The notes under the pieces: generated by a model
What the model was told of the DNA's origin: nothing
Seen by the model: the letters and a program-made list of their open reading frames with translations, nothing else
Databases searched by the model: none
Translations under genes and position numbers: made by a program
Origin: Eudoraea adriatica DSM 19308
GTDB lineage: Bacteria; Bacteroidota; Bacteroidia; Flavobacteriales; Flavobacteriaceae
NCBI RefSeq assembly: GCF_000382125.1
Contig: NZ_KB907548.1
Coordinates: forward strand, 372,001 to 436,000
Reading direction: 5' to 3'
Length of the DNA: 64,000 nucleotides
Shown here: in pieces, positions 1 through 64,000 of the stretch
Layout of the letters: every line of letters starts with the position of its first letter
Position numbering within the stretch: the stretch's first letter is position 1

Positions 1-91
1 TAAGGGCAGAGTTTCGAATAAATTTTCTACGAGTGAGGTTTGATTTTTTGTGCTCCTCTATTGATTTAGAATTTAGTTTTTTGCCTTTCAT
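1..91 (-). CDS. N-terminus of a Tat-exported protein (partial)
   Basis: An ATG at 91 reads left and runs off the window edge. The 30 visible residues are polar and basic and end with the twin-arginine motif TRRKFIRNSAL, so the protein is probably exported folded through the Tat pathway. In Bacteroidota such starts are common on periplasmic oxidoreductases of the Gfo/Idh/MocA type and on amidohydrolases, but nothing here decides the function. The gene lies downstream of the DUF5916 gene on the same strand, after a gap of 135 bases in which I see no clear signal. Confidence 0.65.
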   Translation of the reverse strand, partial: MKGKKLNSKSIEEHKKSNLTRRKFIRNSAL

Positions 92-226
92 GATCGGTAA
101 TTTTGCTATTTATGAAATGGTTAGAATTAGCTATTAAATTACGAGAAAAAATTTAATAATTAGTCATGTAAAGCTATAATTCAAACCTGTCTGAGTATTG
201 ATTTAATGCAATTGCAGACTTAAACC

Positions 227-2395
227 TTATTTGTTAAACCAGTATGTTAGTTTTAATGTAATTGACCATACCCTACCCTCAAAAGGTGCCAATAATTCAT
301 TGTTGGTGTAAACAATAAACAAATCCGAAGCCGGACTATAACGCCATTGAAGCCTTGAGTTAAGATTGAAGTTCTTTGATTGTTCATTATATTGAAATAA
401 GTTGGCAAAAAATAGTTTATTGGTGAAAGTAATATCTATCTCAGAACCTATTAACCAAAATTCTGTGGTATTCCATGGTTCCGGCAATTTGATGTTATTA
501 TAACTAATATTGGAGCTTAGACTAACGTATGGCTGGAAACGATAGCCCAATTCGCTTATGATGCTTGTTCGTATACCATCTTCGTAGTAGCCCCCATATC
601 TTCCACCGGCCGAATAGGTAAACATACTTTGTGGTCTGGAATTATATGCAAATCTGAAGGCATTCCAACGATGTTTGGTTCCTGTGGCAAGGGAATCTTT
701 ACCGGTCCCTGTCGGATCAAAAGGTGCCAGCAATTCTACATACTCATTTAGCCCTTCCAGACTTAAACTGCTTCGGTTACGAAAGTTAACCTGGTATTCC
801 AGTATATTCTGATGATCTGTTTCCCTTATTTTCTCGTTGAAAAAATAATTTAATTTTCCAACCGGTCCATGACTTACTACCGGACCTTTTTTAGGAAACC
901 ATAAATGGCCTAAAAATGCACTGAAATTAAAATACCCCTTTCTGGGTACAAAACCAACTTCTGCTGTGTATGTACTATCCACATATTCCTCTTTTATGCC
1001 CCAATTCCATTTCCTGCTTTTGTATTCAATGTTAGCAGCTTGTGTAATTCCGTTTCCCTGTTTATCCGGCGTAAAGGATTTTAGCACAAAGGCTTTTCCA
1101 TTCCACAAGTTGTCAGGTGAGGCCAAATTATATTCCAATCCCAGGTTGCGGTTAAATTTTGGATAGACAGTGCGCAGCGAGTCATTATCCTGCGGATAAT
1201 TAGTTGATTCCTTATTTACAAAAAGCAATCCTATGCTAGATCGGCTAAATACTTGTCGCTGAAGACTAATCACACCAAAATTTTGACCCGGGAGGCCCGT
1301 TGCTTCATCCTTTGCAGTTTGAATGTCCATGACACCCAAACGCCATTTTTCACCCAGGTTTCCGCTAAGCCTTAAACCACCGTTTATTGGAATACCCAGT
1401 CCTATTCTCCTTGAAAAGAAAGGTCTGATAGTAGCGTAACCGAAGTTTGCGAATAAATCTGCATTTTCGAGAAAGAATTGCCGTCGTTCCGGAAAGAAGA
1501 GTTCAAATCTATCCAGATTCGTAACCTGTCTGTCTACTTCTACCTGAGAAAAGTCCGGATTTATAGTCAGGTCCAGATTTAAGGAGGAGGACAGACTTAC
1601 TTTTATATCTCCACCTACTTTAGTCTCATAGTCTGTAGTTCCATCTAAATCATAAGTTGTTTGTCCCAACACATATGGAATTAAAGAAAAATTAAAACGC
1701 GGAGTCGGAGGGGGTTCATCCCAAACCAATACTCCTGTATATGCAAGTGACGCAGTTGGAAATTGTCTTGGTATTGGGGTCCAGCTTGATTTTTCACTGG
1801 TTGCCAAATGTAGCCGGCTGAAGTTTATACCCCATTCTTTAACCCCATCTTCATATCTTATGGATTTAAAAGGAAGGGCCATTTCAAAAATCCATTTATC
1901 CTCGTCCCTGGTAACGGCGGAAATCCATTTACTGTCCCAATTAAGATCAACACTGCCACCGGCAGACATGGTACCATCCCACTGAGCCCCGGCGGCATTG
2001 GAACCAAAGGAAAACCCTGTAGTCTGGTTATTGAAAGGATCAATGAACAATAGGAAATTATCATTCTTTCCAAACGAAAAATCCCGTCTCATCGACTCCA
2101 CAAAATAACGTCCGGGAACACTATTATAGAAAGTGGCTACCAGGTAAATATTGGTGTCATCATAGGTCATTCGAATTTCTGATTTATCTGAGGCCTTGTC
2201 TGTATCCATGGGTAATACCATAAAAAAATCTTTAGCCACATCAGTTTCTTCCCAGGCTTCGTCATCGGCTATGCCATCAATTTTTACTGGTAAATTAGTT
2301 TTGCGAATATTCAAACGAAATTTTTCGTTCTTTTTTTGGGCATTAAGTTGCAGTAGTAAGGATAAGAGAACTAATATAAAAGGGAACTTTTTCAT
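227..2395 (-). CDS. DUF5916 outer-membrane protein with CBM9-like domain
   Basis: This 722-residue protein starts with a signal peptide (MKKFPFILVLLSLLLQLNAQ). Residues of about 25-225 resemble the CBM9-like domain that precedes DUF5916 (LPVKIDGIADDEAW, then YDDTNIYLVATF). The rest is rich in alternating beta strands and ends in an aromatic strand closing with YWFNK, as expected of an outer-membrane barrel. The domain pair is known from Bacteroidota; the substrate is unknown, and carbohydrate or peptide binding at the cell surface is inference. No SusC/SusD genes are beside it. The length is normal for the family. Confidence 0.85.
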   Translation of the reverse strand: MKKFPFILVLLSLLLQLNAQKKNEKFRLNIRKTNLPVKIDGIADDEAWEETDVAKDFFMVLPMDTDKASDKSEIRMTYDDTNIYLVATFYNSVPGRYFVESMRRDFSFGKNDNFLLFIDPFNNQTTGFSFGSNAAGAQWDGTMSAGGSVDLNWDSKWISAVTRDEDKWIFEMALPFKSIRYEDGVKEWGINFSRLHLATSEKSSWTPIPRQFPTASLAYTGVLVWDEPPPTPRFNFSLIPYVLGQTTYDLDGTTDYETKVGGDIKVSLSSSLNLDLTINPDFSQVEVDRQVTNLDRFELFFPERRQFFLENADLFANFGYATIRPFFSRRIGLGIPINGGLRLSGNLGEKWRLGVMDIQTAKDEATGLPGQNFGVISLQRQVFSRSSIGLLFVNKESTNYPQDNDSLRTVYPKFNRNLGLEYNLASPDNLWNGKAFVLKSFTPDKQGNGITQAANIEYKSRKWNWGIKEEYVDSTYTAEVGFVPRKGYFNFSAFLGHLWFPKKGPVVSHGPVGKLNYFFNEKIRETDHQNILEYQVNFRNRSSLSLEGLNEYVELLAPFDPTGTGKDSLATGTKHRWNAFRFAYNSRPQSMFTYSAGGRYGGYYEDGIRTSIISELGYRFQPYVSLSSNISYNNIKLPEPWNTTEFWLIGSEIDITFTNKLFFANLFQYNEQSKNFNLNSRLQWRYSPASDLFIVYTNNELLAPFEGRVWSITLKLTYWFNK

Positions 2396-2544
2396 ACTGC
2401 TGGTCTGTTGAATCCATCAGAATTCCGGATCACCTGCCCAACATCTAAAGTAATAAAAGATATACGGTTTCCGGCATACAAGCTTAATGATTTTTAAACC
2501 GGGTTAGAACATATCAAAATTCACAAAAAAATACTGCGCCTATT

Positions 2545-3141
2545 TTACGTTTCCAGTTCCTTAAGAATATTTTCTGCAGAATTTGTGATGTTCCTGTAGC
2601 ATCTGTAACCCCACCTCGAAAAGAAAAACATAAATATCCCCATTACGGGCAGATATATAATCAAGGTGCTGGTTTGTAAAAAGAGATCTTTATTTTTCAT
2701 GATTTTGCTAAATACAGGCAAGCAAGTAAATACTAAAATAAAGCTCAGATATATTCCAACCCTTTGCATAAGTAATAACTGATTCCTTGTTTTTGTAAAA
2801 CTTACAATAGTCTCCTTAAAGCTATTTTTTGCAATATTTATTCGTTTTATCTTCCCTAATAACCCCAGAGTAATTACGGGTAAAATTATCAGGAAAGCTA
2901 TTGTGAATATTCCGCAGGAAAGAAGATACCAGGTATCTAATTTAGTGATGTTTACCAATAAATATATGGCCATAACAAAACATATCACTGCTCCTAGTGT
3001 TTCATAAAATGTGAGCTTATCAAACTTAGTAGTGTATCTGTTCTGTGTCATTTCCATAATTAGTTCATTGGTTAGTTTTTTTTGCTTCTCTAATTGATCA
3101 CTCATTTCTGACCAAACTGATTGAAGTTCTTCTATCTCCAT
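2545..3141 (-). CDS. membrane protein paired with an ECF sigma factor
   Basis: A 198-residue protein begins with a soluble segment of about 45 residues (IEELQSVWSEMSDQLEKQKKLTNELI, shown here only in part as a coiled-coil-like start), followed by four hydrophobic helices in two pairs. It starts 3 bases after the stop of the sigma-factor gene, so the two are almost surely co-transcribed. By position it could act as an anti-sigma factor or sensor, but I see no recognised anti-sigma domain such as the HExxH-type zinc motif. Function is inferred from position only. Confidence 0.75.
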   Translation of the reverse strand: MEIEELQSVWSEMSDQLEKQKKLTNELIMEMTQNRYTTKFDKLTFYETLGAVICFVMAIYLLVNITKLDTWYLLSCGIFTIAFLIILPVITLGLLGKIKRINIAKNSFKETIVSFTKTRNQLLLMQRVGIYLSFILVFTCLPVFSKIMKNKDLFLQTSTLIIYLPVMGIFMFFFSRWGYRCYRNITNSAENILKELET

Positions 3142-3144
3142 ATC

Positions 3145-3633
3145 TTATTTTTTTAATATTCTTGATTTCAATTTTTGCTTGATTCTGGAAATCCGGGTCC
3201 CCACATTAGTAATGCTCAAACCCGTAATCTCCGAAATCTCCCCGTACTTTTTACCGTCCAGCAGAAGCAGTATTAAGCCCTTTTCAAGTATGTTTAATTG
3301 GTGAATATGTTCATAAACAATTTTTAATCGGTTTTCAAATTCTGCATCATAATTGTCTGTTTGTTTAAGAATAACCCTATCAAGACCAGTGTTACTCGAA
3401 TGTTTTTTGCTTTTATTTAATTGACTAATTGCTGTATTTAAAGCAACCCGATACATCCAGGTACTAATTTTGGATTCATTTCTAAAAGAATCAAAAGACT
3501 TCCACAATTGATAAACAATTTCCTGATATAAATCTTTCTGGTCCTGTTCGCTTTGCGTATAGATGGTGCTGATTTTAAAAATCACGCCTTCATTTTCCCT
3601 GATTATCCTGGTAAACGATTCTTCTTTACCCAT
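3145..3633 (-). CDS. ECF-type RNA polymerase sigma factor
   Basis: At 162 residues this has the size of an extracytoplasmic-function sigma factor. Region 2 is at about residues 8-75 (DLYQEIVYQLWKSFDSFR and STWMYRVALNTAI mark helices for -10 recognition), and region 4, a helix-turn-helix, at about 105-160 (YGEISEITGLSITNVGTRI). It would direct RNA polymerase to a small regulon. The next gene is a four-helix membrane protein and likely its regulator. The amidohydrolase gene upstream is separated by 193 bases, so a promoter is expected there; I could not identify a clear one. Confidence 0.92.
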   Translation of the reverse strand: MGKEESFTRIIRENEGVIFKISTIYTQSEQDQKDLYQEIVYQLWKSFDSFRNESKISTWMYRVALNTAISQLNKSKKHSSNTGLDRVILKQTDNYDAEFENRLKIVYEHIHQLNILEKGLILLLLDGKKYGEISEITGLSITNVGTRISRIKQKLKSRILKK

Positions 3634-3826
3634 TTTTTATACCTTCTTTATAGTTAGTAGGCTTATGACCAAAATAATCACACATTTATTGAATTTTTAT
3701 TGAGATGCGAATTACTTTTATCCGGAGTACCGGCAAAAACGGGATTTGAAATAAGGTTGTGAAAAGAATTTATCTGCAAGACAGACTTTGCATACCAATT
3801 TTCACTTCATTCGGAAACAAAATATT

Positions 3827-4918
3827 TTAGTTGTCAAACAAACTTTGATCCAAACCTGGCAATAGTTTTAATGCATTTTTATAATATACTTTTTTCAATA
3901 CCTCGTCAGGGAGATTGAGCCCATACATAGCCCAGAAAGCATGATATTTTTTGTAGTATGGAAAATATTCGTCTGCTGTTTCCAGGACCCTGAAATAAGT
4001 TGGAAACTCCTCCGGCTGATAACTGTCTTTACCGAATAAAATTCGGTCCTGGTAATTTATAAAAAAATTATGTGCGTTTCGAGGTTGTCTGCCAAGCTCT
4101 GCTATCACCGCTCCAATTCCTACATACATATTTGGCATTTCTTCCATAAGTTCGGCTAGCTTTTGCAAATTATTTGCATACCATCCCATATGGGCATTGA
4201 TGAATTTGGTCTGTGGATGTCTTTTAAACATATTGTGCTGCTCCCCAATTATTTGCTCCCATGGTGCAGGATTATCTGCTGACCGTTTCCTTCTTGGTCG
4301 TGTTTTTAGTTCCAACCATCTTTCATTATCACTATCCATTGGATCCCAGAAGGACTTTGGATCTGCAGCGTGGATAAGCACAGGAATTCCTAATTCCCCG
4401 CATTTGGCCCAAACAGGGTCCAGACGACGGTCATCAATACGTATTCTATTTCCTTCAATATCTTTATTTCTTAACCCCAGACTTTTATATATTTTTAATC
4501 CTTTAGCGCCATTTTTGACATCCTGTTCCAATTGTCTCACTGCATTGTCTGCCCAATCGGGATTACCTACACCGTCAAAATTTACATTTGCAAAAACTAC
4601 AAACCTGTTTGGATAATTCCGGTTTATATTATCCATCATATTTTTAAGACCTTCCCCGGATCCACCGCTTAAATTAACCATAACTGCCATATTCATATTA
4701 TCCATTGAGGAAATTAACTCAGACAAATCCTGGGTAGCCATTTGAAAATGATGACTGTGTATGTCAATAAACGGAAAACTGGCCTTTTCCACTATATTTT
4801 CAGGAACCACTAATGTAGATTTAGGGTTATACTCTTCAAAACTCATTTCCTGAGAATGCCCCTGCATTAAAAATGCAAAAAGAGTTAAAGTAAGCAGCTG
4901 GATTTTAATTTTGTTCAT
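3827..4918 (-). CDS. exported amidohydrolase (Amidohydro_2 type)
   Basis: The 363-residue protein has a signal peptide (cleavage near residue 22, GHSQ). The metal-dependent TIM-barrel hydrolase signature is present: HSH at residues 54-56, a conserved lysine region (GAKGLKIYKSLG), HAAD, NAHMGW and GKDSYQP near the end. Relatives hydrolyse or decarboxylate cyclic and aromatic carboxylic substrates; the substrate here is not evident and the location is probably periplasmic. It follows the molybdenum operon on the same strand after a gap of about 80 bases, so read-through is possible. Confidence 0.82.
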   Translation of the reverse strand: MNKIKIQLLTLTLFAFLMQGHSQEMSFEEYNPKSTLVVPENIVEKASFPFIDIHSHHFQMATQDLSELISSMDNMNMAVMVNLSGGSGEGLKNMMDNINRNYPNRFVVFANVNFDGVGNPDWADNAVRQLEQDVKNGAKGLKIYKSLGLRNKDIEGNRIRIDDRRLDPVWAKCGELGIPVLIHAADPKSFWDPMDSDNERWLELKTRPRRKRSADNPAPWEQIIGEQHNMFKRHPQTKFINAHMGWYANNLQKLAELMEEMPNMYVGIGAVIAELGRQPRNAHNFFINYQDRILFGKDSYQPEEFPTYFRVLETADEYFPYYKKYHAFWAMYGLNLPDEVLKKVYYKNALKLLPGLDQSLFDN

Positions 4919-4996
4919 TCAGTTGTTTTTTTCGTGTTCTTAATGTACTATAAATCTGGGAGGCATATATTTTAATTCTAAACTAGAAATATTAAA

Positions 4997-5608
4997 TTAA
5001 TCTTTGTTATCAGACATTTTTAAAAGGCTGGTATAATCTTCCATAGTATCAACATCAAAGGCTTTACCCTGGGGGTTCAAACTTAAAACTTTATCCGCAA
5101 ACTTTTTCAGGAATAGCTGAGCACCACGATCTCCTTCCAATTGCAATAAATCTAAAAAAAAGGGACGCTCAAATAAAGCCGGAACACCAACTTTTTTTCC
5201 ATATCTGGTCCCAATAAGCTTGCTCTCCCCGGAGCTATACAAATCTATAATTTTATCAATATATTCCGTATCCATCAAAGCCTGGTCTCCAAGGAGTATA
5301 AGTACCGCATCGGCTCCTTTATTTTGGTTCAGTAAATAATCAACACCGCATGATATAGAGGTTCCTAAGCCGGTCTTCCACTTCGAGTTTTCAAGAAAAA
5401 CCACATTGGTTGCTTCTACAGACTCTTTAATTAGTCCTGCATTTGAACCCAGGACGACAATTACCTCAGAAGCCTTGGATAATTCAGCCATTTTTACAGT
5501 ATGTTCCAGCAGTGTGGATTCCTTCCATGGTAAGAGCTGTTTAATTTTGCCCATTCTACTGGAAGATCCTGCGGCTAGTATTAAAACAGATACCTTAGAA
5601 CTCATCAA
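4997..5608 (-). CDS. mocA: molybdenum cofactor cytidylyltransferase-like protein (MocA type)
   Basis: A 203-residue nucleotidyltransferase with the N-terminal signature LAAGSSSRMG at residues 11-20, followed by KQLLPW and, further on, LLGDQ for metal binding. MocA enzymes attach CMP to molybdopterin to give the cytosine dinucleotide cofactor used by xanthine-dehydrogenase-type enzymes, which fits the hydroxylase genes at the head of this operon. It overlaps the xdhC gene by 4 bases and is the last gene of the cluster. A second ATG follows the first directly, so the start could be one codon later. Confidence 0.85.
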   Translation of the reverse strand: MMSSKVSVLILAAGSSSRMGKIKQLLPWKESTLLEHTVKMAELSKASEVIVVLGSNAGLIKESVEATNVVFLENSKWKTGLGTSISCGVDYLLNQNKGADAVLILLGDQALMDTEYIDKIIDLYSSGESKLIGTRYGKKVGVPALFERPFFLDLLQLEGDRGAQLFLKKFADKVLSLNPQGKAFDVDTMEDYTSLLKMSDNKD

Positions 5609-6615
5609 TTGTGAATTGCACCTAATTTATTTCTTAAAAGCATGGGGTCTTTTTTACGAATTACCGCAAGGATTTCAGCTATTATGGATACTGAGATTTC
5701 CTGTGGTGTTTCCGCCCCGATATTTATTCCGGCTGGTCCGTAAACAGATGCAAAAAAATCATCGGAGATATCCATGTTGTATTCCATAAGTTCATTTAAT
5801 AACCTTTCTCTTCGGGATGAAGGGCCTAATAATCCAAGATATATTGGTGTTACTGTCATTAGGCTGACTAAAAATTTAAGGTCTTTCACGTAGCTGTGGG
5901 TCATTAATACTACTCCGGTTTGCTCATCTATCATTTGTGGCTGAAACTCCTCAGGAGAGAGCGAGAGGAATTCATTGGCACCGGGGAAATCAGTTATGCC
6001 CTTTTCTTCAGATGGTGATGTAATTACGGTTACTTCCCATCCTGTCATGGAAGCATAAGAACATAATTGAACTGCATCATGTTCAGAACCAATTATTACT
6101 AATTTAAAACAAGGTGTAAGTTTTTGGTTAAAGACTTCAGTTCCTTTTTTATTTTTAAAATCGGGCCTCAGTAATAATTCACTTTTATCAACTTTGAAAA
6201 TGGTACCCAATTCTTCAATACTATTTTCCTTCCTCGTATAATGCGATTCCAGCTCAAAATATTTCCTTTCTTTAATGGTCTGCCAAAAAATACCAGAAGT
6301 TTTTTCATTCGGTATAAAAGGCTCTAAAAGGATATACAAAATACCTTCACATCCCAAGCGATAACGACCATCATAGGTCATCATTTTTGGCATTCCGCTA
6401 CTAAAAACACTTTCCGACTGCCTTTGTATTTCTTTTTCAACACAACCGCCGCTGACAGCTCCTACCATTTTGCGGTTATCCAGGAGTAACATTCGAACAC
6501 CCGGCCGTCTGTAAGAAGATCCATCCAGCGCAACAACGGTTGCAAGCACAGCCTTGCCCCCGGATTGCTGATGTGTTTTGTATGCGGCGAATATTTTTTT
6601 TAATTCATGAGTCAT
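5605..6615 (-). CDS. xdhC: XdhC/CoxI family maturation factor
   Basis: The 336-residue protein has the XdhC N-terminal part (DGSSYRRPG at residues 31-39, VSGGCVEKE near 54-62) and a C-terminal Rossmann-like XdhC domain (VIIGSEHDAVQL, LGLLGPSSRRERL). XdhC proteins bind the molybdenum cofactor, protect it during sulfuration and insert it into xanthine-dehydrogenase-family enzymes. The gene follows moeA with no gap and overlaps mocA by 4 bases. The probable client is the large subunit encoded at 10877-13048. Confidence 0.92.
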   Translation of the reverse strand: MTHELKKIFAAYKTHQQSGGKAVLATVVALDGSSYRRPGVRMLLLDNRKMVGAVSGGCVEKEIQRQSESVFSSGMPKMMTYDGRYRLGCEGILYILLEPFIPNEKTSGIFWQTIKERKYFELESHYTRKENSIEELGTIFKVDKSELLLRPDFKNKKGTEVFNQKLTPCFKLVIIGSEHDAVQLCSYASMTGWEVTVITSPSEEKGITDFPGANEFLSLSPEEFQPQMIDEQTGVVLMTHSYVKDLKFLVSLMTVTPIYLGLLGPSSRRERLLNELMEYNMDISDDFFASVYGPAGINIGAETPQEISVSIIAEILAVIRKKDPMLLRNKLGAIHN

Positions 6616-7815
6616 TTATAAAAGCGTTCTGGTGTTTATAAAAGTTACTTTCTCATCAATGGCATATGGTACTTCCCTGGGGTCTAATTTAATAAATCCA
6701 TCCGATCTTGATAAACTGGTAAGGTCTCCGGAACCATTATCCGGAACTAATTTGGCTTTTAATATCCCATTGGCATATCTCACTTTCACTCCCAGAAAGC
6801 GGGTCAGGTTGCCTTTTACGGTAATATTGTCTTCCAGAAAAACTTCAACTTCAGGAATGGGTAACCCCAATGATTTTTGTAACCAATGTTTAAAATAAAT
6901 ATGGTAATTTACAAATGTTGATATCGGGTTTCCAGGGAAAGAAAATATTAGGGCATTCGTATTTTTGTATACCCCAAACCAGAATGGTTTACCGGGACGT
7001 TGCGAAACACCATGAAATACTTTTTCCACACCTAATTCCGCTAGTACTTTAGGAATAAAATCAAATTTCCCTTTAGATACACCTCCGCTCAACAATAAAA
7101 CATCCATTTCCTGAATGACATATCCTAATTTTTGCCTTATCATGTCTTTATCGTCCGATAAGTGCAAAAGCAAGGGTTCTATTTGCTGCTCGTGAAGCGC
7201 TGCAAACAAGGAATAAGAATTTGATTTTCTTATTTGATGTGGTAAGGGATGGTCTTCTACCTCGACCAGTTCATTTCCTGTAGAAATAACAGCGATTCTG
7301 GGAAGTTTTTTAACCTCAACAAATGGTTTTCCAACCGATGCCAATACACCTATTTCGGCAGCTGATATTTTTGTCTCCTTGTTGAGAACCAACTCACCTT
7401 TTTTCTTATCACTGCCTTTATCATGAATGTTTTGCCCTCTTTGAACCTTCTTATTGAGATTAGCTACTCCATGTTCAATAGTAATGTCCTCATACATGAC
7501 CACAGTATCTGCTTCATAAGGGACAACTGCCCCGGTCATGATTTCGACACAATGTTCCTGCTCAAGAAATTTATAGGTCTTTTGGCCAGCGGCAACTGTT
7601 GCTTTGATGTCAAAGGCTTTTCTGCCATTTTCAATGGCATTGTAATTAATTGCTATTCCATCCTTGGTAGCACGATCAAATGGAGGGAAATCCCTGTCGG
7701 TATATATATCCACGGCGAGGACCCTGCCAACGGCCTTTTTCAGCGACACTGTTTCTGTTCCGTAGTCCTGACTATGATCCAGAATATGATTATAAGCATC
7801 TGAGAAAGAGATCAT
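6616..7815 (-). CDS. moeA: molybdopterin molybdenumtransferase MoeA
   Basis: A 399-residue MoeA homologue, close to the usual length. Conserved segments include FPPFDRATKDGIAI in domain I, GQNIHDKGSD, the MPT-binding SGGVSKGKFDF and FSFPGNPIST. It inserts molybdate into adenylylated molybdopterin in the cytosol. It stands between moeB-rhodanese and xdhC in a same-strand operon; the 70-base gap from moeB is the largest inside the operon core. The partner activity that adenylylates MPT (MogA/MoaB) is not in this window. Confidence 0.95.
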   Translation of the reverse strand: MISFSDAYNHILDHSQDYGTETVSLKKAVGRVLAVDIYTDRDFPPFDRATKDGIAINYNAIENGRKAFDIKATVAAGQKTYKFLEQEHCVEIMTGAVVPYEADTVVMYEDITIEHGVANLNKKVQRGQNIHDKGSDKKKGELVLNKETKISAAEIGVLASVGKPFVEVKKLPRIAVISTGNELVEVEDHPLPHQIRKSNSYSLFAALHEQQIEPLLLHLSDDKDMIRQKLGYVIQEMDVLLLSGGVSKGKFDFIPKVLAELGVEKVFHGVSQRPGKPFWFGVYKNTNALIFSFPGNPISTFVNYHIYFKHWLQKSLGLPIPEVEVFLEDNITVKGNLTRFLGVKVRYANGILKAKLVPDNGSGDLTSLSRSDGFIKLDPREVPYAIDEKVTFINTRTLL

Positions 7816-7885
7816 AGTAATTTATAATAGTATATACAATGAATATCCTTCCTTAAATAAAACGAAAGACTAGTGCTATTCACAA

Positions 7886-8953
7886 TTAAATGAGTAATGT
7901 TTTATATCGGTTTAGACCACCCAAGATATTATAAACAACGGATTTACTAGAAACTCTTAGTAATTTTTCCTGTGCAATTCTGCTTCGGATTCCAGATTGA
8001 CAAATAATATATATGGGTCGTGCAAGGTCTAATTCCTTAATACGATTTTCAAGGTACTCAAAAGGGATATTTATTGAATTGGCTAAATGATCCTGTGCAT
8101 ATTCTTCTTCTGACCTTACATCCAGGAGCTGTATAGCAACGCTACTTTCCAAAAGTTCTGCAAATTCCTCGGATGAAATAGAATCTGTTGTTTTACATTC
8201 ATCCGGATAATAGTTATCCAGTACTTCAATTTTTTTGTTCTCAGGGATAAGCGGGAAATTCACTTTAAGAAATGACTGATCTAAACCATTATACATAAGC
8301 AATTGACCAGCAAGGACTTTATCAATCCCCGTAATTATTTTAACAACTTCCAAAGCTTGTAAACTTCCCACAATACCGGGTATAACACCGAGAACTCCGT
8401 TTACATTGCAATCCGGGATCTCCATACCAGAAGGCATTGTAGGAAATAAACATCTGTAAGTTGGACCCTCCCTAAAATTAAAAACACTCAATTGAGCTTC
8501 AAATCCATGCAGGGCTCCATATACAAAAGGTTTGTCCAAAATAACACAGGCATCATTAATGAGATAACGCGTTGGGAAATTGTCAGTTGCGTCCACAACA
8601 ACATCATAGTCAGCAAGTATTTCGAGTGCATTGTCTCTGGTAAGAAAGGTATCATGTCCTATTAAAATGGTGTCAGAATTCTGTGAACTCAAACGTTCCA
8701 AAACTACTTCAAGTTTTCCTTTTCCAATATCTTTATCGCCATAGATCACTTGTCGTTGCAGGTTAGTTATCTCAATCTTATCTCCCTCTACAATTCCGAG
8801 TGTTCCTATACCCATGGCATTTAAATATTGAAGCACAGGAATACCCAAACCGCCCGCTCCTACTACCAAAACACGTGATTTTTGCAATAAATCCTGCGAT
8901 TTAATGCCAAAATCTTTAAGCGAAGTCTGACGTATGTAGCGATTTAAATTCAA
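7886..8953 (-). CDS. moeB: MoeB/ThiF-type adenylyltransferase fused to a rhodanese domain
   Basis: A 355-residue two-domain protein. Residues 1 to about 245 are an E1-like ThiF/MoeB domain with GAGGLG at 32-37, NLQRQVIYG and DNFPTRYLIN; it would adenylylate the C-terminal Gly-Gly of MoaD. Residues of about 260-355 are a rhodanese domain with catalytic Cys318 in CQSGIR, which could supply sulfur for the thiocarboxylate. The first zinc-binding CxxC seen in E. coli MoeB is reduced to TYRC, and I see no second pair. It overlaps mobA by 4 bases. A role in thiamine synthesis is less likely in this operon. Confidence 0.9.
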   Translation of the reverse strand: MNLNRYIRQTSLKDFGIKSQDLLQKSRVLVVGAGGLGIPVLQYLNAMGIGTLGIVEGDKIEITNLQRQVIYGDKDIGKGKLEVVLERLSSQNSDTILIGHDTFLTRDNALEILADYDVVVDATDNFPTRYLINDACVILDKPFVYGALHGFEAQLSVFNFREGPTYRCLFPTMPSGMEIPDCNVNGVLGVIPGIVGSLQALEVVKIITGIDKVLAGQLLMYNGLDQSFLKVNFPLIPENKKIEVLDNYYPDECKTTDSISSEEFAELLESSVAIQLLDVRSEEEYAQDHLANSINIPFEYLENRIKELDLARPIYIICQSGIRSRIAQEKLLRVSSKSVVYNILGGLNRYKTLLI

Positions 8954-9561
8954 ATGGATTCTAATTTGGATATTACTTCCCGATAGTCTTCTTCCGAGTT
9001 TGCATTCATTAGAACAATATCATCTTTCGGATAAACCAATTTTATATCAGAATTTATTAAATATTTTCTGGGACAACTACTTGTGGCATGCTCCAGGTAA
9101 TCTATGGATCTGCTCAATCCACCAGGTTCCCATATTGCTGCCAGAGGTTCCGGCAGCCCACTTTCCTTCGTGGCAAATGCAGTAGCATTTTTTGATGAAT
9201 CTCTTGAATTAATTAATTGATCTATTGCATTCAGATCTATAAATGGAAGGTCGCATGCTATAACAAGCCAGGCAACTTCTGGGTACATGGAATGAGCAGT
9301 CAACAGGCCATTAAAAGGTCCTTTATACTCATCTTTGTCAATTATTCTATCTATTTCCGTGGAAATTTCAATGGTCTGATCTTTTCTTATACTCAAAAAT
9401 GTTCTGGAACATACCTTTGATAGCAAATTATACAAATGCTCTCTCTGTGGAAGATCATGATATTGTATTGCACCTTTATCCTGTCCCATCCTTGTGCTCT
9501 TCCCTCCGGAAAGTACAAGTCCGTATAATTTTGTTTTTGAGTTTTTATCTATGATTTCCAT
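8950..9561 (-). CDS. mobA: molybdenum cofactor guanylyltransferase MobA
   Basis: The 203-residue protein has the MobA signature SGGKSTRMGQDK at residues 18-29 and the metal-binding CDLPF stretch. MobA joins GMP to molybdopterin to form MGD for the DMSO-reductase family. It is notable that the operon also has a MocA-like CMP transferase, which suggests the cell makes both dinucleotide forms. The gap to moaA upstream is about 50 bases. Confidence 0.9.
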   Translation of the reverse strand: MEIIDKNSKTKLYGLVLSGGKSTRMGQDKGAIQYHDLPQREHLYNLLSKVCSRTFLSIRKDQTIEISTEIDRIIDKDEYKGPFNGLLTAHSMYPEVAWLVIACDLPFIDLNAIDQLINSRDSSKNATAFATKESGLPEPLAAIWEPGGLSRSIDYLEHATSSCPRKYLINSDIKLVYPKDDIVLMNANSEEDYREVISKLESI

Positions 9562-9608
9562 GGTGCTTTAGAATTGCCGTTTTAATCTAAATAGTAGGAC
9601 ATATAGTA

Positions 9609-10592
9609 TTAACCCCCTATGGAGGTCATGGAATTATCAAATACCCCCTTGTGTTCTTTCTGGGCTTCAAAGCCGGTAATTGCCCTCTTGCCCACAACAT
9701 CCCTGACAGCGTTTTCGATATTATCATCAGCAGAATTACCTCTTATAATTTCTCTAAGATTCATCTTCGGAGGACCATATAAACAAGTAATAACATCTCC
9801 CAATGCTGTTATGCGTAATCTGTTACAGCTTCCACAAAAAGTACGGCTGAACGAAGGAATAAGTCCAAAATTACCCTTATGCCCTCTGATTTTATAATTA
9901 ATAGAGGTAGAGGTTTTAGGTGATGGTATTAATTCAATGGAAGGGAATGTATTCCTAATGTGCGATAAGATAGCCTTGTAATCCCATTTAATTTCATTGA
10001 ATTTTTTGGACCCTCCATTAAATGGCATTTCCTCTAAAAACCGCACACTTACCGGGTAATGTTTTTGCAGATCCAAAATTGGAATAATATCCTGTACATT
10101 TTGATTGTCCAGCACAATAAAATTAATTCGGACATTAAACCCTTCAGTTATAAGTCTAATCAGATTGTTGTGAACAATATCATAGTGATCTCTGCGCGTT
10201 ATGCGTTCAAAAGTGGCCTTGTTTATTGCATCCATACTTACATTGACGTCTTTTATACCGAGTTCTTTCAATTCATCGATATGAGGGCCAATCAATGTAG
10301 CATTCGTGGTTATGGAAAGCTCTTTAAGGCCGGTATTTTTCTTGAGGTTTCTGAGAAGTACCATTAAGTCTTTTCTCACAAATGGTTCCCCACCTGTAAT
10401 CCTGATTTTATCAATACCCATCTCAATAAGAATATCACCAACTTTTGTAAGCTCCCCGATAGTCAAAAGCTTATCTTTTTTAGCAAAGTTTATACCTTCC
10501 GAGGGCATGCAATAATTGCATCGCAAATTACAGCGATCTGTCACAGCCAGGCGCAGATAATTAATTTTTCTATTGTGATTGTCAATCAGCAT
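9609..10592 (-). CDS. moaA: GTP 3',8-cyclase MoaA
   Basis: A radical-SAM enzyme that starts molybdopterin synthesis by converting GTP to 3',8-cyclo-GTP. The N-terminal cluster motif CNLRCNYC and the C-terminal motif CGSC followed by a third Cys in DVITCLYG are both present, and the protein ends in the double glycine needed for activity (TSIGG). I chose the ATG at 10592, giving 327 residues beginning MLIDNHNRKINYLRL. An in-frame GTG at 10637 would add 15 unconserved-looking residues and overlap moaD by 8 bases; that longer form cannot be excluded. Confidence 0.93.
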   Translation of the reverse strand: MLIDNHNRKINYLRLAVTDRCNLRCNYCMPSEGINFAKKDKLLTIGELTKVGDILIEMGIDKIRITGGEPFVRKDLMVLLRNLKKNTGLKELSITTNATLIGPHIDELKELGIKDVNVSMDAINKATFERITRRDHYDIVHNNLIRLITEGFNVRINFIVLDNQNVQDIIPILDLQKHYPVSVRFLEEMPFNGGSKKFNEIKWDYKAILSHIRNTFPSIELIPSPKTSTSINYKIRGHKGNFGLIPSFSRTFCGSCNRLRITALGDVITCLYGPPKMNLREIIRGNSADDNIENAVRDVVGKRAITGFEAQKEHKGVFDNSMTSIGG

Positions 10593-10629
10593 ATAAAAAT
10601 TGTATTTTGAATTGCTTTTCCAATAGCCA

Positions 10630-10875
10630 TTACCCACCGCTTACCGGGGGAATCAATGCTATTTCATCAAAACTATTTATCGCAACATCATCTGTTGCAT
10701 AATTATTGTTAACCGCCACGGCCAGCGAACTAAGCCTGGATAATTCAGGATAAGCGCCGGCAAGATAGGACTTTAATTCTCCAACGGTCTTCATTTTTAC
10801 CGATTTCACAGCGGGCATTGACAGTGTTGAGTTGCCAACTATATCTTTGGTTATACCAAATAATAATATCGTCAT
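10630..10875 (-). CDS. moaD: molybdopterin synthase sulfur carrier subunit MoaD
   Basis: An 81-residue ubiquitin-like protein with the family's typical length and the C-terminal PPVSGG that becomes the thiocarboxylate. MoeB (7886-8953) is its expected activating enzyme. MoaE, the large subunit it must pair with, is not in this window. It follows the hydroxylase large-subunit gene with a 1-base gap. Confidence 0.9.
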   Translation of the reverse strand: MTILLFGITKDIVGNSTLSMPAVKSVKMKTVGELKSYLAGAYPELSRLSSLAVAVNNNYATDDVAINSFDEIALIPPVSGG

Positions 10876-10876
10876 A

Positions 10877-13048
10877 TTAACCTATTATTTCTTTTTCAGG
10901 TCCTTTTAATAATTCGGGATACTTGCTAAAAGGCTGTTTATACAATCTCTTTCCGGTTGCGGCTTTAAAAGCATTGGCAATCGCACCACCAGCAGGAGGT
11001 AATGTAGGTTCCCCAAGTCCTGTTGGTGAAAACTCATTTTTCATTAAATGAGTTTCCACTATAGGGGCTTCATTTATACGGATCAGTCGATATTTGTCAA
11101 AATTAGTAGCAATTGGTACCCCATCCTTAAATCCAAAATCACCATACATTGCATGGCCAATACCATCAATTACACCACCTTCTATCTGATTTAAAGCTCC
11201 CAGAGGATTTATAACAATCCCGCAGTCTACAACACAGGTTACTTTCTTGACTACGGGGGTTCCATTCTCCAAAACCACATCCGCCACTTCTGCAACGTGA
11301 CTGTTATGGCAGTAGTAATTTACAAATCCCTGGTAGACCCCTTCAGGTTTAGTTCCCCAGCCTGATTTCTCAACTGCCGTTTTAATGACCTTTTCCATGC
11401 GTTCAGGGGAATACTGGATGCGTTCATCAGTGGTTCCTTTGACCCTCTGCAACAAGTCTAATCTAAGTTGTATCCTGTCTACTTCCATCATTTCGGCTAA
11501 TTCATCGAAGAAACTCTGTTCTGCGAAAGCCAGGAAGTTGGTATAAGGTGCTCTCCATGCACCGGTGGTAATGTTGCTTTGGTATTTGGCTACATCTACC
11601 TGGTAATTTTCAATCGCTCCGGCAGGGAAAAAATTGGGTATCAGGCCATACATATTAGAGTTGATAGCTGCTTCTTTTAAATGATACCCAGTTACTTTAC
11701 CATCTTTAACCGCGGCTTTAATTCTATATTTTATTGCTGGTCTGTAAATACCGTCGGCCATGTCATCATCTCTTGAAAACACTACTTTTACGGGTTTATT
11801 GGCCAGATTTGAAATTTCTGCTGCTTCTAAGGCAAAATCGCCGTATAATCTCCTGCCAAAGCCACCACCCATCCTCGTCATCTCTAAATGAACGTCTTCA
11901 AAATCGCGTTCCAATAATTCCGCAATGCGCTTGGCAGTTCCTTCCGGAGTTTGGATAGGACCTACTAAATGAATTTTTTCCGGTGTAACATTGGCATAAA
12001 AGTTCATTGGCTCCAAACAGTTATGCGGCAGGAATGGAGACTCATAAGTTCTTTCCAAAACTTTATCGGCCTGGGCAAAAGCCTTTTTGATATTTCCGTC
12101 TGCACGCAGTGTTTCAAATTTGTTGCCATCTAATAATCCCAACAATAATGTGTCGTGATCTTCGGTACTTTCCAATTTAGAGTCTGCTTTCCATTCTGCC
12201 TTTAATGCTTTTTTTCCCTTCATTGCCGACCAGGTGTCTTTTGCCAAAACCGCTATTTTATCGCCAAACTGAAGTACCTCTATTACCCCTTCAACCGATT
12301 TGGAAGCCGTATCGTCATACGATTCCAGTTTTTGTCCAAACGCAGGCGGGCGCATTACGGAGGCAATTACCATGCCCTCTGATTTATAATCTAATCCGAA
12401 AAGAGGTTTTCCAGTAATAATTTCATCGATATCGACATTAGCGGCATCAGTACCTATTATCTTATAGTCTTTGACGTCTTTAAGGGTAACTTCTTCAGGT
12501 ATCTCAAGTGCAGCGGCTTCGTTAACAACTTCTCCATAACCCAATTTATCCCCTGCGGCATTGCTGATTACACCCTCACTCGTTGTACATTCGGAGGGAC
12601 TAACCCCCCATCTTGCGGCAGCAGCGTTAATGAGCATTTGTCTTGCAGTGGCGCCTGTTTCCCGCAAAGGATTCCATCCAAATCGAATAGACTGACTGCC
12701 TCCTGCTACCTGCCTTGTATAATTATTGGTGTCTAAAATACCCTGCTGCACATAAACGTCTTTCCAGGCAACGTCTAATTCCTCCGCAATAATCATTGGC
12801 ATCGAGGTTTTCACCCCTTGTCCTATTTCAGGATTAGGTGAAAATATGGTAACGGCACCATTATCCGCTATTTTAATAAAAGCGTTAAAATCATTATAGT
12901 TTAATTCCGCTAAGTCCACAGGTGGTTTTGTACCGGGCTTACATGCGGTAAATAAATTGAAACCAATTAATATTCCCCCTCCTGCAAGGGAGCTTGTTTT
13001 CATAAAGGATCTTCTGCTAAATGTTATTGATGTTCTCTGTGTAGACAT
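10877..13048 (-). CDS. periplasmic molybdenum hydroxylase, large subunit (IorB-like)
   Basis: The 723-residue protein has a Tat signal with twin arginines at 12-13 (SRRSFMKTSSLAGGG). The sequence LFTAC after it could also be a lipobox, so a Tat lipoprotein is possible. Molybdopterin-binding motifs of the xanthine-dehydrogenase family follow: GGFGRRLYGDFALEAAE, TGAWRAPYTN, and the catalytic-Glu loop GLGEPTLPPAGG with Glu at about 680. It resembles isoquinoline 1-oxidoreductase and aldehyde oxidases that lack a FAD subunit and pass electrons to a cytochrome. The substrate is unknown. Its small subunit is encoded directly upstream. Confidence 0.9.
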   Translation of the reverse strand: MSTQRTSITFSRRSFMKTSSLAGGGILIGFNLFTACKPGTKPPVDLAELNYNDFNAFIKIADNGAVTIFSPNPEIGQGVKTSMPMIIAEELDVAWKDVYVQQGILDTNNYTRQVAGGSQSIRFGWNPLRETGATARQMLINAAAARWGVSPSECTTSEGVISNAAGDKLGYGEVVNEAAALEIPEEVTLKDVKDYKIIGTDAANVDIDEIITGKPLFGLDYKSEGMVIASVMRPPAFGQKLESYDDTASKSVEGVIEVLQFGDKIAVLAKDTWSAMKGKKALKAEWKADSKLESTEDHDTLLLGLLDGNKFETLRADGNIKKAFAQADKVLERTYESPFLPHNCLEPMNFYANVTPEKIHLVGPIQTPEGTAKRIAELLERDFEDVHLEMTRMGGGFGRRLYGDFALEAAEISNLANKPVKVVFSRDDDMADGIYRPAIKYRIKAAVKDGKVTGYHLKEAAINSNMYGLIPNFFPAGAIENYQVDVAKYQSNITTGAWRAPYTNFLAFAEQSFFDELAEMMEVDRIQLRLDLLQRVKGTTDERIQYSPERMEKVIKTAVEKSGWGTKPEGVYQGFVNYYCHNSHVAEVADVVLENGTPVVKKVTCVVDCGIVINPLGALNQIEGGVIDGIGHAMYGDFGFKDGVPIATNFDKYRLIRINEAPIVETHLMKNEFSPTGLGEPTLPPAGGAIANAFKAATGKRLYKQPFSKYPELLKGPEKEIIG

Positions 13049-13069
13049 TTTGATTTTTTATTTGGTTTA

Positions 13070-13531
13070 CTATGCCAATTTACTGGCAGCTTTTTCCACC
13101 GCTTTATAAATTCTTGTATAGGATGCACATCTGCATATATTACCCTGCATAGCATCCTTAATCTCATCTTCTGTTGGATTAGGGTTCTTTTTAAGAAATG
13201 CCGAGGCGGTCATTATCTGACCGGACTGGCAATAACCGCATTGTGGAACGTCCACTTCTTTCCATGCCTCCTGAACGGGATGGGTTCCGTCCTCGGAGAG
13301 TCCTTCAATTGTAGTTATAGATTTTCCATCTACCTGAGCTATAGTCAATGCACAACTTCTTACGGCTATCCCGTCAAGATGAATAGTACAAGATCCACAA
13401 AGCGCAATTCCACAACCATATTTCGTTCCCACGAGGTTTAAATTATCGCGTAAAACCCAGAGCAAGGGTGTGTCTTCGCTTACCTCCACAGACCTCGATT
13501 CACCATTGATATTTAATTGATACGTTGGCAT
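13070..13531 (-). CDS. molybdenum hydroxylase small subunit, two [2Fe-2S] clusters (IorA-like)
   Basis: A 153-residue ferredoxin-like subunit. The plant-type cluster ligands are Cys40, 45, 48 and 60 (GCGIALCGSC...RSC), and the second cluster ligands are Cys98, 101, 133 and 135 (CGYC...CRC). It carries electrons from the molybdenum site of the large subunit. It has no signal peptide, so it is probably carried across the membrane with the Tat-tagged large subunit, as is known for this family. It is the first gene of the molybdenum operon, with a candidate promoter and repeat cluster just upstream. Confidence 0.93.
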   Translation of the reverse strand: MPTYQLNINGESRSVEVSEDTPLLWVLRDNLNLVGTKYGCGIALCGSCTIHLDGIAVRSCALTIAQVDGKSITTIEGLSEDGTHPVQEAWKEVDVPQCGYCQSGQIMTASAFLKKNPNPTEDEIKDAMQGNICRCASYTRIYKAVEKAASKLA

Positions 13532-13566
13532 GTTTTTAAAGTTTTTGATATTCTTTTTAAAGTTAT

Positions 13567-13600
13567 CAAAATAATAAGTATTTAGTACTCATTTAACAAA
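13567..13600 (-). promoter_or_regulatory. candidate promoter of the molybdenum operon
   Basis: On the minus strand a TTTG (13600-13597) is followed after 22 bases by TTATTTTG (13574-13567), one base from the Bacteroidota -7 consensus TAnnTTTG. The first codon of the small-subunit gene is about 35 bases downstream. The TTTG sits in the centre of the palindrome at 13590-13610. The assignment is by pattern only. Confidence 0.4.
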
Positions 13601-13689
13601 TTGTTAAATGTTAAAAAGTTAAATTTTAAAAATCAATTCTAACCGGAACTTTCACATTTCATATTCTAACCTTTAACAAGATTTAACAA
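13590..13689. repeat. cluster of four TTTAACAA sites, including a 21-bp palindrome
   Basis: CATTTAACAA / A / TTGTTAAATG at 13590-13610 is a perfect palindrome around one central base. About 70 bases away TTTAACAA occurs twice more as a direct repeat at 13672-13679 and 13682-13689, exactly 10 bases (one helical turn) apart. All lie in the 230-base divergent region between the molybdenum operon and the VWA lipoprotein gene. This arrangement is typical of a regulator-binding region; no regulator gene is adjacent. Confidence 0.5.
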
Positions 13690-13761
13690 ATATTTTTATT
13701 CTCGTCATAATTTTAAAAAGAATTCGCCGTTGTGCAGGTTGAACATCAAATCTCATGAAAA

Positions 13762-14853
13762 ATGAAAAAGTATCTGAAACTGTCCAGCCTTATTTTTACT
13801 ATCATCCTTTTTATTTCCTGTGGAAATGCCGATGATGATGTAAATTTTGACATTAACCAGACAGGTTCCCTTGGATTAGGTGAAACGGTTGATCAATGTC
13901 TTGACCTTGGGGAAAATGATCTCGTATTATCTGTTCAGGATCAATTTACCAGCTTACCTGGTAAGGTGTCTGTTTTTTTTAAAGTTTCTGACAATTCCGG
14001 TAATCCGGTTCCAGGATTAACAGCAGAACAATTTACAATTTATGAACAAGGACGAAATGACGAATGTTTTAATACCATATCTGCCTCCGAGTCCTATGCG
14101 AGGATTTCTCCGAATTCTCAGATATTTAACAACAACACATTATTGGTACTAGACCTGAGTAATAGCGTACTTAGCAATAGTCTGGATGAATTAAAATCCG
14201 CAACAACAAGTTTTATAAACAATGTTATGCCGGCCGCGGAAGAAGACTCATTTAAAATGGCCATTTATTGGTTTGACGGAGAAGATGAACTTCATCTGTT
14301 AAATCCGTTAACTGCCTCAGCAGATGAACTTGTTGCTGCGGTAACAGGAATTACAACTTCTATAAGTAATGATCCGTCTACAGATTTATACGGAGCAGTA
14401 ATTAAATCCGCTAACATTGCCTCTGAACTACTTCTTGAGAGCACGAACAGCAATAGTATTGGTGCCGCTTCAGTAGTTGTTTTTACTGATGGCACAGACC
14501 AGGCTTCCAGATACAGTGAGGACGAAGCCCTGCAAAAAGTTGATCAGTCTGATAGCAATATATCTTTCTTTGCAATTGGCCTGGGGTCTGAAATAGATAC
14601 TGAAATACTAATGAAAATTGGTAAAACTTCCAGTGTTTTTGCAGGGAGCACAGAAGAGCTTGAAACAACTTTTAATGATATTTCATTAAGAGTTAACGAA
14701 CAGGCAAATAGTTTTTATCTCTTCGAATATTGCACACCTAAAAGAGATGGCAGTGGCGAAAACAATTTGGTTATACAGGTAAACAATGGCAACCTCCAGG
14801 GGGCTGTACAAACTAAATTTGACAGTGCCGGATTTACAGGAGGCTGCCAGTAG
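13762..14853 (+). CDS. VWA-domain lipoprotein
   Basis: The 363-residue protein has a lipoprotein signal with Cys20 (LFISCGNADDD). After a Big-like or adhesion-type segment at about 50-115 comes a von Willebrand factor A domain with the metal-ion site DLSNS near residue 130 and the strand VVVFTDGTDQASR. Two C-terminal cysteines (YCTPKR and GGCQ) may form a disulfide with C45 or C96. It is likely anchored in the outer membrane or periplasm; ligand unknown. It is divergent from the molybdenum operon and followed by a clear terminator. Confidence 0.82.
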   Translation: MKKYLKLSSLIFTIILFISCGNADDDVNFDINQTGSLGLGETVDQCLDLGENDLVLSVQDQFTSLPGKVSVFFKVSDNSGNPVPGLTAEQFTIYEQGRNDECFNTISASESYARISPNSQIFNNNTLLVLDLSNSVLSNSLDELKSATTSFINNVMPAAEEDSFKMAIYWFDGEDELHLLNPLTASADELVAAVTGITTSISNDPSTDLYGAVIKSANIASELLLESTNSNSIGAASVVVFTDGTDQASRYSEDEALQKVDQSDSNISFFAIGLGSEIDTEILMKIGKTSSVFAGSTEELETTFNDISLRVNEQANSFYLFEYCTPKRDGSGENNLVIQVNNGNLQGAVQTKFDSAGFTGGCQ

Positions 14854-14877
14854 ACAAATAATAAAAAACCATATTTC

Positions 14878-14901
14878 AAGAGGTGCTTTTTAGCACCTCT
14901 T
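14878..14901 (+). terminator. intrinsic terminator after the VWA lipoprotein gene
   Basis: A perfect 10-bp stem (AAGAGGTGCT with AGCACCTCTT) encloses a TTTT loop and is followed by a run of T (14900-14906), 24 bases after the stop codon at 14853. Confidence 0.88.
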
Positions 14902-15034
14902 TTTTATTGCCTTACATACTCTTCAAGTAGGGTTTTTCCCAATTCACTTGTTTTATAAGTAGAAACCACCTGTAACTATTGCAACTTAAAATTATTCTAA
15001 AAATTAAAAATTGTTAACGCTTAAAAAAGAAATC

Positions 15035-15220
15035 ATGCAAATTTTAAACGAAATTATCCGTCAAAGTGCAATAGGGGCATTATCTAAATGGTATCAGAGC
15101 GCTGTTCTTTTGGTTTTCTCATCAATAGTAGCAATGTTGTTTACCATGTTGGTGGTCTTACTAACAAATGCCACCAGCATTTCCGCAAATTTTAGTTACC
15201 TGTTTGGAGGAATCGTATAA
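15035..15220 (+). CDS. small membrane protein of unknown function
   Basis: From the ATG at 15035, preceded by AAAAAAGA, this encodes 61 residues: an amphipathic N-terminus (MQILNEIIRQSAIGALSKWY) and a single transmembrane helix at about 22-42. A TTG at 15011 would lengthen it by 8 residues. It stands alone, after a terminator and convergent with the carboxypeptidase gene. I do not recognise the family. The hydrophobic pattern and clean start suggest it is real, but a small toxin-like or regulatory membrane peptide cannot be told apart from chance here. Confidence 0.45.
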   Translation: MQILNEIIRQSAIGALSKWYQSAVLLVFSSIVAMLFTMLVVLLTNATSISANFSYLFGGIV

Positions 15221-15276
15221 TCTTTGAATTGTTTCCCAACAAGTTTAAAAAAGATACCAAAAATCTAACAGATCGC

Positions 15277-16749
15277 TTATTTATAGATCATAGCATTCAC
15301 AAAATCGGTTTTCCCGCTATCCAAATCTATTAAAAAGCCATTGATTACGGCCTTTTCAATTTTTTGACCTTTGGAGAGCAGAAAAGTTGGGTTTTTACCA
15401 ACGGTGACACTAAATTTCGGGACTTTATAGGTTGTAGAAATAATATGTATTGGTATAGGTGAATTTAGGATATCTTCTTCAAGTTGTTCAACCCTGACAT
15501 AGGTGTATCCGGATTTCAGTAATTCTTTTGGATCAAGCTCATTCAGCGCATTAAATGATTTTATGGTTTTGGCATATACCTTACCTGGTACAATTTTATA
15601 ACCTTTTGCCTTAAAAGTTTTATATCCGTAATATGTTGAAAGATCACCCTGATCGATAATTCTACTGCTATACCAAAAATCGTTATGGCCCTGCATATCA
15701 ACTTCGGGTCTTTGAATACCAAGGTCAAGTATATATTCAGAACCCATCAAATCATAACTTACCTCCTCTATCTTCAAATCAAAAAGCTTTCGATCATTCT
15801 GAGGTATTTTTTCATATTCCGAAAGGGCAATATCCCTGTAATTCTCTTTCGCTATGGTATATATAGCAGAAAGAATGGATACATAATTCAATTTTCGTAT
15901 CTCCTGTTTTTCCACATCTCCGGGATAACCACCCGATTCTATTAAAATTGTACTTGTCCCCCACTTTTGAATATTATCCCCAAAGGCTCTTGGCTCAAAA
16001 TCGTCGTTATATCTGCCAACCTGTCCCGGTGCATATTTCTGAATAATATTATTCATGTAAACAATTACCTTCATAGCATTAGCCCTGACCTCATTTACAT
16101 CTTTTTCATAATTATAGGCAGGTGCCAGATAGGAAATTGTAGCCGGTTTACTCGTTCTTTCAGCATTATAATAGGTACTCTGGTCATGAAGATTAAATCC
16201 GAAGTCGGCATTTAAACTATCACGAACACCTTTAAGGGTTTTGCTTTCAGGTGATTGGAGACGAAGTGCATCCCTGTTTATGTCTATTCCGAGAGTATTT
16301 CTTCTTTGAAAGACTTCTGCACCATCCGGGTTCAACATCGGTAAAAAGTGAAGTCTCAAATTTTTTAATATCTCCCCTATTTCATCTTCAAAATCATTTC
16401 GGTCCAAAAAGTTTAAAATATCAAAAATAGCCTGGGTTGCTGTTGGTTCATTACCATGCATTTGTGACCATAAAAATACATCTGTTTCACCACTACCAAT
16501 ACTTATCAGAGATAATGATCTGCCTTCAATTGAACTTCCGACTGTCCTAACATCAAATTTGGGATTTTTCCTGTATTTATTTATTAACGGTAAAAGCTCA
16601 TGATGCTTAATTCGTCTTTTATTCAATGTTGACTCTTTGTACGACTCATAGGTCTCATACAAGGAGTTTGTAATATCCGTGGGCTGGGCATATATGTGGG
16701 AACTTAGCACAAGGAGGATAAGAAAGGCATTTAGGTATTTATTGGTCAT
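15277..16749 (-). CDS. M14 family zinc carboxypeptidase
   Basis: This 490-residue protein has a signal peptide ending near residue 21 (LSSHIYAQ). The M14 zinc site is visible as HGNE at about 110-113 with the third ligand in NLHDQSTY, the substrate arginine region in DINRDA and the catalytic Glu in ILIESGGYPGD. The C-terminal third is a beta-rich extension. It would trim peptides, possibly cell-wall peptides, in the periplasm. Its start overlaps the end of the amidase gene by 11 bases, so the two are translated together. Confidence 0.88.
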   Translation of the reverse strand: MTNKYLNAFLILLVLSSHIYAQPTDITNSLYETYESYKESTLNKRRIKHHELLPLINKYRKNPKFDVRTVGSSIEGRSLSLISIGSGETDVFLWSQMHGNEPTATQAIFDILNFLDRNDFEDEIGEILKNLRLHFLPMLNPDGAEVFQRRNTLGIDINRDALRLQSPESKTLKGVRDSLNADFGFNLHDQSTYYNAERTSKPATISYLAPAYNYEKDVNEVRANAMKVIVYMNNIIQKYAPGQVGRYNDDFEPRAFGDNIQKWGTSTILIESGGYPGDVEKQEIRKLNYVSILSAIYTIAKENYRDIALSEYEKIPQNDRKLFDLKIEEVSYDLMGSEYILDLGIQRPEVDMQGHNDFWYSSRIIDQGDLSTYYGYKTFKAKGYKIVPGKVYAKTIKSFNALNELDPKELLKSGYTYVRVEQLEEDILNSPIPIHIISTTYKVPKFSVTVGKNPTFLLSKGQKIEKAVINGFLIDLDSGKTDFVNAMIYK

Positions 16750-17413
16750 TATTTTGCGGGTTTTTTGGTACGGGCTTAAAATTAAGATTTTTAGTTGCTT
16801 TTCGTACTTTATCCATAAAATCTTTACCCGGATCTGTTTTTAAAGTTCTGTAATTATTGTCTTTCTCCAACCATAAAGGATGGTCTGCAAAATTTGTATA
16901 CTCATAGTGTCCAATTAAATATTCAATTGGATATTTATCGTACAAGTATTCAACCAACCAAATATTTGCTTTTAGTTGCGCCTTTGTCAATGGCAATGCT
17001 TCTGTTCCTCCAACATTTTCAACGCCTATTGCACAATGATTAAGGCCAATAACATGTCTGGCCATATTTGTTTCGGGCATCAGACTATAGATTGTGCCAT
17101 CCCTGTCTACCATAAATTGTGAAGAGACATTCAAACTTCCTGCACTTATTATATCTGATCGCGAATTTGGTAGACTTGGCTTATCAAAGGCTTCAAAGGC
17201 TTCATCCAGAGTAGGGATTACCGTCCAGTGTAATACGATCATTTTAGGAGTAATATCCGGGGACTCCTGTTGTATTCCATAATGTTCCAATAAATAAGCG
17301 CTTGTTAATTCTGCCCGTTCCTGATCAAAGACAATGGGCTTGTATTTAATTCCCCTGGTGGCGGAACAGGATAAGAAAATGATTGCTAAAAAAACTATGA
17401 GGAAATGCTTCAT
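16739..17413 (-). CDS. N-acetylmuramoyl-L-alanine amidase lipoprotein (Amidase_2)
   Basis: The 224-residue protein has a lipoprotein signal with Cys16 (IIFLSCSATRG). The Amidase_2 zinc ligands are visible: VLHWT, ARHVIG with the loop GLNHCAIGVENVGG, and TDPGKDF. It cleaves the bond between MurNAc and the stem peptide, or acts on released muropeptides. It is co-transcribed with the downstream M14 carboxypeptidase; together they suggest peptidoglycan turnover or recycling. The length is normal. Confidence 0.9.
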   Translation of the reverse strand: MKHFLIVFLAIIFLSCSATRGIKYKPIVFDQERAELTSAYLLEHYGIQQESPDITPKMIVLHWTVIPTLDEAFEAFDKPSLPNSRSDIISAGSLNVSSQFMVDRDGTIYSLMPETNMARHVIGLNHCAIGVENVGGTEALPLTKAQLKANIWLVEYLYDKYPIEYLIGHYEYTNFADHPLWLEKDNNYRTLKTDPGKDFMDKVRKATKNLNFKPVPKNPQNNDQ

Positions 17414-17499
17414 TAAGTAGGGGGTATATGTAAAATAATTGGATATTTTTTCATCTTAAATTCATGTCTAAATTTTAAAAATAAAATCATAAATCTATT

Positions 17500-18372
17500 C
17501 TAGCCGGGAAGAGGCACATAGGTTTTATCGGTTTTCATCATTGGAAAAGTCCTATTTTTCCAGGACTCCCTGGCTTCATCAACGGTACGCTTACTGTGGG
17601 ATACAAAATTCCAATAAATATGCCGCTCCTCATTAAAAGGTTCCCCTCCAAATAATAGAAGGTGAGAATTTGCTTTGACCTCAATTTTACAAACATCGGA
17701 TACCTTGGAGACAAGGATATTTCCACTTTTAATTTCATTATCGCAAGCCAGGATACTGCCTTTCACGATGCAAATTCCGATTTCGCCGGATAATTCATTT
17801 GAAGTATCGAGAATATAATCTTCAATAGTTTTTATTTCCAGCATAAATAAGGGAGAATGCACGGGTACGGGTGATGTCTTTCCATAGCCGTTGCCGGCTA
17901 TTAGTTTGAAAGATGTACTGCCATCTTGCCATTGGGGGAGTTCATCAGCACCAAAATGGTAAAATTTTGGATCTGTATTCTCCAAGTCCTTGGGTAACGC
18001 CACCCATATTTGATAGCCATGAGCCACTAAACTTCTACCATCCCGAAGATCGGCCGGGGTCCTTTCAGTATGGGAAACTCCTTTCCCTGCAATCATCCAG
18101 TTTACAGACCCCGGAGTAATACGCTGTTTTGTACCTAAACTGTCTTCATGCATAATTTCTCCTTCCAGCATATATGTTAAGGTAGCCAATCCGATATGTG
18201 GGTGTTGATCGACATCCAAATATCTTTCAGGTCCTAAATTAACAGGACCCATATGATCAATAAATATAAAAGGACCAATCATCCTTTTTTTTCGAAAGGG
18301 TATCAGCCTTCCTACCAGAAAGTCCCCAATGTCCCTGCTTCTTTCGGCTATAATCAATCCTCTATTCGACAT
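17500..18372 (-). CDS. pirin family protein
   Basis: A 290-residue bicupin protein. The N-terminal cupin contains the pirin metal site residues in HPHIGLATLTYMLEG and HEDSLG with a later GVSHTERTP. Pirins are cytosolic iron-binding proteins; some have quercetin dioxygenase activity, others act in regulation. The C-terminal domain ends in FVSHSKRTVDEARESW, typical of the family. The gene is monocistronic by spacing. Confidence 0.93.
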   Translation of the reverse strand: MSNRGLIIAERSRDIGDFLVGRLIPFRKKRMIGPFIFIDHMGPVNLGPERYLDVDQHPHIGLATLTYMLEGEIMHEDSLGTKQRITPGSVNWMIAGKGVSHTERTPADLRDGRSLVAHGYQIWVALPKDLENTDPKFYHFGADELPQWQDGSTSFKLIAGNGYGKTSPVPVHSPLFMLEIKTIEDYILDTSNELSGEIGICIVKGSILACDNEIKSGNILVSKVSDVCKIEVKANSHLLLFGGEPFNEERHIYWNFVSHSKRTVDEARESWKNRTFPMMKTDKTYVPLPG

Positions 18373-18437
18373 TTAATCCTATTTGATATTCTTAATGAAA
18401 ATATTTCTAACAATAGTAAATTACTAAAATTCAATCA

Positions 18438-18581
18438 ATGATTAACAAGGTAAATATTACTATGAAGTTCCTTTTTGAGGGTCAAATATCAGGAATTGTC
18501 CTGTTTACCACAAGTTTGGGACAGCTCACAACAATAATTATATTTTCATGGGGGTTGATTGTATGTTTACACTGTAAATAA
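18438..18581 (+). CDS. possible small membrane peptide
   Basis: An ATG at 18438 opens 47 codons with one strongly hydrophobic helix (about residues 18-44, containing GIVLFTTSLG and IIIFSWGLIVCL). A second in-frame ATG at 18462 would give 39 residues. The hairpin at 18621-18654 with a T run lies 40 bases downstream in the correct direction. No homologue is known to me and the start site is weak, so this is a tentative call. Confidence 0.28.
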   Translation: MINKVNITMKFLFEGQISGIVLFTTSLGQLTTIIIFSWGLIVCLHCK

Positions 18582-18620
18582 TAAGAAGTTAATTTTTTCA
18601 TTTTCATATAGTGTTCTCGT

Positions 18621-18654
18621 AAAAGAGTCCTGATCGTAAAGACAGGGCTCTTTT
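18621..18654. terminator. hairpin terminator, usable on both strands
   Basis: AAAAGAGTCCTG pairs with CAGGGCTCTTTT (12 pairs including one wobble) around a 10-base loop. On the plus strand it is followed by T; on the minus strand it follows the menB stop by about 70 bases. It probably ends menB transcription and could also end a plus-strand transcript from 18438-18581. Confidence 0.7.
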
Positions 18655-18723
18655 TAGTTTTAAACACTCTGAATCAATGCATGAGTAAATAAAGGTTAAA
18701 AAAGAATTGGGTAACCAACAATG

Positions 18724-19563
18724 TTATGGAATCCATTTATCTGTTCCAAAATCTGGTTTTCTCTTTTCCAAAAATGCGTTTCTGCCTTCTTTTGCTTCTT
18801 CGGTCATGTAAGCCAGTCTTGTAGCTTCCCCTGCAAAGACCTGCTGACCGACCATGCCATCGTCTGTCAGGTTCATAGCAAATTTCAGCATTTTGATGGA
18901 AGTAGGAGATTTTGCCAATATTTCCTGGGCCCATTCATAGGCAGTTTCCTCCAATTCTTCATGAGGAACAACGGCATTTACCATACCCATTTCATAGGCT
19001 GCCTGTGCGGTATAGCTTCTACCCAAAAAGAATATTTCACGAGCTTTTTTCTGCCCAACCATTTTAGCAAGATACGCAGATCCATACCCGCCGTCAAAAC
19101 TTGTGACATCTGCGTCTGTTTGTTTAAAAATAGCATGCTCTTTACTAGCAAGGGTCAGATCGCATACCACATGAAGGCTATGCCCCCCTCCTACGGCCCA
19201 GCCGGGCACAACCGCAATAACAACTTTAGGCATAAAGCGAATTAGGCGTTGTACTTCCAGGATATTAAGTCTATGCATCCCATCATCCCCTACGTAGCCT
19301 TTATGTCCCCTGGATTTTTGATCACCCCCACTGCAAAAAGCATATACCCCATCTTTAGAGGAAGGGCCTTCGGCAGAAAGTAATACTACTCCTATAGAGG
19401 TGTCCTCCTGGGCATCATAAAAAGCCTCATATAATTCACTTGTAGTTTTAGGCCTGAAGGCGTTGCGTACATCAGGCCTGTTAAAAGCTATACGGGCAAC
19501 CCCATTACTTTTTTTATAGGTTATATCTTCAAATTTTTTAATAGTCTTCCACTTTATTCCCAT
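18724..19563 (-). CDS. menB: 1,4-dihydroxy-2-naphthoyl-CoA synthase MenB
   Basis: The 279-residue enoyl-CoA-hydratase-fold enzyme has the MenB hallmarks: AFCSGGDQKSRG, the oxyanion-hole segment VVPGWAVGGGHSLHVVCDL, and TDADVTSFDGGYGSAYLA. It closes the second ring in menaquinone synthesis, acting on succinylbenzoyl-CoA. Other men genes are not in the window. The length matches the family. Confidence 0.96.
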   Translation of the reverse strand: MGIKWKTIKKFEDITYKKSNGVARIAFNRPDVRNAFRPKTTSELYEAFYDAQEDTSIGVVLLSAEGPSSKDGVYAFCSGGDQKSRGHKGYVGDDGMHRLNILEVQRLIRFMPKVVIAVVPGWAVGGGHSLHVVCDLTLASKEHAIFKQTDADVTSFDGGYGSAYLAKMVGQKKAREIFFLGRSYTAQAAYEMGMVNAVVPHEELEETAYEWAQEILAKSPTSIKMLKFAMNLTDDGMVGQQVFAGEATRLAYMTEEAKEGRNAFLEKRKPDFGTDKWIP

Positions 19564-19659
19564 TTCAACGTATTTTTATTTGAGTACTAAAGATAAGGTT
19601 TGTAGTGCTATTGCCATTTTATTTTTATAAGGTATTTGTCTAATTTGAATAGTTATATA

Positions 19660-20904
19660 TTATGACAATTTATTCTTGGCTTCGATCCATTTGGATAAAT
19701 ATTTGGTACTCTGCATAGAACTATGTGTTAATATCCCTCCAAAAATATTAGCCGCTCTGTGCTGCTGCAAATTTTTACCTAAAGCTATAATTTTCTCTAA
19801 AAACTCCTCCTTTAAATCTTCTTTGCAAAAATGTTTGTTAATCAGATTTGTCCCCAGGGTCTGAACTTCCTTCCATTTATGGGAATCCAGGTAAAGTTCA
19901 ATAGCCAGATTGGAGAAACTGACCGCTTCATCCCGGGTACAATGTTTTAACTCATTTAGGTCGCCTGTCCCTTCAGCACCGACCGATGTTGTAATTGCCG
20001 GGATTCCTTTTCTAAAACCTTCTAAAAGTTTCCCTTTAAGTCCGGCGCCAAAACGTAAGGGTACAAGATTTAGCCTTGCATTACTCAGGACAGGAGCAAT
20101 ACCCTTAACCCATCCTTTAATTCTGAAGCCTGTTTCAGTATTATCCATTTTCCGAATCCTCTCAGGCATATATGGACCATAAATATGCAATTCTGCATTT
20201 GGCAGTGATTTCCTTAGTAATGGCCAAATACTTTGGTTAAGCCATAAAATTGCATCGGTATTTGGAGCGTGTTTGCCGTTTCCAATGAACACGAAGTGTT
20301 CTCTTTGCTCAAAGGGAGGCCAATTTTTCACAATGCTTTCGGTGAGTTCCTTGTATACAAATGGAAGGTAGAAAAGTAAACTTCTATCTATTTTAACTTT
20401 TTCAACCAGCAATTTAAGCTCAAAATCAGAAATTATCAACGATAAATCTGATCTCAAAATACTAGCCAGTTCTCTTTTTGTAATATCTGCACTTAGCCAA
20501 TCGGTACTATTGAATATTTTTTTATCCGCGAGCGCTATTTCCCTATAGACTCTAAGCGAATGAAGATCTTCTGTGTCAAGTATGCGTATGGCTTTGGGTA
20601 GTTTTTCTGCCACTCTCCAGCCAAATTGTTCTTCTGTTATAAAACGGTCGAAAACCACAATAGACGGATCTAATTTCCGGGCAAACTCATCAAAACTATT
20701 ATGGTTTAGCTTTATTTGCTGCTGATCAATTCCCAGAGTTGACAGGTCTATGGAATAATTGCTAAAAGCAGCTGTACTGGCAAAGGTAATTTGAAAGTTT
20801 TTTTCTAAAAACCAATGAATTAGCTGCATCATTCTGGTTCCTGCTGCCGTTGCCTCAGGTTCCGGCCAGTTTAAGCCAAGAATCAATACTCTATTGGAAT
20901 TCAT
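19660..20904 (-). CDS. glycosyltransferase, GT-B fold (group 1 type)
   Basis: A 414-residue protein with an N-terminal GT-B-like half (VLILGLNWPEPEATAAGTR) and a C-terminal nucleotide-sugar half (VFIGNGKHAPNTDA, AELHIYGPYMPE, VPLRFGAGLKGKLLEGF, followed by GIPAITTSVGAEG). No signal peptide or membrane helix. The acceptor is unknown. Its ATG lies inside the last codons of the out-of-frame helicase extension described at 20891-21020, which would make the two genes translationally coupled. Confidence 0.85.
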   Translation of the reverse strand: MNSNRVLILGLNWPEPEATAAGTRMMQLIHWFLEKNFQITFASTAAFSNYSIDLSTLGIDQQQIKLNHNSFDEFARKLDPSIVVFDRFITEEQFGWRVAEKLPKAIRILDTEDLHSLRVYREIALADKKIFNSTDWLSADITKRELASILRSDLSLIISDFELKLLVEKVKIDRSLLFYLPFVYKELTESIVKNWPPFEQREHFVFIGNGKHAPNTDAILWLNQSIWPLLRKSLPNAELHIYGPYMPERIRKMDNTETGFRIKGWVKGIAPVLSNARLNLVPLRFGAGLKGKLLEGFRKGIPAITTSVGAEGTGDLNELKHCTRDEAVSFSNLAIELYLDSHKWKEVQTLGTNLINKHFCKEDLKEEFLEKIIALGKNLQQHRAANIFGGILTHSSMQSTKYLSKWIEAKNKLS

Positions 20905-21020
20905 TGTATTTTAAAATGGAGTTAAGCAAGGAATACCTCACGTTGTCTAAATTAAACCCTCCGGGCCTGTTTGGATGCTCCGGCCATTTTCTTCCCCAAC
21001 GCCTACATCTTCGACGCAAA
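20891..21020 (-). other. out-of-frame C-terminal extension of the helicase
   Basis: In the frame +1 to the helicase the minus strand reads NLRRRCRRWGRKWP, EHPNRPGGFNLDN and VRYSLLNSILKYNEFQ and then stops at 20891-20893. The stretch has no good start of its own, looks like real protein (two Trp-containing basic motifs and PGGF), and fills exactly the gap between the helicase stop and the glycosyltransferase start. Removing one A from the run at 21021-21025 would join it to the helicase. Confidence 0.6.
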
Positions 21021-22514
21021 TTTTTGAGATATCCTTAAGCGCAATTTTCGTTCATAATCTTCCTCCAGCCATTCTTTATAATTCTTTGTATTGTTCATAA
21101 TACAATAAGAATATTGCCGCACCCTGTATGAAATTTCTTCTTTTAGCTTTTTAGCCAGAATTCTGGCATCAAAAACATCTTCACTGTTTTCGACGCATAT
21201 CTGTGCATGCTGTTCTATGCTTCGTTCCAGAACTGTTTTTGATTTAAGCCCCTGGGCAAACACTTTTTTATATTCGGCTTTAACATCAAAATCAATTTGG
21301 GTGGAATTAGCAAATTCCGCCTTGAGTTCCGGAGGCATCGCATAAACAAATTCGCGTTCAATATCTTCGTCGTTCTTAATATTTTCCAGGAAAAAGTCGG
21401 GGAAATGAAATATTTCCTGCCAGTCAATAGGTGCATCCCACATACCAAAACGAGATGCATTATTTCCCATATCAACAACAGTAAAATCCGTTTTATTTTC
21501 CAGAATACGAGATCCTCTGCCAATCATTTGGAAATACAGGGTCAATGATCTTGTAGCACGGTTTAAGATAATGGTCTCAACCGTCGGTTCGTCAAAACCT
21601 GTTGTCAGAATACTTACGGAGGTCAGAATGGCATCATTGGTTTCTTTAAACCATTCTAAAATTTGTTTTCTTTCTGAAGCCGAGTTTTTATTATCCAAAT
21701 GTTTGATAGGATAGCCCGCCTTCTTAAAAGTTTCATAAACGTATCGGGAAGTACTAATCCCGTTATTAAATATTAACGTTTTTGTCCCTTTGGCTATTTC
21801 CTCGTAGGCATCCAATAATTTGGAAAGCATGTTTTGATTCCCATATAATTCATCAGAAGATTTGACCGTATAATCTCCGTTAATACCCAGTTTTAAGGAA
21901 CGTAAGCTAACGTCGTAACTGTACATATTAGCCTTTGCGAGAAACTTCTTTTTTATTAGCGATTCAATAGACTCTCCAACGATGAGCTTGCTGTAGTTGT
22001 CCTTCATTGGAAGCTTTATGTTGGAACTCAATGGCGTTGCAGTTACCCCTAAAATAATAGATTTTTCAAAGTACCTAAATAGCTTTCTGAAAGAATTATA
22101 ATGTGCTTCGTCAATAATCACCAAACCAACATTATTGAGCTCAATCATTTCCTCCTGCAACCTGTTGTTCAGGGTTTCAACCATGGCTACAAAGCACATA
22201 TAATTATTTTGGTCCCGTAACTCTTTTACTTCACTATTAATGATCATGTTCTTAACCCCAAAACCATTTAACATCCTTGAAGTTTGAGTACTTAATTCTA
22301 TCCTATGGGTAAGAACAACTACCTTTTTTTGAGTTTTAGCAATAAATCTTTTGGCTATTTCAGAAAATACAACTGTTTTACCGCCCCCGGTAGGAAGCTG
22401 ATACAGAAGATTTACGTCTTCAGGGGCTTCTTCCAGGAAGGAAAATATATTATTCAGATCCTGTAATTGGTAATCGTAAAGTTTTTTTTCTATTTGATCT
22501 GTTTGTATCTGCAA
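21003..22514 (-). CDS. DEAD/DEAH-box helicase, C-terminus probably frameshifted
   Basis: The reading frame gives 503 residues of a superfamily 2 helicase: motif I LPTGGGKT at about 39-46, motif II DEAH, motif III TATPL, motif IV-V region (LIFNNGISTSRY, TGFDEPTV) and motif VI QMIGRGSR. A helical C-terminal domain follows. The frame stops at 21003 soon after a run of five A (minus strand, 21025-21021). In the +1 frame the sequence stays open for 43 more protein-like codons to 20891, so the intact protein may have about 540 residues. The role is unknown; ATP-driven nucleic-acid remodelling is expected. Confidence 0.88.
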   Translation of the reverse strand: MQIQTDQIEKKLYDYQLQDLNNIFSFLEEAPEDVNLLYQLPTGGGKTVVFSEIAKRFIAKTQKKVVVLTHRIELSTQTSRMLNGFGVKNMIINSEVKELRDQNNYMCFVAMVETLNNRLQEEMIELNNVGLVIIDEAHYNSFRKLFRYFEKSIILGVTATPLSSNIKLPMKDNYSKLIVGESIESLIKKKFLAKANMYSYDVSLRSLKLGINGDYTVKSSDELYGNQNMLSKLLDAYEEIAKGTKTLIFNNGISTSRYVYETFKKAGYPIKHLDNKNSASERKQILEWFKETNDAILTSVSILTTGFDEPTVETIILNRATRSLTLYFQMIGRGSRILENKTDFTVVDMGNNASRFGMWDAPIDWQEIFHFPDFFLENIKNDEDIEREFVYAMPPELKAEFANSTQIDFDVKAEYKKVFAQGLKSKTVLERSIEQHAQICVENSEDVFDARILAKKLKEEISYRVRQYSYCIMNNTKNYKEWLEEDYERKLRLRISQKFASKM

Positions 22515-22633
22515 AAGCTATATTTCATTGAAAGATTTAAGGAAAAACTAATCCTGAAGTTGTCGTCACTCCAATTTTGCAAAATTATATGTTTTTTGTA
22601 CTTAAATGAAATTATAGAGCTGAAAACTGCAAA

Positions 22634-23563
22634 TCAATATTCCTTTTCACGGCTGACTTCATTCATTAATGGCAGACCCTCTTCAAGTCTTCTGTAGTTT
22701 TCCAATAACTGCGGAATTACCGAATCAATATCCGAAACACTGGCAACATGGGGCGTAATCTGTATTTTAGGATGATTCCAAAAGGGATGTTCAACAGGCA
22801 ATGGCTCCTCGTGAAAAACATCTAATCCCGCTCCGGCAAGATGTCCGTTGTTAACATATTCCAACAAGTCTTCATCTACCAGATGCCCCCCTCTTGCAAC
22901 ATTAATAACATAGGACTGTTTTGGCAACTCTCTAAATAATTTACTGTTTAGAATCCCTGTTGTTTCTTTTGTTAGTGGTAACAGGCAAACAAGTATATTA
23001 CTGAGGGAAAGAAATGTATTTTTTTGACTATTGCCGGCGTACACCTCTACCCCGGGAATTATTTTTTTTGATTTTGCCCATCCAACAACCCTAAATCGGT
23101 TTTTAATAAGGTCTTCTGCCAGCTTCTCACCCAAAGCTCCCATGCCCATAATTCCAACAGTCACATCCGATATCCGTTTATACTCCTGCGGCGACCATAT
23201 TTTCTGTAACTGGTCCGTCTTATAGGTAGTAAGATTTTTAAAAAAACCAAGTATTAAAGCTAACACAAATTCAGACATGTCACTTGCCAGTACAGGATCT
23301 ACAACCCGGGTAATGGGGATATGTTTAGGTACGGAATGGTCTTTAAAAATAAAATCGACTCCAGCTCCAAATGAAGCAATACATTTGAGATTTGGATATA
23401 GGTTCAGAGTTTCCGAAGGCTGTTTCCAAATACAGGCCATGGTAATTTCTTCTTTTGGATGATCTTCTAAATAGCTGTATATGGCCGTATTAGAAGCTTT
23501 GGCAATTAATGCCTTTTTCCATGCATCTAGTTTATTGTCCTGTCTTATTACTACTATGGCCAT
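22634..23563 (-). CDS. glyoxylate/hydroxypyruvate reductase A-like dehydrogenase
   Basis: The 309-residue protein belongs to the D-isomer-specific 2-hydroxyacid dehydrogenases of GhrA type. It has the nucleotide-binding GIMGMGALGEKLAEDL, the catalytic Arg in NVARGGHLVDEDLL, the catalytic Glu region LDVFHEEPLP and the catalytic His in TPHVAS. It reduces glyoxylate or hydroxypyruvate with NAD(P)H in the cytosol. The substrate preference is inference. It precedes the helicase on the same strand with 119 bases between. Confidence 0.9.
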   Translation of the reverse strand: MAIVVIRQDNKLDAWKKALIAKASNTAIYSYLEDHPKEEITMACIWKQPSETLNLYPNLKCIASFGAGVDFIFKDHSVPKHIPITRVVDPVLASDMSEFVLALILGFFKNLTTYKTDQLQKIWSPQEYKRISDVTVGIMGMGALGEKLAEDLIKNRFRVVGWAKSKKIIPGVEVYAGNSQKNTFLSLSNILVCLLPLTKETTGILNSKLFRELPKQSYVINVARGGHLVDEDLLEYVNNGHLAGAGLDVFHEEPLPVEHPFWNHPKIQITPHVASVSDIDSVIPQLLENYRRLEEGLPLMNEVSREKEY

Positions 23564-23629
23564 CTTTCTTTTGAATTTTTAACTTTACTAAAATAATATA
23601 AATGCTGATGGGCTTTTAACCTTTTAGAT

Positions 23630-24139
23630 TTAATCAATTATATCCAATGCCCTGGTGAAGCCTTCAGAATATTCCCAGTTTTGCTCCAGTGTAGCATTAT
23701 ATACCTTTATTATTCGATCTTTAAACTCAGGGAGCATTTCATGCAAAGAAACATGTTGTATTAACTGTGTAAATGAATTTAGCATGCTTTTATAGAATGT
23801 ATCGGGTACATTGCGTTCTTTCGAAAATGATTGTGCTACTTCCAGGTTATATAGCATAACGTCTGCAATTAAATGTGGCGCCATACCTAGTTTGATAAAT
23901 TGCTTGATATACTTTTGAGCGACTGACCTCCTGGCTCTTGCTTTTTTCCTTTTGAGAGGAAAATATTCATTGGATATTTTAACTTTTGCTTCCTGAACCC
24001 ATTTATCTTCTCTGGGATTAAAAACAAAATCATAGTATTGTTTAACTGCAGGAAAACGGTCGTATAGATCAACCATTTGCTCTTCTAATTCTGCCTTTTT
24101 AAGACCTGTCAAATACTTTTTAAGCGCTCGTCTACTCAT
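23630..24139 (-). CDS. DUF6155 family protein
   Basis: A 169-residue soluble helical protein, strongly basic in the N-terminal third (LKKYLTGLKKAELEEQMVDLY, given here as the start of a helix pair), with FPLKRKKARARRSVAQKYI in the middle. It resembles proteins assigned to DUF6155. Function is unknown. It is divergent from rpoD with 203 bases between and precedes the hydroxyacid reductase gene. Confidence 0.75.
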   Translation of the reverse strand: MSRRALKKYLTGLKKAELEEQMVDLYDRFPAVKQYYDFVFNPREDKWVQEAKVKISNEYFPLKRKKARARRSVAQKYIKQFIKLGMAPHLIADVMLYNLEVAQSFSKERNVPDTFYKSMLNSFTQLIQHVSLHEMLPEFKDRIIKVYNATLEQNWEYSEGFTRALDIID

Positions 24140-24342
24140 TATATGAGTATAAAGATAGTATTGTTAGCTTTAATCAAAACATAATCTGAACCTAAAAAGT
24201 TTTCAAATAGCAGAAATATAAGGCCTTCAGCGGATACAGGTAATTATCATAATTTATGTAAAACAATAGTGGAATCGGTTTGGAAAAGACAGAATAAAAC
24301 ATTATACTGAGAAATTATAAACTAATAATCCAGACAATATAT

Positions 24343-25206
24343 ATGAGGCAACTTAAGATTATCAAGCAGGTAACCAACAGAGAATCAAAATCATTAGATA
24401 AATACCTGCAGGATATCAGCAAAATAGAGCTAATTACGGCAAATGAAGAAGTGGAATTAGCACAAAAGATAAGGAACGGCGACCAGGCCGCTCTGGAAAA
24501 ATTAACAAACGCAAATTTGAGATTTGTGGTCTCCGTGGCAAAACAATATCAAAACCAGGGTTTAAAACTTCCCGATTTAATCAATGAAGGTAATGTAGGC
24601 CTGGTAAAGGCGGCCAAAAGATTTGATGAAACCAGAGGATTTAAGTTTATTTCCTATGCGGTTTGGTGGATACGGCAATCTATTTTACAGGCATTAGCAG
24701 AGCAATCCAGAGTAGTTAGATTGCCTTTAAACAAAATAGGATCTATAAATAAGATAAAGAAAACCTTCTCTTATTTGGAACAAGCCCATCAGAGACCCCC
24801 TTCTGCGGAGGAAATTGCCACGGAATTGGAAATGAGTGTAAGTGAAGTAAAACAGTCCATTAAAAATTCCGGCAGACATGTTTCTATGGATGCACCCCTA
24901 AAAGAAGGTGAAGATTCTAATTTATATGATGTTATGCGATCTGGTGAATCTCCAAGACCGGATAAGGACCTTATGCAGCAATCGCTCAATACGGAAATTA
25001 ACAGGGCATTAGAGACTTTGTCTCCAAGGGAAGCCGATGTAGTTAAACTTTATTATGGCATTGGCGATCAACAGTCTATGACTCTTGCAGAGATCGGACA
25101 AACATTTGATCTTACAAGAGAACGTGTCAGGCAAATCCGGGAAAAGGCAATTCGAAAATTACGCCATAATTCTCGCAGCAAACTTCTTAAAACATATTTG
25201 GGTTAA
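24343..25206 (+). CDS. rpoD: primary-type RNA polymerase sigma factor RpoD/SigA
   Basis: The 287-residue protein begins [14 protein letters not shown], the standard start of the short Bacteroidota group 1 sigma factor. Region 1.2 ([23 protein letters not shown], cited only as its position at about 18-40), region 2 ([19 protein letters not shown]), region 3 and region 4 ([19 protein letters not shown]) are all complete. It lacks the long N-terminal region 1.1 of E. coli, as expected. It recognises the TTTG / TAnnTTTG promoters typical of the phylum. A shared terminator follows 8 bases after the stop. Confidence 0.96.
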
Positions 25207-25213
25207 ATTTAAA

Positions 25214-25237
25214 AAAGCCCGGAAATTCCCGGGCTTT
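25214..25237. terminator. bidirectional terminator between rpoD and the small-peptide unit
   Basis: AAAGCCCGG pairs with CCGGGCTTT around a 6-base loop. On the minus strand the stem is followed by six T, so it ends the small-peptide transcript well; on the plus strand it ends rpoD with a weaker tail (TTTCTAT). Confidence 0.88.
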
Positions 25238-25262
25238 CTATAACAATCTATACTAAAAGCTC

Positions 25263-25364
25263 TTAAGAACAGCTTAGTTTGTGGATATTGTAATCCATAA
25301 GAATTTCATTAAGATCTTCAATGAAATTCAAATATGCGGTGTTGTCCTGATGTTGGTTTGCCAT
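25263..25364 (-). CDS. small acidic peptide, 33 aa (paralogue of the upstream peptide)
   Basis: The ATG at 25364, preceded by an A/T-rich leader with no Shine-Dalgarno, opens MANQHQDNTAYLNF, then IEDLNEILMDYN, ending in HKLSCS. Residues 11-22 (YLNFIEDLNEIL) match residues 10-21 of the peptide at 25402-25500 in 10 of 12 positions, while several codons differ at third bases, the pattern of selection on protein. The segment would be an amphipathic acidic helix; a single Cys is near the end. I do not recognise the family. It is the second gene of a two-gene unit that ends at the hairpin at 25214-25237. Confidence 0.7.
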   Translation of the reverse strand: MANQHQDNTAYLNFIEDLNEILMDYNIHKLSCS

Positions 25365-25401
25365 AATATTTGATTTTTAAAAATTGAAATAGCCGAGTGG
25401 T

Positions 25402-25500
25402 CTATAAATAGTCCAATTCGGCTAATTCGTTTAAACTTAAAATTTCATTCAAATCTTGGAGGAAATTTAAATACTCCTCCCCGTAGGTGTCGTATAACAT
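25402..25500 (-). CDS. small acidic peptide, 32 aa (paralogue of the downstream peptide)
   Basis: The ATG at 25500 opens MLYDTYGEEYLNF, then LQDLNEILSLNE, ending in LAELDYL. The shared core is at residues 10-21; the C-terminal half keeps a leucine-rich acidic helical pattern. The paralogue follows after 37 bases. A good Bacteroidota-type promoter lies about 50 bases upstream (25551-25581). No modification enzyme, transporter or kinase gene is beside it except the polysaccharide cluster whose last gene ends about 145 bases upstream. Function unknown; regulatory peptide, subunit or peptide precursor are all open. Confidence 0.7.
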   Translation of the reverse strand: MLYDTYGEEYLNFLQDLNEILSLNELAELDYL

Positions 25501-25550
25501 GATAAGTTTGGGTTTAAATTATTGAGATTTGGGTATCAATAATCATATAG

Positions 25551-25581
25551 TAAACATAAATAATCTTAGTTGTGTACCAAA
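25551..25581 (-). promoter_or_regulatory. promoter of the small-peptide unit
   Basis: Minus-strand TTTG (25581-25578), 19 bases, then TATGTTTA (25558-25551), one mismatch to the Bacteroidota consensus TAnnTTTG with ideal spacing. Transcription would start near 25545, giving a leader of about 45 bases before the ATG at 25500. Confidence 0.6.
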
Positions 25582-25645
25582 TTAAATGTGGTGAAGTCGG
25601 CTTTTTTTGTTGTAAACTAACAATTTATATATGTCTGGCAAAGAA

Positions 25646-26881
25646 TCAGAACTTCGTATGGTACCTGAATCCTGCAGTAATAGCCAAAAAGTATTTTCCA
25701 GGCTCGAAGACCAGTTCCTGTCTCGTAATACCAAGACTTGCCCTGTAACTGTTAGTTACACTTTTGCCCGTAAACTGGTATTCAAAAAGAAGTTGCTGAG
25801 ATTCCACGAAGAGCAAAGTCTCCGCAATAATTATATCACTAGCCGATATAAGTTGCTTAATTTCGGGAGAATAGCCTAAAATTAAATTTATCCCGAAATA
25901 ATTCTCGCGATCCTGAAAATATTTCCGAGCCAACAGGCTCCCTGAAATTCCAATAGGACCATCAACCCTCGGAGTTATATATGGCCTTAATGAAAAGTAA
26001 TAATTCCCGCTATATAGCCCGGCGGAAGCTGTATAAATTAAAGCCCGGCTGGTTACAAAATCCAAATAGCGGACTCCCCCGGAGACCTCGACGGCCTTAG
26101 GTAAATTTGCATATAGCTCTGCCGCTGCTCTATGGTTCGGAAAAATCTCAGAATTTGAGTACCCATAATTCGCATAGGCATAAAACTTTTTTGAAATTTT
26201 TGGGTACAAATCTATTTCGTATTGTAATCCATTAGTATTAAAACGGTTGCTGAAATTTATTCTTGGAATTACTTTGCCAATCCCGGTTTCTCTTATATAC
26301 TCTGCACTTGAATATATCATTGGGTCGTAAACGATATCAAATACATCTACAGAATTTATTATCCCTATCCTGTTCTTAAAGGATTTAGCTTCTGTTTCTT
26401 TTGATTCTTTTGCTTCTCCAGTATCAGAAGAATTTTGCCTCTTGTAAATCTCCTTTATTATTTCAGTACGCAAAGCTTGTAAATCCGGATCGGCCTTTAA
26501 ATAGGTTAGAGATTTATTGGCCAGGCCAAGGGCAATTGAATAATTTTCCGCATAAATTTCATTGTTGATAGCTGCTGTCCATACTTCTTTATTCTGTCTT
26601 TCTACCGAGGTTATTTTATTAAAGTGTTTGCGTGCCTCGGTATGATTACCATCCCAGCTGTAAGTCTTGGCAAGCAGGTTTCTGACATCCGTATAATCAG
26701 GGTACCTGGAAAGAATTAACCGAAGAGTATCTCTGGCGATGCTATGTTGACCTCCAAAAGCAAGATCCCGTGCTGTAAAAAACGACCTGTCCGGATTACC
26801 CTGGTACGCTAATTCCTGTGTTGTTCCTTTTTGAAGGAAAAACACCAGAAACAAACCTAAAGCTAAGTTTCGATATAACAC
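25646..26881 (-). CDS. YaiO-like outer-membrane beta-barrel protein with TPR-like N-terminus
   Basis: The 411-residue protein has a signal peptide (LGLFLVFFLQKGTTQ). Residues of about 30-150 are TPR-like repeats (VRNLLAKTYSWDGNHTEAR, AAINNEIYAENYSIALGLAN); residues of about 175-411 form a beta barrel ending in FRYHTKF. YaiO proteins are outer-membrane proteins encoded with glycosyltransferases in polysaccharide loci. It is the last gene of the six-gene cluster 25.6-35.3 kb and likely serves export or anchoring of the product. Its TPR-like part resembles the C-terminus of the sulfatase-fold protein encoded next to it. Confidence 0.82.
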   Translation of the reverse strand: MLYRNLALGLFLVFFLQKGTTQELAYQGNPDRSFFTARDLAFGGQHSIARDTLRLILSRYPDYTDVRNLLAKTYSWDGNHTEARKHFNKITSVERQNKEVWTAAINNEIYAENYSIALGLANKSLTYLKADPDLQALRTEIIKEIYKRQNSSDTGEAKESKETEAKSFKNRIGIINSVDVFDIVYDPMIYSSAEYIRETGIGKVIPRINFSNRFNTNGLQYEIDLYPKISKKFYAYANYGYSNSEIFPNHRAAAELYANLPKAVEVSGGVRYLDFVTSRALIYTASAGLYSGNYYFSLRPYITPRVDGPIGISGSLLARKYFQDRENYFGINLILGYSPEIKQLISASDIIIAETLLFVESQQLLFEYQFTGKSVTNSYRASLGITRQELVFEPGKYFLAITAGFRYHTKF

Positions 26882-26922
26882 TGGTTCCTGTTTGAAATTA
26901 AAGATGGTTTAACAATTGCCGT

Positions 26923-29274
26923 TTAAACTTTATTTGCCGTTTCTAATCTTTTTGCTTTCTCAATTTTGTTCTGTACTCGTTTAATTTTAGTTTCTATGTC
27001 TTTACTCTTTATACCATTCCTTTCTATGGTAGGTTGAAGAGACAAAGCACGCTGATCATTATCTGACCAGAAAAAGACATCTAACAAAGCATCATAGCCA
27101 TCTGCATAAACAGGGTACTTTTGAATAGCCCCTTCCAGGATATCAATGGCAATGTCGTACCGCCCTTCCCAGCCATGAATTCTTCCCATTAGTATTTCCG
27201 TGTCCGCATGACCGGGTACCTGAGATAAAATATATCCACTTAAAAGAAGAGCACGCTTTGTATCTCCCTTAAAGGCTAATTCTCTGGCAGTATTGTAAGC
27301 ATTATCATAATCCATACCATTAAAAACACTGTTTATCCAGACCATCTGTTCCTTGGAAGGGTTGCTTTTAAGCTGCGCGAATAAGGTGAGTGAAGGCGGA
27401 ATAATTTTGTTATTGTTCATGACATATTTATTAACCGCTTTAAAATACTTAAGATTCTCTCTTACTTTCTGTTTTGTCAGCGCGGGGTCCGAATCTGTTA
27501 GCTTCAATAAACCATCAAGGTTATAGAGGTTGCCGCCAGAAAGAAAATGTTTGCCATATATAAAATCCCGAATATTATTATTATGCCTCATAAGAGGGAT
27601 TTTTTTGATTGTGTCGAATACCTCTTTATGGATTAATCCTTTTCCAAGCCAGGCGACCTCTGAAGGCACATTCATTTCATATTTTGATTCTAATAGCCCC
27701 AGGATTGATGGAACAACATCTAAATGTGAAGCCAAAGAACTTATTTTAGCCGGCTTTTTTAATAATGGACTATATATAAGTAAAGGGACCCTATATCTTC
27801 CAAGGTTGTTATCCATTGGCAGATCTGTAAGATTGTGACTGCCGGTAACAATAAAGATGGTATTGGCATAATCTGAATTTTTGGCAAACAAAGAGAAAAA
27901 TGATTTTAATGCACTATCAGCATATAGCACGCTGGCAAAAATCTCTTTATTCTTTTTTACCAGCCTGAGCGGCCTTGCTGCCATTTTTTCCTCAGACAGA
28001 ATTTTATCAACTTTCTGTAAATAAGCTTCTTCCTGCGGTATGTGATATGGCTTTTTAGAACTTAAAGTAAAAAAGACATCTAACCTTGGCTTGTTGGTAT
28101 TGAAGCCATCAACCTGCCATCTTTTAAAAAGCTCCATATCCGGATACCCAAGGGATATCCCTGCACCATCTTCTTTTTGTTTCAGATAGGTGCTTCCAAA
28201 CCCTTTGCTGTCAAGCAAGAAATCCACTCTTTCTTCATACAGAAATTTGTCTAATTGATTTATCGCACTGTTCCCCCCAAAATTAAAAGAAGTAGTATAG
28301 CCACTCTTTTTAAGGATTCCATAGATAGTCTGTCTGGCAGGAGAATCATTTGAATTCGTAAAACCATTTTCTCCAAATGGCAAAGAACCTAAAAGGCATG
28401 GCAGTGCAACATGGCTTTCACCGGCATTACTCAAATAATTATTCCAGTACAATGATTTTTCCTGAAGAGAATCTAAAAAAGGAGTAAATCCGCGATAAAT
28501 GGACCTATCGCCTACAAAATCTGACCCCAGTCCTTCTACAATAATAAAAACAAGGTTGGGTTTTTTATCTTTTAAATCAAAATAAGTTGTAAGGCTTTTA
28601 TCTGAAACATAGCTGTGCAATAAAGGATATTCTTCTTTTCCCTCATATTTATTGAAATCAAATACATCATCAGCGATACTATATACCAAATGTTGCGTTT
28701 TGTTTTCGTTTACCGGTTTCTTATCAGATGTTAATGTGGCCAGAAACAGGCTAAATAGGATTATAGTAAACGGATACATCCTGCTAATTGTTCTGTAGAC
28801 AGCGGCGGTTACTTTAAAAAACAAGAAAAACAAGCCGGTAAGTGCCGGTATTAACAGAAATAGTGAGAGCAACAATGCAGATACAGATGTTCTGCTCTTA
28901 TATACTTCAAGAAAGCCCGCACCCAATATTTCGTAGTTGCTTATATAGAATTCTATTAACAAGCCTTCAATGAATAAAAGAAATAAGAAAAGAATAGCAA
29001 TGGCTCTAAACCCCAGACCAGCTTTCTTTCTTTCTAAATAATTAAAAAAGAATGCTGTAAAAAGCCCTGTTAGTGCTGTGAACCCTATATGATGGACTAT
29101 TAAAAGCAAAAGACTTTTAGTGAATACCCCATCCAGAACACCCGCTATATAAAGGCGAATATTTTGATAAAGCGATAAAACCACCAGACACAAGAAAAAG
29201 GCCATTATAAGACGTATAAAGTCTCTTAAGGTCATTCTTCTGATATTTCCAGATGTTATATTTACGAGCTGCAT
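26923..29274 (-). CDS. membrane sulfatase-fold transferase (LtaS/YejM-like) with C-terminal TPR
   Basis: A 783-residue protein: five N-terminal transmembrane helices up to about residue 190, then a periplasmic sulfatase-fold domain at about 230-560. The metal Glu lies in FIIVEGLGSDF near 245, and the probable nucleophile is Ser or Thr in the NAGESHVALP region; SHNLTDLP is the C-terminal metal motif. Relatives transfer phosphoglycerol or phosphoethanolamine to glycans or lipids. Residues of about 660-770 are TPR-like (RIHGWEGRYDIAIDIL). The context, next to a GT2 synthase and YaiO, suggests it decorates the polysaccharide with a phospho-group; that is inference. Confidence 0.83.
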   Translation of the reverse strand: MQLVNITSGNIRRMTLRDFIRLIMAFFLCLVVLSLYQNIRLYIAGVLDGVFTKSLLLLIVHHIGFTALTGLFTAFFFNYLERKKAGLGFRAIAILFLFLLFIEGLLIEFYISNYEILGAGFLEVYKSRTSVSALLLSLFLLIPALTGLFFLFFKVTAAVYRTISRMYPFTIILFSLFLATLTSDKKPVNENKTQHLVYSIADDVFDFNKYEGKEEYPLLHSYVSDKSLTTYFDLKDKKPNLVFIIVEGLGSDFVGDRSIYRGFTPFLDSLQEKSLYWNNYLSNAGESHVALPCLLGSLPFGENGFTNSNDSPARQTIYGILKKSGYTTSFNFGGNSAINQLDKFLYEERVDFLLDSKGFGSTYLKQKEDGAGISLGYPDMELFKRWQVDGFNTNKPRLDVFFTLSSKKPYHIPQEEAYLQKVDKILSEEKMAARPLRLVKKNKEIFASVLYADSALKSFFSLFAKNSDYANTIFIVTGSHNLTDLPMDNNLGRYRVPLLIYSPLLKKPAKISSLASHLDVVPSILGLLESKYEMNVPSEVAWLGKGLIHKEVFDTIKKIPLMRHNNNIRDFIYGKHFLSGGNLYNLDGLLKLTDSDPALTKQKVRENLKYFKAVNKYVMNNNKIIPPSLTLFAQLKSNPSKEQMVWINSVFNGMDYDNAYNTARELAFKGDTKRALLLSGYILSQVPGHADTEILMGRIHGWEGRYDIAIDILEGAIQKYPVYADGYDALLDVFFWSDNDQRALSLQPTIERNGIKSKDIETKIKRVQNKIEKAKRLETANKV

Positions 29275-29278
29275 TTAA

Positions 29279-30763
29279 TTATGTTTTAGCAAAACCTTTC
29301 CGTACCTGTGATCCCCAGCCGGTGTTTACTTTAAATAATTTTTTATAATTTCCTCTTATAGCCGACAAAACCACAATAGGATGAAATATCAGGGGTTCAA
29401 TTATTGCACAAAGCATAAGAATTAAAATATCTTTTGTCCTGGTATACTGATTATAGGAATACACATCCCAAAGAATCGCATAGAACGAGAACATTATTGA
29501 AAATGAATAGACGGTAAGGGTGATAGCCAGAAAAAAGTCTGTATTCAGAATCCCCATATAATAGAATATGATAATGGAGAAAAACCCTGTGAATTCCAGG
29601 ATTGGCGCCAGCCATTCATAAAAAAACCAATATGGATAACTTAGCATTCCCAGCCGGCCAAACTTAGGATTAAAGAACATATCCTTGTGCGTAAAGAGCG
29701 TTTCCAGGTTGCCGCGTGCCCAGCGATCCCTTTGATTTACGAGATTAGTGACACTTTCCGGAACTTCTGTCCAACATAAGGGATCAGGGATATATTCAAC
29801 GGTATAGGACAGGTTGCGATCATGCATATAACGCCTCATTCTAAATACAATTTCCATATCCTCACCTACGGTATCCGTGTCGTATCCGCCTACTTCCATT
29901 GCAATTTCCCTGTCGAAGAATCCGAAAGCCCCCGAAATAATAAGGAGACTATCTATACGACCCCATGCCATCCTTCCCAAAAGAAAAGATCGGGTATATT
30001 CCAATAACTGGAATCTGGCCAGCCAATTTTTAGGCAATCTTATATCTTCTAGTGTTCCCCCGGAAATTTTGCTGGAATTAGCTACACGAATTACACCACC
30101 AACAGCTATAACTCTTTTTTGAGTTCTCTGATAAAAGGATTTCACAACATGTAACAGGGCATCAGGTTGCAAAAGGCAATCCACATCTATACAACCAACA
30201 TATTTATTCTCTGAAAGCAATATGCCAGTATTTAAGGCATCCGATTTACCACCGTTTTCTTTATCAACGACAATTAGCTTAGAAAAGGAACGTTGCCTTG
30301 ATTTATAGACGCCTCGGATGGGTTTTGATCTCCATTCAGGATCTATAAGACGATCTGTTTTTTCGAGATCATAGGCATCTATCATTTTTTGCAAAGTGTC
30401 ATCCTTACTTCCATCATTAACTACCATTACTTCATAATTAACGTATTGCAGGGAAAGTAAAGACCGAATGTTTTCTACAATAGTCAATCCTTCATTATAG
30501 GCTGGTGCTATAATGGTAATACTCGGTGCCAAAGGTGAGGCCATAACCTTCGAAAGATCCACAAAGCTGTTTTTACGCTTGTAGTGGATAGAATTTCTTG
30601 TAGATAGATACCCCATGATACTAAACATGACGAAAAGCACCACCGTAAACACAAGAAATACAATGTTTAAATATGAAATCAATATGTTTAAAAATCCACT
30701 ATCCATTAAAATTCTCTTGACTATTTTTTGAAATGAAAGGATATTTCTATTGAAAGCGCTCAA
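29279..30763 (-). CDS. processive family 2 glycosyltransferase (membrane polysaccharide synthase)
   Basis: A 494-residue membrane enzyme. One N-terminal helix at about 22-48 precedes the GT-A catalytic domain, with VVNDGSKDD near 115, the DxD site DVDC near 192, GEDMEI near 300 and the QxxRW motif QRDRW near 341; at least three helices follow. This D, DxD, ED, QxxRW set marks processive synthases such as cellulose, hyaluronan or poly-GlcNAc synthase. The sugar is not predictable. It is the catalytic core of the cluster and ends 4 bases before the sulfatase-fold gene begins. Confidence 0.92.
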   Translation of the reverse strand: MSAFNRNILSFQKIVKRILMDSGFLNILISYLNIVFLVFTVVLFVMFSIMGYLSTRNSIHYKRKNSFVDLSKVMASPLAPSITIIAPAYNEGLTIVENIRSLLSLQYVNYEVMVVNDGSKDDTLQKMIDAYDLEKTDRLIDPEWRSKPIRGVYKSRQRSFSKLIVVDKENGGKSDALNTGILLSENKYVGCIDVDCLLQPDALLHVVKSFYQRTQKRVIAVGGVIRVANSSKISGGTLEDIRLPKNWLARFQLLEYTRSFLLGRMAWGRIDSLLIISGAFGFFDREIAMEVGGYDTDTVGEDMEIVFRMRRYMHDRNLSYTVEYIPDPLCWTEVPESVTNLVNQRDRWARGNLETLFTHKDMFFNPKFGRLGMLSYPYWFFYEWLAPILEFTGFFSIIIFYYMGILNTDFFLAITLTVYSFSIMFSFYAILWDVYSYNQYTRTKDILILMLCAIIEPLIFHPIVVLSAIRGNYKKLFKVNTGWGSQVRKGFAKT

Positions 30764-30783
30764 TGCTCTCTCTCCCTCTCACT

Positions 30784-33144
30784 TTACTTGTTCTTATTTA
30801 TTTTTAGGTTGTCGTCAATCTCCTCCAAACAGGTCTCTTCAAGTTCAAAATCCACTTGAAATAAGTTGTTGTGATTACTTTTGTCATCACTTTCCAAATC
30901 ATGCAGAAAACAAAACTCCAAGGACTTCAAACTATCTTCTTCTTCAGGATTACTTATAGGAATAAGGTTTATCTCTTTAGTAGCGGTCAGTTTTGCTTCA
31001 TCTAAACGGCAATGTTCATCACCTGACTCCGTTGTTTGAATCTGATCTAAAGTTTCCCGGAATTCTATTTCAGGAGCTAAATGAGCCTGCAATTCGTTCA
31101 AAATTATTTCCGCTTTAATTCGTACTTTTTTATCGGAATCATTTAAAAGTGTTTTCAGGAAATGAACTTCTTTTTCATCTCCCACCGCTAATATTTCATC
31201 TAATAAGATGAGTTTGGACTCATTATCACAGGTGCGAAACAATTCCTGAAAAATGCTGAATCCCTTAAATTCAGGTATGTTATCCGGGTGTTCCACATCA
31301 GCACAACTATCGGCTGCATCATTATTAGATTGCGGGTCATTATTGCTATTGGTACATGTACTACTATCAAAATCCTCAGCTTCAGTTTTAGTTGTCATCC
31401 GGTCTGGCGATTTCTGGTCAGAAATTTCAGAGTCATCCATTTCCTCTTTTGGCAACAATTCAACTTCGTGTGATTTATTCTGTAAAAGGAAAGCTTTATT
31501 TTCAATGACTACTTCTTCACTAAAAACTTCAAGGGATAGGATATCTTCTTCTTGAAGTTCAGACACTTCTTCAATGTTTTCTTCCATATCTATACCTACT
31601 ACAACTGGCAAAAATTCCAATTCTGTATCTTCCTTATTTTCATCCGGAATAATTTCCTCATGCGATCTGATATTAGCAAGAATTGCCTCCAATTCCACTC
31701 TAAAACTTTCCTCTTCCAGCTTTTCATTACTTTCAATACCAGAATTTTTATTAGAATTAGAAGCTTTAGCTGCCTTTAGTTCATCTTCTTCAGATACCAC
31801 AGGCAGAAAGTCAAGAGGTAAATACTCTGCATCCTGATCCTCTTCTTTATAATCTGAAAGGATATCCTCCAGCTCTTCCATAAAGCAGAGGTCAAATATT
31901 ATTGCGTCCTCAAATTCCGGATTCAGATAGTCCTGAATACTCGATGAATTTTCTTTTTTTTCCGTAACAGACATTCGGTCATCTTGTTGTAACTCTTTAT
32001 TTCTCATGGCTTCTGGTGATTGAGCAGAACTTTCTTGTTCATAATTTTCGAAATTGCTCGTGGGAATATCATTATCAATTCCTTCAGTTGGAACATAGGT
32101 GTCTGGTTTAATAACATTGATGGAGCTTATGGCCTTACTTTTTACAAGGAAGTTGGATTCTCTTCTTTTTATCGATTCAAGAAATTCTAAGTCTTCTTCT
32201 TTTCCCAAGGAAGAAATGGCATCCAGTATCTGTAGTTTAATATCCACATTACATTTTCCAAACACAGATTTTAGCATATTTAATGCTTCGAAGACACCAA
32301 AATCCTTTATGCATTGTATGGCTTCGGATTTAATCTGGTCATTTTTATGCTTTAGCAATTCTATGAGTGCCTTGTTTGCATCCGTTTGGTTGTAATGCCT
32401 AATAAGACGAAGCGCAAATAATACTACATCCCTGTTCGCGGAAGTTAACCATGCTTTAAATCGCGGAGGTGTGAAGTCATCAAAATTCTTTAATACATCG
32501 AGTAACTTTAATTGTTGCCACTCTGAGATGCCATATCTGGTTGTATCCAAAAAATAGGAGATGCCTTCATGTTTTAATGTAACCGTTGCTATTTGAGCTT
32601 GTTTCCGCACAACACCTCTTTTGTCATTGATAAACTTCTTTATGAAACCGTAAGCTGCCAATACCTTCATTTGGGTCAATTCAAGTATTCCCTTGGAGAC
32701 CAATTCCCAGCGCCAGCTTCTTAATTTTTTAAAGGCATCCAAATGCAGTTCAAGATCCTGGTAAAGTTTAAAAATCCGAGTACGTGAATCTCCTGAAAGG
32801 TCTTTTTGGAGATCTAATAAAATTTCGGTTAAAACCAGCCTGTTAAAGGGTATTTTCAATAGTTCACGAATTTCAACTTTTAAATTGATGTATTCGTAAT
32901 TTTCACCCTTGGTAGCATCGGTCTCATAAAAAAGGAAATTGCTTATCATGGGTGCCAGAATCTTTTTTTGACTGGCTACTTTTAATGCTTTATTGGAAAG
33001 ACGGTTTCTGAATATGAAAACAAATACGAAGAGGAGGATTCCAAGACCGGAAAACACTATTGTTAAATCCCACAAAAGATCCGTAGGGATCTTTGGTGCA
33101 CTAATGAGCATAATGCTGTGATATGACTGTGAGATTATTTTCAA
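30784..33144 (-). CDS. membrane-anchored HEAT-repeat protein with acidic linker
   Basis: The 786-residue protein has one N-terminal transmembrane helix (about residues 20-45), helical HEAT-like repeats at about 130-370 (for example IELLKHKNDQIKSEAIQCIK), a long very acidic low-complexity linker at about 375-640, and a further HEAT repeat at about 670-715 (LLDEILAVGDEKEVHFLKTL). The bulk is probably cytosolic. It is likely a scaffold linking the receiver protein (encoded 3 bases upstream, overlapping) to the synthase complex. A start 11 codons later is possible. I know no enzymatic role. Confidence 0.75.
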   Translation of the reverse strand: MKIISQSYHSIMLISAPKIPTDLLWDLTIVFSGLGILLFVFVFIFRNRLSNKALKVASQKKILAPMISNFLFYETDATKGENYEYINLKVEIRELLKIPFNRLVLTEILLDLQKDLSGDSRTRIFKLYQDLELHLDAFKKLRSWRWELVSKGILELTQMKVLAAYGFIKKFINDKRGVVRKQAQIATVTLKHEGISYFLDTTRYGISEWQQLKLLDVLKNFDDFTPPRFKAWLTSANRDVVLFALRLIRHYNQTDANKALIELLKHKNDQIKSEAIQCIKDFGVFEALNMLKSVFGKCNVDIKLQILDAISSLGKEEDLEFLESIKRRESNFLVKSKAISSINVIKPDTYVPTEGIDNDIPTSNFENYEQESSAQSPEAMRNKELQQDDRMSVTEKKENSSSIQDYLNPEFEDAIIFDLCFMEELEDILSDYKEEDQDAEYLPLDFLPVVSEEDELKAAKASNSNKNSGIESNEKLEEESFRVELEAILANIRSHEEIIPDENKEDTELEFLPVVVGIDMEENIEEVSELQEEDILSLEVFSEEVVIENKAFLLQNKSHEVELLPKEEMDDSEISDQKSPDRMTTKTEAEDFDSSTCTNSNNDPQSNNDAADSCADVEHPDNIPEFKGFSIFQELFRTCDNESKLILLDEILAVGDEKEVHFLKTLLNDSDKKVRIKAEIILNELQAHLAPEIEFRETLDQIQTTESGDEHCRLDEAKLTATKEINLIPISNPEEEDSLKSLEFCFLHDLESDDKSNHNNLFQVDFELEETCLEEIDDNLKINKNK

Positions 33145-33147
33145 AAA

Positions 33148-33522
33148 TTATTGTTTAATTAACTCCCTTCTTACCCTTACCAAAAGTTCGGAGGGACTTA
33201 CCGGTTTGGAGATAAAGTCATTTGCTCCCAATTCAAATGCACTAAGAACATTTTCTTCATTTCCCGCCGATGAAATTATGATTATCGGGATCTTTGAGTT
33301 TAATTCATTTCTGACATAATCGATAAGTTCTATTCCGGAGAAATAAGGCATCATTATATCGCTGACAATAATATCCGGGGTAGCCGTCTTCAGATATTCC
33401 TTTACTTCCCGGCCATCATTTGCCAAATGAACATTATAACCACCTTTCTGCAGCCTATAATCCAATAAAGAGGCCAGCAATTCGTCATCCTCCGCTAACA
33501 ATAGATTCTTTTTTGCCATCAT
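33148..33522 (-). CDS. stand-alone receiver-domain response regulator
   Basis: A 124-residue CheY-like protein: acidic pocket AEDDE near residues 8-12, phospho-acceptor Asp in VSDIMMP near 57, switch Ser in IISSAG near 86 and Lys in FISKPVSP near 107. There is no output domain, so it probably acts through protein contact. It lies 1 base after the hybrid kinase gene, and its stop overlaps the start of the HEAT protein; the kinase is its likely phospho-donor and the HEAT protein a likely target. Confidence 0.93.
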   Translation of the reverse strand: MMAKKNLLLAEDDELLASLLDYRLQKGGYNVHLANDGREVKEYLKTATPDIIVSDIMMPYFSGIELIDYVRNELNSKIPIIIISSAGNEENVLSAFELGANDFISKPVSPSELLVRVRRELIKQ

Positions 33523-33523
33523 C

Positions 33524-35284
33524 TTATCCTTTCTTTTTTATCTTCAATCGTGTTAATTCTGAATCGATCAACTTCTCTGCATTAGGATATTCCTGTACAA
33601 ATCTGTTAAACAGAAATTGCATGTGCTTTTTATCTTTGGTAGTCTTGGCGGCAGTATTGAGCTCTTCCACAATGGAAAAAAGTTCCATTGTCTGCATCAT
33701 TTTTAAACCGCTTTTAATTTTGTGGGCTGCGAAAGTAACTCCATCCATATCTTCATCCTGCAACTTCATTTTAACAGTACCAATAAATTCAAGGGCATTC
33801 CTTTTGTAAAGCCCAATTAGTTCCTCTAACAAGTCCAGCTCACCCATGCAATCTTCTAAAACAGCATTGAGGTCAACAGCTGAAACAGTTGCTGATTCAT
33901 CAATCAGTTTATCTTCGGATGTATTGCTTATTTTAAAATTTGTTTGCAAGTCATTCCTGTTTCTGATTAGTTTTGAGATTAATTCCTCGGGGCTGAACGG
34001 TTTAAGGATAAAATCATTGATTCCATGATTTTCACATTCGCTTTGATCATTTATTGTAAAATCTGCCGTAAGGGCTATTATCGGCAGTTCAGCTATTTCT
34101 TTTTTGGCGTTTTCCCGAATTTTTTCAGCTACTTCAAATCCGCTCATTATGGGCATTCTTAGATCCATTAAAACAAGGTCGATAGCTGTAGTATCAAGGA
34201 GATTCAGCCCGTAAATAGGATTTTCGGCGATGTATGTTTTGCAACCCCAGGAATTCAGCCGACGTTCTATAAGTCTTTGATTCAAAGGATTATCTTCAAA
34301 TACCAGTATCCGCATTCCTTTTACTTCTTCGGAAGAAACTTCATTTGATTTAGGCTTCTTGCTTAAGACACGAGATGCTCCTTTAGAATATGGTATCTTG
34401 AATCTAAATGTTGTTCCTACGCCCAGTGAACTTTCCACTTTTATGTCACCTTCAAGTTTTTCTACAAGCTGCTTTACAATCTTTAAACCAAGGCCTGTAC
34501 CACCATATTTAGCAAAAGTCTGTTGATTAGCCTGCTTAAATGAACCGAAAATATGTTCCAAATCCTCTTTTGAGATTCCTATCCCGGTATCTGTTACCAT
34601 GAAATCCAATACCACATTTTTCTTATTGTCTTTGAGCATTTTAATTTTTAGCATTATCTCACCTTCTTCTACAAACTTTATAGAATTTCCGATAAGGTTT
34701 AATAAAATCTGAGATAGCTTGGAAGGGTCGCCAATAAGGTTCTCCGGAATATTCCTGTCAAGATCAACCTCGAGTTTTACATCCTTACCCAGCATGAGAG
34801 TTTTACACAGATAAACTACATCCTGAATGATGCTGAAAAAATTAAACTCCAACATTTCAAAATTTTCCAGTCCCGCTGAAAGTTTGGAATATTCCAAAAG
34901 TTCATTGATAATATCCATAAGTGAGTTGGAGGCGGATTGAATTGCGTTCACCTGATATTTTTGTTCTTCCGTAAGTCCTCCTTCTTTTAAAAGATCAGCA
35001 AAGCCAATAATGCCGCTAAGCGGAGTACGTATCTCATGACTTACCGTTGCGATGAGCATTTCCTGAGCTTTTTGCAGACGTTCATTTTCTTTTCTCGAAT
35101 CAGAAATTGAATCCTGAACAAGCGGAATATCTTCTCCCCAAATCCTTTTCTCAAGATGGGTTTTAAAAGCTTCAAAAGATTTTTTAAGTCGATTGGCTTC
35201 ATCCGCGGTTAATTCTTCAAATGAAAAATTATTGAGCGTAGTTTCCAATTCCGATAATTGGGAAAGTAGGTTTTCTGGTTTCAA
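33524..35284 (-). CDS. soluble hybrid histidine kinase with receiver and HPt domains
   Basis: A 586-residue kinase with no transmembrane helix. An N-terminal coiled coil leads into the HisKA domain with the phospho-accepting His in VSHEIRTPLSG at about residue 80, then a HATPase domain (NLIGNSIKF, TGIGI, GTGLGLKIV), a receiver domain (LVFEDNPLNQRLIE, acceptor Asp in VLMDLRMP) and a C-terminal HPt domain (AAHKIKSGLKMM). This is a full phosphorelay in one protein. The input is not visible, so the signal is probably cytosolic or comes from a partner protein. It heads the six-gene cluster. Confidence 0.93.
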   Translation of the reverse strand: MKPENLLSQLSELETTLNNFSFEELTADEANRLKKSFEAFKTHLEKRIWGEDIPLVQDSISDSRKENERLQKAQEMLIATVSHEIRTPLSGIIGFADLLKEGGLTEEQKYQVNAIQSASNSLMDIINELLEYSKLSAGLENFEMLEFNFFSIIQDVVYLCKTLMLGKDVKLEVDLDRNIPENLIGDPSKLSQILLNLIGNSIKFVEEGEIMLKIKMLKDNKKNVVLDFMVTDTGIGISKEDLEHIFGSFKQANQQTFAKYGGTGLGLKIVKQLVEKLEGDIKVESSLGVGTTFRFKIPYSKGASRVLSKKPKSNEVSSEEVKGMRILVFEDNPLNQRLIERRLNSWGCKTYIAENPIYGLNLLDTTAIDLVLMDLRMPIMSGFEVAEKIRENAKKEIAELPIIALTADFTINDQSECENHGINDFILKPFSPEELISKLIRNRNDLQTNFKISNTSEDKLIDESATVSAVDLNAVLEDCMGELDLLEELIGLYKRNALEFIGTVKMKLQDEDMDGVTFAAHKIKSGLKMMQTMELFSIVEELNTAAKTTKDKKHMQFLFNRFVQEYPNAEKLIDSELTRLKIKKKG

Positions 35285-35477
35285 GGGGTCTTGCAGGTTA
35301 ATTGAATAATTTGAAATCCCAAAAAATTCAGTTTAATGAAAAGATTCAGGATTTCCTGATTTAAGCGCTTAATCATGTTTAAAAATCCCCTTTCCTTGAT
35401 GTATGTGCAATTAAATGTTACCTAAGGGTCGTATTTTGTTGTCAAAATGCTTTATTTGTAGGTATAAAATCTTACAT

Positions 35478-36773
35478 ATGCGACATATTATCGGCTGTTT
35501 TTGCCTTTTATCGGTTATTTGCTGTAAAGAATCCGAAGTATCCGAAAATCCAAACATTGAAGCCAAGGCGAGAGAAATTCACAAAAATGTGATCACCATT
35601 GACACACATGATGATATCGATGTTCAAAATTTTACGGATAGTATTAATTACACACAAGAACTGGAGACGCAGGTTGATTTACCAAAAATGAAATCCGGAG
35701 ATTTAAACGTGGCATGGTTTATTGTATATACGGGTCAGGATTCTTTAAACGCGGAGGGTTATGCCAAAGCAGAAGAAAATGCTCTTTCAAAGTTTAATGC
35801 TATTCACCGTTTATGTGATACCCTCGCACCCGATGAAATTAAACTGGCCAAAACCTCAGGAGAAGTGCGGACCATATTTAAAACTGGTAAACGAATAGCT
35901 ATGATTGGGGTAGAAAACGCCTATCCGGTAGGTGAGGATCTGGAAAAATTGGAGACCTATCATAAATTAGGCGCAAGGTATGTGTCCCTTGCCCATAATG
36001 GTCATAGTCAGTTTTGTGATTCGCATACGGGAGAAAAGGATGATGAATGGTTACATAATGGTTTAAGTGAACTTGGAAAAAAAGCTGTGTATGAGTTAAA
36101 TAGGTTAGGCATAATGATTGATATCTCACATGTTTCAAAGCAATCCATGATCCAGATTTTATCTTTGTCCAAATCCCCGGTAATTGCTTCCCATTCTTCT
36201 GCGCGTGCGCTCTGTGATCACAGTAGAAATTTAGATGATGAACAACTGAAATTGCTAAGGGAAAATGGCGGGGTTGTGCAAACAGTGGCTCTCGATGCTT
36301 TTTTAAATACTGCTAAATATGAAGCAAGAGAAGTTTATATGAAGGGAATATATAAGCAAGCAGCTGATTCTTTGGGAATAGAGTGGTTTGCTGCATCTGA
36401 ATTAGATACCATTACAGCAAAACAAATGGATTCATATTTCGAAAACTATCCCGGATTGAATAAATTGAAAAACTTAGTCCATGTGTTATTGGCTCAGAGA
36501 AGTGATGTCCCTCCTGAGGTTGACGTATCGGATTTTGTAGATCATATTGACTATATGGTTAATTTGATAGGGGTAGACCATGTAGGAATCAGCTCTGATT
36601 TTGACGGGGGTGGCGGAATAAAAGGATGGTCCGATGCTTCTGAAACCTTCAATATAACGTTGGAACTGGCAAAAAGAGGATATTCTGAAGCTGAAATCGA
36701 AAAACTATGGGGAGGGAATCTGCTTAGGGTACTGGACGAGGTGCAGGAGTATGCCATTACCTTTAATAAATAG
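35478..36773 (+). CDS. renal-dipeptidase-type (M19) dipeptidase lipoprotein
   Basis: From the ATG at 35478 the protein has 431 residues and a lipoprotein-type signal (CFCLLSVICCKES). Upstream in-frame codons to 35415 would put 21 polar residues before this signal, so I prefer the later start. The binuclear zinc site of M19 peptidases is visible: DTHDD, GVENAYPVG, DISHVSKQSM, IASHSSARALCDHSRN and GISSDFDGGGG. It cleaves dipeptides, probably in the periplasm. It is divergent from the hybrid kinase. Confidence 0.92.
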   Translation: MRHIIGCFCLLSVICCKESEVSENPNIEAKAREIHKNVITIDTHDDIDVQNFTDSINYTQELETQVDLPKMKSGDLNVAWFIVYTGQDSLNAEGYAKAEENALSKFNAIHRLCDTLAPDEIKLAKTSGEVRTIFKTGKRIAMIGVENAYPVGEDLEKLETYHKLGARYVSLAHNGHSQFCDSHTGEKDDEWLHNGLSELGKKAVYELNRLGIMIDISHVSKQSMIQILSLSKSPVIASHSSARALCDHSRNLDDEQLKLLRENGGVVQTVALDAFLNTAKYEAREVYMKGIYKQAADSLGIEWFAASELDTITAKQMDSYFENYPGLNKLKNLVHVLLAQRSDVPPEVDVSDFVDHIDYMVNLIGVDHVGISSDFDGGGGIKGWSDASETFNITLELAKRGYSEAEIEKLWGGNLLRVLDEVQEYAITFNK

Positions 36774-36951
36774 AGCCAATTCAGAACAATTGCGATTGCC
36801 CCTATTATAAAAAGACGTATTAAAGCTAAAGATTTAACATATAATTATGGAGGAATTATAAATAATGTTAAGCTAACAATAAACTTTTCTTAATTGCTAC
36901 ACGAAGCCTGATGGAATTATCTAGTTTTAAGTAACCTAAACAATTTACATC

Positions 36952-37134
36952 ATGCAAACCATAAGCAAATATTTCGTTGCCATTCTTTTTTCTTTAGTTA
37001 CTAATTACGTAGAAAAGGCCCCGCCTGAATATGATAAACAGGCAGGTATTCACAAAGTCCATATTCAAACCAAGAAGCAATATGACTGCAAGTCCTTGAA
37101 AGCTGACATTCCAGAATTGATAAATTATATCTAA
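36952..37134 (+). CDS. small protein of unknown function upstream of psd
   Basis: A 60-residue ORF with a hydrophobic start (MQTISKYFVAILFSLVTNYV) that could be a signal peptide or membrane helix, followed by a polar part with one Cys. It ends 6 bases before the psd start, so the two could be co-transcribed. I do not recognise a family, and the ORF is short enough to be chance. The 178-base gap before it shows no obvious promoter. Confidence 0.38.
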   Translation: MQTISKYFVAILFSLVTNYVEKAPPEYDKQAGIHKVHIQTKKQYDCKSLKADIPELINYI

Positions 37135-37140
37135 GACTTA

Positions 37141-37998
37141 ATGGATTCTCCCGGAGTAGCATATCATAATTCCGATCCTTATTTCACTGTTTTTAAGATT
37201 CCATATTGGCGCGCAGTTTTATACAAGTTCCTATCGGTAACATTTTGGGGTAGTTTGCCAAGCACAATTCAAAGAAGAGTTTCCGCTTTATATGGCGGGA
37301 TTTATAACAAACCTTTTACGAAGTATATCATTGCTCCCTATGTCCGTTATTATTACAGCGATCCGAATTATCTGGATAAATTCTTACCCCCGAAAGGCAA
37401 GAGTGACTTTGATAGTTTTCAGGATTTTTTTATCAGACGTTTTAAGAAGCTCCCCATAAACAGCAATCCCCGGGTATGGCCCTGTGAAGGCTTGTTGTGC
37501 GATCTTGGAAATGTTCTGGAATTAGGAACATCAAGAGTTAAAAGTGATTTGCGCACCATGGAGACAATTTTTGGAGTAAAAAAGGGAAAAATACCTTCTT
37601 CCTATTGTTTTACTAACATTTTTTTGCACAATAAAAATTACCATAGAATTCATGCTCCCATAAGTGGCACTATTACCAGAATTCAACATGTCCCTGGTGA
37701 TCTTATAATTTTGCGGCCTTGGATATATAAACAGAATCCTTCATTGCCCGCATTTAGAAATGAACGCTACAATATAGATATTACAGATGATAAAGGCAGA
37801 GTTTGGTATTTGTCTGTTGTGGGTGGCCCCGCAGTAGGTACTATAAAACTTTCAAAGTTAATTCAGGTTGGCAATTCTGTTGAAAAACTCGATGAATTAG
37901 CCTTGTTTTTACTCGGTTCAACCTGCTGTATGGCTGCGCCTGAAAAACCAAAGCACCATTGTAAAAACACATTTGTTGAAGTAGGTACAACTTATTGA
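37141..37998 (+). CDS. psd: phosphatidylserine decarboxylase
   Basis: The 285-residue proenzyme has the autocleavage motif LGST at about residues 258-261 (FLLGSTCCMAAPE), where Ser becomes the pyruvoyl group, and earlier signatures NYHRIHAPISGTI and SVVGGPAVGTIKL. It makes phosphatidylethanolamine at the inner membrane. The partner pssA is not in the window. The C-terminal tail after LGST is 28 residues, plausible for the alpha subunit. It is convergent with the DUF72 gene with no space between stops. Confidence 0.93.
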   Translation: MDSPGVAYHNSDPYFTVFKIPYWRAVLYKFLSVTFWGSLPSTIQRRVSALYGGIYNKPFTKYIIAPYVRYYYSDPNYLDKFLPPKGKSDFDSFQDFFIRRFKKLPINSNPRVWPCEGLLCDLGNVLELGTSRVKSDLRTMETIFGVKKGKIPSSYCFTNIFLHNKNYHRIHAPISGTITRIQHVPGDLIILRPWIYKQNPSLPAFRNERYNIDITDDKGRVWYLSVVGGPAVGTIKLSKLIQVGNSVEKLDELALFLLGSTCCMAAPEKPKHHCKNTFVEVGTTY

Positions 37999-38886
37999 TC
38001 ATTTTGTTTCCTTAAATAAGGTTTTGGGTACTTTGAGTTTTATTTTGAACTTCTCATTCATCTTCTTAATGAAGAAAACAGCTAATAAAGGTGATTCCTT
38101 TTCCATATTCTGATGAATAAAAAAATGGATGTTATTAAGACCTGAAGTATGCCATTGCCAGAGCCGTTCTACCCATTCTTCTAAACGCTGGTAATCTGTT
38201 TTATGATTAGCACCAACAAAACGAATAAAGGCCTCGTTGTTTGTGAGTCTCATATGCATAATATCCCTCCTTCCGGCGGTATCTACCAGAACATTCGCAA
38301 TATTCTTTTCTTCCAGTAAACAATATAATTCATTGGCAACGGTAATATCATTAAACCAGGCCGTATGCCTGAATTCCAAAGCCAGAGGGAATTCTTTGGG
38401 CCAATACTCAACTAATCGCACTACCCTAGCCCAGTTTTTTGGTCCGAAATTGGGGTGCATTTGCAAAAACACAGTTCCCAATTTATCTTTAAAACCGGCC
38501 GTTGCCATAAGGAAGTTGTCCAGTGCAGGGTATGCCATCTCATTTAAGCGCCTTAGATGACTTACATTTTGAACAACCTTGGGGAAAAACTTAAATTTAT
38601 CCGGAACAGAATCATACCATTGTGCATATTGTTCTGTTGGAAATATGCGGTAGAAGGTAGCATTGAGTTCAATACTATTAAATTGACTGCTATAATAAGG
38701 TAATTCTTCCCTTGTTCCGCGGGGATAAAAATTCTTTAATTCTTGTTTGTTCCACTTTGCGCAGCCTACGTATAATTTTAATGGATTTTTATTTACCCCG
38801 GAAGTTAAAACACCAGCAAGGTCAGGGTGATCCTGAGGAAGTTTAAAATCAATAAGTTCCGGATGGTCTACCTTACCAAATTTCAT
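37999..38886 (-). CDS. DUF72 domain protein
   Basis: A 295-residue TIM-barrel protein of the DUF72 family: YVGCAKWNKQELKNFYP, FNSIELNATFYRIFP, FKFFPKVVQNVSHLRR and LALEFRHTAWF are typical. The biochemical role is unknown. Downstream it meets psd stop to stop; upstream lies a 187-base gap with the divergent hypothetical gene at 39074. Confidence 0.92.
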   Translation of the reverse strand: MKFGKVDHPELIDFKLPQDHPDLAGVLTSGVNKNPLKLYVGCAKWNKQELKNFYPRGTREELPYYSSQFNSIELNATFYRIFPTEQYAQWYDSVPDKFKFFPKVVQNVSHLRRLNEMAYPALDNFLMATAGFKDKLGTVFLQMHPNFGPKNWARVVRLVEYWPKEFPLALEFRHTAWFNDITVANELYCLLEEKNIANVLVDTAGRRDIMHMRLTNNEAFIRFVGANHKTDYQRLEEWVERLWQWHTSGLNNIHFFIHQNMEKESPLLAVFFIKKMNEKFKIKLKVPKTLFKETK

Positions 38887-39073
38887 GTTGCCAGTTATTG
38901 ATTTTAGATGATGACCAAATTACACATATTTCATAATAGCTTAGAAAACGATTTTATTAAAACTGTTCAATACCAGGTTTTATTTTAATTTGTTCATAAA
39001 GCGGTTAACAACTAATTGTTAGCCAAGTCTTGCATAGCTGAGGGTTTATCTAATTTTATAGAAACTTCTTCAG

Positions 39074-39481
39074 ATGAACCAAAGATCTGCTGACCTATTG
39101 GGCCTCAGGCCGGAAATTCCAAATGCCAAAATTACACCTGACATGAGTAAAGACGAGCAATTTCAGAATGAAACGCTGCGTCCAATAATCAAATTTCAGA
39201 ACCCCTTATTGATCGAGGCATTTAAGAATTATATTATCAAACATAAGAATGCCTTTCATGAGTTGAACATTCAAAAACGTTTGGATTATATAGAAAATGC
39301 CATCCAAAAAGATATCAAATTTCGAAATGCGCTGAAGGGAATGGTCATTGGACAGTTCACGGTTGAGGAATATATGACCTATATACAGAACTCATCAGCT
39401 CTCAATAAACGAATGATGAGCATGGTAGTAGAACGTTTAAAAGACCAGGTACAAGCATTCGAAACTTCCGTTTTAGTTTAG
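39074..39481 (+). CDS. conserved-looking hypothetical protein, 135 aa
   Basis: The protein is soluble and helical (LRPEIPNAKITPDMSKDEQF, then FRNALKGMVIGQFTVEEYMT). I have a recollection of flavobacterial proteins of this length labelled glyoxalase, but I see no VOC-fold metal motif, so I do not assign that. It overlaps the end of the convergent DUF2461 gene by 9 bases. Confidence 0.75.
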   Translation: MNQRSADLLGLRPEIPNAKITPDMSKDEQFQNETLRPIIKFQNPLLIEAFKNYIIKHKNAFHELNIQKRLDYIENAIQKDIKFRNALKGMVIGQFTVEEYMTYIQNSSALNKRMMSMVVERLKDQVQAFETSVLV

Positions 39482-40153
39482 CAGGGATTCCCCGTTAAGA
39501 TTGGTAGTTAGAATTTCACTCATCAAATCAAAATAGGGTCTGATTTCCTTAAAGGAATAATTTACTTCATCTAGAAAAGCCTTGCTCAATACCTCTTTAT
39601 CTGTAAATTTTCGAACAAAAATAAAAGCTTTCTTTCTGATCAAATCAATATTAGGATCCTCCTTATTAAATCCTTTAGGTGCAGTTTTTACTTCCTCACC
39701 AACCAGTTCTCCCCAGGTTTTCTTAAAGGAAGGCTTATTAATCAATTCCCGAAAAGCCGAAGCATCCTGTTCTAACTCTTTGCGGATACGCAAAAGATCT
39801 GGGGAGTTAGGTTCCCAGAAACCTGCGGCTATGAATGATTCTCCCGGCTTAATCTGCAAATAGTAGCCGCCCCTGAGTTTTGCGCCAGCCCTTGAAAAGG
39901 AACCTGCAAAATGAGGTTTATAGGGAGTTTTGTCTTTAGAAAATCTTACATCCCTGTATATTCGAAATACTTTTAGTTTTTCAATTTCATCATGTTCTTT
40001 CATCTTATCCATCAGACTGTGATAAAATTCTTTTACCCCGGTTTCCAAAGATTTGAACTCAGGCTTGTGTTGTTCAAACCATTCCCGATTATTATTTCTT
40101 TTCAATTCATCTAAAAAACGCAAAGTTTCTTTAGTAATGACGGTCTTCTCCAT
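39473..40153 (-). CDS. DUF2461 family protein
   Basis: From the ATG at 40153 the protein has 226 residues (MEKTVITKETLRFLDELKRN). Family marks are NNREWFEQHKPEF, FRIYRDVRFSKDKTPYKPHF and GGYYLQIKPGESFIAAG. The function is unknown. An upstream ATG at 40192 would add 13 residues but lies inside the inverted repeat shared with cysE, so the later start is preferred. It is divergent from cysE. Confidence 0.9.
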   Translation of the reverse strand: MEKTVITKETLRFLDELKRNNNREWFEQHKPEFKSLETGVKEFYHSLMDKMKEHDEIEKLKVFRIYRDVRFSKDKTPYKPHFAGSFSRAGAKLRGGYYLQIKPGESFIAAGFWEPNSPDLLRIRKELEQDASAFRELINKPSFKKTWGELVGEEVKTAPKGFNKEDPNIDLIRKKAFIFVRKFTDKEVLSKAFLDEVNYSFKEIRPYFDLMSEILTTNLNGESLLN

Positions 40154-40184
40154 GCGACTAAGTGGTATAAATTTTATGCTAAAG

Positions 40185-40224
40185 TTAACCAATTAGAGCA
40201 AGATGCTTTTTAAATATTGGTTAA
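40185..40224. repeat. inverted repeat between DUF2461 gene and cysE
   Basis: TTAACCAAT at 40185-40193 and ATTGGTTAA at 40216-40224 form a perfect 9-bp inverted repeat with a 22-base spacer. The right arm overlaps TAATTTTG (40222-40229), an exact match to the -7 consensus reading toward cysE, and the left arm overlaps TAACTTTA reading the other way. This fits a shared operator or a pair of back-to-back promoters; no -35-like TTTG at ideal spacing was found. Confidence 0.45.
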
Positions 40225-40246
40225 TTTTGAACTTCAACTATTCGGA

Positions 40247-41041
40247 ATGGATAAATCAATAATCATAAAGAAGATAAACGAAAACAAAAAGCAACCTAAT
40301 TTAAGGTATCGGCTTAAGCGCAATGTAGAAGATTTTACAAACCTCCTGTTTCTTACCTTATTTGATATAGAAACGCCAGTTGAGGAGAATATAGAAACAC
40401 TTGAGCTTCAATTTGATGAGTTGATAAATCTTGCTTGCTGGGATGTTGAGAAACCTTGTGCTAAAATCTGGAGTAATTACCTGGAAAGACTGCCTGTGGT
40501 TCTTGAAAAACTGAATATGGATGCGGAGGCAATAGCAAGTTGTGACCCAGCCTCCTTGTCTATAGAGGAAGTATATATGGCTTATCCCGGCTTTTATGCT
40601 ATTGCCATCTATAGGCTGGCGCATGAATTATATAATAAGGGATTTCCTTTGGTTCCCAGGTTAATGACAGAATATGCCCACAGGCAAACCGGGGTTGATA
40701 TTAATCCAGGTGCTCATATCGGGGAATCATTTTTTATTGATCATGCCACAGGAGTAGTTATTGGAGAAACGGCAATTATTAAGAATAATGTAAAAATCTA
40801 CCAGGGGGTTACATTAGGGGCTTTGTTTGTAGCCAAAGATTTACAGAAGACCAAGCGACACCCTACTATAGAGGACAATGTAACCATATACGCTAATGCC
40901 ACTATTTTGGGAGGTGATACGATTATTGGTGAAAATTCGATAATTGGAGGTAACGCATGGGTAACCTCCTCAGTACCCCCTAATTCCAAGGTATTTCACA
41001 ATGCTGAAATATTAGTAAAAACCCATCCAAATGTCTCATAG
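40247..41041 (+). CDS. cysE: serine O-acetyltransferase (EpsC/CysE type)
   Basis: From the ATG at 40247 there are 264 residues. The C-terminal half is a left-handed beta helix of hexapeptide repeats (GVDINPGAHIGESFFIDH, VVIGETAIIKNNVKIYQGV, LGGDTIIGENSIIGGNAW) with the active-site His in FIDHATG. It makes O-acetylserine for cysteine synthesis. It overlaps cysM by 11 bases, so serine acetylation and sulfhydrylation are co-produced. A TTG at 40217 is the only longer alternative. Confidence 0.93.
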   Translation: MDKSIIIKKINENKKQPNLRYRLKRNVEDFTNLLFLTLFDIETPVEENIETLELQFDELINLACWDVEKPCAKIWSNYLERLPVVLEKLNMDAEAIASCDPASLSIEEVYMAYPGFYAIAIYRLAHELYNKGFPLVPRLMTEYAHRQTGVDINPGAHIGESFFIDHATGVVIGETAIIKNNVKIYQGVTLGALFVAKDLQKTKRHPTIEDNVTIYANATILGGDTIIGENSIIGGNAWVTSSVPPNSKVFHNAEILVKTHPNVS

Positions 41042-41915
41042 TATATTAGATCTGATAGGCAATACGCCGCTTGTGGTTTCCAGAACTTTAAATACGAACC
41101 CGGGTGTTACCCTGATGTTTAAAATGGAAGGTCACAATCCCGGTGGCAGTGTAAAAGACAGGGCTGCTTACAATATGATCAAAAGTGGGATGGAGCGTGG
41201 AGAAATTAGCGCGAGAAGTAAATTAATTGAGGCAACCAGTGGTAATACGGGTATTGCACTGGCAATGATTGCCGGTATGTATAAGTTGAATATTGAGTTG
41301 GTAATGCCTGAAAATTCAACCAGGGAACGAGTACAAACCATGCGCGCTTATGGGGCAAAGGTTACGTTGACCGACGCGGAATTAGGTATTGAAGGTGCAC
41401 GGGATTACGCTGAGAAAAAAGTAAAAGACAGCGGCTATCTAATGCTCAACCAATTTGCAAACGATGACAACTGGAAAGCGCATTACCAGACCACAGGACC
41501 GGAAATATGGCAGGATACTGAGGGTAAAGTCACTCATTTTGTGTCGTCCATGGGAACGACAGGAACTATTATGGGCACTTCTGCATATTTAAAAGAGAAA
41601 AGTAAAAACATAACTATTGTAGGAGTCCAGCCAAAGGATGAATCCAAAATTCCGGGAATCAGAAAATGGCCTAAGGAATACCTTCCAAAAATCTTTGACC
41701 CATCAAAAGTTGACAGTATAATGGAAGTAAGTGAGGATGAAGCCAGAATTATGGCAAAACGTTTGGCCAGGGAAGAAGGTATTTTTGCAGGTATGAGCAG
41801 TGGTGGCGCAACTGTGGCTGCTTTGAAGCTAGCTTCGGGTCTCAAAAGCGGGCTTATTGTTTCTATTATTTGTGATCGTGGTGACCGCTACTTATCTTCA
41901 GATCTATTTGAATGA
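41031..41915 (+). CDS. cysM: cysteine synthase CysM
   Basis: The 294-residue PLP enzyme has the Schiff-base lysine in GGSVKDRAA at about residue 42, the substrate loop EATSGNTGIALA, and the phosphate-binding glycine run SSMGTTGTIMG. The C-terminus is ICDRGDRYLSSDLFE, close to CysM. It converts O-acetylserine (or O-phosphoserine in some relatives) and sulfide or thiosulfate to cysteine. Its last 28 bases overlap, on the opposite strand, the end of an alpha/beta hydrolase gene. Confidence 0.93.
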   Translation: MSHSILDLIGNTPLVVSRTLNTNPGVTLMFKMEGHNPGGSVKDRAAYNMIKSGMERGEISARSKLIEATSGNTGIALAMIAGMYKLNIELVMPENSTRERVQTMRAYGAKVTLTDAELGIEGARDYAEKKVKDSGYLMLNQFANDDNWKAHYQTTGPEIWQDTEGKVTHFVSSMGTTGTIMGTSAYLKEKSKNITIVGVQPKDESKIPGIRKWPKEYLPKIFDPSKVDSIMEVSEDEARIMAKRLAREEGIFAGMSSGGATVAALKLASGLKSGLIVSIICDRGDRYLSSDLFE

Positions 41916-42715
41916 TCCATGGATAAAACTTCTTTAATTCCATCGCGATAGTCACGGAATTCATTCAAATTATTATGCTTCCCACCCTTTATAGTAAAAA
42001 ATGAATTTTTATGGCCAGAAACAGAATTAAAAAGCCGTAAACCAGAATTATAGGGCACTACCGTGTCTTCCGTACCGTGAAAAAACGAAATAGGACAACT
42101 AATTTCTGAAATATACTCATGAGTTTTAAATGGGTATTTTAAAAACCATTGCACAGGCAAATACGGAAAACGACTTTTACCCAAGTCTAAAAGACTATAA
42201 AAAGGAGTTTCAAGGATCAATCGAAACGGTCTGTTTTCTGATGCTACCCGTGCAGCTATCCCTGTACCCAGCGAACGACCGTAAAGTGTAATTTCTGACT
42301 CCGTATAATGTTCTAATGCATATTCATAAAAAAGCTGACCGTCATTGTATAGCGCTTCTTCACTTAGCTTGCCGGTACTTTTTCCATAGGTCCTGTAATC
42401 CATTATGATTACATCATAATTCTTTTCAACAAAAAAAAGTGCAATATCTCCCCAGCGGGTAAGATCACCGGCATTTCCATGGAAATAGACAATAACCCCT
42501 TCCGGTTGTTCTCGTTTAAAATGAATACCATTTAGTACTGCCCCGTCAGCTGCAGTTATGAAAATTTCTTCAAAGGGCTGAGTGAAGGAATAGCTGTAAT
42601 CAGCAGGTAGTTTGGAGGGTAGAAAGATAAGTTTTTCCTGGAGTAAATAGAGCATAGCAGAAATCATAAGATAAGCAGAAAACAGGAAAAGAACAGCTTT
42701 TTTTAATTTAACCAT
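41888..42715 (-). CDS. membrane-anchored alpha/beta hydrolase 1
   Basis: A 275-residue hydrolase with an N-terminal transmembrane helix (about residues 6-27). The catalytic triad is readable: oxyanion motif YFHGNAGD, nucleophile GRSLG, acid in HGTEDTVVPY and His in GGKHNNL. It resembles BEM46-like hydrolases. The substrate is unknown. It is clearly a paralogue of the next gene upstream, which it follows with no gap. Confidence 0.88.
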   Translation of the reverse strand: MVKLKKAVLFLFSAYLMISAMLYLLQEKLIFLPSKLPADYSYSFTQPFEEIFITAADGAVLNGIHFKREQPEGVIVYFHGNAGDLTRWGDIALFFVEKNYDVIIMDYRTYGKSTGKLSEEALYNDGQLFYEYALEHYTESEITLYGRSLGTGIAARVASENRPFRLILETPFYSLLDLGKSRFPYLPVQWFLKYPFKTHEYISEISCPISFFHGTEDTVVPYNSGLRLFNSVSGHKNSFFTIKGGKHNNLNEFRDYRDGIKEVLSMDHSNRSEDK

Positions 42716-43576
42716 TTAAACCTTCGCATTGTGTTTTACATGAATACTTGAACCCTTAAGATCAACTTTTTCAGGTCTTTTGGTAATGATATCACCCAAC
42801 ATTTTGTGGTAAGATTCGAATGTATTCAGATTCTTATGCCCCCCTCCAATTACCGTATATAAGGTAGTCAAAGACGGCTTTATTTTGGATAATTTAACAC
42901 TGGTCCTGTAGGGAATCAACTTGTCATCTGTACCATGAATTATATGGATTGGACAATTTACGTATTGTAACCACTTATAAGTAGGCATAGGGAATTTTAA
43001 TAACAACGAAAGCGGCATGAATGGAATATATTTTTTAGCTACCTTACTTAAACTGTAATAAGGGGCATCCAGTATCAACATTCTCGGATTGTTCATGGAA
43101 GCTAGTTTGGCAGCGAATCCCGATCCTAATGAACGTCCGTAAAGAATTATATATTTTTCGTCTACATTTTCTTTTATTTTATTATAGATAACCTGCATAT
43201 CGCGCTTAATGGCTTTTTGCGTGCGCCTGCCTGTACTTTTACCAAACCCCCTGTAATCAACCATTAAAACGTCATATCCATGTCTCGTAAAATCAACAGC
43301 AAACTTCCCCCAGCCTTTTATGCTTTTGGAATTTCCCTTTAGATAGAAAACAATCCCTTTAGGTTGTTGTGCTTTGAATCTAAGTCCATTTAGTACTGCA
43401 CCATCCCTTGTTTCAACATTATATTCCTCAATTTCCTGGTGTTCGTATTGAAACAGAAAGTCCTTTGGGAGTTTTTCCGGCTTGAACATAAGGTAATCCT
43501 GCAGAAAATAAAGCAGAATGCTGATTACTACATAAACCAGAATTAATAAAAAAATAACATATACCCAATTTGGCAT
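42716..43576 (-). CDS. membrane-anchored alpha/beta hydrolase 2 (paralogue)
   Basis: A 286-residue homologue of its downstream neighbour with the same order of parts: N-terminal membrane helix (VIFLLILVYVVISILLYFL), GRSLG nucleophile, HGTDDKLIPY acid and GGGHKNL histidine. It differs at the oxyanion motif, YLKGNSKS instead of YFHGNAGD, so Lys replaces the usual His. That may change substrate or lower activity. The pair arose by tandem duplication and then diverged. Confidence 0.86.
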   Translation of the reverse strand: MPNWVYVIFLLILVYVVISILLYFLQDYLMFKPEKLPKDFLFQYEHQEIEEYNVETRDGAVLNGLRFKAQQPKGIVFYLKGNSKSIKGWGKFAVDFTRHGYDVLMVDYRGFGKSTGRRTQKAIKRDMQVIYNKIKENVDEKYIILYGRSLGSGFAAKLASMNNPRMLILDAPYYSLSKVAKKYIPFMPLSLLLKFPMPTYKWLQYVNCPIHIIHGTDDKLIPYRTSVKLSKIKPSLTTLYTVIGGGHKNLNTFESYHKMLGDIITKRPEKVDLKGSSIHVKHNAKV

Positions 43577-43621
43577 TTGACTGCATTTTTTTCAATGTAC
43601 AAAAATTTCCAGATTAAGGGT

Positions 43622-44404
43622 TTATTCAAATTCGAGTTTACTCAATACCAGTCCCGAACCAGGTGCTATATATGGTATTGTAATATCCGTATCACCTGCC
43701 AACGATAATTCTATTTCCTCCTTGCTAAGCATTCCTCGTCCTAACAGGATTAAGGCCCCCATTACCATCCGAACCTGGTAGCGCATAAAACCTTTCCCGC
43801 AAATTGCAAGCACATAACTATGCTTTGGAAAAAAACTGGCACTAATTTCAGTATTTTTTATAATTGAGCAGGAAGTTATTGTTCTGATTACCTTTTTATT
43901 CCCCCCGTGTTTGGCAGTGTAGGCTTTAAAATTGTGCGTGCCTACAAAAAGAGCCGCAGCCTTAGTCATAATGTCTATATCCAGATCCTCCAAAATATTC
44001 GCCATAAAAGGAGCACAAAAAGGGTGGTTCTTCTGTCCGAATGAAAACAAATAGCGATATTCCTTAGATTTACTATCCTTAATTATATTAAAGTTTTCAT
44101 CTATATTATCTAATTTAAGTATTTTAATATCAGAAGGTAAGTTGTTATTAAAGGTATTTATGAAGTCTGGTATGTCCGTTATTTGAGATTCTTCCATAAT
44201 TAATTCAAATGCAGCATCGAGTGCAGATACTTTTGCATCCGTCCTCCCGGCACCCAGTATTTTGAATTTCTGTTTTGGTAAAAGGTATTTAAGTGTTTTT
44301 AAAAGCATTCCTTCAATAGTTCTCTGTCCGGGCTGCCTTTGCCATCCACTATATCTAAAACCCAGGAATTGAACTCTTATTAAATAATAATAGCGTCTTT
44401 TCAT
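43622..44404 (-). CDS. truA: tRNA pseudouridine synthase A
   Basis: The 260-residue protein has the TruA active-site Asp in GAGRTDAKVSALDA at about residue 56, the N-terminal FLGFRYSGWQRQPGQRTIEG and the C-terminal GKGFMRYQVRMVMGAL. It makes pseudouridine at positions 38-40 of the tRNA anticodon arm. It precedes the hydrolase pair with a 45-base gap. Confidence 0.94.
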   Translation of the reverse strand: MKRRYYYLIRVQFLGFRYSGWQRQPGQRTIEGMLLKTLKYLLPKQKFKILGAGRTDAKVSALDAAFELIMEESQITDIPDFINTFNNNLPSDIKILKLDNIDENFNIIKDSKSKEYRYLFSFGQKNHPFCAPFMANILEDLDIDIMTKAAALFVGTHNFKAYTAKHGGNKKVIRTITSCSIIKNTEISASFFPKHSYVLAICGKGFMRYQVRMVMGALILLGRGMLSKEEIELSLAGDTDITIPYIAPGSGLVLSKLEFE

Positions 44405-44596
44405 GAGAGTTAAGATAGGTAAATGAATAATATAACCATAAGGATTTCTAAAGCTTTGCGTTCATTTCTCAGATTCAATGCCCATCCGGTTTTAGTATTA
44501 AGAAACTATTTATACATGAAATTCATGATATAAATCAAATGAAATTTACATTTTTTTGTATTTTGTATACTATAAACCAACCTAAACTGAAACAAA

Positions 44597-45037
44597 ATGA
44601 CTGAAAAATCAACCACAAAACCACCAGTGTGGTTTTGGATAGTGAGCATTATTGCATTATTATGGAACCTTATGGGAGTTATGGCGTATCTCGGTCAGGC
44701 TTTTATGACAGATGATATGAAAGCGGAATATACGGCAGAACAACTGGCTTTAATGGAAAGTACCCCGGCCTGGGTTACCGCTGCATTTGCTATAGCTGTA
44801 TGGGGAGGACTTTTGGGGTGTTTGGCCCTTTTACTTAGAAAAAAATGGGCTAAACCCGTTTTAGTTCTATCCCTAATCGGTATACTGGCCCAAATGGCAC
44901 ATTCATTTTTCATGACAAATGCTGCCGAAATTTACGGACAGGTACAGGGAATCGTTACTCCACTAATTGTTATAATTATTGGGATAGCCCTGGTGCAGTT
45001 TGCACGGATAGCCGAGAAACGTAATTGGATCTCCTAG
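44597..45037 (+). CDS. four-helix membrane protein
   Basis: A 146-residue protein with four predicted transmembrane helices (starting WFWIVSIIALLWNLMG, then WVTAAFAIAVWGGLLG, PVLVLSLIGILAQMA, VTPLIVIIIGIALV). Similar small membrane proteins are frequent in this phylum and are sometimes labelled sugar transporters without proof; I do not assign a function. It has its own terminator at 45058-45086. Confidence 0.82.
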   Translation: MTEKSTTKPPVWFWIVSIIALLWNLMGVMAYLGQAFMTDDMKAEYTAEQLALMESTPAWVTAAFAIAVWGGLLGCLALLLRKKWAKPVLVLSLIGILAQMAHSFFMTNAAEIYGQVQGIVTPLIVIIIGIALVQFARIAEKRNWIS

Positions 45038-45057
45038 AAAGATATTCAACCCTTCTG

Positions 45058-45086
45058 AAAAGCACATATTTAAAATATGTGCTTTT
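45058..45086 (+). terminator. intrinsic terminator after the four-helix membrane gene
   Basis: AAAAGCACATAT pairs with ATATGTGCTTTT (12 bp) around a short loop, then CTTTTA; it lies 20 bases after the stop codon. Confidence 0.85.
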
Positions 45087-45269
45087 CTTTTATACCGAAT
45101 TTATAGTTTTAAATAATGTACATACAAACCGGGATTCAAAAGGTTTTCGCAACAAGTTTTTGAGGTTACTCAACATTGTTTGCGCTTCATCGAATATTTT
45201 CAAATAAAGAATATTGACCTGCGTTAAAAGTTGCAACGAGGTTCCCCAAAGCCTTACAACCTACTTTTT

Positions 45270-45752
45270 ATGAAGGCAATTTTAAATTTTTTCAACTGGA
45301 GGATATGCATGGTGTTGTCCATTATGATTTTAGCCATTCTTATTGTTTTAAACTTTTATGGCTTGTATACCAATAAATTTTACTTTTTCAAATTTGACAA
45401 TTATATATTTCCATTGTTTGCTGTTGTCCATTTTATTTTCCTGTACGTATTGTGGTTTAAAGTAAAAGAGCAGGAATATACCGATCCGCAAATGCGCAAT
45501 TTGGAATATGCCATGTATGGAATTTTTCTTATCTACATTTTTAAAATAATGGATACAGCTTATATATTGCAAAGCTATTATAAATATCAGGATCATATTA
45601 TGCCAGCTACATTTATCCCCGTTGGTACCTTTATTTTTCTTTTGCAGTTCTTCTTGCTTTTCCTCACGCTTTTGACATTTAAGCATAGAATGTCCATGGT
45701 AGGCGCGTATAACTTTGATAACATCAATGAGAATATTGATTCGTGGCAATAG
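45270..45752 (+). CDS. membrane protein of unknown function
   Basis: From the ATG at 45270 the protein has 160 residues with four hydrophobic helices (MVLSIMILAILIVLNFYGLY, IFPLFAVVHFIFLYVLWF, YAMYGIFLIYIFKIMDTAY, FIFLLQFFLLFLTLLTF) and a short acidic C-terminal tail. A TTG at 45231 would add 13 residues. I do not recognise the family. A strong terminator follows at 45781-45810. Confidence 0.72.
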   Translation: MKAILNFFNWRICMVLSIMILAILIVLNFYGLYTNKFYFFKFDNYIFPLFAVVHFIFLYVLWFKVKEQEYTDPQMRNLEYAMYGIFLIYIFKIMDTAYILQSYYKYQDHIMPATFIPVGTFIFLLQFFLLFLTLLTFKHRMSMVGAYNFDNINENIDSWQ

Positions 45753-45780
45753 CGATATTCTATTATGTTATGGCAATGCA

Positions 45781-45810
45781 AAAGACCCTGGCTGAGTTTC
45801 CAGGGTCTTT
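45781..45810 (+). terminator. intrinsic terminator after the 45270 membrane gene
   Basis: AAAGACCCTGG pairs with CCAGGGTCTTT (11 bp) around an 8-base loop, followed by TT; it lies 28 bases past the stop codon. Confidence 0.88.
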
Positions 45811-46070
45811 TTATTAATAACCCTTAAATCAATGTCAAATATTATTTTCCTTGATGCACCACTAATAAACATGAATTCATGCCGGCCATTTTAATGTAGC
45901 TAACTTTTTTAGATGAATTTTTGTAAGGAAAATGTAATCTTTTCGGCTACTGTAATGAATTTATTGGTCTGAACTACGACCCTCGATGTAGTTCCGGATA
46001 GGACCATGGAGTAATACTCATTATTTACAATGGAGTATACCGGCAATGGGTTAAGGATTGCTATAAATAT

Positions 46071-46097
46071 AAAAGCCCTTTATTTAAAAGGGCTTTT
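46071..46097. terminator. terminator of the AAA+/VWA operon, symmetrical
   Basis: AAAAGCCCTTT pairs with AAAGGGCTTTT (11 bp) around a 5-base loop. It lies 16 bases beyond the stop of the AAA+ ATPase gene on the minus strand and has T/A tails on both sides. Confidence 0.8.
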
Positions 46098-46112
46098 ATT
46101 ATATCTGGTTGC

Positions 46113-47582
46113 TTATAATTTACTTATAAAACTACCATATAGGTCTTTAAACTGATATCCTTTTTGAAATCTTCGTTTACTCAATTTTTTATTTGCAACC
46201 AGTCCCCATAATAGAAATTCTTTGAGAAAAAATGTATCCTCTTCAGAGATGTTTGGTTGATGTTTATTGATCAGCGCGTTTAGTTCAGGAATACTATTGA
46301 GCATAGTTTCATATTCATGGTCTGTTGCATTATCCATAAGATCAAATCCCTCGCTTTCAAAGAACCAATTGATCAGATCGTCATAAGGGCTTTCGGCATC
46401 TTTATGTTCCAGTTTCTCAATCGTTGGGAAGTAATTGGAGAATAGGGTTTTTATGGCATCTTCAAAAAGAATGAGTGCAACTTTATCTCCTCCCTCCTGT
46501 TCGCCTTCATATACCAGTTCTATTTTACCCGTTATCGCAGGAATGACTCCCATAAAATCACTAAGCCTTACCCTGGTTTTTTCTTCTCCCGAGATGATCG
46601 CCCTTCTCTCGGCGGTACTCAAGAGGTTTTCGAAGGCCGTGATACTAGTACGTGCACTTACACCACTTTTTGCATCTACATACTCACTTTTTCGCGCTTC
46701 AAAGCTAATTTGCTCAAGTAAATCCTTCGCGAGGTCGGGTACATAAACAGTTTTTTCCTGACGCTCATCCAATTGAGCCTCCTGTTCGGTAATTTTTCTG
46801 GCAATTTCAATTTCTTCAGGATAATGGGTTAGAATTTGAGATCCTATCCTGTCTTTTAGAGGCGTTACTATACTGCCTCTATTGGTATAATCTTCGGGAT
46901 TAGCTGTGAAAACAAACTGAATATCCAACGGCAATCTCAATTTAAAGCCTCTTATCTGAATATCTCCTTCCTGCAAAATATTAAATAAGGATACCTGGAT
47001 CCTCGATTGAAGATCCGGAAGTTCATTGATGACAAAAATGCAGCGGTTAGAACGTGGAATCATTCCAAAATGAATAACCCTGTCATCTGCGTAGGAAAGT
47101 TTCAGGTTGGCGGCCTTAATCGGATCTACATCGCCAATTAAATCTGCAACTGTAACATCCGGGGTGGCAAGTTTTTCATAAAAACGTTCTTCTCTGTGGA
47201 GCCATGTAATCGGTGTTTTATCACCCTTCTCCCTGATAAGTTCCCTGCTATATCTGGAAATAGGATTAAGAGGATCGTCGTTGATCTCCGAACCTTCTAC
47301 CACAGGAATGTATTCATCCAGCAGATTAACCATCAACCTGGCCAATCGGGTTTTGGCCTGACCCCTGAGACCCAGCAAATTAATATTATGGCGCGATAAA
47401 ATAGCTCTTTCCAACTCAGGAATTACCGATTCTTCATATCCCCATATGCCGTGAAAAGTCTCTTCTCCTTTGCTGATTTTATCTCGTAAATTCCATCTTA
47501 ATTCATCCTTTATCCCCTTGCTTTTATAAGCTGCCTTTTTGAGTTCTCCTATTGTGGCTATTTTTTTATAATCTATTTTCAT
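46113..47582 (-). CDS. AAA+ ATPase of the Mg-chelatase/MoxR type
   Basis: A 489-residue ATPase: Walker A is GLRGQAKTRL near residue 75, Walker B-like CIFVINELPDL near 185, sensor 1 FTANPEDYTNRG near 230, with PLKDRIGSQILTHYPEE following. The layout follows magnesium-chelatase subunit I and MoxR. The partner VWA protein is encoded 50 bases upstream, on the same strand. Such pairs work as chaperone-like or metal-insertion machines; the client here is unknown. No cobalt or chlorophyll genes are near. Confidence 0.88.
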   Translation of the reverse strand: MKIDYKKIATIGELKKAAYKSKGIKDELRWNLRDKISKGEETFHGIWGYEESVIPELERAILSRHNINLLGLRGQAKTRLARLMVNLLDEYIPVVEGSEINDDPLNPISRYSRELIREKGDKTPITWLHREERFYEKLATPDVTVADLIGDVDPIKAANLKLSYADDRVIHFGMIPRSNRCIFVINELPDLQSRIQVSLFNILQEGDIQIRGFKLRLPLDIQFVFTANPEDYTNRGSIVTPLKDRIGSQILTHYPEEIEIARKITEQEAQLDERQEKTVYVPDLAKDLLEQISFEARKSEYVDAKSGVSARTSITAFENLLSTAERRAIISGEEKTRVRLSDFMGVIPAITGKIELVYEGEQEGGDKVALILFEDAIKTLFSNYFPTIEKLEHKDAESPYDDLINWFFESEGFDLMDNATDHEYETMLNSIPELNALINKHQPNISEEDTFFLKEFLLWGLVANKKLSKRRFQKGYQFKDLYGSFISKL

Positions 47583-47632
47583 CTGTAATTAATTATCTTT
47601 ATAGCAATATTTTATGGAATTATGTTGAAGTT

Positions 47633-48778
47633 TTACTTTAATCTTTTTCTTCGGTTTTGTTCATAATCTTCGAAAATCATTTCACCTAAATCTTCCAGAC
47701 CCGTAAAAAAAGCTTTTCCATTATTGGCTTCTGTAAAATGCCTTATAAATTGTCTTAAATAAGGATCTTGTGCTATCATAAAAGTTGTGATAGGGATATG
47801 CAATCTTCTGGCCTGTCTTGCGGTGTTGTAGCATTTTTCGACAATAAAATCGTCAAGTCCAACACTATTTTTATAATATGTCCCGTCCGGTAATCTCAGA
47901 CAACTGGGCTTGCCATCCGTAATCATAAAGATTTGTTTATTTGTATTTCTTTTTCTCCTCAACATATCCATAGCCAACTGCAATCCGGCAACGGTATTGG
48001 TATGATATGGTCCTACTTTTAGGTAGGGAAGCTCCTTTATAGGAATGGGCCATGCATCATTACCAAAAACCAATATGTCCAGCGTATCTTTGGGATAACG
48101 TGTGGTAATTAGCTCAGCAAGGGCCATGGCAACTTTTTTGGCTGGAGTAATACGATCCTCTCCATATAAAATCATAGAATGGCTAATGTCTATCATCAGC
48201 ACTGTACTCATTTGAGCCTTATAATGTGTATCTTCTACTACAAGATCATCCTCAGTAAGCGAAAAACCATCCATACCATGATTAATTTGAGCATTTTTGA
48301 GACTTTCCGTCATAGAAATGTGCTCTAAAGAGTCTCCATACCGATACTCCCTGAAATCACCGGTATGCTCATCTCCCCGGCCCGCTTTGCCAGTCTTATG
48401 ATTTCCTGCACCGCTTCTCTTGAGCTTCCCAAAAATCTGATCTAAAGCCCGCTGTCGAATAATGCGTTCCATTTTAGCAGTAATGGACAAACTGGCTTTA
48501 CCCGGTTCACCATCTCCTTCGCTGCCATCACCATCTTCCAATTCCTCCCTCAGGAATCCCTTTGCCTTCAGGTCCTCAATAAAATCATCAATGGTATAAT
48601 TTTCATCTGTGAGTTCATACTCCTTATCCAATTCACGCAACCAATCCAGGGCCTCATCCACATCTCCCGAAGTATGTGTAATAAGCTCCTGAAAAATCTC
48701 AAAAAGTTTTTCAAAAGGAGTAAGCTGAGGTGCTTCGTAATTTAAAAATCTAAAGCCTTTTCCTGTTTTCATAGCCAT
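47633..48778 (-). CDS. VWA-domain protein, partner of the AAA+ ATPase
   Basis: A 381-residue soluble protein. The N-terminal 190 residues are helical and charged; the von Willebrand factor A domain starts at about 200 with a complete metal site (MIDISHSM, later ITDGKPS). It lacks signal peptide and membrane helix, so it acts in the cytosol with the ATPase encoded downstream. It has an internal acidic/glycine stretch (LEDGDGSEGDGEPGK) of linker type. Confidence 0.88.
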   Translation of the reverse strand: MAMKTGKGFRFLNYEAPQLTPFEKLFEIFQELITHTSGDVDEALDWLRELDKEYELTDENYTIDDFIEDLKAKGFLREELEDGDGSEGDGEPGKASLSITAKMERIIRQRALDQIFGKLKRSGAGNHKTGKAGRGDEHTGDFREYRYGDSLEHISMTESLKNAQINHGMDGFSLTEDDLVVEDTHYKAQMSTVLMIDISHSMILYGEDRITPAKKVAMALAELITTRYPKDTLDILVFGNDAWPIPIKELPYLKVGPYHTNTVAGLQLAMDMLRRKRNTNKQIFMITDGKPSCLRLPDGTYYKNSVGLDDFIVEKCYNTARQARRLHIPITTFMIAQDPYLRQFIRHFTEANNGKAFFTGLEDLGEMIFEDYEQNRRKRLK

Positions 48779-48844
48779 TAGCTAAAAATAACACATTTAA
48801 TAAAATGCAGTATTAAATTTAAGAAAACTTAAGGGTTTAGAACT

Positions 48845-49447
48845 TTATATTTTATGCCTGCTTTTTAGAATATTGACCACATCTTCAAGAAGATGACCTT
48901 TGGCCTGCAACAAAACCAGGTAGTGGAAAAGCAGGTCGGCACTTTCTTCTAGGAACAATTTTTCATTGTTATCCATTGCTTCAATAACAGTTTCTACTGC
49001 TTCTTCACCAACTTTCTGTGCAATTTTGTTAATCCCTCCTTTAAATAAAGAACTAACATAGCTAGATTCATTATTTTCATTTACTTTTCGATCTGATATT
49101 ACGGCTTCAAGTTGGGTTAGAAATCCAAAATTTTGAACATTTTTTTTATTCCAGCAGGTATCGCTTCCCTTATGACAGGTAGGTCCTTCAGGATTTGCAG
49201 AAATTAGAAGTGTATCATTGTCACAATCAAGTTCAATAGTAACCAGGTTAAGAAAGTTTCCACTCTCCTCCCCTTTTTGCCATATTCGCTTTTTGCTTCT
49301 GCTATAGAAGGTAACTTTTCCGGTTTCTATTGTTCTATTAAGGGCGTCCTCGTTCATGTAGCCCAGCATTAAAACATTTTTAGTAGATTGGTCCTGAATT
49401 ATTGCCGGTATAAGGCCATCATTATTTTTATCAAATGCTACTTTCAT
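48845..49447 (-). CDS. hisIE: bifunctional phosphoribosyl-AMP cyclohydrolase / phosphoribosyl-ATP pyrophosphatase
   Basis: The 200-residue fusion has the HisI domain first (VLMLGYMNEDALNRTIETGK for position, metal ligands in ELDCDND and GPTCHKGSDTCW) and the HisE domain second (KVGEEAVETVIEAMDN, ESADLLFHYLVLL). It catalyses steps 2 and 3 of histidine synthesis. It is the last gene of the his operon, after hisF. Confidence 0.96.
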   Translation of the reverse strand: MKVAFDKNNDGLIPAIIQDQSTKNVLMLGYMNEDALNRTIETGKVTFYSRSKKRIWQKGEESGNFLNLVTIELDCDNDTLLISANPEGPTCHKGSDTCWNKKNVQNFGFLTQLEAVISDRKVNENNESSYVSSLFKGGINKIAQKVGEEAVETVIEAMDNNEKLFLEESADLLFHYLVLLQAKGHLLEDVVNILKSRHKI

Positions 49448-49480
49448 AGTATACTACTTTTGCTGTCAAATAAAATTTCA

Positions 49481-50236
49481 TTAGAGTCTCACTGGTATGC
49501 CATTATTTTGCAATTTCTTTTTGAGATCTTTTATTTCCATTTCTTTAAAATGAAATACACTTGCGGCCAGAGCTGCATCTGCCTTTCCTTCAATAAAAGT
49601 ATCAACAAAATGTTGCATGTTGCCGGCACCTCCCGAAGCAATTATTGGAATGTTCCGTTCTGTTGAAAGTTTAGCCAATGTTTCATTGGCAAATCCGTTT
49701 TTAGTACCATCATGGTCCATGGAAGTAAACAATATTTCTCCGGCGCCCCTTTCTTCAACTTCCTGCGCCCATTGAAACAGCTCTATTTCTGTGGGAACCT
49801 TACCTCCTACAAGATGCACTCTCCATTCTCCATTAATTTGCTTAGCGTCTATAGCCACTACTATGCACTGAGAACCAAATTTAGCTACAAGTTCATTGAT
49901 TAATTCAGGGTTTTTAACTGCTGAAGAATTTATGGAGACTTTGTCTGCCCCATTTTGAAGCAAAACATCAACATCTTCCACAGAAGAAATACCTCCACCA
50001 ACAGTGAAAGGAATATTAACTTTCTCCGCTACCCTTTTAACCAGATCGGCAAGGGTCTTACGTCTTTCCTCGGTAGCTGAAATATCCAGAAACACTAATT
50101 CATCTGCACCTTCATCTGCATATATTTTTGCAAGTTCTACCGGGTCCCCGGCGTCTCGCAAATCAACGAAATTAACACCTTTAACCGTGCGGCCGTCCTT
50201 TATATCCAGACAAGGAATTATTCTTTTCGTAAGCAT
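49481..50236 (-). CDS. hisF: imidazole glycerol phosphate synthase cyclase subunit
   Basis: The 251-residue TIM barrel starts [20 protein letters not shown], with catalytic Asp in CLDIKDG and the second catalytic Asp in [12 protein letters not shown]. It works with HisH (51579-52163) to make imidazole glycerol phosphate and AICAR. A DinB-family gene, not hisA, is directly upstream. Confidence 0.96.
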
Positions 50237-50239
50237 TTT

Positions 50240-50761
50240 CTAGTTTTTGTTTTTAATATTCAAATCTCTTCCGTCATAAAAACCTAAATCCTTATTAACC
50301 AGCATCTTTGTCCAAAATGCAATCTGACCAGTATGATAGGAGTAGTGTTCTACAGCGTGAATAACAATTCCTATTCCGGAGAGATCAAATCCCTGTACCT
50401 CACGTTTTTGCAGTAACTGACTTTTACTGCAGCTTTTCAGCACGTTTTTTGCCTGATCAACAGTATTTTCCAGTTTTTGTAAAAGCTGAACACTTGTAAA
50501 TCCATTTGTTATTGAAAATTCTGCATCCCTGTTTCTCTGATCATGCAGTCCTCCCAGGGATGCAATAATATATTGTGTCATATTGCCACAAATATGCATT
50601 ATTTGGTTCCCAATGCTATTAGAGGATTCATTTGGTTTTCTCCAAATGTTTGATTCTTCAATGGACTTCAGACTAATTTTATTCATTCGCGTACTCTCAT
50701 CTAATCTGTAAACAGAATTCTCTAAAAATTCTGTCATCCATTTCTCTCTAATATTATTCAT
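50240..50761 (-). CDS. DinB-family protein inside the his operon
   Basis: A 173-residue four-helix DinB-like protein. Candidate metal ligands are visible in QIMHICGNM, and in [16 protein letters not shown]. Members of this fold include thiol-dependent transferases (mycothiol and bacillithiol dependent) and many uncharacterised proteins. It overlaps hisA by 4 bases and ends 3 bases before hisF, so it is a true operon member under his control. A role linked to histidine metabolism is unproven. Confidence 0.88.
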
Positions 50762-51534
50762 GCCGATAATATAAATTCTTCTAATTGTTTTAAACTAATC
50801 TTATTCTCATAGATGGCCTTGCCTATGATAGCCCCCTCGCATCCTATTTCACTTAATGCAGGTAAATCTTCGAATTGTCCTATCCCACCGCTGGCGATTA
50901 AACTAATGCCAGAAGTTTTTACATCTTCAACACCGCTCATACTTACCATTGTTTTATTGATCATTGTTTCAGCAAGAAGTCTCTTATAAAGGGCAATGGC
51001 GGGTCCGCCAAGCATACCATCCTTCTTAATATCCGTACATATAACATATTGAATCCCTTTCCTCTGGTAATCTTTAACAAATGGAATCAATTTTTTATCA
51101 GATTCTTGCTGCCATCCTGTAATTGCTATTTTTTCATCTTTAACATCTGCACCAAGAATGATTCGTTCCGCACCATAGGTTTCAATCCATCCCAGGAAGG
51201 TATCGCGATCATTTACAGCAATACTGCCTCCTGTTATTTGCCCGGCGCCACAATCAAAGGCAATTTTCAAATCTTCATTGGACTTCAATCCCCCTCCAAA
51301 ATCGATTTTTAATTTGGTTTTTGTGGCAATGGTTTCTAAAACCTTAAAATTTACAATATGTTTAGCCTTGGCTCCATCCAGGTCAACCAGGTGGATGTGC
51401 TGAATTCCATGATCTTCAAATTCGAGGGCAACTTCCAGGGGATGTTCATTATATATTTTCTTGGTATTGTAATCGCCCTGCGAAAGCCTTACGCATTTAC
51501 CCCCTATAATATCAATAGCCGGGATTACTCTCAT
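50758..51534 (-). CDS. hisA: ProFAR isomerase HisA
   Basis: The 258-residue TIM barrel begins [20 protein letters not shown] with catalytic Asp in PAIDIIGG and the second acid in [12 protein letters not shown]. It isomerises ProFAR to PRFAR. The loop [18 protein letters not shown] is normal. It overlaps the DinB gene by 4 bases. Confidence 0.96.
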
Positions 51535-51578
51535 CTAATTATTTTTTTTGTTTCCATATTCTAGGTAAATACCAAATA

Positions 51579-52163
51579 CTAAGATAACTCCAGAAAGTTT
51601 TTTAATATTCGCTCTCCAACTTTACTGCTTTTTTCGGGATGAAACTGTACCCCGTAAAAATTGCCTTTCTGTAAGGCACTGCTGTATGCCAATTCATATT
51701 CTGAAACCGCAATGGTTTCTTTGCAAATGGGGGCATAATAACTGTGCACCAGATAAATATGATCTTTTTCAGCAACATCCCTGAATAAGGAAGATTTAAG
51801 ATTTGTTATTTGATTCCATCCAATTTGCGGAACTTTTACATTTTTGGTAAATCTGACTACATCCGTATCAAAAATGCCCAAACCTAATGTATTGCCCTCC
51901 TCAGAGCTATGGCACATTAGCTGCATACCCAGACATATGCCCAAAACAGGCTGCCGTAATGCCGGAATTACCTTATCTAAACCACTTGCCTTTAATTTAT
52001 TCATAGCGCTGCTTGCTTCTCCAACCCCGGGAAATATAACGCGGTCTGCAGTATTAATCTCTTCTGCATCATCAGTTAAAACGGCCTCGTACCCTAAGCG
52101 CTGGAAAGCAAACTTTATACTCTGGATATTTCCTGCCCCATAATTTACAATAACCAATTTCAT
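51579..52163 (-). CDS. hisH: imidazole glycerol phosphate synthase glutaminase subunit
   Basis: The 194-residue class I amidotransferase has the nucleophilic Cys in GICLGMQLM, and the His/Glu pair in VQFHPEKSSKVG. It supplies ammonia to HisF. It lies 45 bases before hisA and 49 bases after hisB in the operon. Confidence 0.96.
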   Translation of the reverse strand: MKLVIVNYGAGNIQSIKFAFQRLGYEAVLTDDAEEINTADRVIFPGVGEASSAMNKLKASGLDKVIPALRQPVLGICLGMQLMCHSSEEGNTLGLGIFDTDVVRFTKNVKVPQIGWNQITNLKSSLFRDVAEKDHIYLVHSYYAPICKETIAVSEYELAYSSALQKGNFYGVQFHPEKSSKVGERILKNFLELS

Positions 52164-52212
52164 GTACTTTGTTCCTATTACATTTTTAATTCGAATGCCC
52201 TTTATATATTTT

Positions 52213-53367
52213 TCAGAGTATCCCTTTTGTAGTTGGTAATACCATGTTATCTACATCGCGTTTTACCGCCATTTTTATAGCTTTTGCAAAGGCCTTAAAA
52301 ATAGCCTCTATCTTATGATGTTCATTGGTTCCTTCTGCTTTTATATTCAAATTGGCCTTTGCCCCGTCTGAAAATGATTTAAAGAAATGATAAAACATCT
52401 CCGTTGGCATTTTACCAATCATTTCACGATTAAACCGGGCTTCCCAGACCAACCAGGAGCGCCCACCAAAGTCCAGCGCTACCTGAGCCAGACAATCGTC
52501 CATGGGCAGACTAAAACCATACCGCTCCATTCCTAATTTATTGCCCAGTGCCTTGTGAAAAGCTTCTCCCAGAGCAATTGCGGTATCTTCTATTGTATGG
52601 TGTTCATCCACTTCCAGATCGCCCCTGACACTTATATCGAGGTTCATCTGACCATGTCTTGCCAGTTGATCCAGCATATGATCAAAGAATGCAATACCCG
52701 TAGAAATATTGCTTTTGCCCGTGCCATCCAAATTCAATTGAATATAAATATCCGTTTCTTTGGTTTTTCTGGAAATTTCAGCGACTCTGCCCTTAAGCTT
52801 TAAGAATTCATAAATGGCCCCCCATTCTTTTGTTTCCAGGGCAATTGTTTCCTTAAGCTGCACTTCTTCTACCGTAATCTCATTGGTTCCCAAATTGGTA
52901 TTGGTATTAATATAAATTCCTTTCGATCCCAAATTTTTTGCCAATTCCATGTCGGTTAGCCGATCCCCGATCACAAAGGAGTTTGCCAGGTCATATTCCT
53001 TGCCGAAATACTTTTTTAATAGTCCTGTGCCGGGTTTTCTGGTGTCGGCATTTTCATGAGGAAAAGTCTTATCAATGTGTATTTCTGAAAATACTATCCC
53101 CTGTCCTTCAAAACATTTAAGAATAAAATTGTGCGCAGGCCAGAATGTTGTTTCGGGAAATGTCTCTGAACCAAGACCATCCTGATTGGTGACCATAACC
53201 AATTCAAAATCCAATTCCCCGGCTATTCTGCTTAGATAATTAAAGACCCCCGGGTAAAATACTATTTTTTCTAAACTGTCTGTTTGTTCGTCTGGCGGCT
53301 CTACAATCAGTGTGCCGTCACGATCAATGAATAATACCTTCTTTTTGGTCTTATTTACTTCCATCAT
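52213..53367 (-). CDS. hisB: bifunctional histidinol phosphatase / imidazole glycerol phosphate dehydratase
   Basis: The 384-residue fusion has an N-terminal HAD-type phosphatase (IDRDGTLI at about 16-23) and a C-terminal dehydratase with manganese-binding HxxxD/HHTIEDT and DEHHTIED motifs ([16 protein letters not shown]). It carries out steps 6 and 8 of the pathway. It overlaps hisC by 4 bases. Confidence 0.96.
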
Positions 53368-54404
53368 AAGGAGTTTAAAACATTTAATAATTTTCTATTC
53401 TCTACAGGGGTTCCTACTGTAAACCTTAGTGTATTATTGCAAAGGGGTTGTGTGGATCTGTTGCGAACCACTACCCCTGATTTTAATATTTCACGGTACC
53501 GTTTATCTGCATCATCTACTTTTACCAAAATGAAATTTGCATCTGTAGGATATATGTCATTTATAAAATTGATTTTCGTCAATTGTTGCATCATCAGATC
53601 CCTTTCTGTCAAAATTTCTGCAACCTGCTTTTTGAGCAAATCTGTATTCTGAATCATTTGCAAGGCCTTTTGCTGCGTAAGCTCATTGACATTGTATGGA
53701 GGTTTTATTCGGTTTAAGACGGCTATTACCTCTTCAGACCCATAACATGCCCCAAGGCGTAAACCTGCCATTCCATAGGCTTTGGAAAATGTCCTGGCTA
53801 CTACAAGATTGGGAAATTGTCCAAGTCTGTTGAGCCAACCACCCCGGTTGGCAAAATCAATATAAGCTTCATCAACGACCAGTAAACCATGAAAATTATT
53901 CAGAAGATATTCTAAGTTTTTTTCAGAGAAGCTATTACCGGTAGGATTATTGGGCGAGCATAAAAAGATAGCTTTGGTTTTAGTATCTATGGATTCCAAT
54001 ATTTTTTCAACATTCAGCTCAAATTTTTTTGTCAACAGAACCTCCCTATTTTCTATGGCATTAATACCGGCCAGGACTTTGTACATGCCATATGTAGGTG
54101 GCATCGTAATGATATTATCCTGGTATGGTTCGCAAAAGGCACGGAAAATAAGGTCCAATACTTCGTCGCTGCCATTTCCTAAAAGAATATTTGCTGTGGA
54201 CAGGTAATACCTGCCGGCCAAAAGAGATTTTAGCTGACGCTGATGTGGATCCGGATAGCGATTTATACCATTGAAATAAGGGCTTTCATTGGCATCCAGA
54301 AATACCATGGAAGAACCATCAGAGGTATATTCATCCCTGGCGGATGAATAAGGTTTTAATTCCCGTACATTATTTCTAACTAAATTATCAAGGTCAAATT
54401 CCAT
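53364..54404 (-). CDS. hisC: histidinol-phosphate aminotransferase
   Basis: A 346-residue class II-like aminotransferase: PLP lysine in [18 protein letters not shown]-contact segments [10 protein letters not shown] and CSPNNPTGN, and VVDEAYIDF. It makes histidinol phosphate from imidazole-acetol phosphate and glutamate. It overlaps hisB by 4 bases and follows hisD by 17. Confidence 0.96.
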
Positions 54405-54421
54405 AACCGGTATCTTTTAAG

Positions 54422-55714
54422 CTATTGCTTTCTCTTTAAACTTTGCAGTCGCATAGATACTGCATTTTTATGAGCCTGCAGTCCTTCAGCTTCGGCCATT
54501 ACTTCAATTGTATTTCCAATGTTCTGCATCCCCGTTTCAGAAATCCTTTGAAATGTAATACTCTTGTTAAAACTGTCGAGATTTACCCCGCTATATTGTT
54601 TAGCATATCCATTTGTAGGCAAGGTATGGTTGGTGCCGGAAGCATAATCTCCGGCACTTTCGGGGGTATAATTTCCAAGAAAGACAGAGCCTGCATTTAC
54701 CACGTTTCTAATATAATATTCCTCATCGGTACAGCAGACAATAAAGTGTTCCGGTCCATATTCGTTTATCAGGTCGATGGCAATTTTATCATTTTCAACA
54801 AAGATCAGCCGACTGTTTTCTATTGCCTTTTTAGCGATATCAGCCCTTGGCAAACTGACCATTTGTTTTTGCAACTCTTCCTCAACTTTACCCAGGAGCT
54901 GCTTAGATGTTGAAACCAGTATTACCTGACTGTCCGTTCCGTGTTCTGCCTGACTCAATAGATCTGAAGCAACAAATTCGGGATTGGCAGAATCATCTGC
55001 AACCACTAAAAGTTCGCTAGGACCTGCAGGCATATCAATAGCTACACCAAATTTAGTTGCTATTTGTTTAGCAACAGTGACAAACTGATTACCGGGCCCA
55101 AATATTTTATAAACCTTCGATATACTTTCTGTTCCAAATGTCATACCCGCTATTGCCTGAATCCCTCCGACTTTGAAAAATTTTGTGATGCCACAAAGAT
55201 TGGCAGTATAAAGTATAGCGGGGTTTATTTTACCATTTTTATCAGGTGGAGAGCATAAAATTAATTCCGAGCATCCTGCAATTTTAGCGGGTACTGCAAG
55301 CATTAAGATCGTTGAAAATAAAGGGGCAGTACCGCCGGGAATATAAAGACCCACTTTCTGAATTGGTCTTTTTTCCTGCCAGCAAAGTACTCCAGGTGTG
55401 GTTTCAAGTTCAATTTTGGACGTTATCTGAGCACTATGAAATTTTTCGATATTAGATTTAGCTATTTCTATTGCCTCCTTAAGCTGATCGGGTACCAGGG
55501 CTTCAGCTTCCATGAACTCTTCAGGACCCACTACTAAATTGGACAATTCAACGCCATCAAACTGCCGTGTATATTTTCGCAATACCTTATCCCCGTCTGC
55601 CTCAACCTCTTTAAAAATCTTCATCACCGTAAGCTCAATATCTTCAAAGGTTTGAGTCGGACGCCTCAGAATACCGGGCCAGTCTTTTTTTTCAGGATTG
55701 AAGATTTTTTTCAT
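54422..55714 (-). CDS. hisD: histidinol dehydrogenase
   Basis: The 430-residue enzyme has the family core GLYIPGGTAPLFSTILM, GPGNQFVTVAK, PAGPSELLVVAD and the zinc/active-site region QAEHGTDSQ, with GDYASGTNHTLPT toward the end. It oxidises histidinol to histidine in two NAD-linked steps. Its start overlaps hisG by 4 bases. Confidence 0.96.
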   Translation of the reverse strand: MKKIFNPEKKDWPGILRRPTQTFEDIELTVMKIFKEVEADGDKVLRKYTRQFDGVELSNLVVGPEEFMEAEALVPDQLKEAIEIAKSNIEKFHSAQITSKIELETTPGVLCWQEKRPIQKVGLYIPGGTAPLFSTILMLAVPAKIAGCSELILCSPPDKNGKINPAILYTANLCGITKFFKVGGIQAIAGMTFGTESISKVYKIFGPGNQFVTVAKQIATKFGVAIDMPAGPSELLVVADDSANPEFVASDLLSQAEHGTDSQVILVSTSKQLLGKVEEELQKQMVSLPRADIAKKAIENSRLIFVENDKIAIDLINEYGPEHFIVCCTDEEYYIRNVVNAGSVFLGNYTPESAGDYASGTNHTLPTNGYAKQYSGVNLDSFNKSITFQRISETGMQNIGNTIEVMAEAEGLQAHKNAVSMRLQSLKRKQ

Positions 55715-56568
55715 AGCACCATTTTTTCAATCGGGCAAACTAAAATTCCCTCAGCACCTGCCTTTTTCAATTCATTTATAACTTCCCAGAATTTGTCCTT
55801 GTTGATTACTGTATGCACTGAGCTCCAACCTTCTTCAGCCAAAGGCAGTACCGTTGGACTCCGCATCCCCGGAAGTATTTTAATAATATCCTCCAATTTG
55901 TCATTGGGCGCATTCATCAAAATATATTTCGATTTCCTGGCAACTAATACTGACTTAATCCTAAATCTAAGATCTTCCAGTATTTTTTTCTGTTCCGCTT
56001 CTATACTGGGAGAAACGGCCAGTACCGCTTCACTCCTGAGCATTATTTCTACCTCTGTGAGATTATTCTTAAATAAGGTGCTGCCACTCGATACAATATC
56101 ACAAATAGCATCTGCCAATCCAATATTTGGTGCAATTTCTACGGATCCGTTGATAATATGAAGTTCGGCCTTAACCCCTTTATCCGACAGATATGCCCGA
56201 AGTGTATTTGGATAGGAAGTGGCAATCCGCTTTCCTTCCAAATCCTTAATATCGGTATATATATTGGTTTTTGGAACGGCTAACGAAACCCTGCATTTTG
56301 AAAACCCCAGCTTTTCCGCTACTGTTATATTATCCCCTTTTTCCTTCAAAATATTCTCACCAATAACGGCTATATCAACTACACCATCTTTCAGATACTG
56401 CGGGATATCTCCGTTTCTAAGGTAAAAAACCTCCATAGGAAAGTTTCGGGCAGAAGCTTTCAATTGATCCTTACCATTGTCAATTGAAATTCCGCAATCC
56501 TTAAGAATTTTTATGGATTCTTCATTGAGTCTTCCCGACTTCTGTATAGCTATTCTTAATTTTTTCAT
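55711..56568 (-). CDS. hisG: ATP phosphoribosyltransferase, long form
   Basis: The 285-residue protein is the long HisG type, which has a C-terminal regulatory domain (about 215-285, ending AEGILVCPIEKMVL) that binds histidine for feedback inhibition; no HisZ is needed. The catalytic part shows KSGRLNEESIKILKDCG and VEIAPNIGLADAICDIVSSG. It is the first gene of the his operon, 37 bases downstream of the attenuator hairpin. Confidence 0.95.
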   Translation of the reverse strand: MKKLRIAIQKSGRLNEESIKILKDCGISIDNGKDQLKASARNFPMEVFYLRNGDIPQYLKDGVVDIAVIGENILKEKGDNITVAEKLGFSKCRVSLAVPKTNIYTDIKDLEGKRIATSYPNTLRAYLSDKGVKAELHIINGSVEIAPNIGLADAICDIVSSGSTLFKNNLTEVEIMLRSEAVLAVSPSIEAEQKKILEDLRFRIKSVLVARKSKYILMNAPNDKLEDIIKILPGMRSPTVLPLAEEGWSSVHTVINKDKFWEVINELKKAGAEGILVCPIEKMVL

Positions 56569-56604
56569 TAGTTAAATTTCATTTAATAGAAATCAAAATG
56601 GCTT

Positions 56605-56638
56605 AAAAACAAAACCCGTTTGATTTCTCAAACGGGTT
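56605..56638 (-). terminator. his attenuator terminator hairpin
   Basis: On the minus strand AACCCGTTTGA pairs perfectly with TCAAACGGGTT (11 bp) around a GAAA loop and is followed by TTGTTTTT (56612-56605). It lies between the leader peptide stop (56669) and hisG (56568). Upstream, CTTGC and GCGAG (inside the leader peptide's last codons) can form a 5-bp hairpin that a ribosome stalled at the His codons would disrupt. I did not find a convincing long antiterminator. Confidence 0.9.
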
Positions 56639-56668
56639 AGATATATTTTGGAATACAACAATACATTT

Positions 56669-56722
56669 CTACCTCGCCTGAGTGCAAGTGTAAAAATGAT
56701 GATGTGTATTTTTATTTCTCAT
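56669..56722 (-). CDS. hisL: his operon leader peptide
   Basis: An ATG at 56722 opens a 17-codon peptide, MRNKNTHHHFYTCTQAR, ending in TAG at 56669. Three consecutive His codons (CAT CAT CAT) stand 31 bases upstream of the terminator stem and just in front of hisG. This is the classical arrangement for ribosome-controlled attenuation by charged tRNA-His. A possible promoter is TTTG (56759-56756), 18 bases, TAATTTTA (56737-56730), which would leave almost no leader before the ATG; other -7-like boxes lie further upstream, so the start site is open. Confidence 0.88.
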   Translation of the reverse strand: MRNKNTHHHFYTCTQAR

Positions 56723-56770
56723 TTGCTTGTAAAATTAAAATTTATTTTTATTTCACAAAACTTATTAGAA

Positions 56771-57586
56771 TTAATTATTTCCTAAAATTATAGGCAACCC
56801 ATCTCCCCCTGAACCTATTACAACTACCTTGGAATTAGGAGACTCTGCCATTTTTAAAGTAGCATCTATACCCTTATCCTGTAATATCTTATCCGTTAAA
56901 GACGCACTGAGAATTTTATTAGCATCGGCCTTTCCCTGTGCTTCAATACGTACTTTATCCGCCTCTTTTGCCGCAGTAACTAAACGAAATTCATATTCCA
57001 ATGATTCCTGTTCCTGTTTTAGTTTTCTTTCGATGGCCTCTTTAATCGTTGGAGGAAGGGTAACATCGCGTATTAGAATTTCATTCAATTGTATATACTG
57101 ATCCTCAACTATATTCTTGGTTTCCTCAAAAATCTCTACCTGAATAGCGTCTCTTTTACTGGAGTATAACTGTTCAGGGGTATATCTCCCCACTACGCTA
57201 CGAGCAGCCGATCTTATGGCAGGAAGAAGAATACGCTCTTTATATTGCTCACTTTTTTCCTGATGTAATTTGCCTAAATCAGCATAATCGGGTTGAAACC
57301 ATGCAGATGCATCAAGCTGAATGTCCAATCCATTACTGGAAAGAACTTTCATTTTTTCAAAAACTTCTTGTTGTCTTACTTCATAAACAAAAACTTTATT
57401 CCAGGGCGCAACAATGTGGAAGCCCTCATTAAGAGGAGGCTCATCTGTTACTACGCCATTTCCAAAAGTTCTGTACAGAACCCCTGCTTCACCAGATCCT
57501 ATGGTAACTGCTGATTTGGAAATAAGTATGATCAATAAAATAATTATAAACACTGCGGGCAGTGCTATTTTTGGTAATTTATCCAT
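56771..57586 (-). CDS. prohibitin-like SPFH-domain membrane protein
   Basis: A 271-residue protein with one N-terminal membrane helix (VFIIILLIILISKSAVTIG) followed by the SPFH/Band 7 domain (GVLYRTFGNGVV, GFHIVAPWNKVFVYEVR) and a coiled coil at about 180-240 (IERKLKQEQESLEYEF). It forms membrane-associated rings and often guards protease or membrane quality control. It ends only about 50 bases before the his promoter region, with no visible terminator. Confidence 0.92.
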   Translation of the reverse strand: MDKLPKIALPAVFIIILLIILISKSAVTIGSGEAGVLYRTFGNGVVTDEPPLNEGFHIVAPWNKVFVYEVRQQEVFEKMKVLSSNGLDIQLDASAWFQPDYADLGKLHQEKSEQYKERILLPAIRSAARSVVGRYTPEQLYSSKRDAIQVEIFEETKNIVEDQYIQLNEILIRDVTLPPTIKEAIERKLKQEQESLEYEFRLVTAAKEADKVRIEAQGKADANKILSASLTDKILQDKGIDATLKMAESPNSKVVVIGSGGDGLPIILGNN

Positions 57587-57597
57587 TAGATATAAAA

Positions 57598-59631
57598 TTA
57601 AATTAGTCCGTTATACTTTCTGATAAACCATTCTGCAGCCAATGCTGCAGTAATGATTCCAAGCAGAATTTTAAAATCGATCAAAGATACGACATTTTGC
57701 TTGCTTTTCTGGACTGGTACATACCTATTGTCATTCATCAAGTCCTCAATGATTTGGAAAGTCTGGGAAGGAAAAAAAAGAAATGCCTTGGTACTCTGAG
57801 CCAGCCTGTCCAATTTCCTATAATTGCTCGATAAAAATTGCTGTTCCAGGTCATAGTCCAGAATGGTAAACTTTCCTGATTTTACAAGATCATTATTATT
57901 TACATCCACCGTAAAATTATAATTACCCGGTGGGAGGGTACGGATATCCGCTTCATAATAGCCATCCTTAAGTAGCATTGGTAATTGCCTCCGAATATCG
58001 TTGTCAATACCGTTTAATAATATATTTATGGTTGCGTTGCCGTCAAAAACGAAAGTTTCATCAAAGTATGTAGCCTTTATCGTAGCCTGGTTTAATCCCT
58101 GATATATGTTTTCATACTCTATTGTAAGCCTGCTCCTTGGTTTGGTGTTTGCCAGGAACAAAATGACCTTTGAGATAAAATCATCAAACTTTTTAAATTC
58201 CTGATCTTCACGGAAGCTCTGTACGCGCCATTTCCATATATTTTCACCAAAAAGTACGGCTTCACGGCCTGTATTGGTTTCAAGGACTGCAAAAAGGGGT
58301 TCATTCAAATCTACCCCTTTGATTCGCTGACTCATTATGTTTTCATAAGATGCCGTAATTAACAACTCACCTAAAGTGGTCTCGATTGGGGGGAATTCAG
58401 AGACAACAAAATCAGTGATATCAAAATGGGTAAATCCCTTGTTCAGAACCGGTGTTACCTCTTCTTTCTGATCAAAACTCTTCTTTTGAAAACTCGACTG
58501 AACACGGTTCAGGAACCTCCAATCGGTTTTAGGGCCGGTTATGGTAAAAATATTTGCTCCTTTGCCTTTTATATACTCGTATATTTTTTCGAAAGAAGTA
58601 TCTGGTTGATAGATAATAAAAAGATCAAATTTTTCAAGTTCATTAGGTGTGATAGATGATTTTTCAATAGATACCGTTCGTTGTTCATTACTTTCAATAG
58701 CCTTTTTTAAGGCACCAAGATCGGGGTGCAGTATTTTAGAAATCAATGCAATTTTTGTTTTTTCATCTATGACTTCTATACCTATTTGACGGGTATTATT
58801 GGCAATGTTCCTTTCATTTTCCAATGGGCTAAGGCTAATAGTTATGTTCTTTATTCCAACAGTAGAGGCATCGAGTACTGTGCTGACAATTTGGGAATTC
58901 TCTATCTCATTCAGTTCGAGCTGATTTCTATATAGAGTTTGACCATCTTCAGCAATAGTAAGCACTGTTGAAGCCGCATTTTTACCCTGATAGGAAACAA
59001 AAATTTCGATAGGATATTTATTTTTCAAAAAGGCGTATTTGTTTGTATTTACCTGATCTATTCTGACATCCCTGTAACTGGCAGTATCTCCTATGACTAA
59101 AGGATAAATAGGGAATTTTTGACGTTTTGCATAGAATTCATAATCCTCACCTAAAGTCTGGTTGCCGTCCGTTAACATCAAAACTGCTGTGTTACTTCCG
59201 GCATAAATCTCATTAAGTGATGAAAGTGCTCGCCCAATATTCGTGGCTTTCTCTGAAAATGATAAACTGTCTGAAGTATTTAAGGCAGTTCCAAATGTAA
59301 ATTCTGATAAATTAAACCTTTCTTTTATATCCGTATTATTTCTAATTTGGTCTCTTACTCGTCTTAGTTTTTCCGCATCCTCCACCTGACTGATAGAAGA
59401 AGAATTATCAGACAGGATAATCAGATTAGTTTTCTCTAAAGAGTATTGGTCTTTGGTTATTTTTGGATTTATTAAAAGTAAAAACACAGAAAACAACGCC
59501 ATAAATCTCAAAAAGGAGAGGGTGATATTTAAAAACCCTTTGCCCCTGGTTTTATAGTGGTACTGGTAAATCACCAACACCACTGCCAAAATCGCAGCAA
59601 GTAAAATAAGGAATACTGTTTGTATTTGCAT
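57598..59631 (-). CDS. membrane VWA-domain protein with long periplasmic part
   Basis: A 677-residue protein: two N-terminal membrane helices (about residues 5-25 and 37-57), a VWA domain with DNSSS metal site near 76 and MLTDGNQ near 152, a large beta-rich region (about 190-640) and a C-terminal membrane helix near 650-668. The layout, with terminal membrane helices around a VWA domain, occurs in uncharacterised Bacteroidota proteins near Bat operons. The start at 59631 fits. It precedes the prohibitin-like gene by 11 bases, suggesting an operon. Confidence 0.82.
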   Translation of the reverse strand: MQIQTVFLILLAAILAVVLVIYQYHYKTRGKGFLNITLSFLRFMALFSVFLLLINPKITKDQYSLEKTNLIILSDNSSSISQVEDAEKLRRVRDQIRNNTDIKERFNLSEFTFGTALNTSDSLSFSEKATNIGRALSSLNEIYAGSNTAVLMLTDGNQTLGEDYEFYAKRQKFPIYPLVIGDTASYRDVRIDQVNTNKYAFLKNKYPIEIFVSYQGKNAASTVLTIAEDGQTLYRNQLELNEIENSQIVSTVLDASTVGIKNITISLSPLENERNIANNTRQIGIEVIDEKTKIALISKILHPDLGALKKAIESNEQRTVSIEKSSITPNELEKFDLFIIYQPDTSFEKIYEYIKGKGANIFTITGPKTDWRFLNRVQSSFQKKSFDQKEEVTPVLNKGFTHFDITDFVVSEFPPIETTLGELLITASYENIMSQRIKGVDLNEPLFAVLETNTGREAVLFGENIWKWRVQSFREDQEFKKFDDFISKVILFLANTKPRSRLTIEYENIYQGLNQATIKATYFDETFVFDGNATINILLNGIDNDIRRQLPMLLKDGYYEADIRTLPPGNYNFTVDVNNNDLVKSGKFTILDYDLEQQFLSSNYRKLDRLAQSTKAFLFFPSQTFQIIEDLMNDNRYVPVQKSKQNVVSLIDFKILLGIITAALAAEWFIRKYNGLI

Positions 59632-59717
59632 GAATTTTTTAGATAGGCTTGAAAATCTATAGTATGCCTACGTAATCTTTTATATACAGGATTAACTCTA
59701 GTACCTCATGCCAACAA

Positions 59718-60464
59718 TTAAGTTAGCATTCCACCATCAACATTTATAACCTGTCCGGTAATATAAGACGAAAGATCTGATGCAAGGAATAAACATGCAT
59801 TGGCCACATCTTCCGGCGATCCTCCTCGTTTCAACGGAATTGCCTCTCGCCATCCCTCAACAGTTTTTTCATCTAATTTATCAGTCATTTCGGTTTCAAT
59901 AAATCCGGGAGCAATAGCATTGCACCGAATATTCCTGGAACCTAATTCAAGGGCTACGGATTTTGTAAAGCCAATTATACCAGCTTTGGAAGCAGCATAA
60001 TTTGCCTGTCCTGCATTTCCCTTGACACCAACCACACTACTCATATTTATGATCGATCCTTTACGCTGTTTTAACATGGTGCGTTGTACAGCTTTGGTCA
60101 TATTAAAAACAGATTTTAGGTTTACCTCAATAACCGTATCAAAGTCCTCTTCCCCCATCCTCATTAACAGCTTGTCTCTTGTTATACCTGCATTGTTAAT
60201 TAATATGTCAATCCCTCCAAAATCTTCAAGGACACTTGCAATTAAATCTTCGGAATCTTTAAAACTTGCCGCATTACTTTTATATGCTTTGGCCTTAACT
60301 CCCATTGAGTTAAGCTCTTTTTCAAGCTCAAGAGCCGGGGCTTCACTTGAGCTAAAGGTAAAGGCAACATTGGCCCCATGTTCTGCAAATATACTTGCAA
60401 TACCCATTCCTATACCCCTGCTTGCGCCGGTTATAATAACATTCTTTCCGTCTAATAGTTTCAT
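59718..60464 (-). CDS. fabG: 3-oxoacyl-[acyl-carrier-protein] reductase
   Basis: The 248-residue short-chain dehydrogenase has the NADP site ITGASRGIGMGIA at about 11-23, NNAGITRD, the catalytic Ser in NMSSVVG, the YxxxK motif in NYAASKAGI, and GFIETEMTDKL. It reduces beta-ketoacyl-ACP in fatty-acid elongation. Its length and motifs are typical of FabG. Confidence 0.93.
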   Translation of the reverse strand: MKLLDGKNVIITGASRGIGMGIASIFAEHGANVAFTFSSSEAPALELEKELNSMGVKAKAYKSNAASFKDSEDLIASVLEDFGGIDILINNAGITRDKLLMRMGEEDFDTVIEVNLKSVFNMTKAVQRTMLKQRKGSIINMSSVVGVKGNAGQANYAASKAGIIGFTKSVALELGSRNIRCNAIAPGFIETEMTDKLDEKTVEGWREAIPLKRGGSPEDVANACLFLASDLSSYITGQVINVDGGMLT

Positions 60465-60527
60465 GTCGCTGTTTTATTTACATACTAGTAATCCAAATAT
60501 AAGTTTTGTTTGAGATAAAGGCTAAAA

Positions 60528-60552
60528 AAAATCCCGACTAATTCGGGATTTT
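60528..60552 (-). terminator. intrinsic terminator after sucD
   Basis: On the minus strand AAAATCCCGA pairs with TCGGGATTTT (10 bp) around a 5-base loop, followed by a run of T reaching 60524. It lies 40 bases past the sucD stop. Confidence 0.88.
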
Positions 60553-60592
60553 CCTCTAAGCCAGAGCCTGAATAATTGTACTTTATTCTGAA

Positions 60593-61465
60593 TTATCCAA
60601 CCACTTCTTTTACTTTCTTTCCAATTTCTGCCGGTGAATCCACCACATTAATTCCACATTCGCGCATTATGCGTTTCTTAGCCTGAGCAGTATCATCTGT
60701 TCCTCCCACAATTGCGCCGGCATGCCCCATTGTTCTACCCGCCGGTGCCGTTTCACCTGCAATAAAACCAACTATTGGTTTTTTACTTCCACTGGCTTTG
60801 TACCATTTAGCCGCATCCGCCTCTAATTGCCCACCAATTTCACCTATCATTACCACACATTCTGTTTCAGGGTCATTAATCAATAATTCCACTGCCTCTT
60901 TTGTAGTAGTGCCGATTATAGGATCGCCACCAATTCCAATGGCCGTTGTAATGCCCAATCCTTGTCTAACTACCTGGTCCGCGGCTTCATAAGTTAAAGT
61001 ACCGGATTTAGAAACTATCCCTATACTACCTTTTTTAAATACAAAACCGGGCATAATACCTACTTTGGCCTCTTCCGGAGTAATTACTCCCGGACAATTT
61101 GGACCAATCAGCGTACAATCTTTATGTTTGAGATAGTTATTGGTTTTAACCATATCAGCTACCGGAATGCCCTCAGTGATTGTTATAATTACCTTAATGC
61201 CAGCACTTGCTGCTTCCATAATTGCATCTGCCGCAAATGCAGGTGGTACAAAAATGATTGTAGTATCCGCTCCAACACTTTTCACAGCATCTTCAACCGT
61301 ATTGAAAACAGGTTTTCCGAGGTGTTCCTGACCGCCTTTGCCCGGTGTAACCCCGCCAACTACATTCGTTCCATAGGCTATCATCTGTTCTGAATGAAAA
61401 GTACCTTCACTTCCTGTAAAACCCTGAACAATTATCCTGGAATCTTTATTTACTAATACGCTCAT
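60593..61465 (-). CDS. sucD: succinate-CoA ligase, alpha subunit
   Basis: The 290-residue subunit has the CoA-binding N-terminus (VQGFTGSEGTFHSEQMIAYG for position, then VGGVTPGKGGQEHLG) and the phosphohistidine segment GRTMGHAGAIVGG near 250. It forms succinyl-CoA hydrolysis coupled to ATP or GTP synthesis in the citric acid cycle. The beta subunit gene sucC is not here, so the two subunits are encoded apart. The gene stands alone between two terminator-bounded gaps. Confidence 0.95.
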   Translation of the reverse strand: MSVLVNKDSRIIVQGFTGSEGTFHSEQMIAYGTNVVGGVTPGKGGQEHLGKPVFNTVEDAVKSVGADTTIIFVPPAFAADAIMEAASAGIKVIITITEGIPVADMVKTNNYLKHKDCTLIGPNCPGVITPEEAKVGIMPGFVFKKGSIGIVSKSGTLTYEAADQVVRQGLGITTAIGIGGDPIIGTTTKEAVELLINDPETECVVMIGEIGGQLEADAAKWYKASGSKKPIVGFIAGETAPAGRTMGHAGAIVGGTDDTAQAKKRIMRECGINVVDSPAEIGKKVKEVVG

Positions 61466-61531
61466 AGTTAATTTGTCTTTTGGTTACGCAAAAATATATT
61501 TTTGAAAACTATTTTTAGCAGCTTAGTGCCT

Positions 61532-62467
61532 TTATTGTTTGTTTAAATCTTTCAAAATAGAAGGAAGACTTCGCAAATGGGCCAATTCTCTGAATTTTTC
61601 ACGAGATTCACCTGCCGGACTTCCCAAATAACTTTTTCCTCCTTCAAGAGATCTTCCAATGCCCGCCTGGGCCATTATTACTGCCTTCTTACCTATAGTA
61701 ATACCACTTATTATTCCCACCTGACCCCAAATAGTAACTTCATCCTCAATTACCACACAGCCCGCAATACCTGTTTGTGAAGCAATCAAACACTTTTCCC
61801 CAATCACAGTATCATGTCCTACCTGAATCTGATTATCCAGCTTGCTGCCCTTCTTAATGGTGGTGTCTCCGGTAACACCCCTGTCTATTGAACATAGAGC
61901 ACCAATATCCACATGGTCTTCTATTACAACGCGTCCTCCGGAAAGCAATTTATCAAAACCCTCCGGTCTGTTTTTAAAATAGAAAGCTTCTGCCCCGAGG
62001 ACTGTTCCCGCATGAATGGTAACATGGTCTCCGATAATACAATTATCGTATATGCAGACATTGGGGTGAATTATACAGTGGTCACCTATTACAACATTAT
62101 TTCCAATAAAGACGTTAGGCTGGATATGGGTGTTTTTTCCAATCTTGGCAGATTTGGATATCATCAAATCTGATTTTTGAAATGGTTTAAAGTAGTTTGT
62201 AAGGATATTAAAGTCTCTAAAAGGATCTTCAGAAACCAGTAAGGCCTTGCCAGCGGGGCAATCCACTTTTTTGTTTATTAAAACTACCGTCGCCTTGGAA
62301 TTTAATGCCTTGTCATAATACTTTGGATGGTCAACGAAAACAATATCGCCTTCCTCCACTACATGTATTTCATTCATCCCATATATGGAGAAGTCGTCGG
62401 CCCCAATGTATTCAGAATTGATAATTGCTGCAATTTGTTTTAAAGAATATGGCTTGGGAAATTTCAC
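61532..62467 (-). CDS. LpxD-like UDP-3-O-acylglucosamine N-acyltransferase
   Basis: A 311-residue left-handed beta-helix acyltransferase. Residues 1-100 form the LpxD-type N-terminal domain; hexapeptide repeats follow (NTHIQPNVFIGNNVVIGDHC for position, CIIGDHVTIHAGTVLG), with a short helical C-terminus. The active-site His lies in the DNQIQVGHDTVIG stretch. It is a little shorter than standard LpxD (about 340), so it may be a second LpxD-like acyltransferase near lpxA rather than the only one. It follows efp on the same strand. Confidence 0.85.
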   Translation of the reverse strand: MKFPKPYSLKQIAAIINSEYIGADDFSIYGMNEIHVVEEGDIVFVDHPKYYDKALNSKATVVLINKKVDCPAGKALLVSEDPFRDFNILTNYFKPFQKSDLMISKSAKIGKNTHIQPNVFIGNNVVIGDHCIIHPNVCIYDNCIIGDHVTIHAGTVLGAEAFYFKNRPEGFDKLLSGGRVVIEDHVDIGALCSIDRGVTGDTTIKKGSKLDNQIQVGHDTVIGEKCLIASQTGIAGCVVIEDEVTIWGQVGIISGITIGKKAVIMAQAGIGRSLEGGKSYLGSPAGESREKFRELAHLRSLPSILKDLNKQ

Positions 62468-62561
62468 AAATTAGTTATTCAAATTATCAATATCATACAT
62501 GAATTAAAACTACAAATAAAAATTTATTAATTCCTAAATATCAAGTATTTATGATTATTAG

Positions 62562-63125
62562 TTATTTTGCTCGTTCCATGTAAGAACCTTTTTCGGTATC
62601 AATTTTAATTTTATCTCCCTCATTAATAAAAAGCGGGACATTTACCTTAGCACCAGTCTCAACAACCGCTGGTTTGGAAGCATTTGTGGCTGTGTTTCCT
62701 TTAAGTCCGGGCTCAGTATGTGTAACCTCAAGAATTACACTTGCCGGCATATCAACGGTCAAAGGCATATTATCTTCCGTATTAAACATTATGGTCACAA
62801 TTTCCCCTTCTTTAAGAAGGTCGGGGGCATCCAGTATTTCTTCCTGGAGTGAAATTTGGTTGTAATCGTCTGTATTCATAAAATGATATGTCGTACCGTC
62901 GGAATATAAAAATTGATACGATCTTGTTTCCACGCGCACATCTTCAATTTTATGCCCTGCAGAAAACGTATTATCCAAAACCTTACCGCTGGTAAGACTT
63001 TTAAGTTTTGTACGCACAAAAGCGGGCCCTTTACCCGGTTTTACATGTAAAAACTCAACAATTTTGTAAATATCATTGTTGTACTTAATGCACAATCCTT
63101 TTCTTATATCTGATGTATTTGCCAT
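62562..63125 (-). CDS. efp: translation elongation factor P
   Basis: The 187-residue protein has three beta domains. The modified residue position, in the loop of domain I, is Lys in HVKPGKGPAFVR at about residue 33. It helps ribosomes pass polyproline stretches. It sits between lpxA and the LpxD-like gene, a gene order common in this family. Confidence 0.96.
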   Translation of the reverse strand: MANTSDIRKGLCIKYNNDIYKIVEFLHVKPGKGPAFVRTKLKSLTSGKVLDNTFSAGHKIEDVRVETRSYQFLYSDGTTYHFMNTDDYNQISLQEEILDAPDLLKEGEIVTIMFNTEDNMPLTVDMPASVILEVTHTEPGLKGNTATNASKPAVVETGAKVNVPLFINEGDKIKIDTEKGSYMERAK

Positions 63126-63131
63126 GGATAA

Positions 63132-63917
63132 TTAATTTGTACTAAAATAGCCCTTCATAATTCCTCTTTGGGAATCACGTATAAATTGCAAAATTTCATC
63201 CCTCTCGGGAGTTGCCTCCATTTCTGCTTCAATGATCTGCACGGCCTGCGTGTTGTTATAATTCTTCTGATAAAGTATTCTGTAAATATTTTGTATCTCC
63301 CTGATTTTATCCGAATCGAATCCTCTTCTTCGCAGTCCTACAGAATTTATTCCAACATACGACATTGGTTCTCTTGCACCTTTTACGTAGGGAGGAACAT
63401 CTTTCCGCACCAAAGATCCGCCGGTTACGAACGCATGATTACCAATGGAGACAAACTGATGTACAGCAACCAGACCGGCAAGAATAACGTTGTCGCCAAT
63501 AGTGACATGTCCGGCAAGTGTTGAATTATTGGAGAAAATACAGTTATTGCCAACCAAACAATCATGAGCAATATGGCAATAGGCCATTATCAGGCAGTTT
63601 TTGCCAATCACCGTTTTCATTCTGTCGCGAGTACCTTTATGAATGGTAGCGCACTCTCTGATCGTTGTATTATTACCAATAACCACCGTCGTTTCCTCTC
63701 CATCATATTTCAGATCCTGAGGTGGTGCCGATATTACCGCACCTGGAAAAATATTGCAATTCTTCCCAATTCGGGCACCTTCCATTATAGTAACATTTGA
63801 GCCAATCCAGGTACCATCGCCAATTACCACATTGTTATGGATAGTAGTGAATGGTTCTATAACCACATTTTTTGCAATTTTAGCTCCGGGGTGAACGTAG
63901 GCAAGGGGCTGATTCAT
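63132..63917 (-). CDS. lpxA: acyl-ACP--UDP-N-acetylglucosamine O-acyltransferase
   Basis: A 261-residue hexapeptide-repeat protein with the catalytic His in MAYCHIAHDCLVGNN near residue 125 and the family C-terminal helical region (LRRRGFDSDKIREIQNIYRI for position). It performs the first step of lipid A synthesis. Its start is 1 base after the stop of the lpxC/fabZ fusion gene, so they are co-translated. Confidence 0.95.
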   Translation of the reverse strand: MNQPLAYVHPGAKIAKNVVIEPFTTIHNNVVIGDGTWIGSNVTIMEGARIGKNCNIFPGAVISAPPQDLKYDGEETTVVIGNNTTIRECATIHKGTRDRMKTVIGKNCLIMAYCHIAHDCLVGNNCIFSNNSTLAGHVTIGDNVILAGLVAVHQFVSIGNHAFVTGGSLVRKDVPPYVKGAREPMSYVGINSVGLRRRGFDSDKIREIQNIYRILYQKNYNNTQAVQIIEAEMEATPERDEILQFIRDSQRGIMKGYFSTN

Positions 63918-63918
63918 A

Positions 63919-64000
63919 CTAATCTTGTTGTTTTGTTTTTACGATTTGGGCCATTAATTCCGCTTCTGAAACCAATTTCCCATTAGCATAGGCATAAGCC
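63919..64000 (-). CDS. C-terminus of the LpxC/FabZ fusion protein (partial)
   Basis: Only the last 26 codons are in the window: AYAYANGKLVSEAELMAQIV followed by KTKQQD and TAG at 63919. GKLVSEAELMAQI is the end of a FabZ dehydratase. In Bacteroidota this domain is usually fused behind LpxC and precedes lpxA, as here; the fusion itself is outside the window and is inference. Confidence 0.8.
   Translation of the reverse strand, partial: AYAYANGKLVSEAELMAQIVKTKQQD

Follow-up and report, generated by a model that had tools for sequence, protein, structure and literature searches.

A deeply conserved pair of micropeptide genes beside flavobacterial rpoD appears to belong to a regulon of small transcripts with a predicted LytTR operator

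The DNA analysed here (the window) is a 64,000-nucleotide stretch of the Eudoraea adriatica DSM 19308 genome (contig NZ_KB907548.1, positions 372,001 to 436,000). Its minus strand carries, convergent to rpoD, a compact unit of two very short open reading frames with the following parts.

25587..25616, minus strand: direct-repeat element, predicted LytTR operator (TTTACAACA at 25616-25608, 12-bp spacer, TTCACCACA at 25595-25587)
25551..25581, minus strand: promoter (TTTG at 25581-25578, 19 bp, TATGTTTA at 25558-25551), assigned from its sequence; position conserved
25518..25543, minus strand: leader hairpin (ATTATTGA / TCAATAAT, loop with CCCAAATC at 25533-25526), from the sequence, putative and recognised by eye
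25402..25500, minus strand: ORF1, 32 aa, MLYDTYGEEYLNFLQDLNEILSLNELAELDYL (ORF coordinates exact)
25386..25480, minus strand: RNA hairpins at 25480-25458, 25456-25433 and 25428-25386, which together cover ORF1 and the stop codon
25263..25364, minus strand: ORF2, 33 aa, MANQHQDNTAYLNFIEDLNEILMDYNIHKLSCS (ORF coordinates exact)
25214..25237, minus strand: predicted terminator, an inverted repeat with a T run that faces the convergent rpoD, from the sequence
24343..25206, plus strand: neighbouring rpoD, primary sigma factor, 287 aa (Pfam)

The promoter, both ORFs and the terminator lie where a sequence-only reading of this DNA had placed them, and the paralogous core it proposed is borne out by 10 of 12 core residues common to both peptides. 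That account overlooked the direct-repeat element, which is common to other small-transcript genes including one in the window at 18504-18656. A generic scan for sigma-70 promoters and terminators reported neither the promoter nor the terminator of the unit. We assign the former as a Bacteroidota sigma-A promoter based on its TTTG-N19-TAnnTTTG form and the conservation of this form; the inverted repeat at 25214-25237 is G+C-rich and followed by a T run. Rfam models run over 25100-25750 gave nine matches at E ≤ 1, all below their gathering scores and most on the terminator region. The motif CCAAAT occurs within 75 nt 5' of ORF1 in 43 of 77 unit loci and is absent from the leader in the other 34. 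Two candidate features were set aside: a further stretch of the source genome that matches the unit as DNA (L002), which spans 37 bp around a start codon without a related ORF and was taken as chance, and a Shine-Dalgarno-like GGAGG within ORF1, which pairs with CCTCC of the first hairpin and is not kept in Maribacter or Zobellia.

The micropeptide pair is real and deeply conserved. With a profile of both peptides, 12 of 60 genomes (the source genome included) were matched at E < 1e-12 and one more, G030, at 2e-4; at a lax E ≤ 1 the list grew to 35 of the 60, the remainder being weak. A search of the Flavobacteriaceae at E ≤ 1e-3 found homologues with a conserved core, on which the sequence-only reading had made its claim depend, in 75 of 397 genomes and 44 of 237 genera; 70 of these genomes had two matches and five (G030, G089, G109, G281 and G319) had one. 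Outside the family, weak matches were all that the searches of the order (3 of 346 genomes) and of the phylum (1 of 345) returned; three of them lie in frames of 1487, 50 and 481 aa, and the other contains a stop. Comparison of 17 members with Pfam, NCBIfam and PHROGs gave best E-values of 0.029 (Pfam) and 0.012 (PHROGs) and no NCBIfam match, and the best match of the profile in the PDB had an E-value of 0.11. The earlier remark that no described family was known is consistent with this absence of any matching family or solved structure at E < 0.01. Our literature search found no description of the unit or the regulon.

A scan of named genomes found 247 relatives, and the analysis used the best 80 of them. 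They come from Eudoraea, Muriicola, Maribacter, Zobellia, Arenibacter, Flagellimonas/Muricauda, Robiginitalea, Cellulophaga, Croceitalea, Croceivirga and other genera. Within these best 80 of 247, ORF1 is present in every locus, with its length of 32 codons kept in 78, and ORF2 is present in 77. The three missing copies of ORF2 are explained by a contig end (L096) and by deletions in two Eudoraea loci, L078 and L080. These deletions have different junctions and both remove the ORF1-ORF2 junction, leaving 32 codons of ORF1 that are nucleotide-identical to the window and a frame that runs on for 1 and 8 further codons. ORF1 is therefore not dependent on ORF2, since its 32 codons survive two deletions that abolish the partner gene. 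Neighbours were counted in those of the best 80 with enough sequence (76 for rpoD, 76 for the YaiO-like gene and 75 for DUF6155): a convergent rpoD begins or ends no more than 450 nt away in all 76, a YaiO-like gene lies upstream in 36 of 76 and DUF6155 lies beyond rpoD in 52 of 75. The sequence-only reading had asked whether the pair sits beside rpoD or the yaiO cluster; in these loci rpoD is the constant neighbour, and the idea that the peptides regulate the polysaccharide (yaiO) cluster finds no support in these counts. In the 8-kb stretches read, none of the ORF1-only relatives of three genera (G030/G281, G109/G319 and G089) adjoins rpoD, and those in G089, G109 and G319 lie near a helicase gene or DUF6155, which neighbour rpoD in the window. 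In these ORF1-only loci (L155/L159, L156/L157 and L158) CCCCAAAT or CCCC occurs shortly 5' of the start codon.

To quantify selection we used 60 of 81 sequences (the window and the best 80 of 247), namely those in which the initial call gave an ORF2 of 33 residues and in which rpoD encodes 287; the set omits ten loci in which ORF2 was missed by the first pattern or at a contig edge, nine of which were recovered later. Mean pairwise amino-acid identity in this set is 91.4% for ORF1, 67.6% for ORF2 and 93.7% for RpoD. The corresponding pN/pS values, calculated as uncorrected Nei-Gojobori proportions with most pairs near saturation, are 0.080, 0.230 and 0.066. The conservation of ORF1 comes close to that of RpoD. 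With pN far below pS for both ORFs, the proposed selection on protein is confirmed, and the view that the pair reflects an old duplication rather than a copy error has also held. AlphaFold2 predicts a long helix at residues 8-23 of ORF1 (mean pLDDT 88.8). Synonymous codon differences among six Eudoraea loci number 0-3 of 32 codons in ORF1, 6-10 of 33 in ORF2 where present and 41-123 of 287 in rpoD. The few synonymous differences in ORF1 therefore show that in Eudoraea it is constrained at the nucleotide level as well.

In Eudoraea-like species ORF1 and the following 34 nt fold into three hairpins. Compared with synonymous shuffles, the fold has a z-score of -1.7 in the window and of -2.1 to -3.6 in eight relatives; the average for 78 loci is -0.87, with 36 loci below -1, eight below -2 and one above 1. 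Beyond the Eudoraea-like subclade the fold is weak, and many loci of Maribacter, Zobellia and Flagellimonas show little or nothing of it. Covariation was examined with 16 sequences picked from the subclade in which the fold was seen, a choice that favours the fold: 87.3% of cells are paired in these sequences, as compared to 84.1% in shuffles and 29-55% in slid versions of the structure. Changes on both sides of a pair occur in 18 cells and 7 pairs, numbers reached by 0 and 12 of 500 shuffles, respectively, and six of these seven pairs belong to the third hairpin, which spans the stop codon of ORF1. The count of pair types is unremarkable relative to shuffles (25 versus 23.3; 95 of 500). At the level of sequence, the stop-codon hairpin covaries within a subclade. 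In the stop-hairpin counts, from which L078 and L080, both with ORF2 deleted, were excluded, the Asp30 codon and the stop codon combine as GAC-TAG in 32, GAT-TAG in 19, GAT-TAA in 17 and GAC-TAA in 8 of 76 loci, a pairing pattern that is suggestive only.

The more surprising part of this analysis is the regulon to which the micropeptide pair appears to belong. The element upstream of the promoter consists of two 9-bp direct repeats, TTYACAACA-N12-TTCACMACA, with a period of 21 bp and constant spacing to the -7 box; we take the half-site to be only partly like the LytTR base consensus. CACCACA (at most one mismatch) was found in 84 of 90 loci scanned; in 69 of the 84 it is preceded by ACAAC at exactly 20 bp, and in 76 it is followed by TAnnTTTA at exactly 35 bp. 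Searching the source genome for the CACCACA-type pattern alone gave 2 matches and 2 control matches. A relaxed search showed that CACAACA variants recur in Eudoraea genomes, and the regulon surfaced only when CACAACA was allowed: ACAAC-N15-CACMACA occurs 9 times in the source genome (control 3), and the 63-bp module including the -7 box is present in 4 exact and 4 one-mismatch copies (control 0). Tolerating up to three mismatches gave 39 matches as compared to 18 in the control, so these looser copies are largely due to chance and were rejected.

The distribution of the module follows that of the micropeptides. Among 60 genomes, 14 from five genera (ten Eudoraea as well as G010, G020, G027 and G035, all from genera with the rpoD-side unit) hold 5-9 copies each, with a single control match in all 14; the other 46 genomes contain 1 copy and 7 control matches altogether. 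Two of the 14, G007 and G008, have module copies and no micropeptide match, and their assemblies are 60 and 82% complete. Across the family, at least two copies occur in 73 of the 75 unit-bearing genomes and in 3 of the 322 others (G128, G287 and G410), a comparison that represents far fewer independent events than the numbers suggest because the genomes share ancestry. At least one copy occurs in 73 of 75 and 24 of 322 genomes, respectively; one copy per genome usually belongs to the promoter of the unit itself. The two unit-matching genomes with zero copies are G030 and G281, each with an ORF1 relative, and G128 holds four copies with the micropeptide profile unmatched.

One of these modules lies in the window itself, some distance from the unit.

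18504..18569, plus strand: second operator-promoter module (TTTACCACA-N12-CTCACAACA, TATGTTTA at 18562-18569), one mismatch to the search pattern
18576..18656, plus strand: predicted noncoding RNA (about 80 nt; contains TTTTTTCATTTTCATATAGTGTTCTCGTAAAAGAG; FopS-like core; end resembling a terminator)

The core of this RNA recurs almost unchanged behind sites in G010, G027 and G035 and behind a second copy in the source genome (L204). The sites in G027 (L281) and G035 (L276) lie 7-8 kb from the unit, and G010 has a module site about 13 kb from it. Rfam gave one match at E ≤ 1 for seven loci (isrK at 0.32), which is not convincing; FopS may not be in Rfam 15.

We read 44 distinct module sites from nine genomes, a sample that includes orthologous sites of several Eudoraea genomes. 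CCAAATC lies within 160 nt of the -7 box in 25 of the 44 (background 0.018 per site), usually starting 17-18 or 26-28 nt after the box, and the near-identical FopS-like core follows 7. Neither RNA signature was found at 12 sites. Three of these have a sequence closely resembling the leader motif, and four, namely the second sites of L229, L233, L235 and L242, come from two-site fragments and were read on cut stretches. At the 21 sites outside Eudoraea, CCAAATC was found in 10 and the FopS-like core in 6. A class of noncoding RNAs with CCCCAAATC could be aligned for 15 members, 11 of which contain at least two copies of CCAAATC; the consensus fold of these 15 has one 6-pair stem with zero compensatory changes. 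RNAs of this type carry one to three CCCCAAATC-type copies, some in tandem, as in L198 and L199 (G000:C6:264482 and 264878), with relatives in L274, L279, L283, L285, L286, L289, L290 and L292; in L300-L303 they lie beside a gene that we take to be hflX-like. A second micropeptide of 33-35 residues, ending in [IV]QVY[RQK]N[DE][FY].SGI.[ML]L[TA][KR]KLFM[LF], was found in eight loci behind the module: L197 (G000:C6:241589), L228, L231, L241, L244, L278, L284 and L291. In L299 and L305 the genes 5' of this micropeptide are presumably CoA-transferase genes.

Two further observations concern less regular sites. In L188 (G000:C2:644644) and L237 a 42-residue membrane-like ORF starting MKTNSEKHPVLNAILSVLNL stands behind an operator-like site without a -7 box at the usual distance. 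In L205 and L206 (G000:C3:148419 and 149594) two nearby sigma-factor-like genes, the first with a Sigma70_r2 domain by domain scan, follow two-mismatch copies of the module that may be due to chance.

A candidate regulator emerged from the position of some operator copies. In seven loci from five genera (G000, G002 and G005 of Eudoraea, G010, G035, G134 and G246) they are flanked by a LytTR response-regulator gene on one side and a kinase gene on the other. These are seven of ten loci fetched as candidates rather than a random sample, and the other three (G215, G260 and G414) are other module members. The REC-LytTR regulators of these loci are 90-96% identical to that of the source genome. Pfam detected REC and LytTR domains in six of the seven regulators (all but G002, which was outside the scan) and TPR, HisKA_2 and HATPase domains in the three kinases scanned (G000, G005 and G246); the remaining kinases and regulator were assigned by position, size and likeness, with the kinase of G010 comprising two ORFs. 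LytTR proteins, as far as the available text of PMC2766830 describes them, have sites of 9-bp repeats with a 12-bp spacer. The element TTTACAACA-N12-TTCACCACA has this 9+12+9 geometry and is placed upstream of a promoter, so that position and geometry together suggest that this regulator acts on the operator.

Starting from the conservation, coding selection, shared module and co-occurrence read from these sequences, we infer the regulator's identity, activation, translation, a partner and a role for the hairpins and for CCCAAAUC. We consider it rather probable that the unit belongs to a LytTR-controlled regulon of small transcripts, in which this member is an mRNA for two microproteins that, in part of the clade, is also a structured RNA. 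Both microproteins are paralogous and acidic, and ORF1 at least is predicted to be mostly helical. In this proposal a clade-specific regulon would be co-activated by a LytTR-type two-component system, the candidate pair being the REC-LytTR response regulator and the TPR histidine kinase encoded beside operator copies. Once phosphorylated, the regulator would occupy TTYACAACA-N12-TTCACMACA, immediately upstream of the -33 box, and attract polymerase with the primary sigma factor. Sibling transcripts would be noncoding RNAs with the CCCCAAAUC motif or the FopS-like stretch and the mRNA of the second micropeptide. ORF1 and ORF2 would be translated, remain intracellular and probably bind a protein that is itself strongly conserved. 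In the Eudoraea-like subclade the ORF1 RNA itself would be structured, and its stop-codon hairpin could lower the expression of ORF2. Over dozens of genera this 32-residue protein is under a constraint close to that on the primary sigma factor, which points to a basic, so far unrecognised interaction, and the operator of the unit marks out a group of small RNAs and micropeptides for which a candidate regulator can be named. To our knowledge, few sRNA circuits are understood in Bacteroidota. A more elaborate version, which we regard as doubtful, is a Csr-like circuit of Bacteroidota: LytTR-induced RNAs with CCCCAAAUC in loops or unpaired stretches would titrate an RNA-binding protein, mRNAs with the leader motif, including that of the micropeptides, would be its targets, and the micropeptides would feed back on this circuit.

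Other explanations start from the neighbourhood of the unit or from its RNA. The microproteins might regulate RpoD itself, as anti-sigma or sigma-helper peptides, and for this reason stay next to rpoD. The invariant convergent rpoD beside a varying upstream neighbour in the best 80 of 247 loci fits this idea, as does a constraint on ORF1 nearly equal to that on RpoD. However, the ORF1-only relatives of three genera are found away from rpoD in the stretches read, which weakens the link to sigma-factor activity made in the sequence-only reading, and since DUF6155 is likewise kept beyond rpoD, the rpoD block may simply rearrange slowly. We consider regulation of RpoD unlikely. The covarying hairpin, the small number of synonymous differences in ORF1 relative to rpoD in Eudoraea, and the noncoding siblings with a common operator and leader motif would all be expected if the transcript were only a regulatory RNA with incidental ORFs. 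The low pN/pS of both ORFs and the retention of 32 codons in 78 of the best 80 loci speak against incidental ORFs and make this reading very unlikely.

A T-rich stretch after the stop-codon hairpin in several species raised the idea that ORF1 is the leader peptide of an attenuator, to which we assign a very low probability: only ORF2 lies downstream before the terminator and the convergent rpoD, and ORF1 lacks a run of codons for a single amino acid. The small size of the peptides and their occurrence as a paralogous pair recall signal peptides or precursors of modified peptides (pheromones or RiPPs), as had been proposed from the sequence. The neighbouring genes lend no support to these ideas, as inspection by eye of the listed ORFs recognised no modification enzyme or peptide exporter; the peptides also have no variable core and, by eye, no export signal. 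Such a function appears very improbable.

The reading we prefer, a two-microprotein mRNA within a LytTR-controlled regulon, can be compared with several known systems, each as far as the available text of its source describes it. Rfp18 of Flavobacterium psychrophilum (PMC9723704) is likewise a conserved flavobacterial sRNA, from a different genus and compared here by its description. FopS and GibS of Bacteroides, which are associated with RbpB (PMC11697453), are also multicopy small transcripts of Bacteroidota, and one sibling class described here resembles them in its 5' stretch, its terminator and a similar TTTTCATATAGTGTT run. According to that text the FopS loci were checked and are without small ORFs; in contrast, our unit is coding. 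Dual-function sRNAs such as SgrS/SgrT (surveyed in PMC5521070) share with the unit a short transcript that combines conserved RNA elements with a selected small ORF, selection being reflected here in the pN/pS values of 0.080 and 0.230 over 60 loci. Unlike these sRNAs, the unit encodes two paralogous ORFs, and its RNA side is known from the conservation of structure and motif. Similar in its control region is the LytTR regulon, for example that of SilA in streptococci (PMC2766830), with two direct repeats of 9-10 bp and a spacer of 11-12 bp upstream of the promoter and with a regulator gene beside operator copies, an arrangement found here in the seven loci with the candidate regulator. The flavobacterial regulon differs in that several of its predicted targets are small RNAs and micropeptides, in that the kinase is a TPR histidine kinase, and in that its candidate regulator is recognised by position and geometry.
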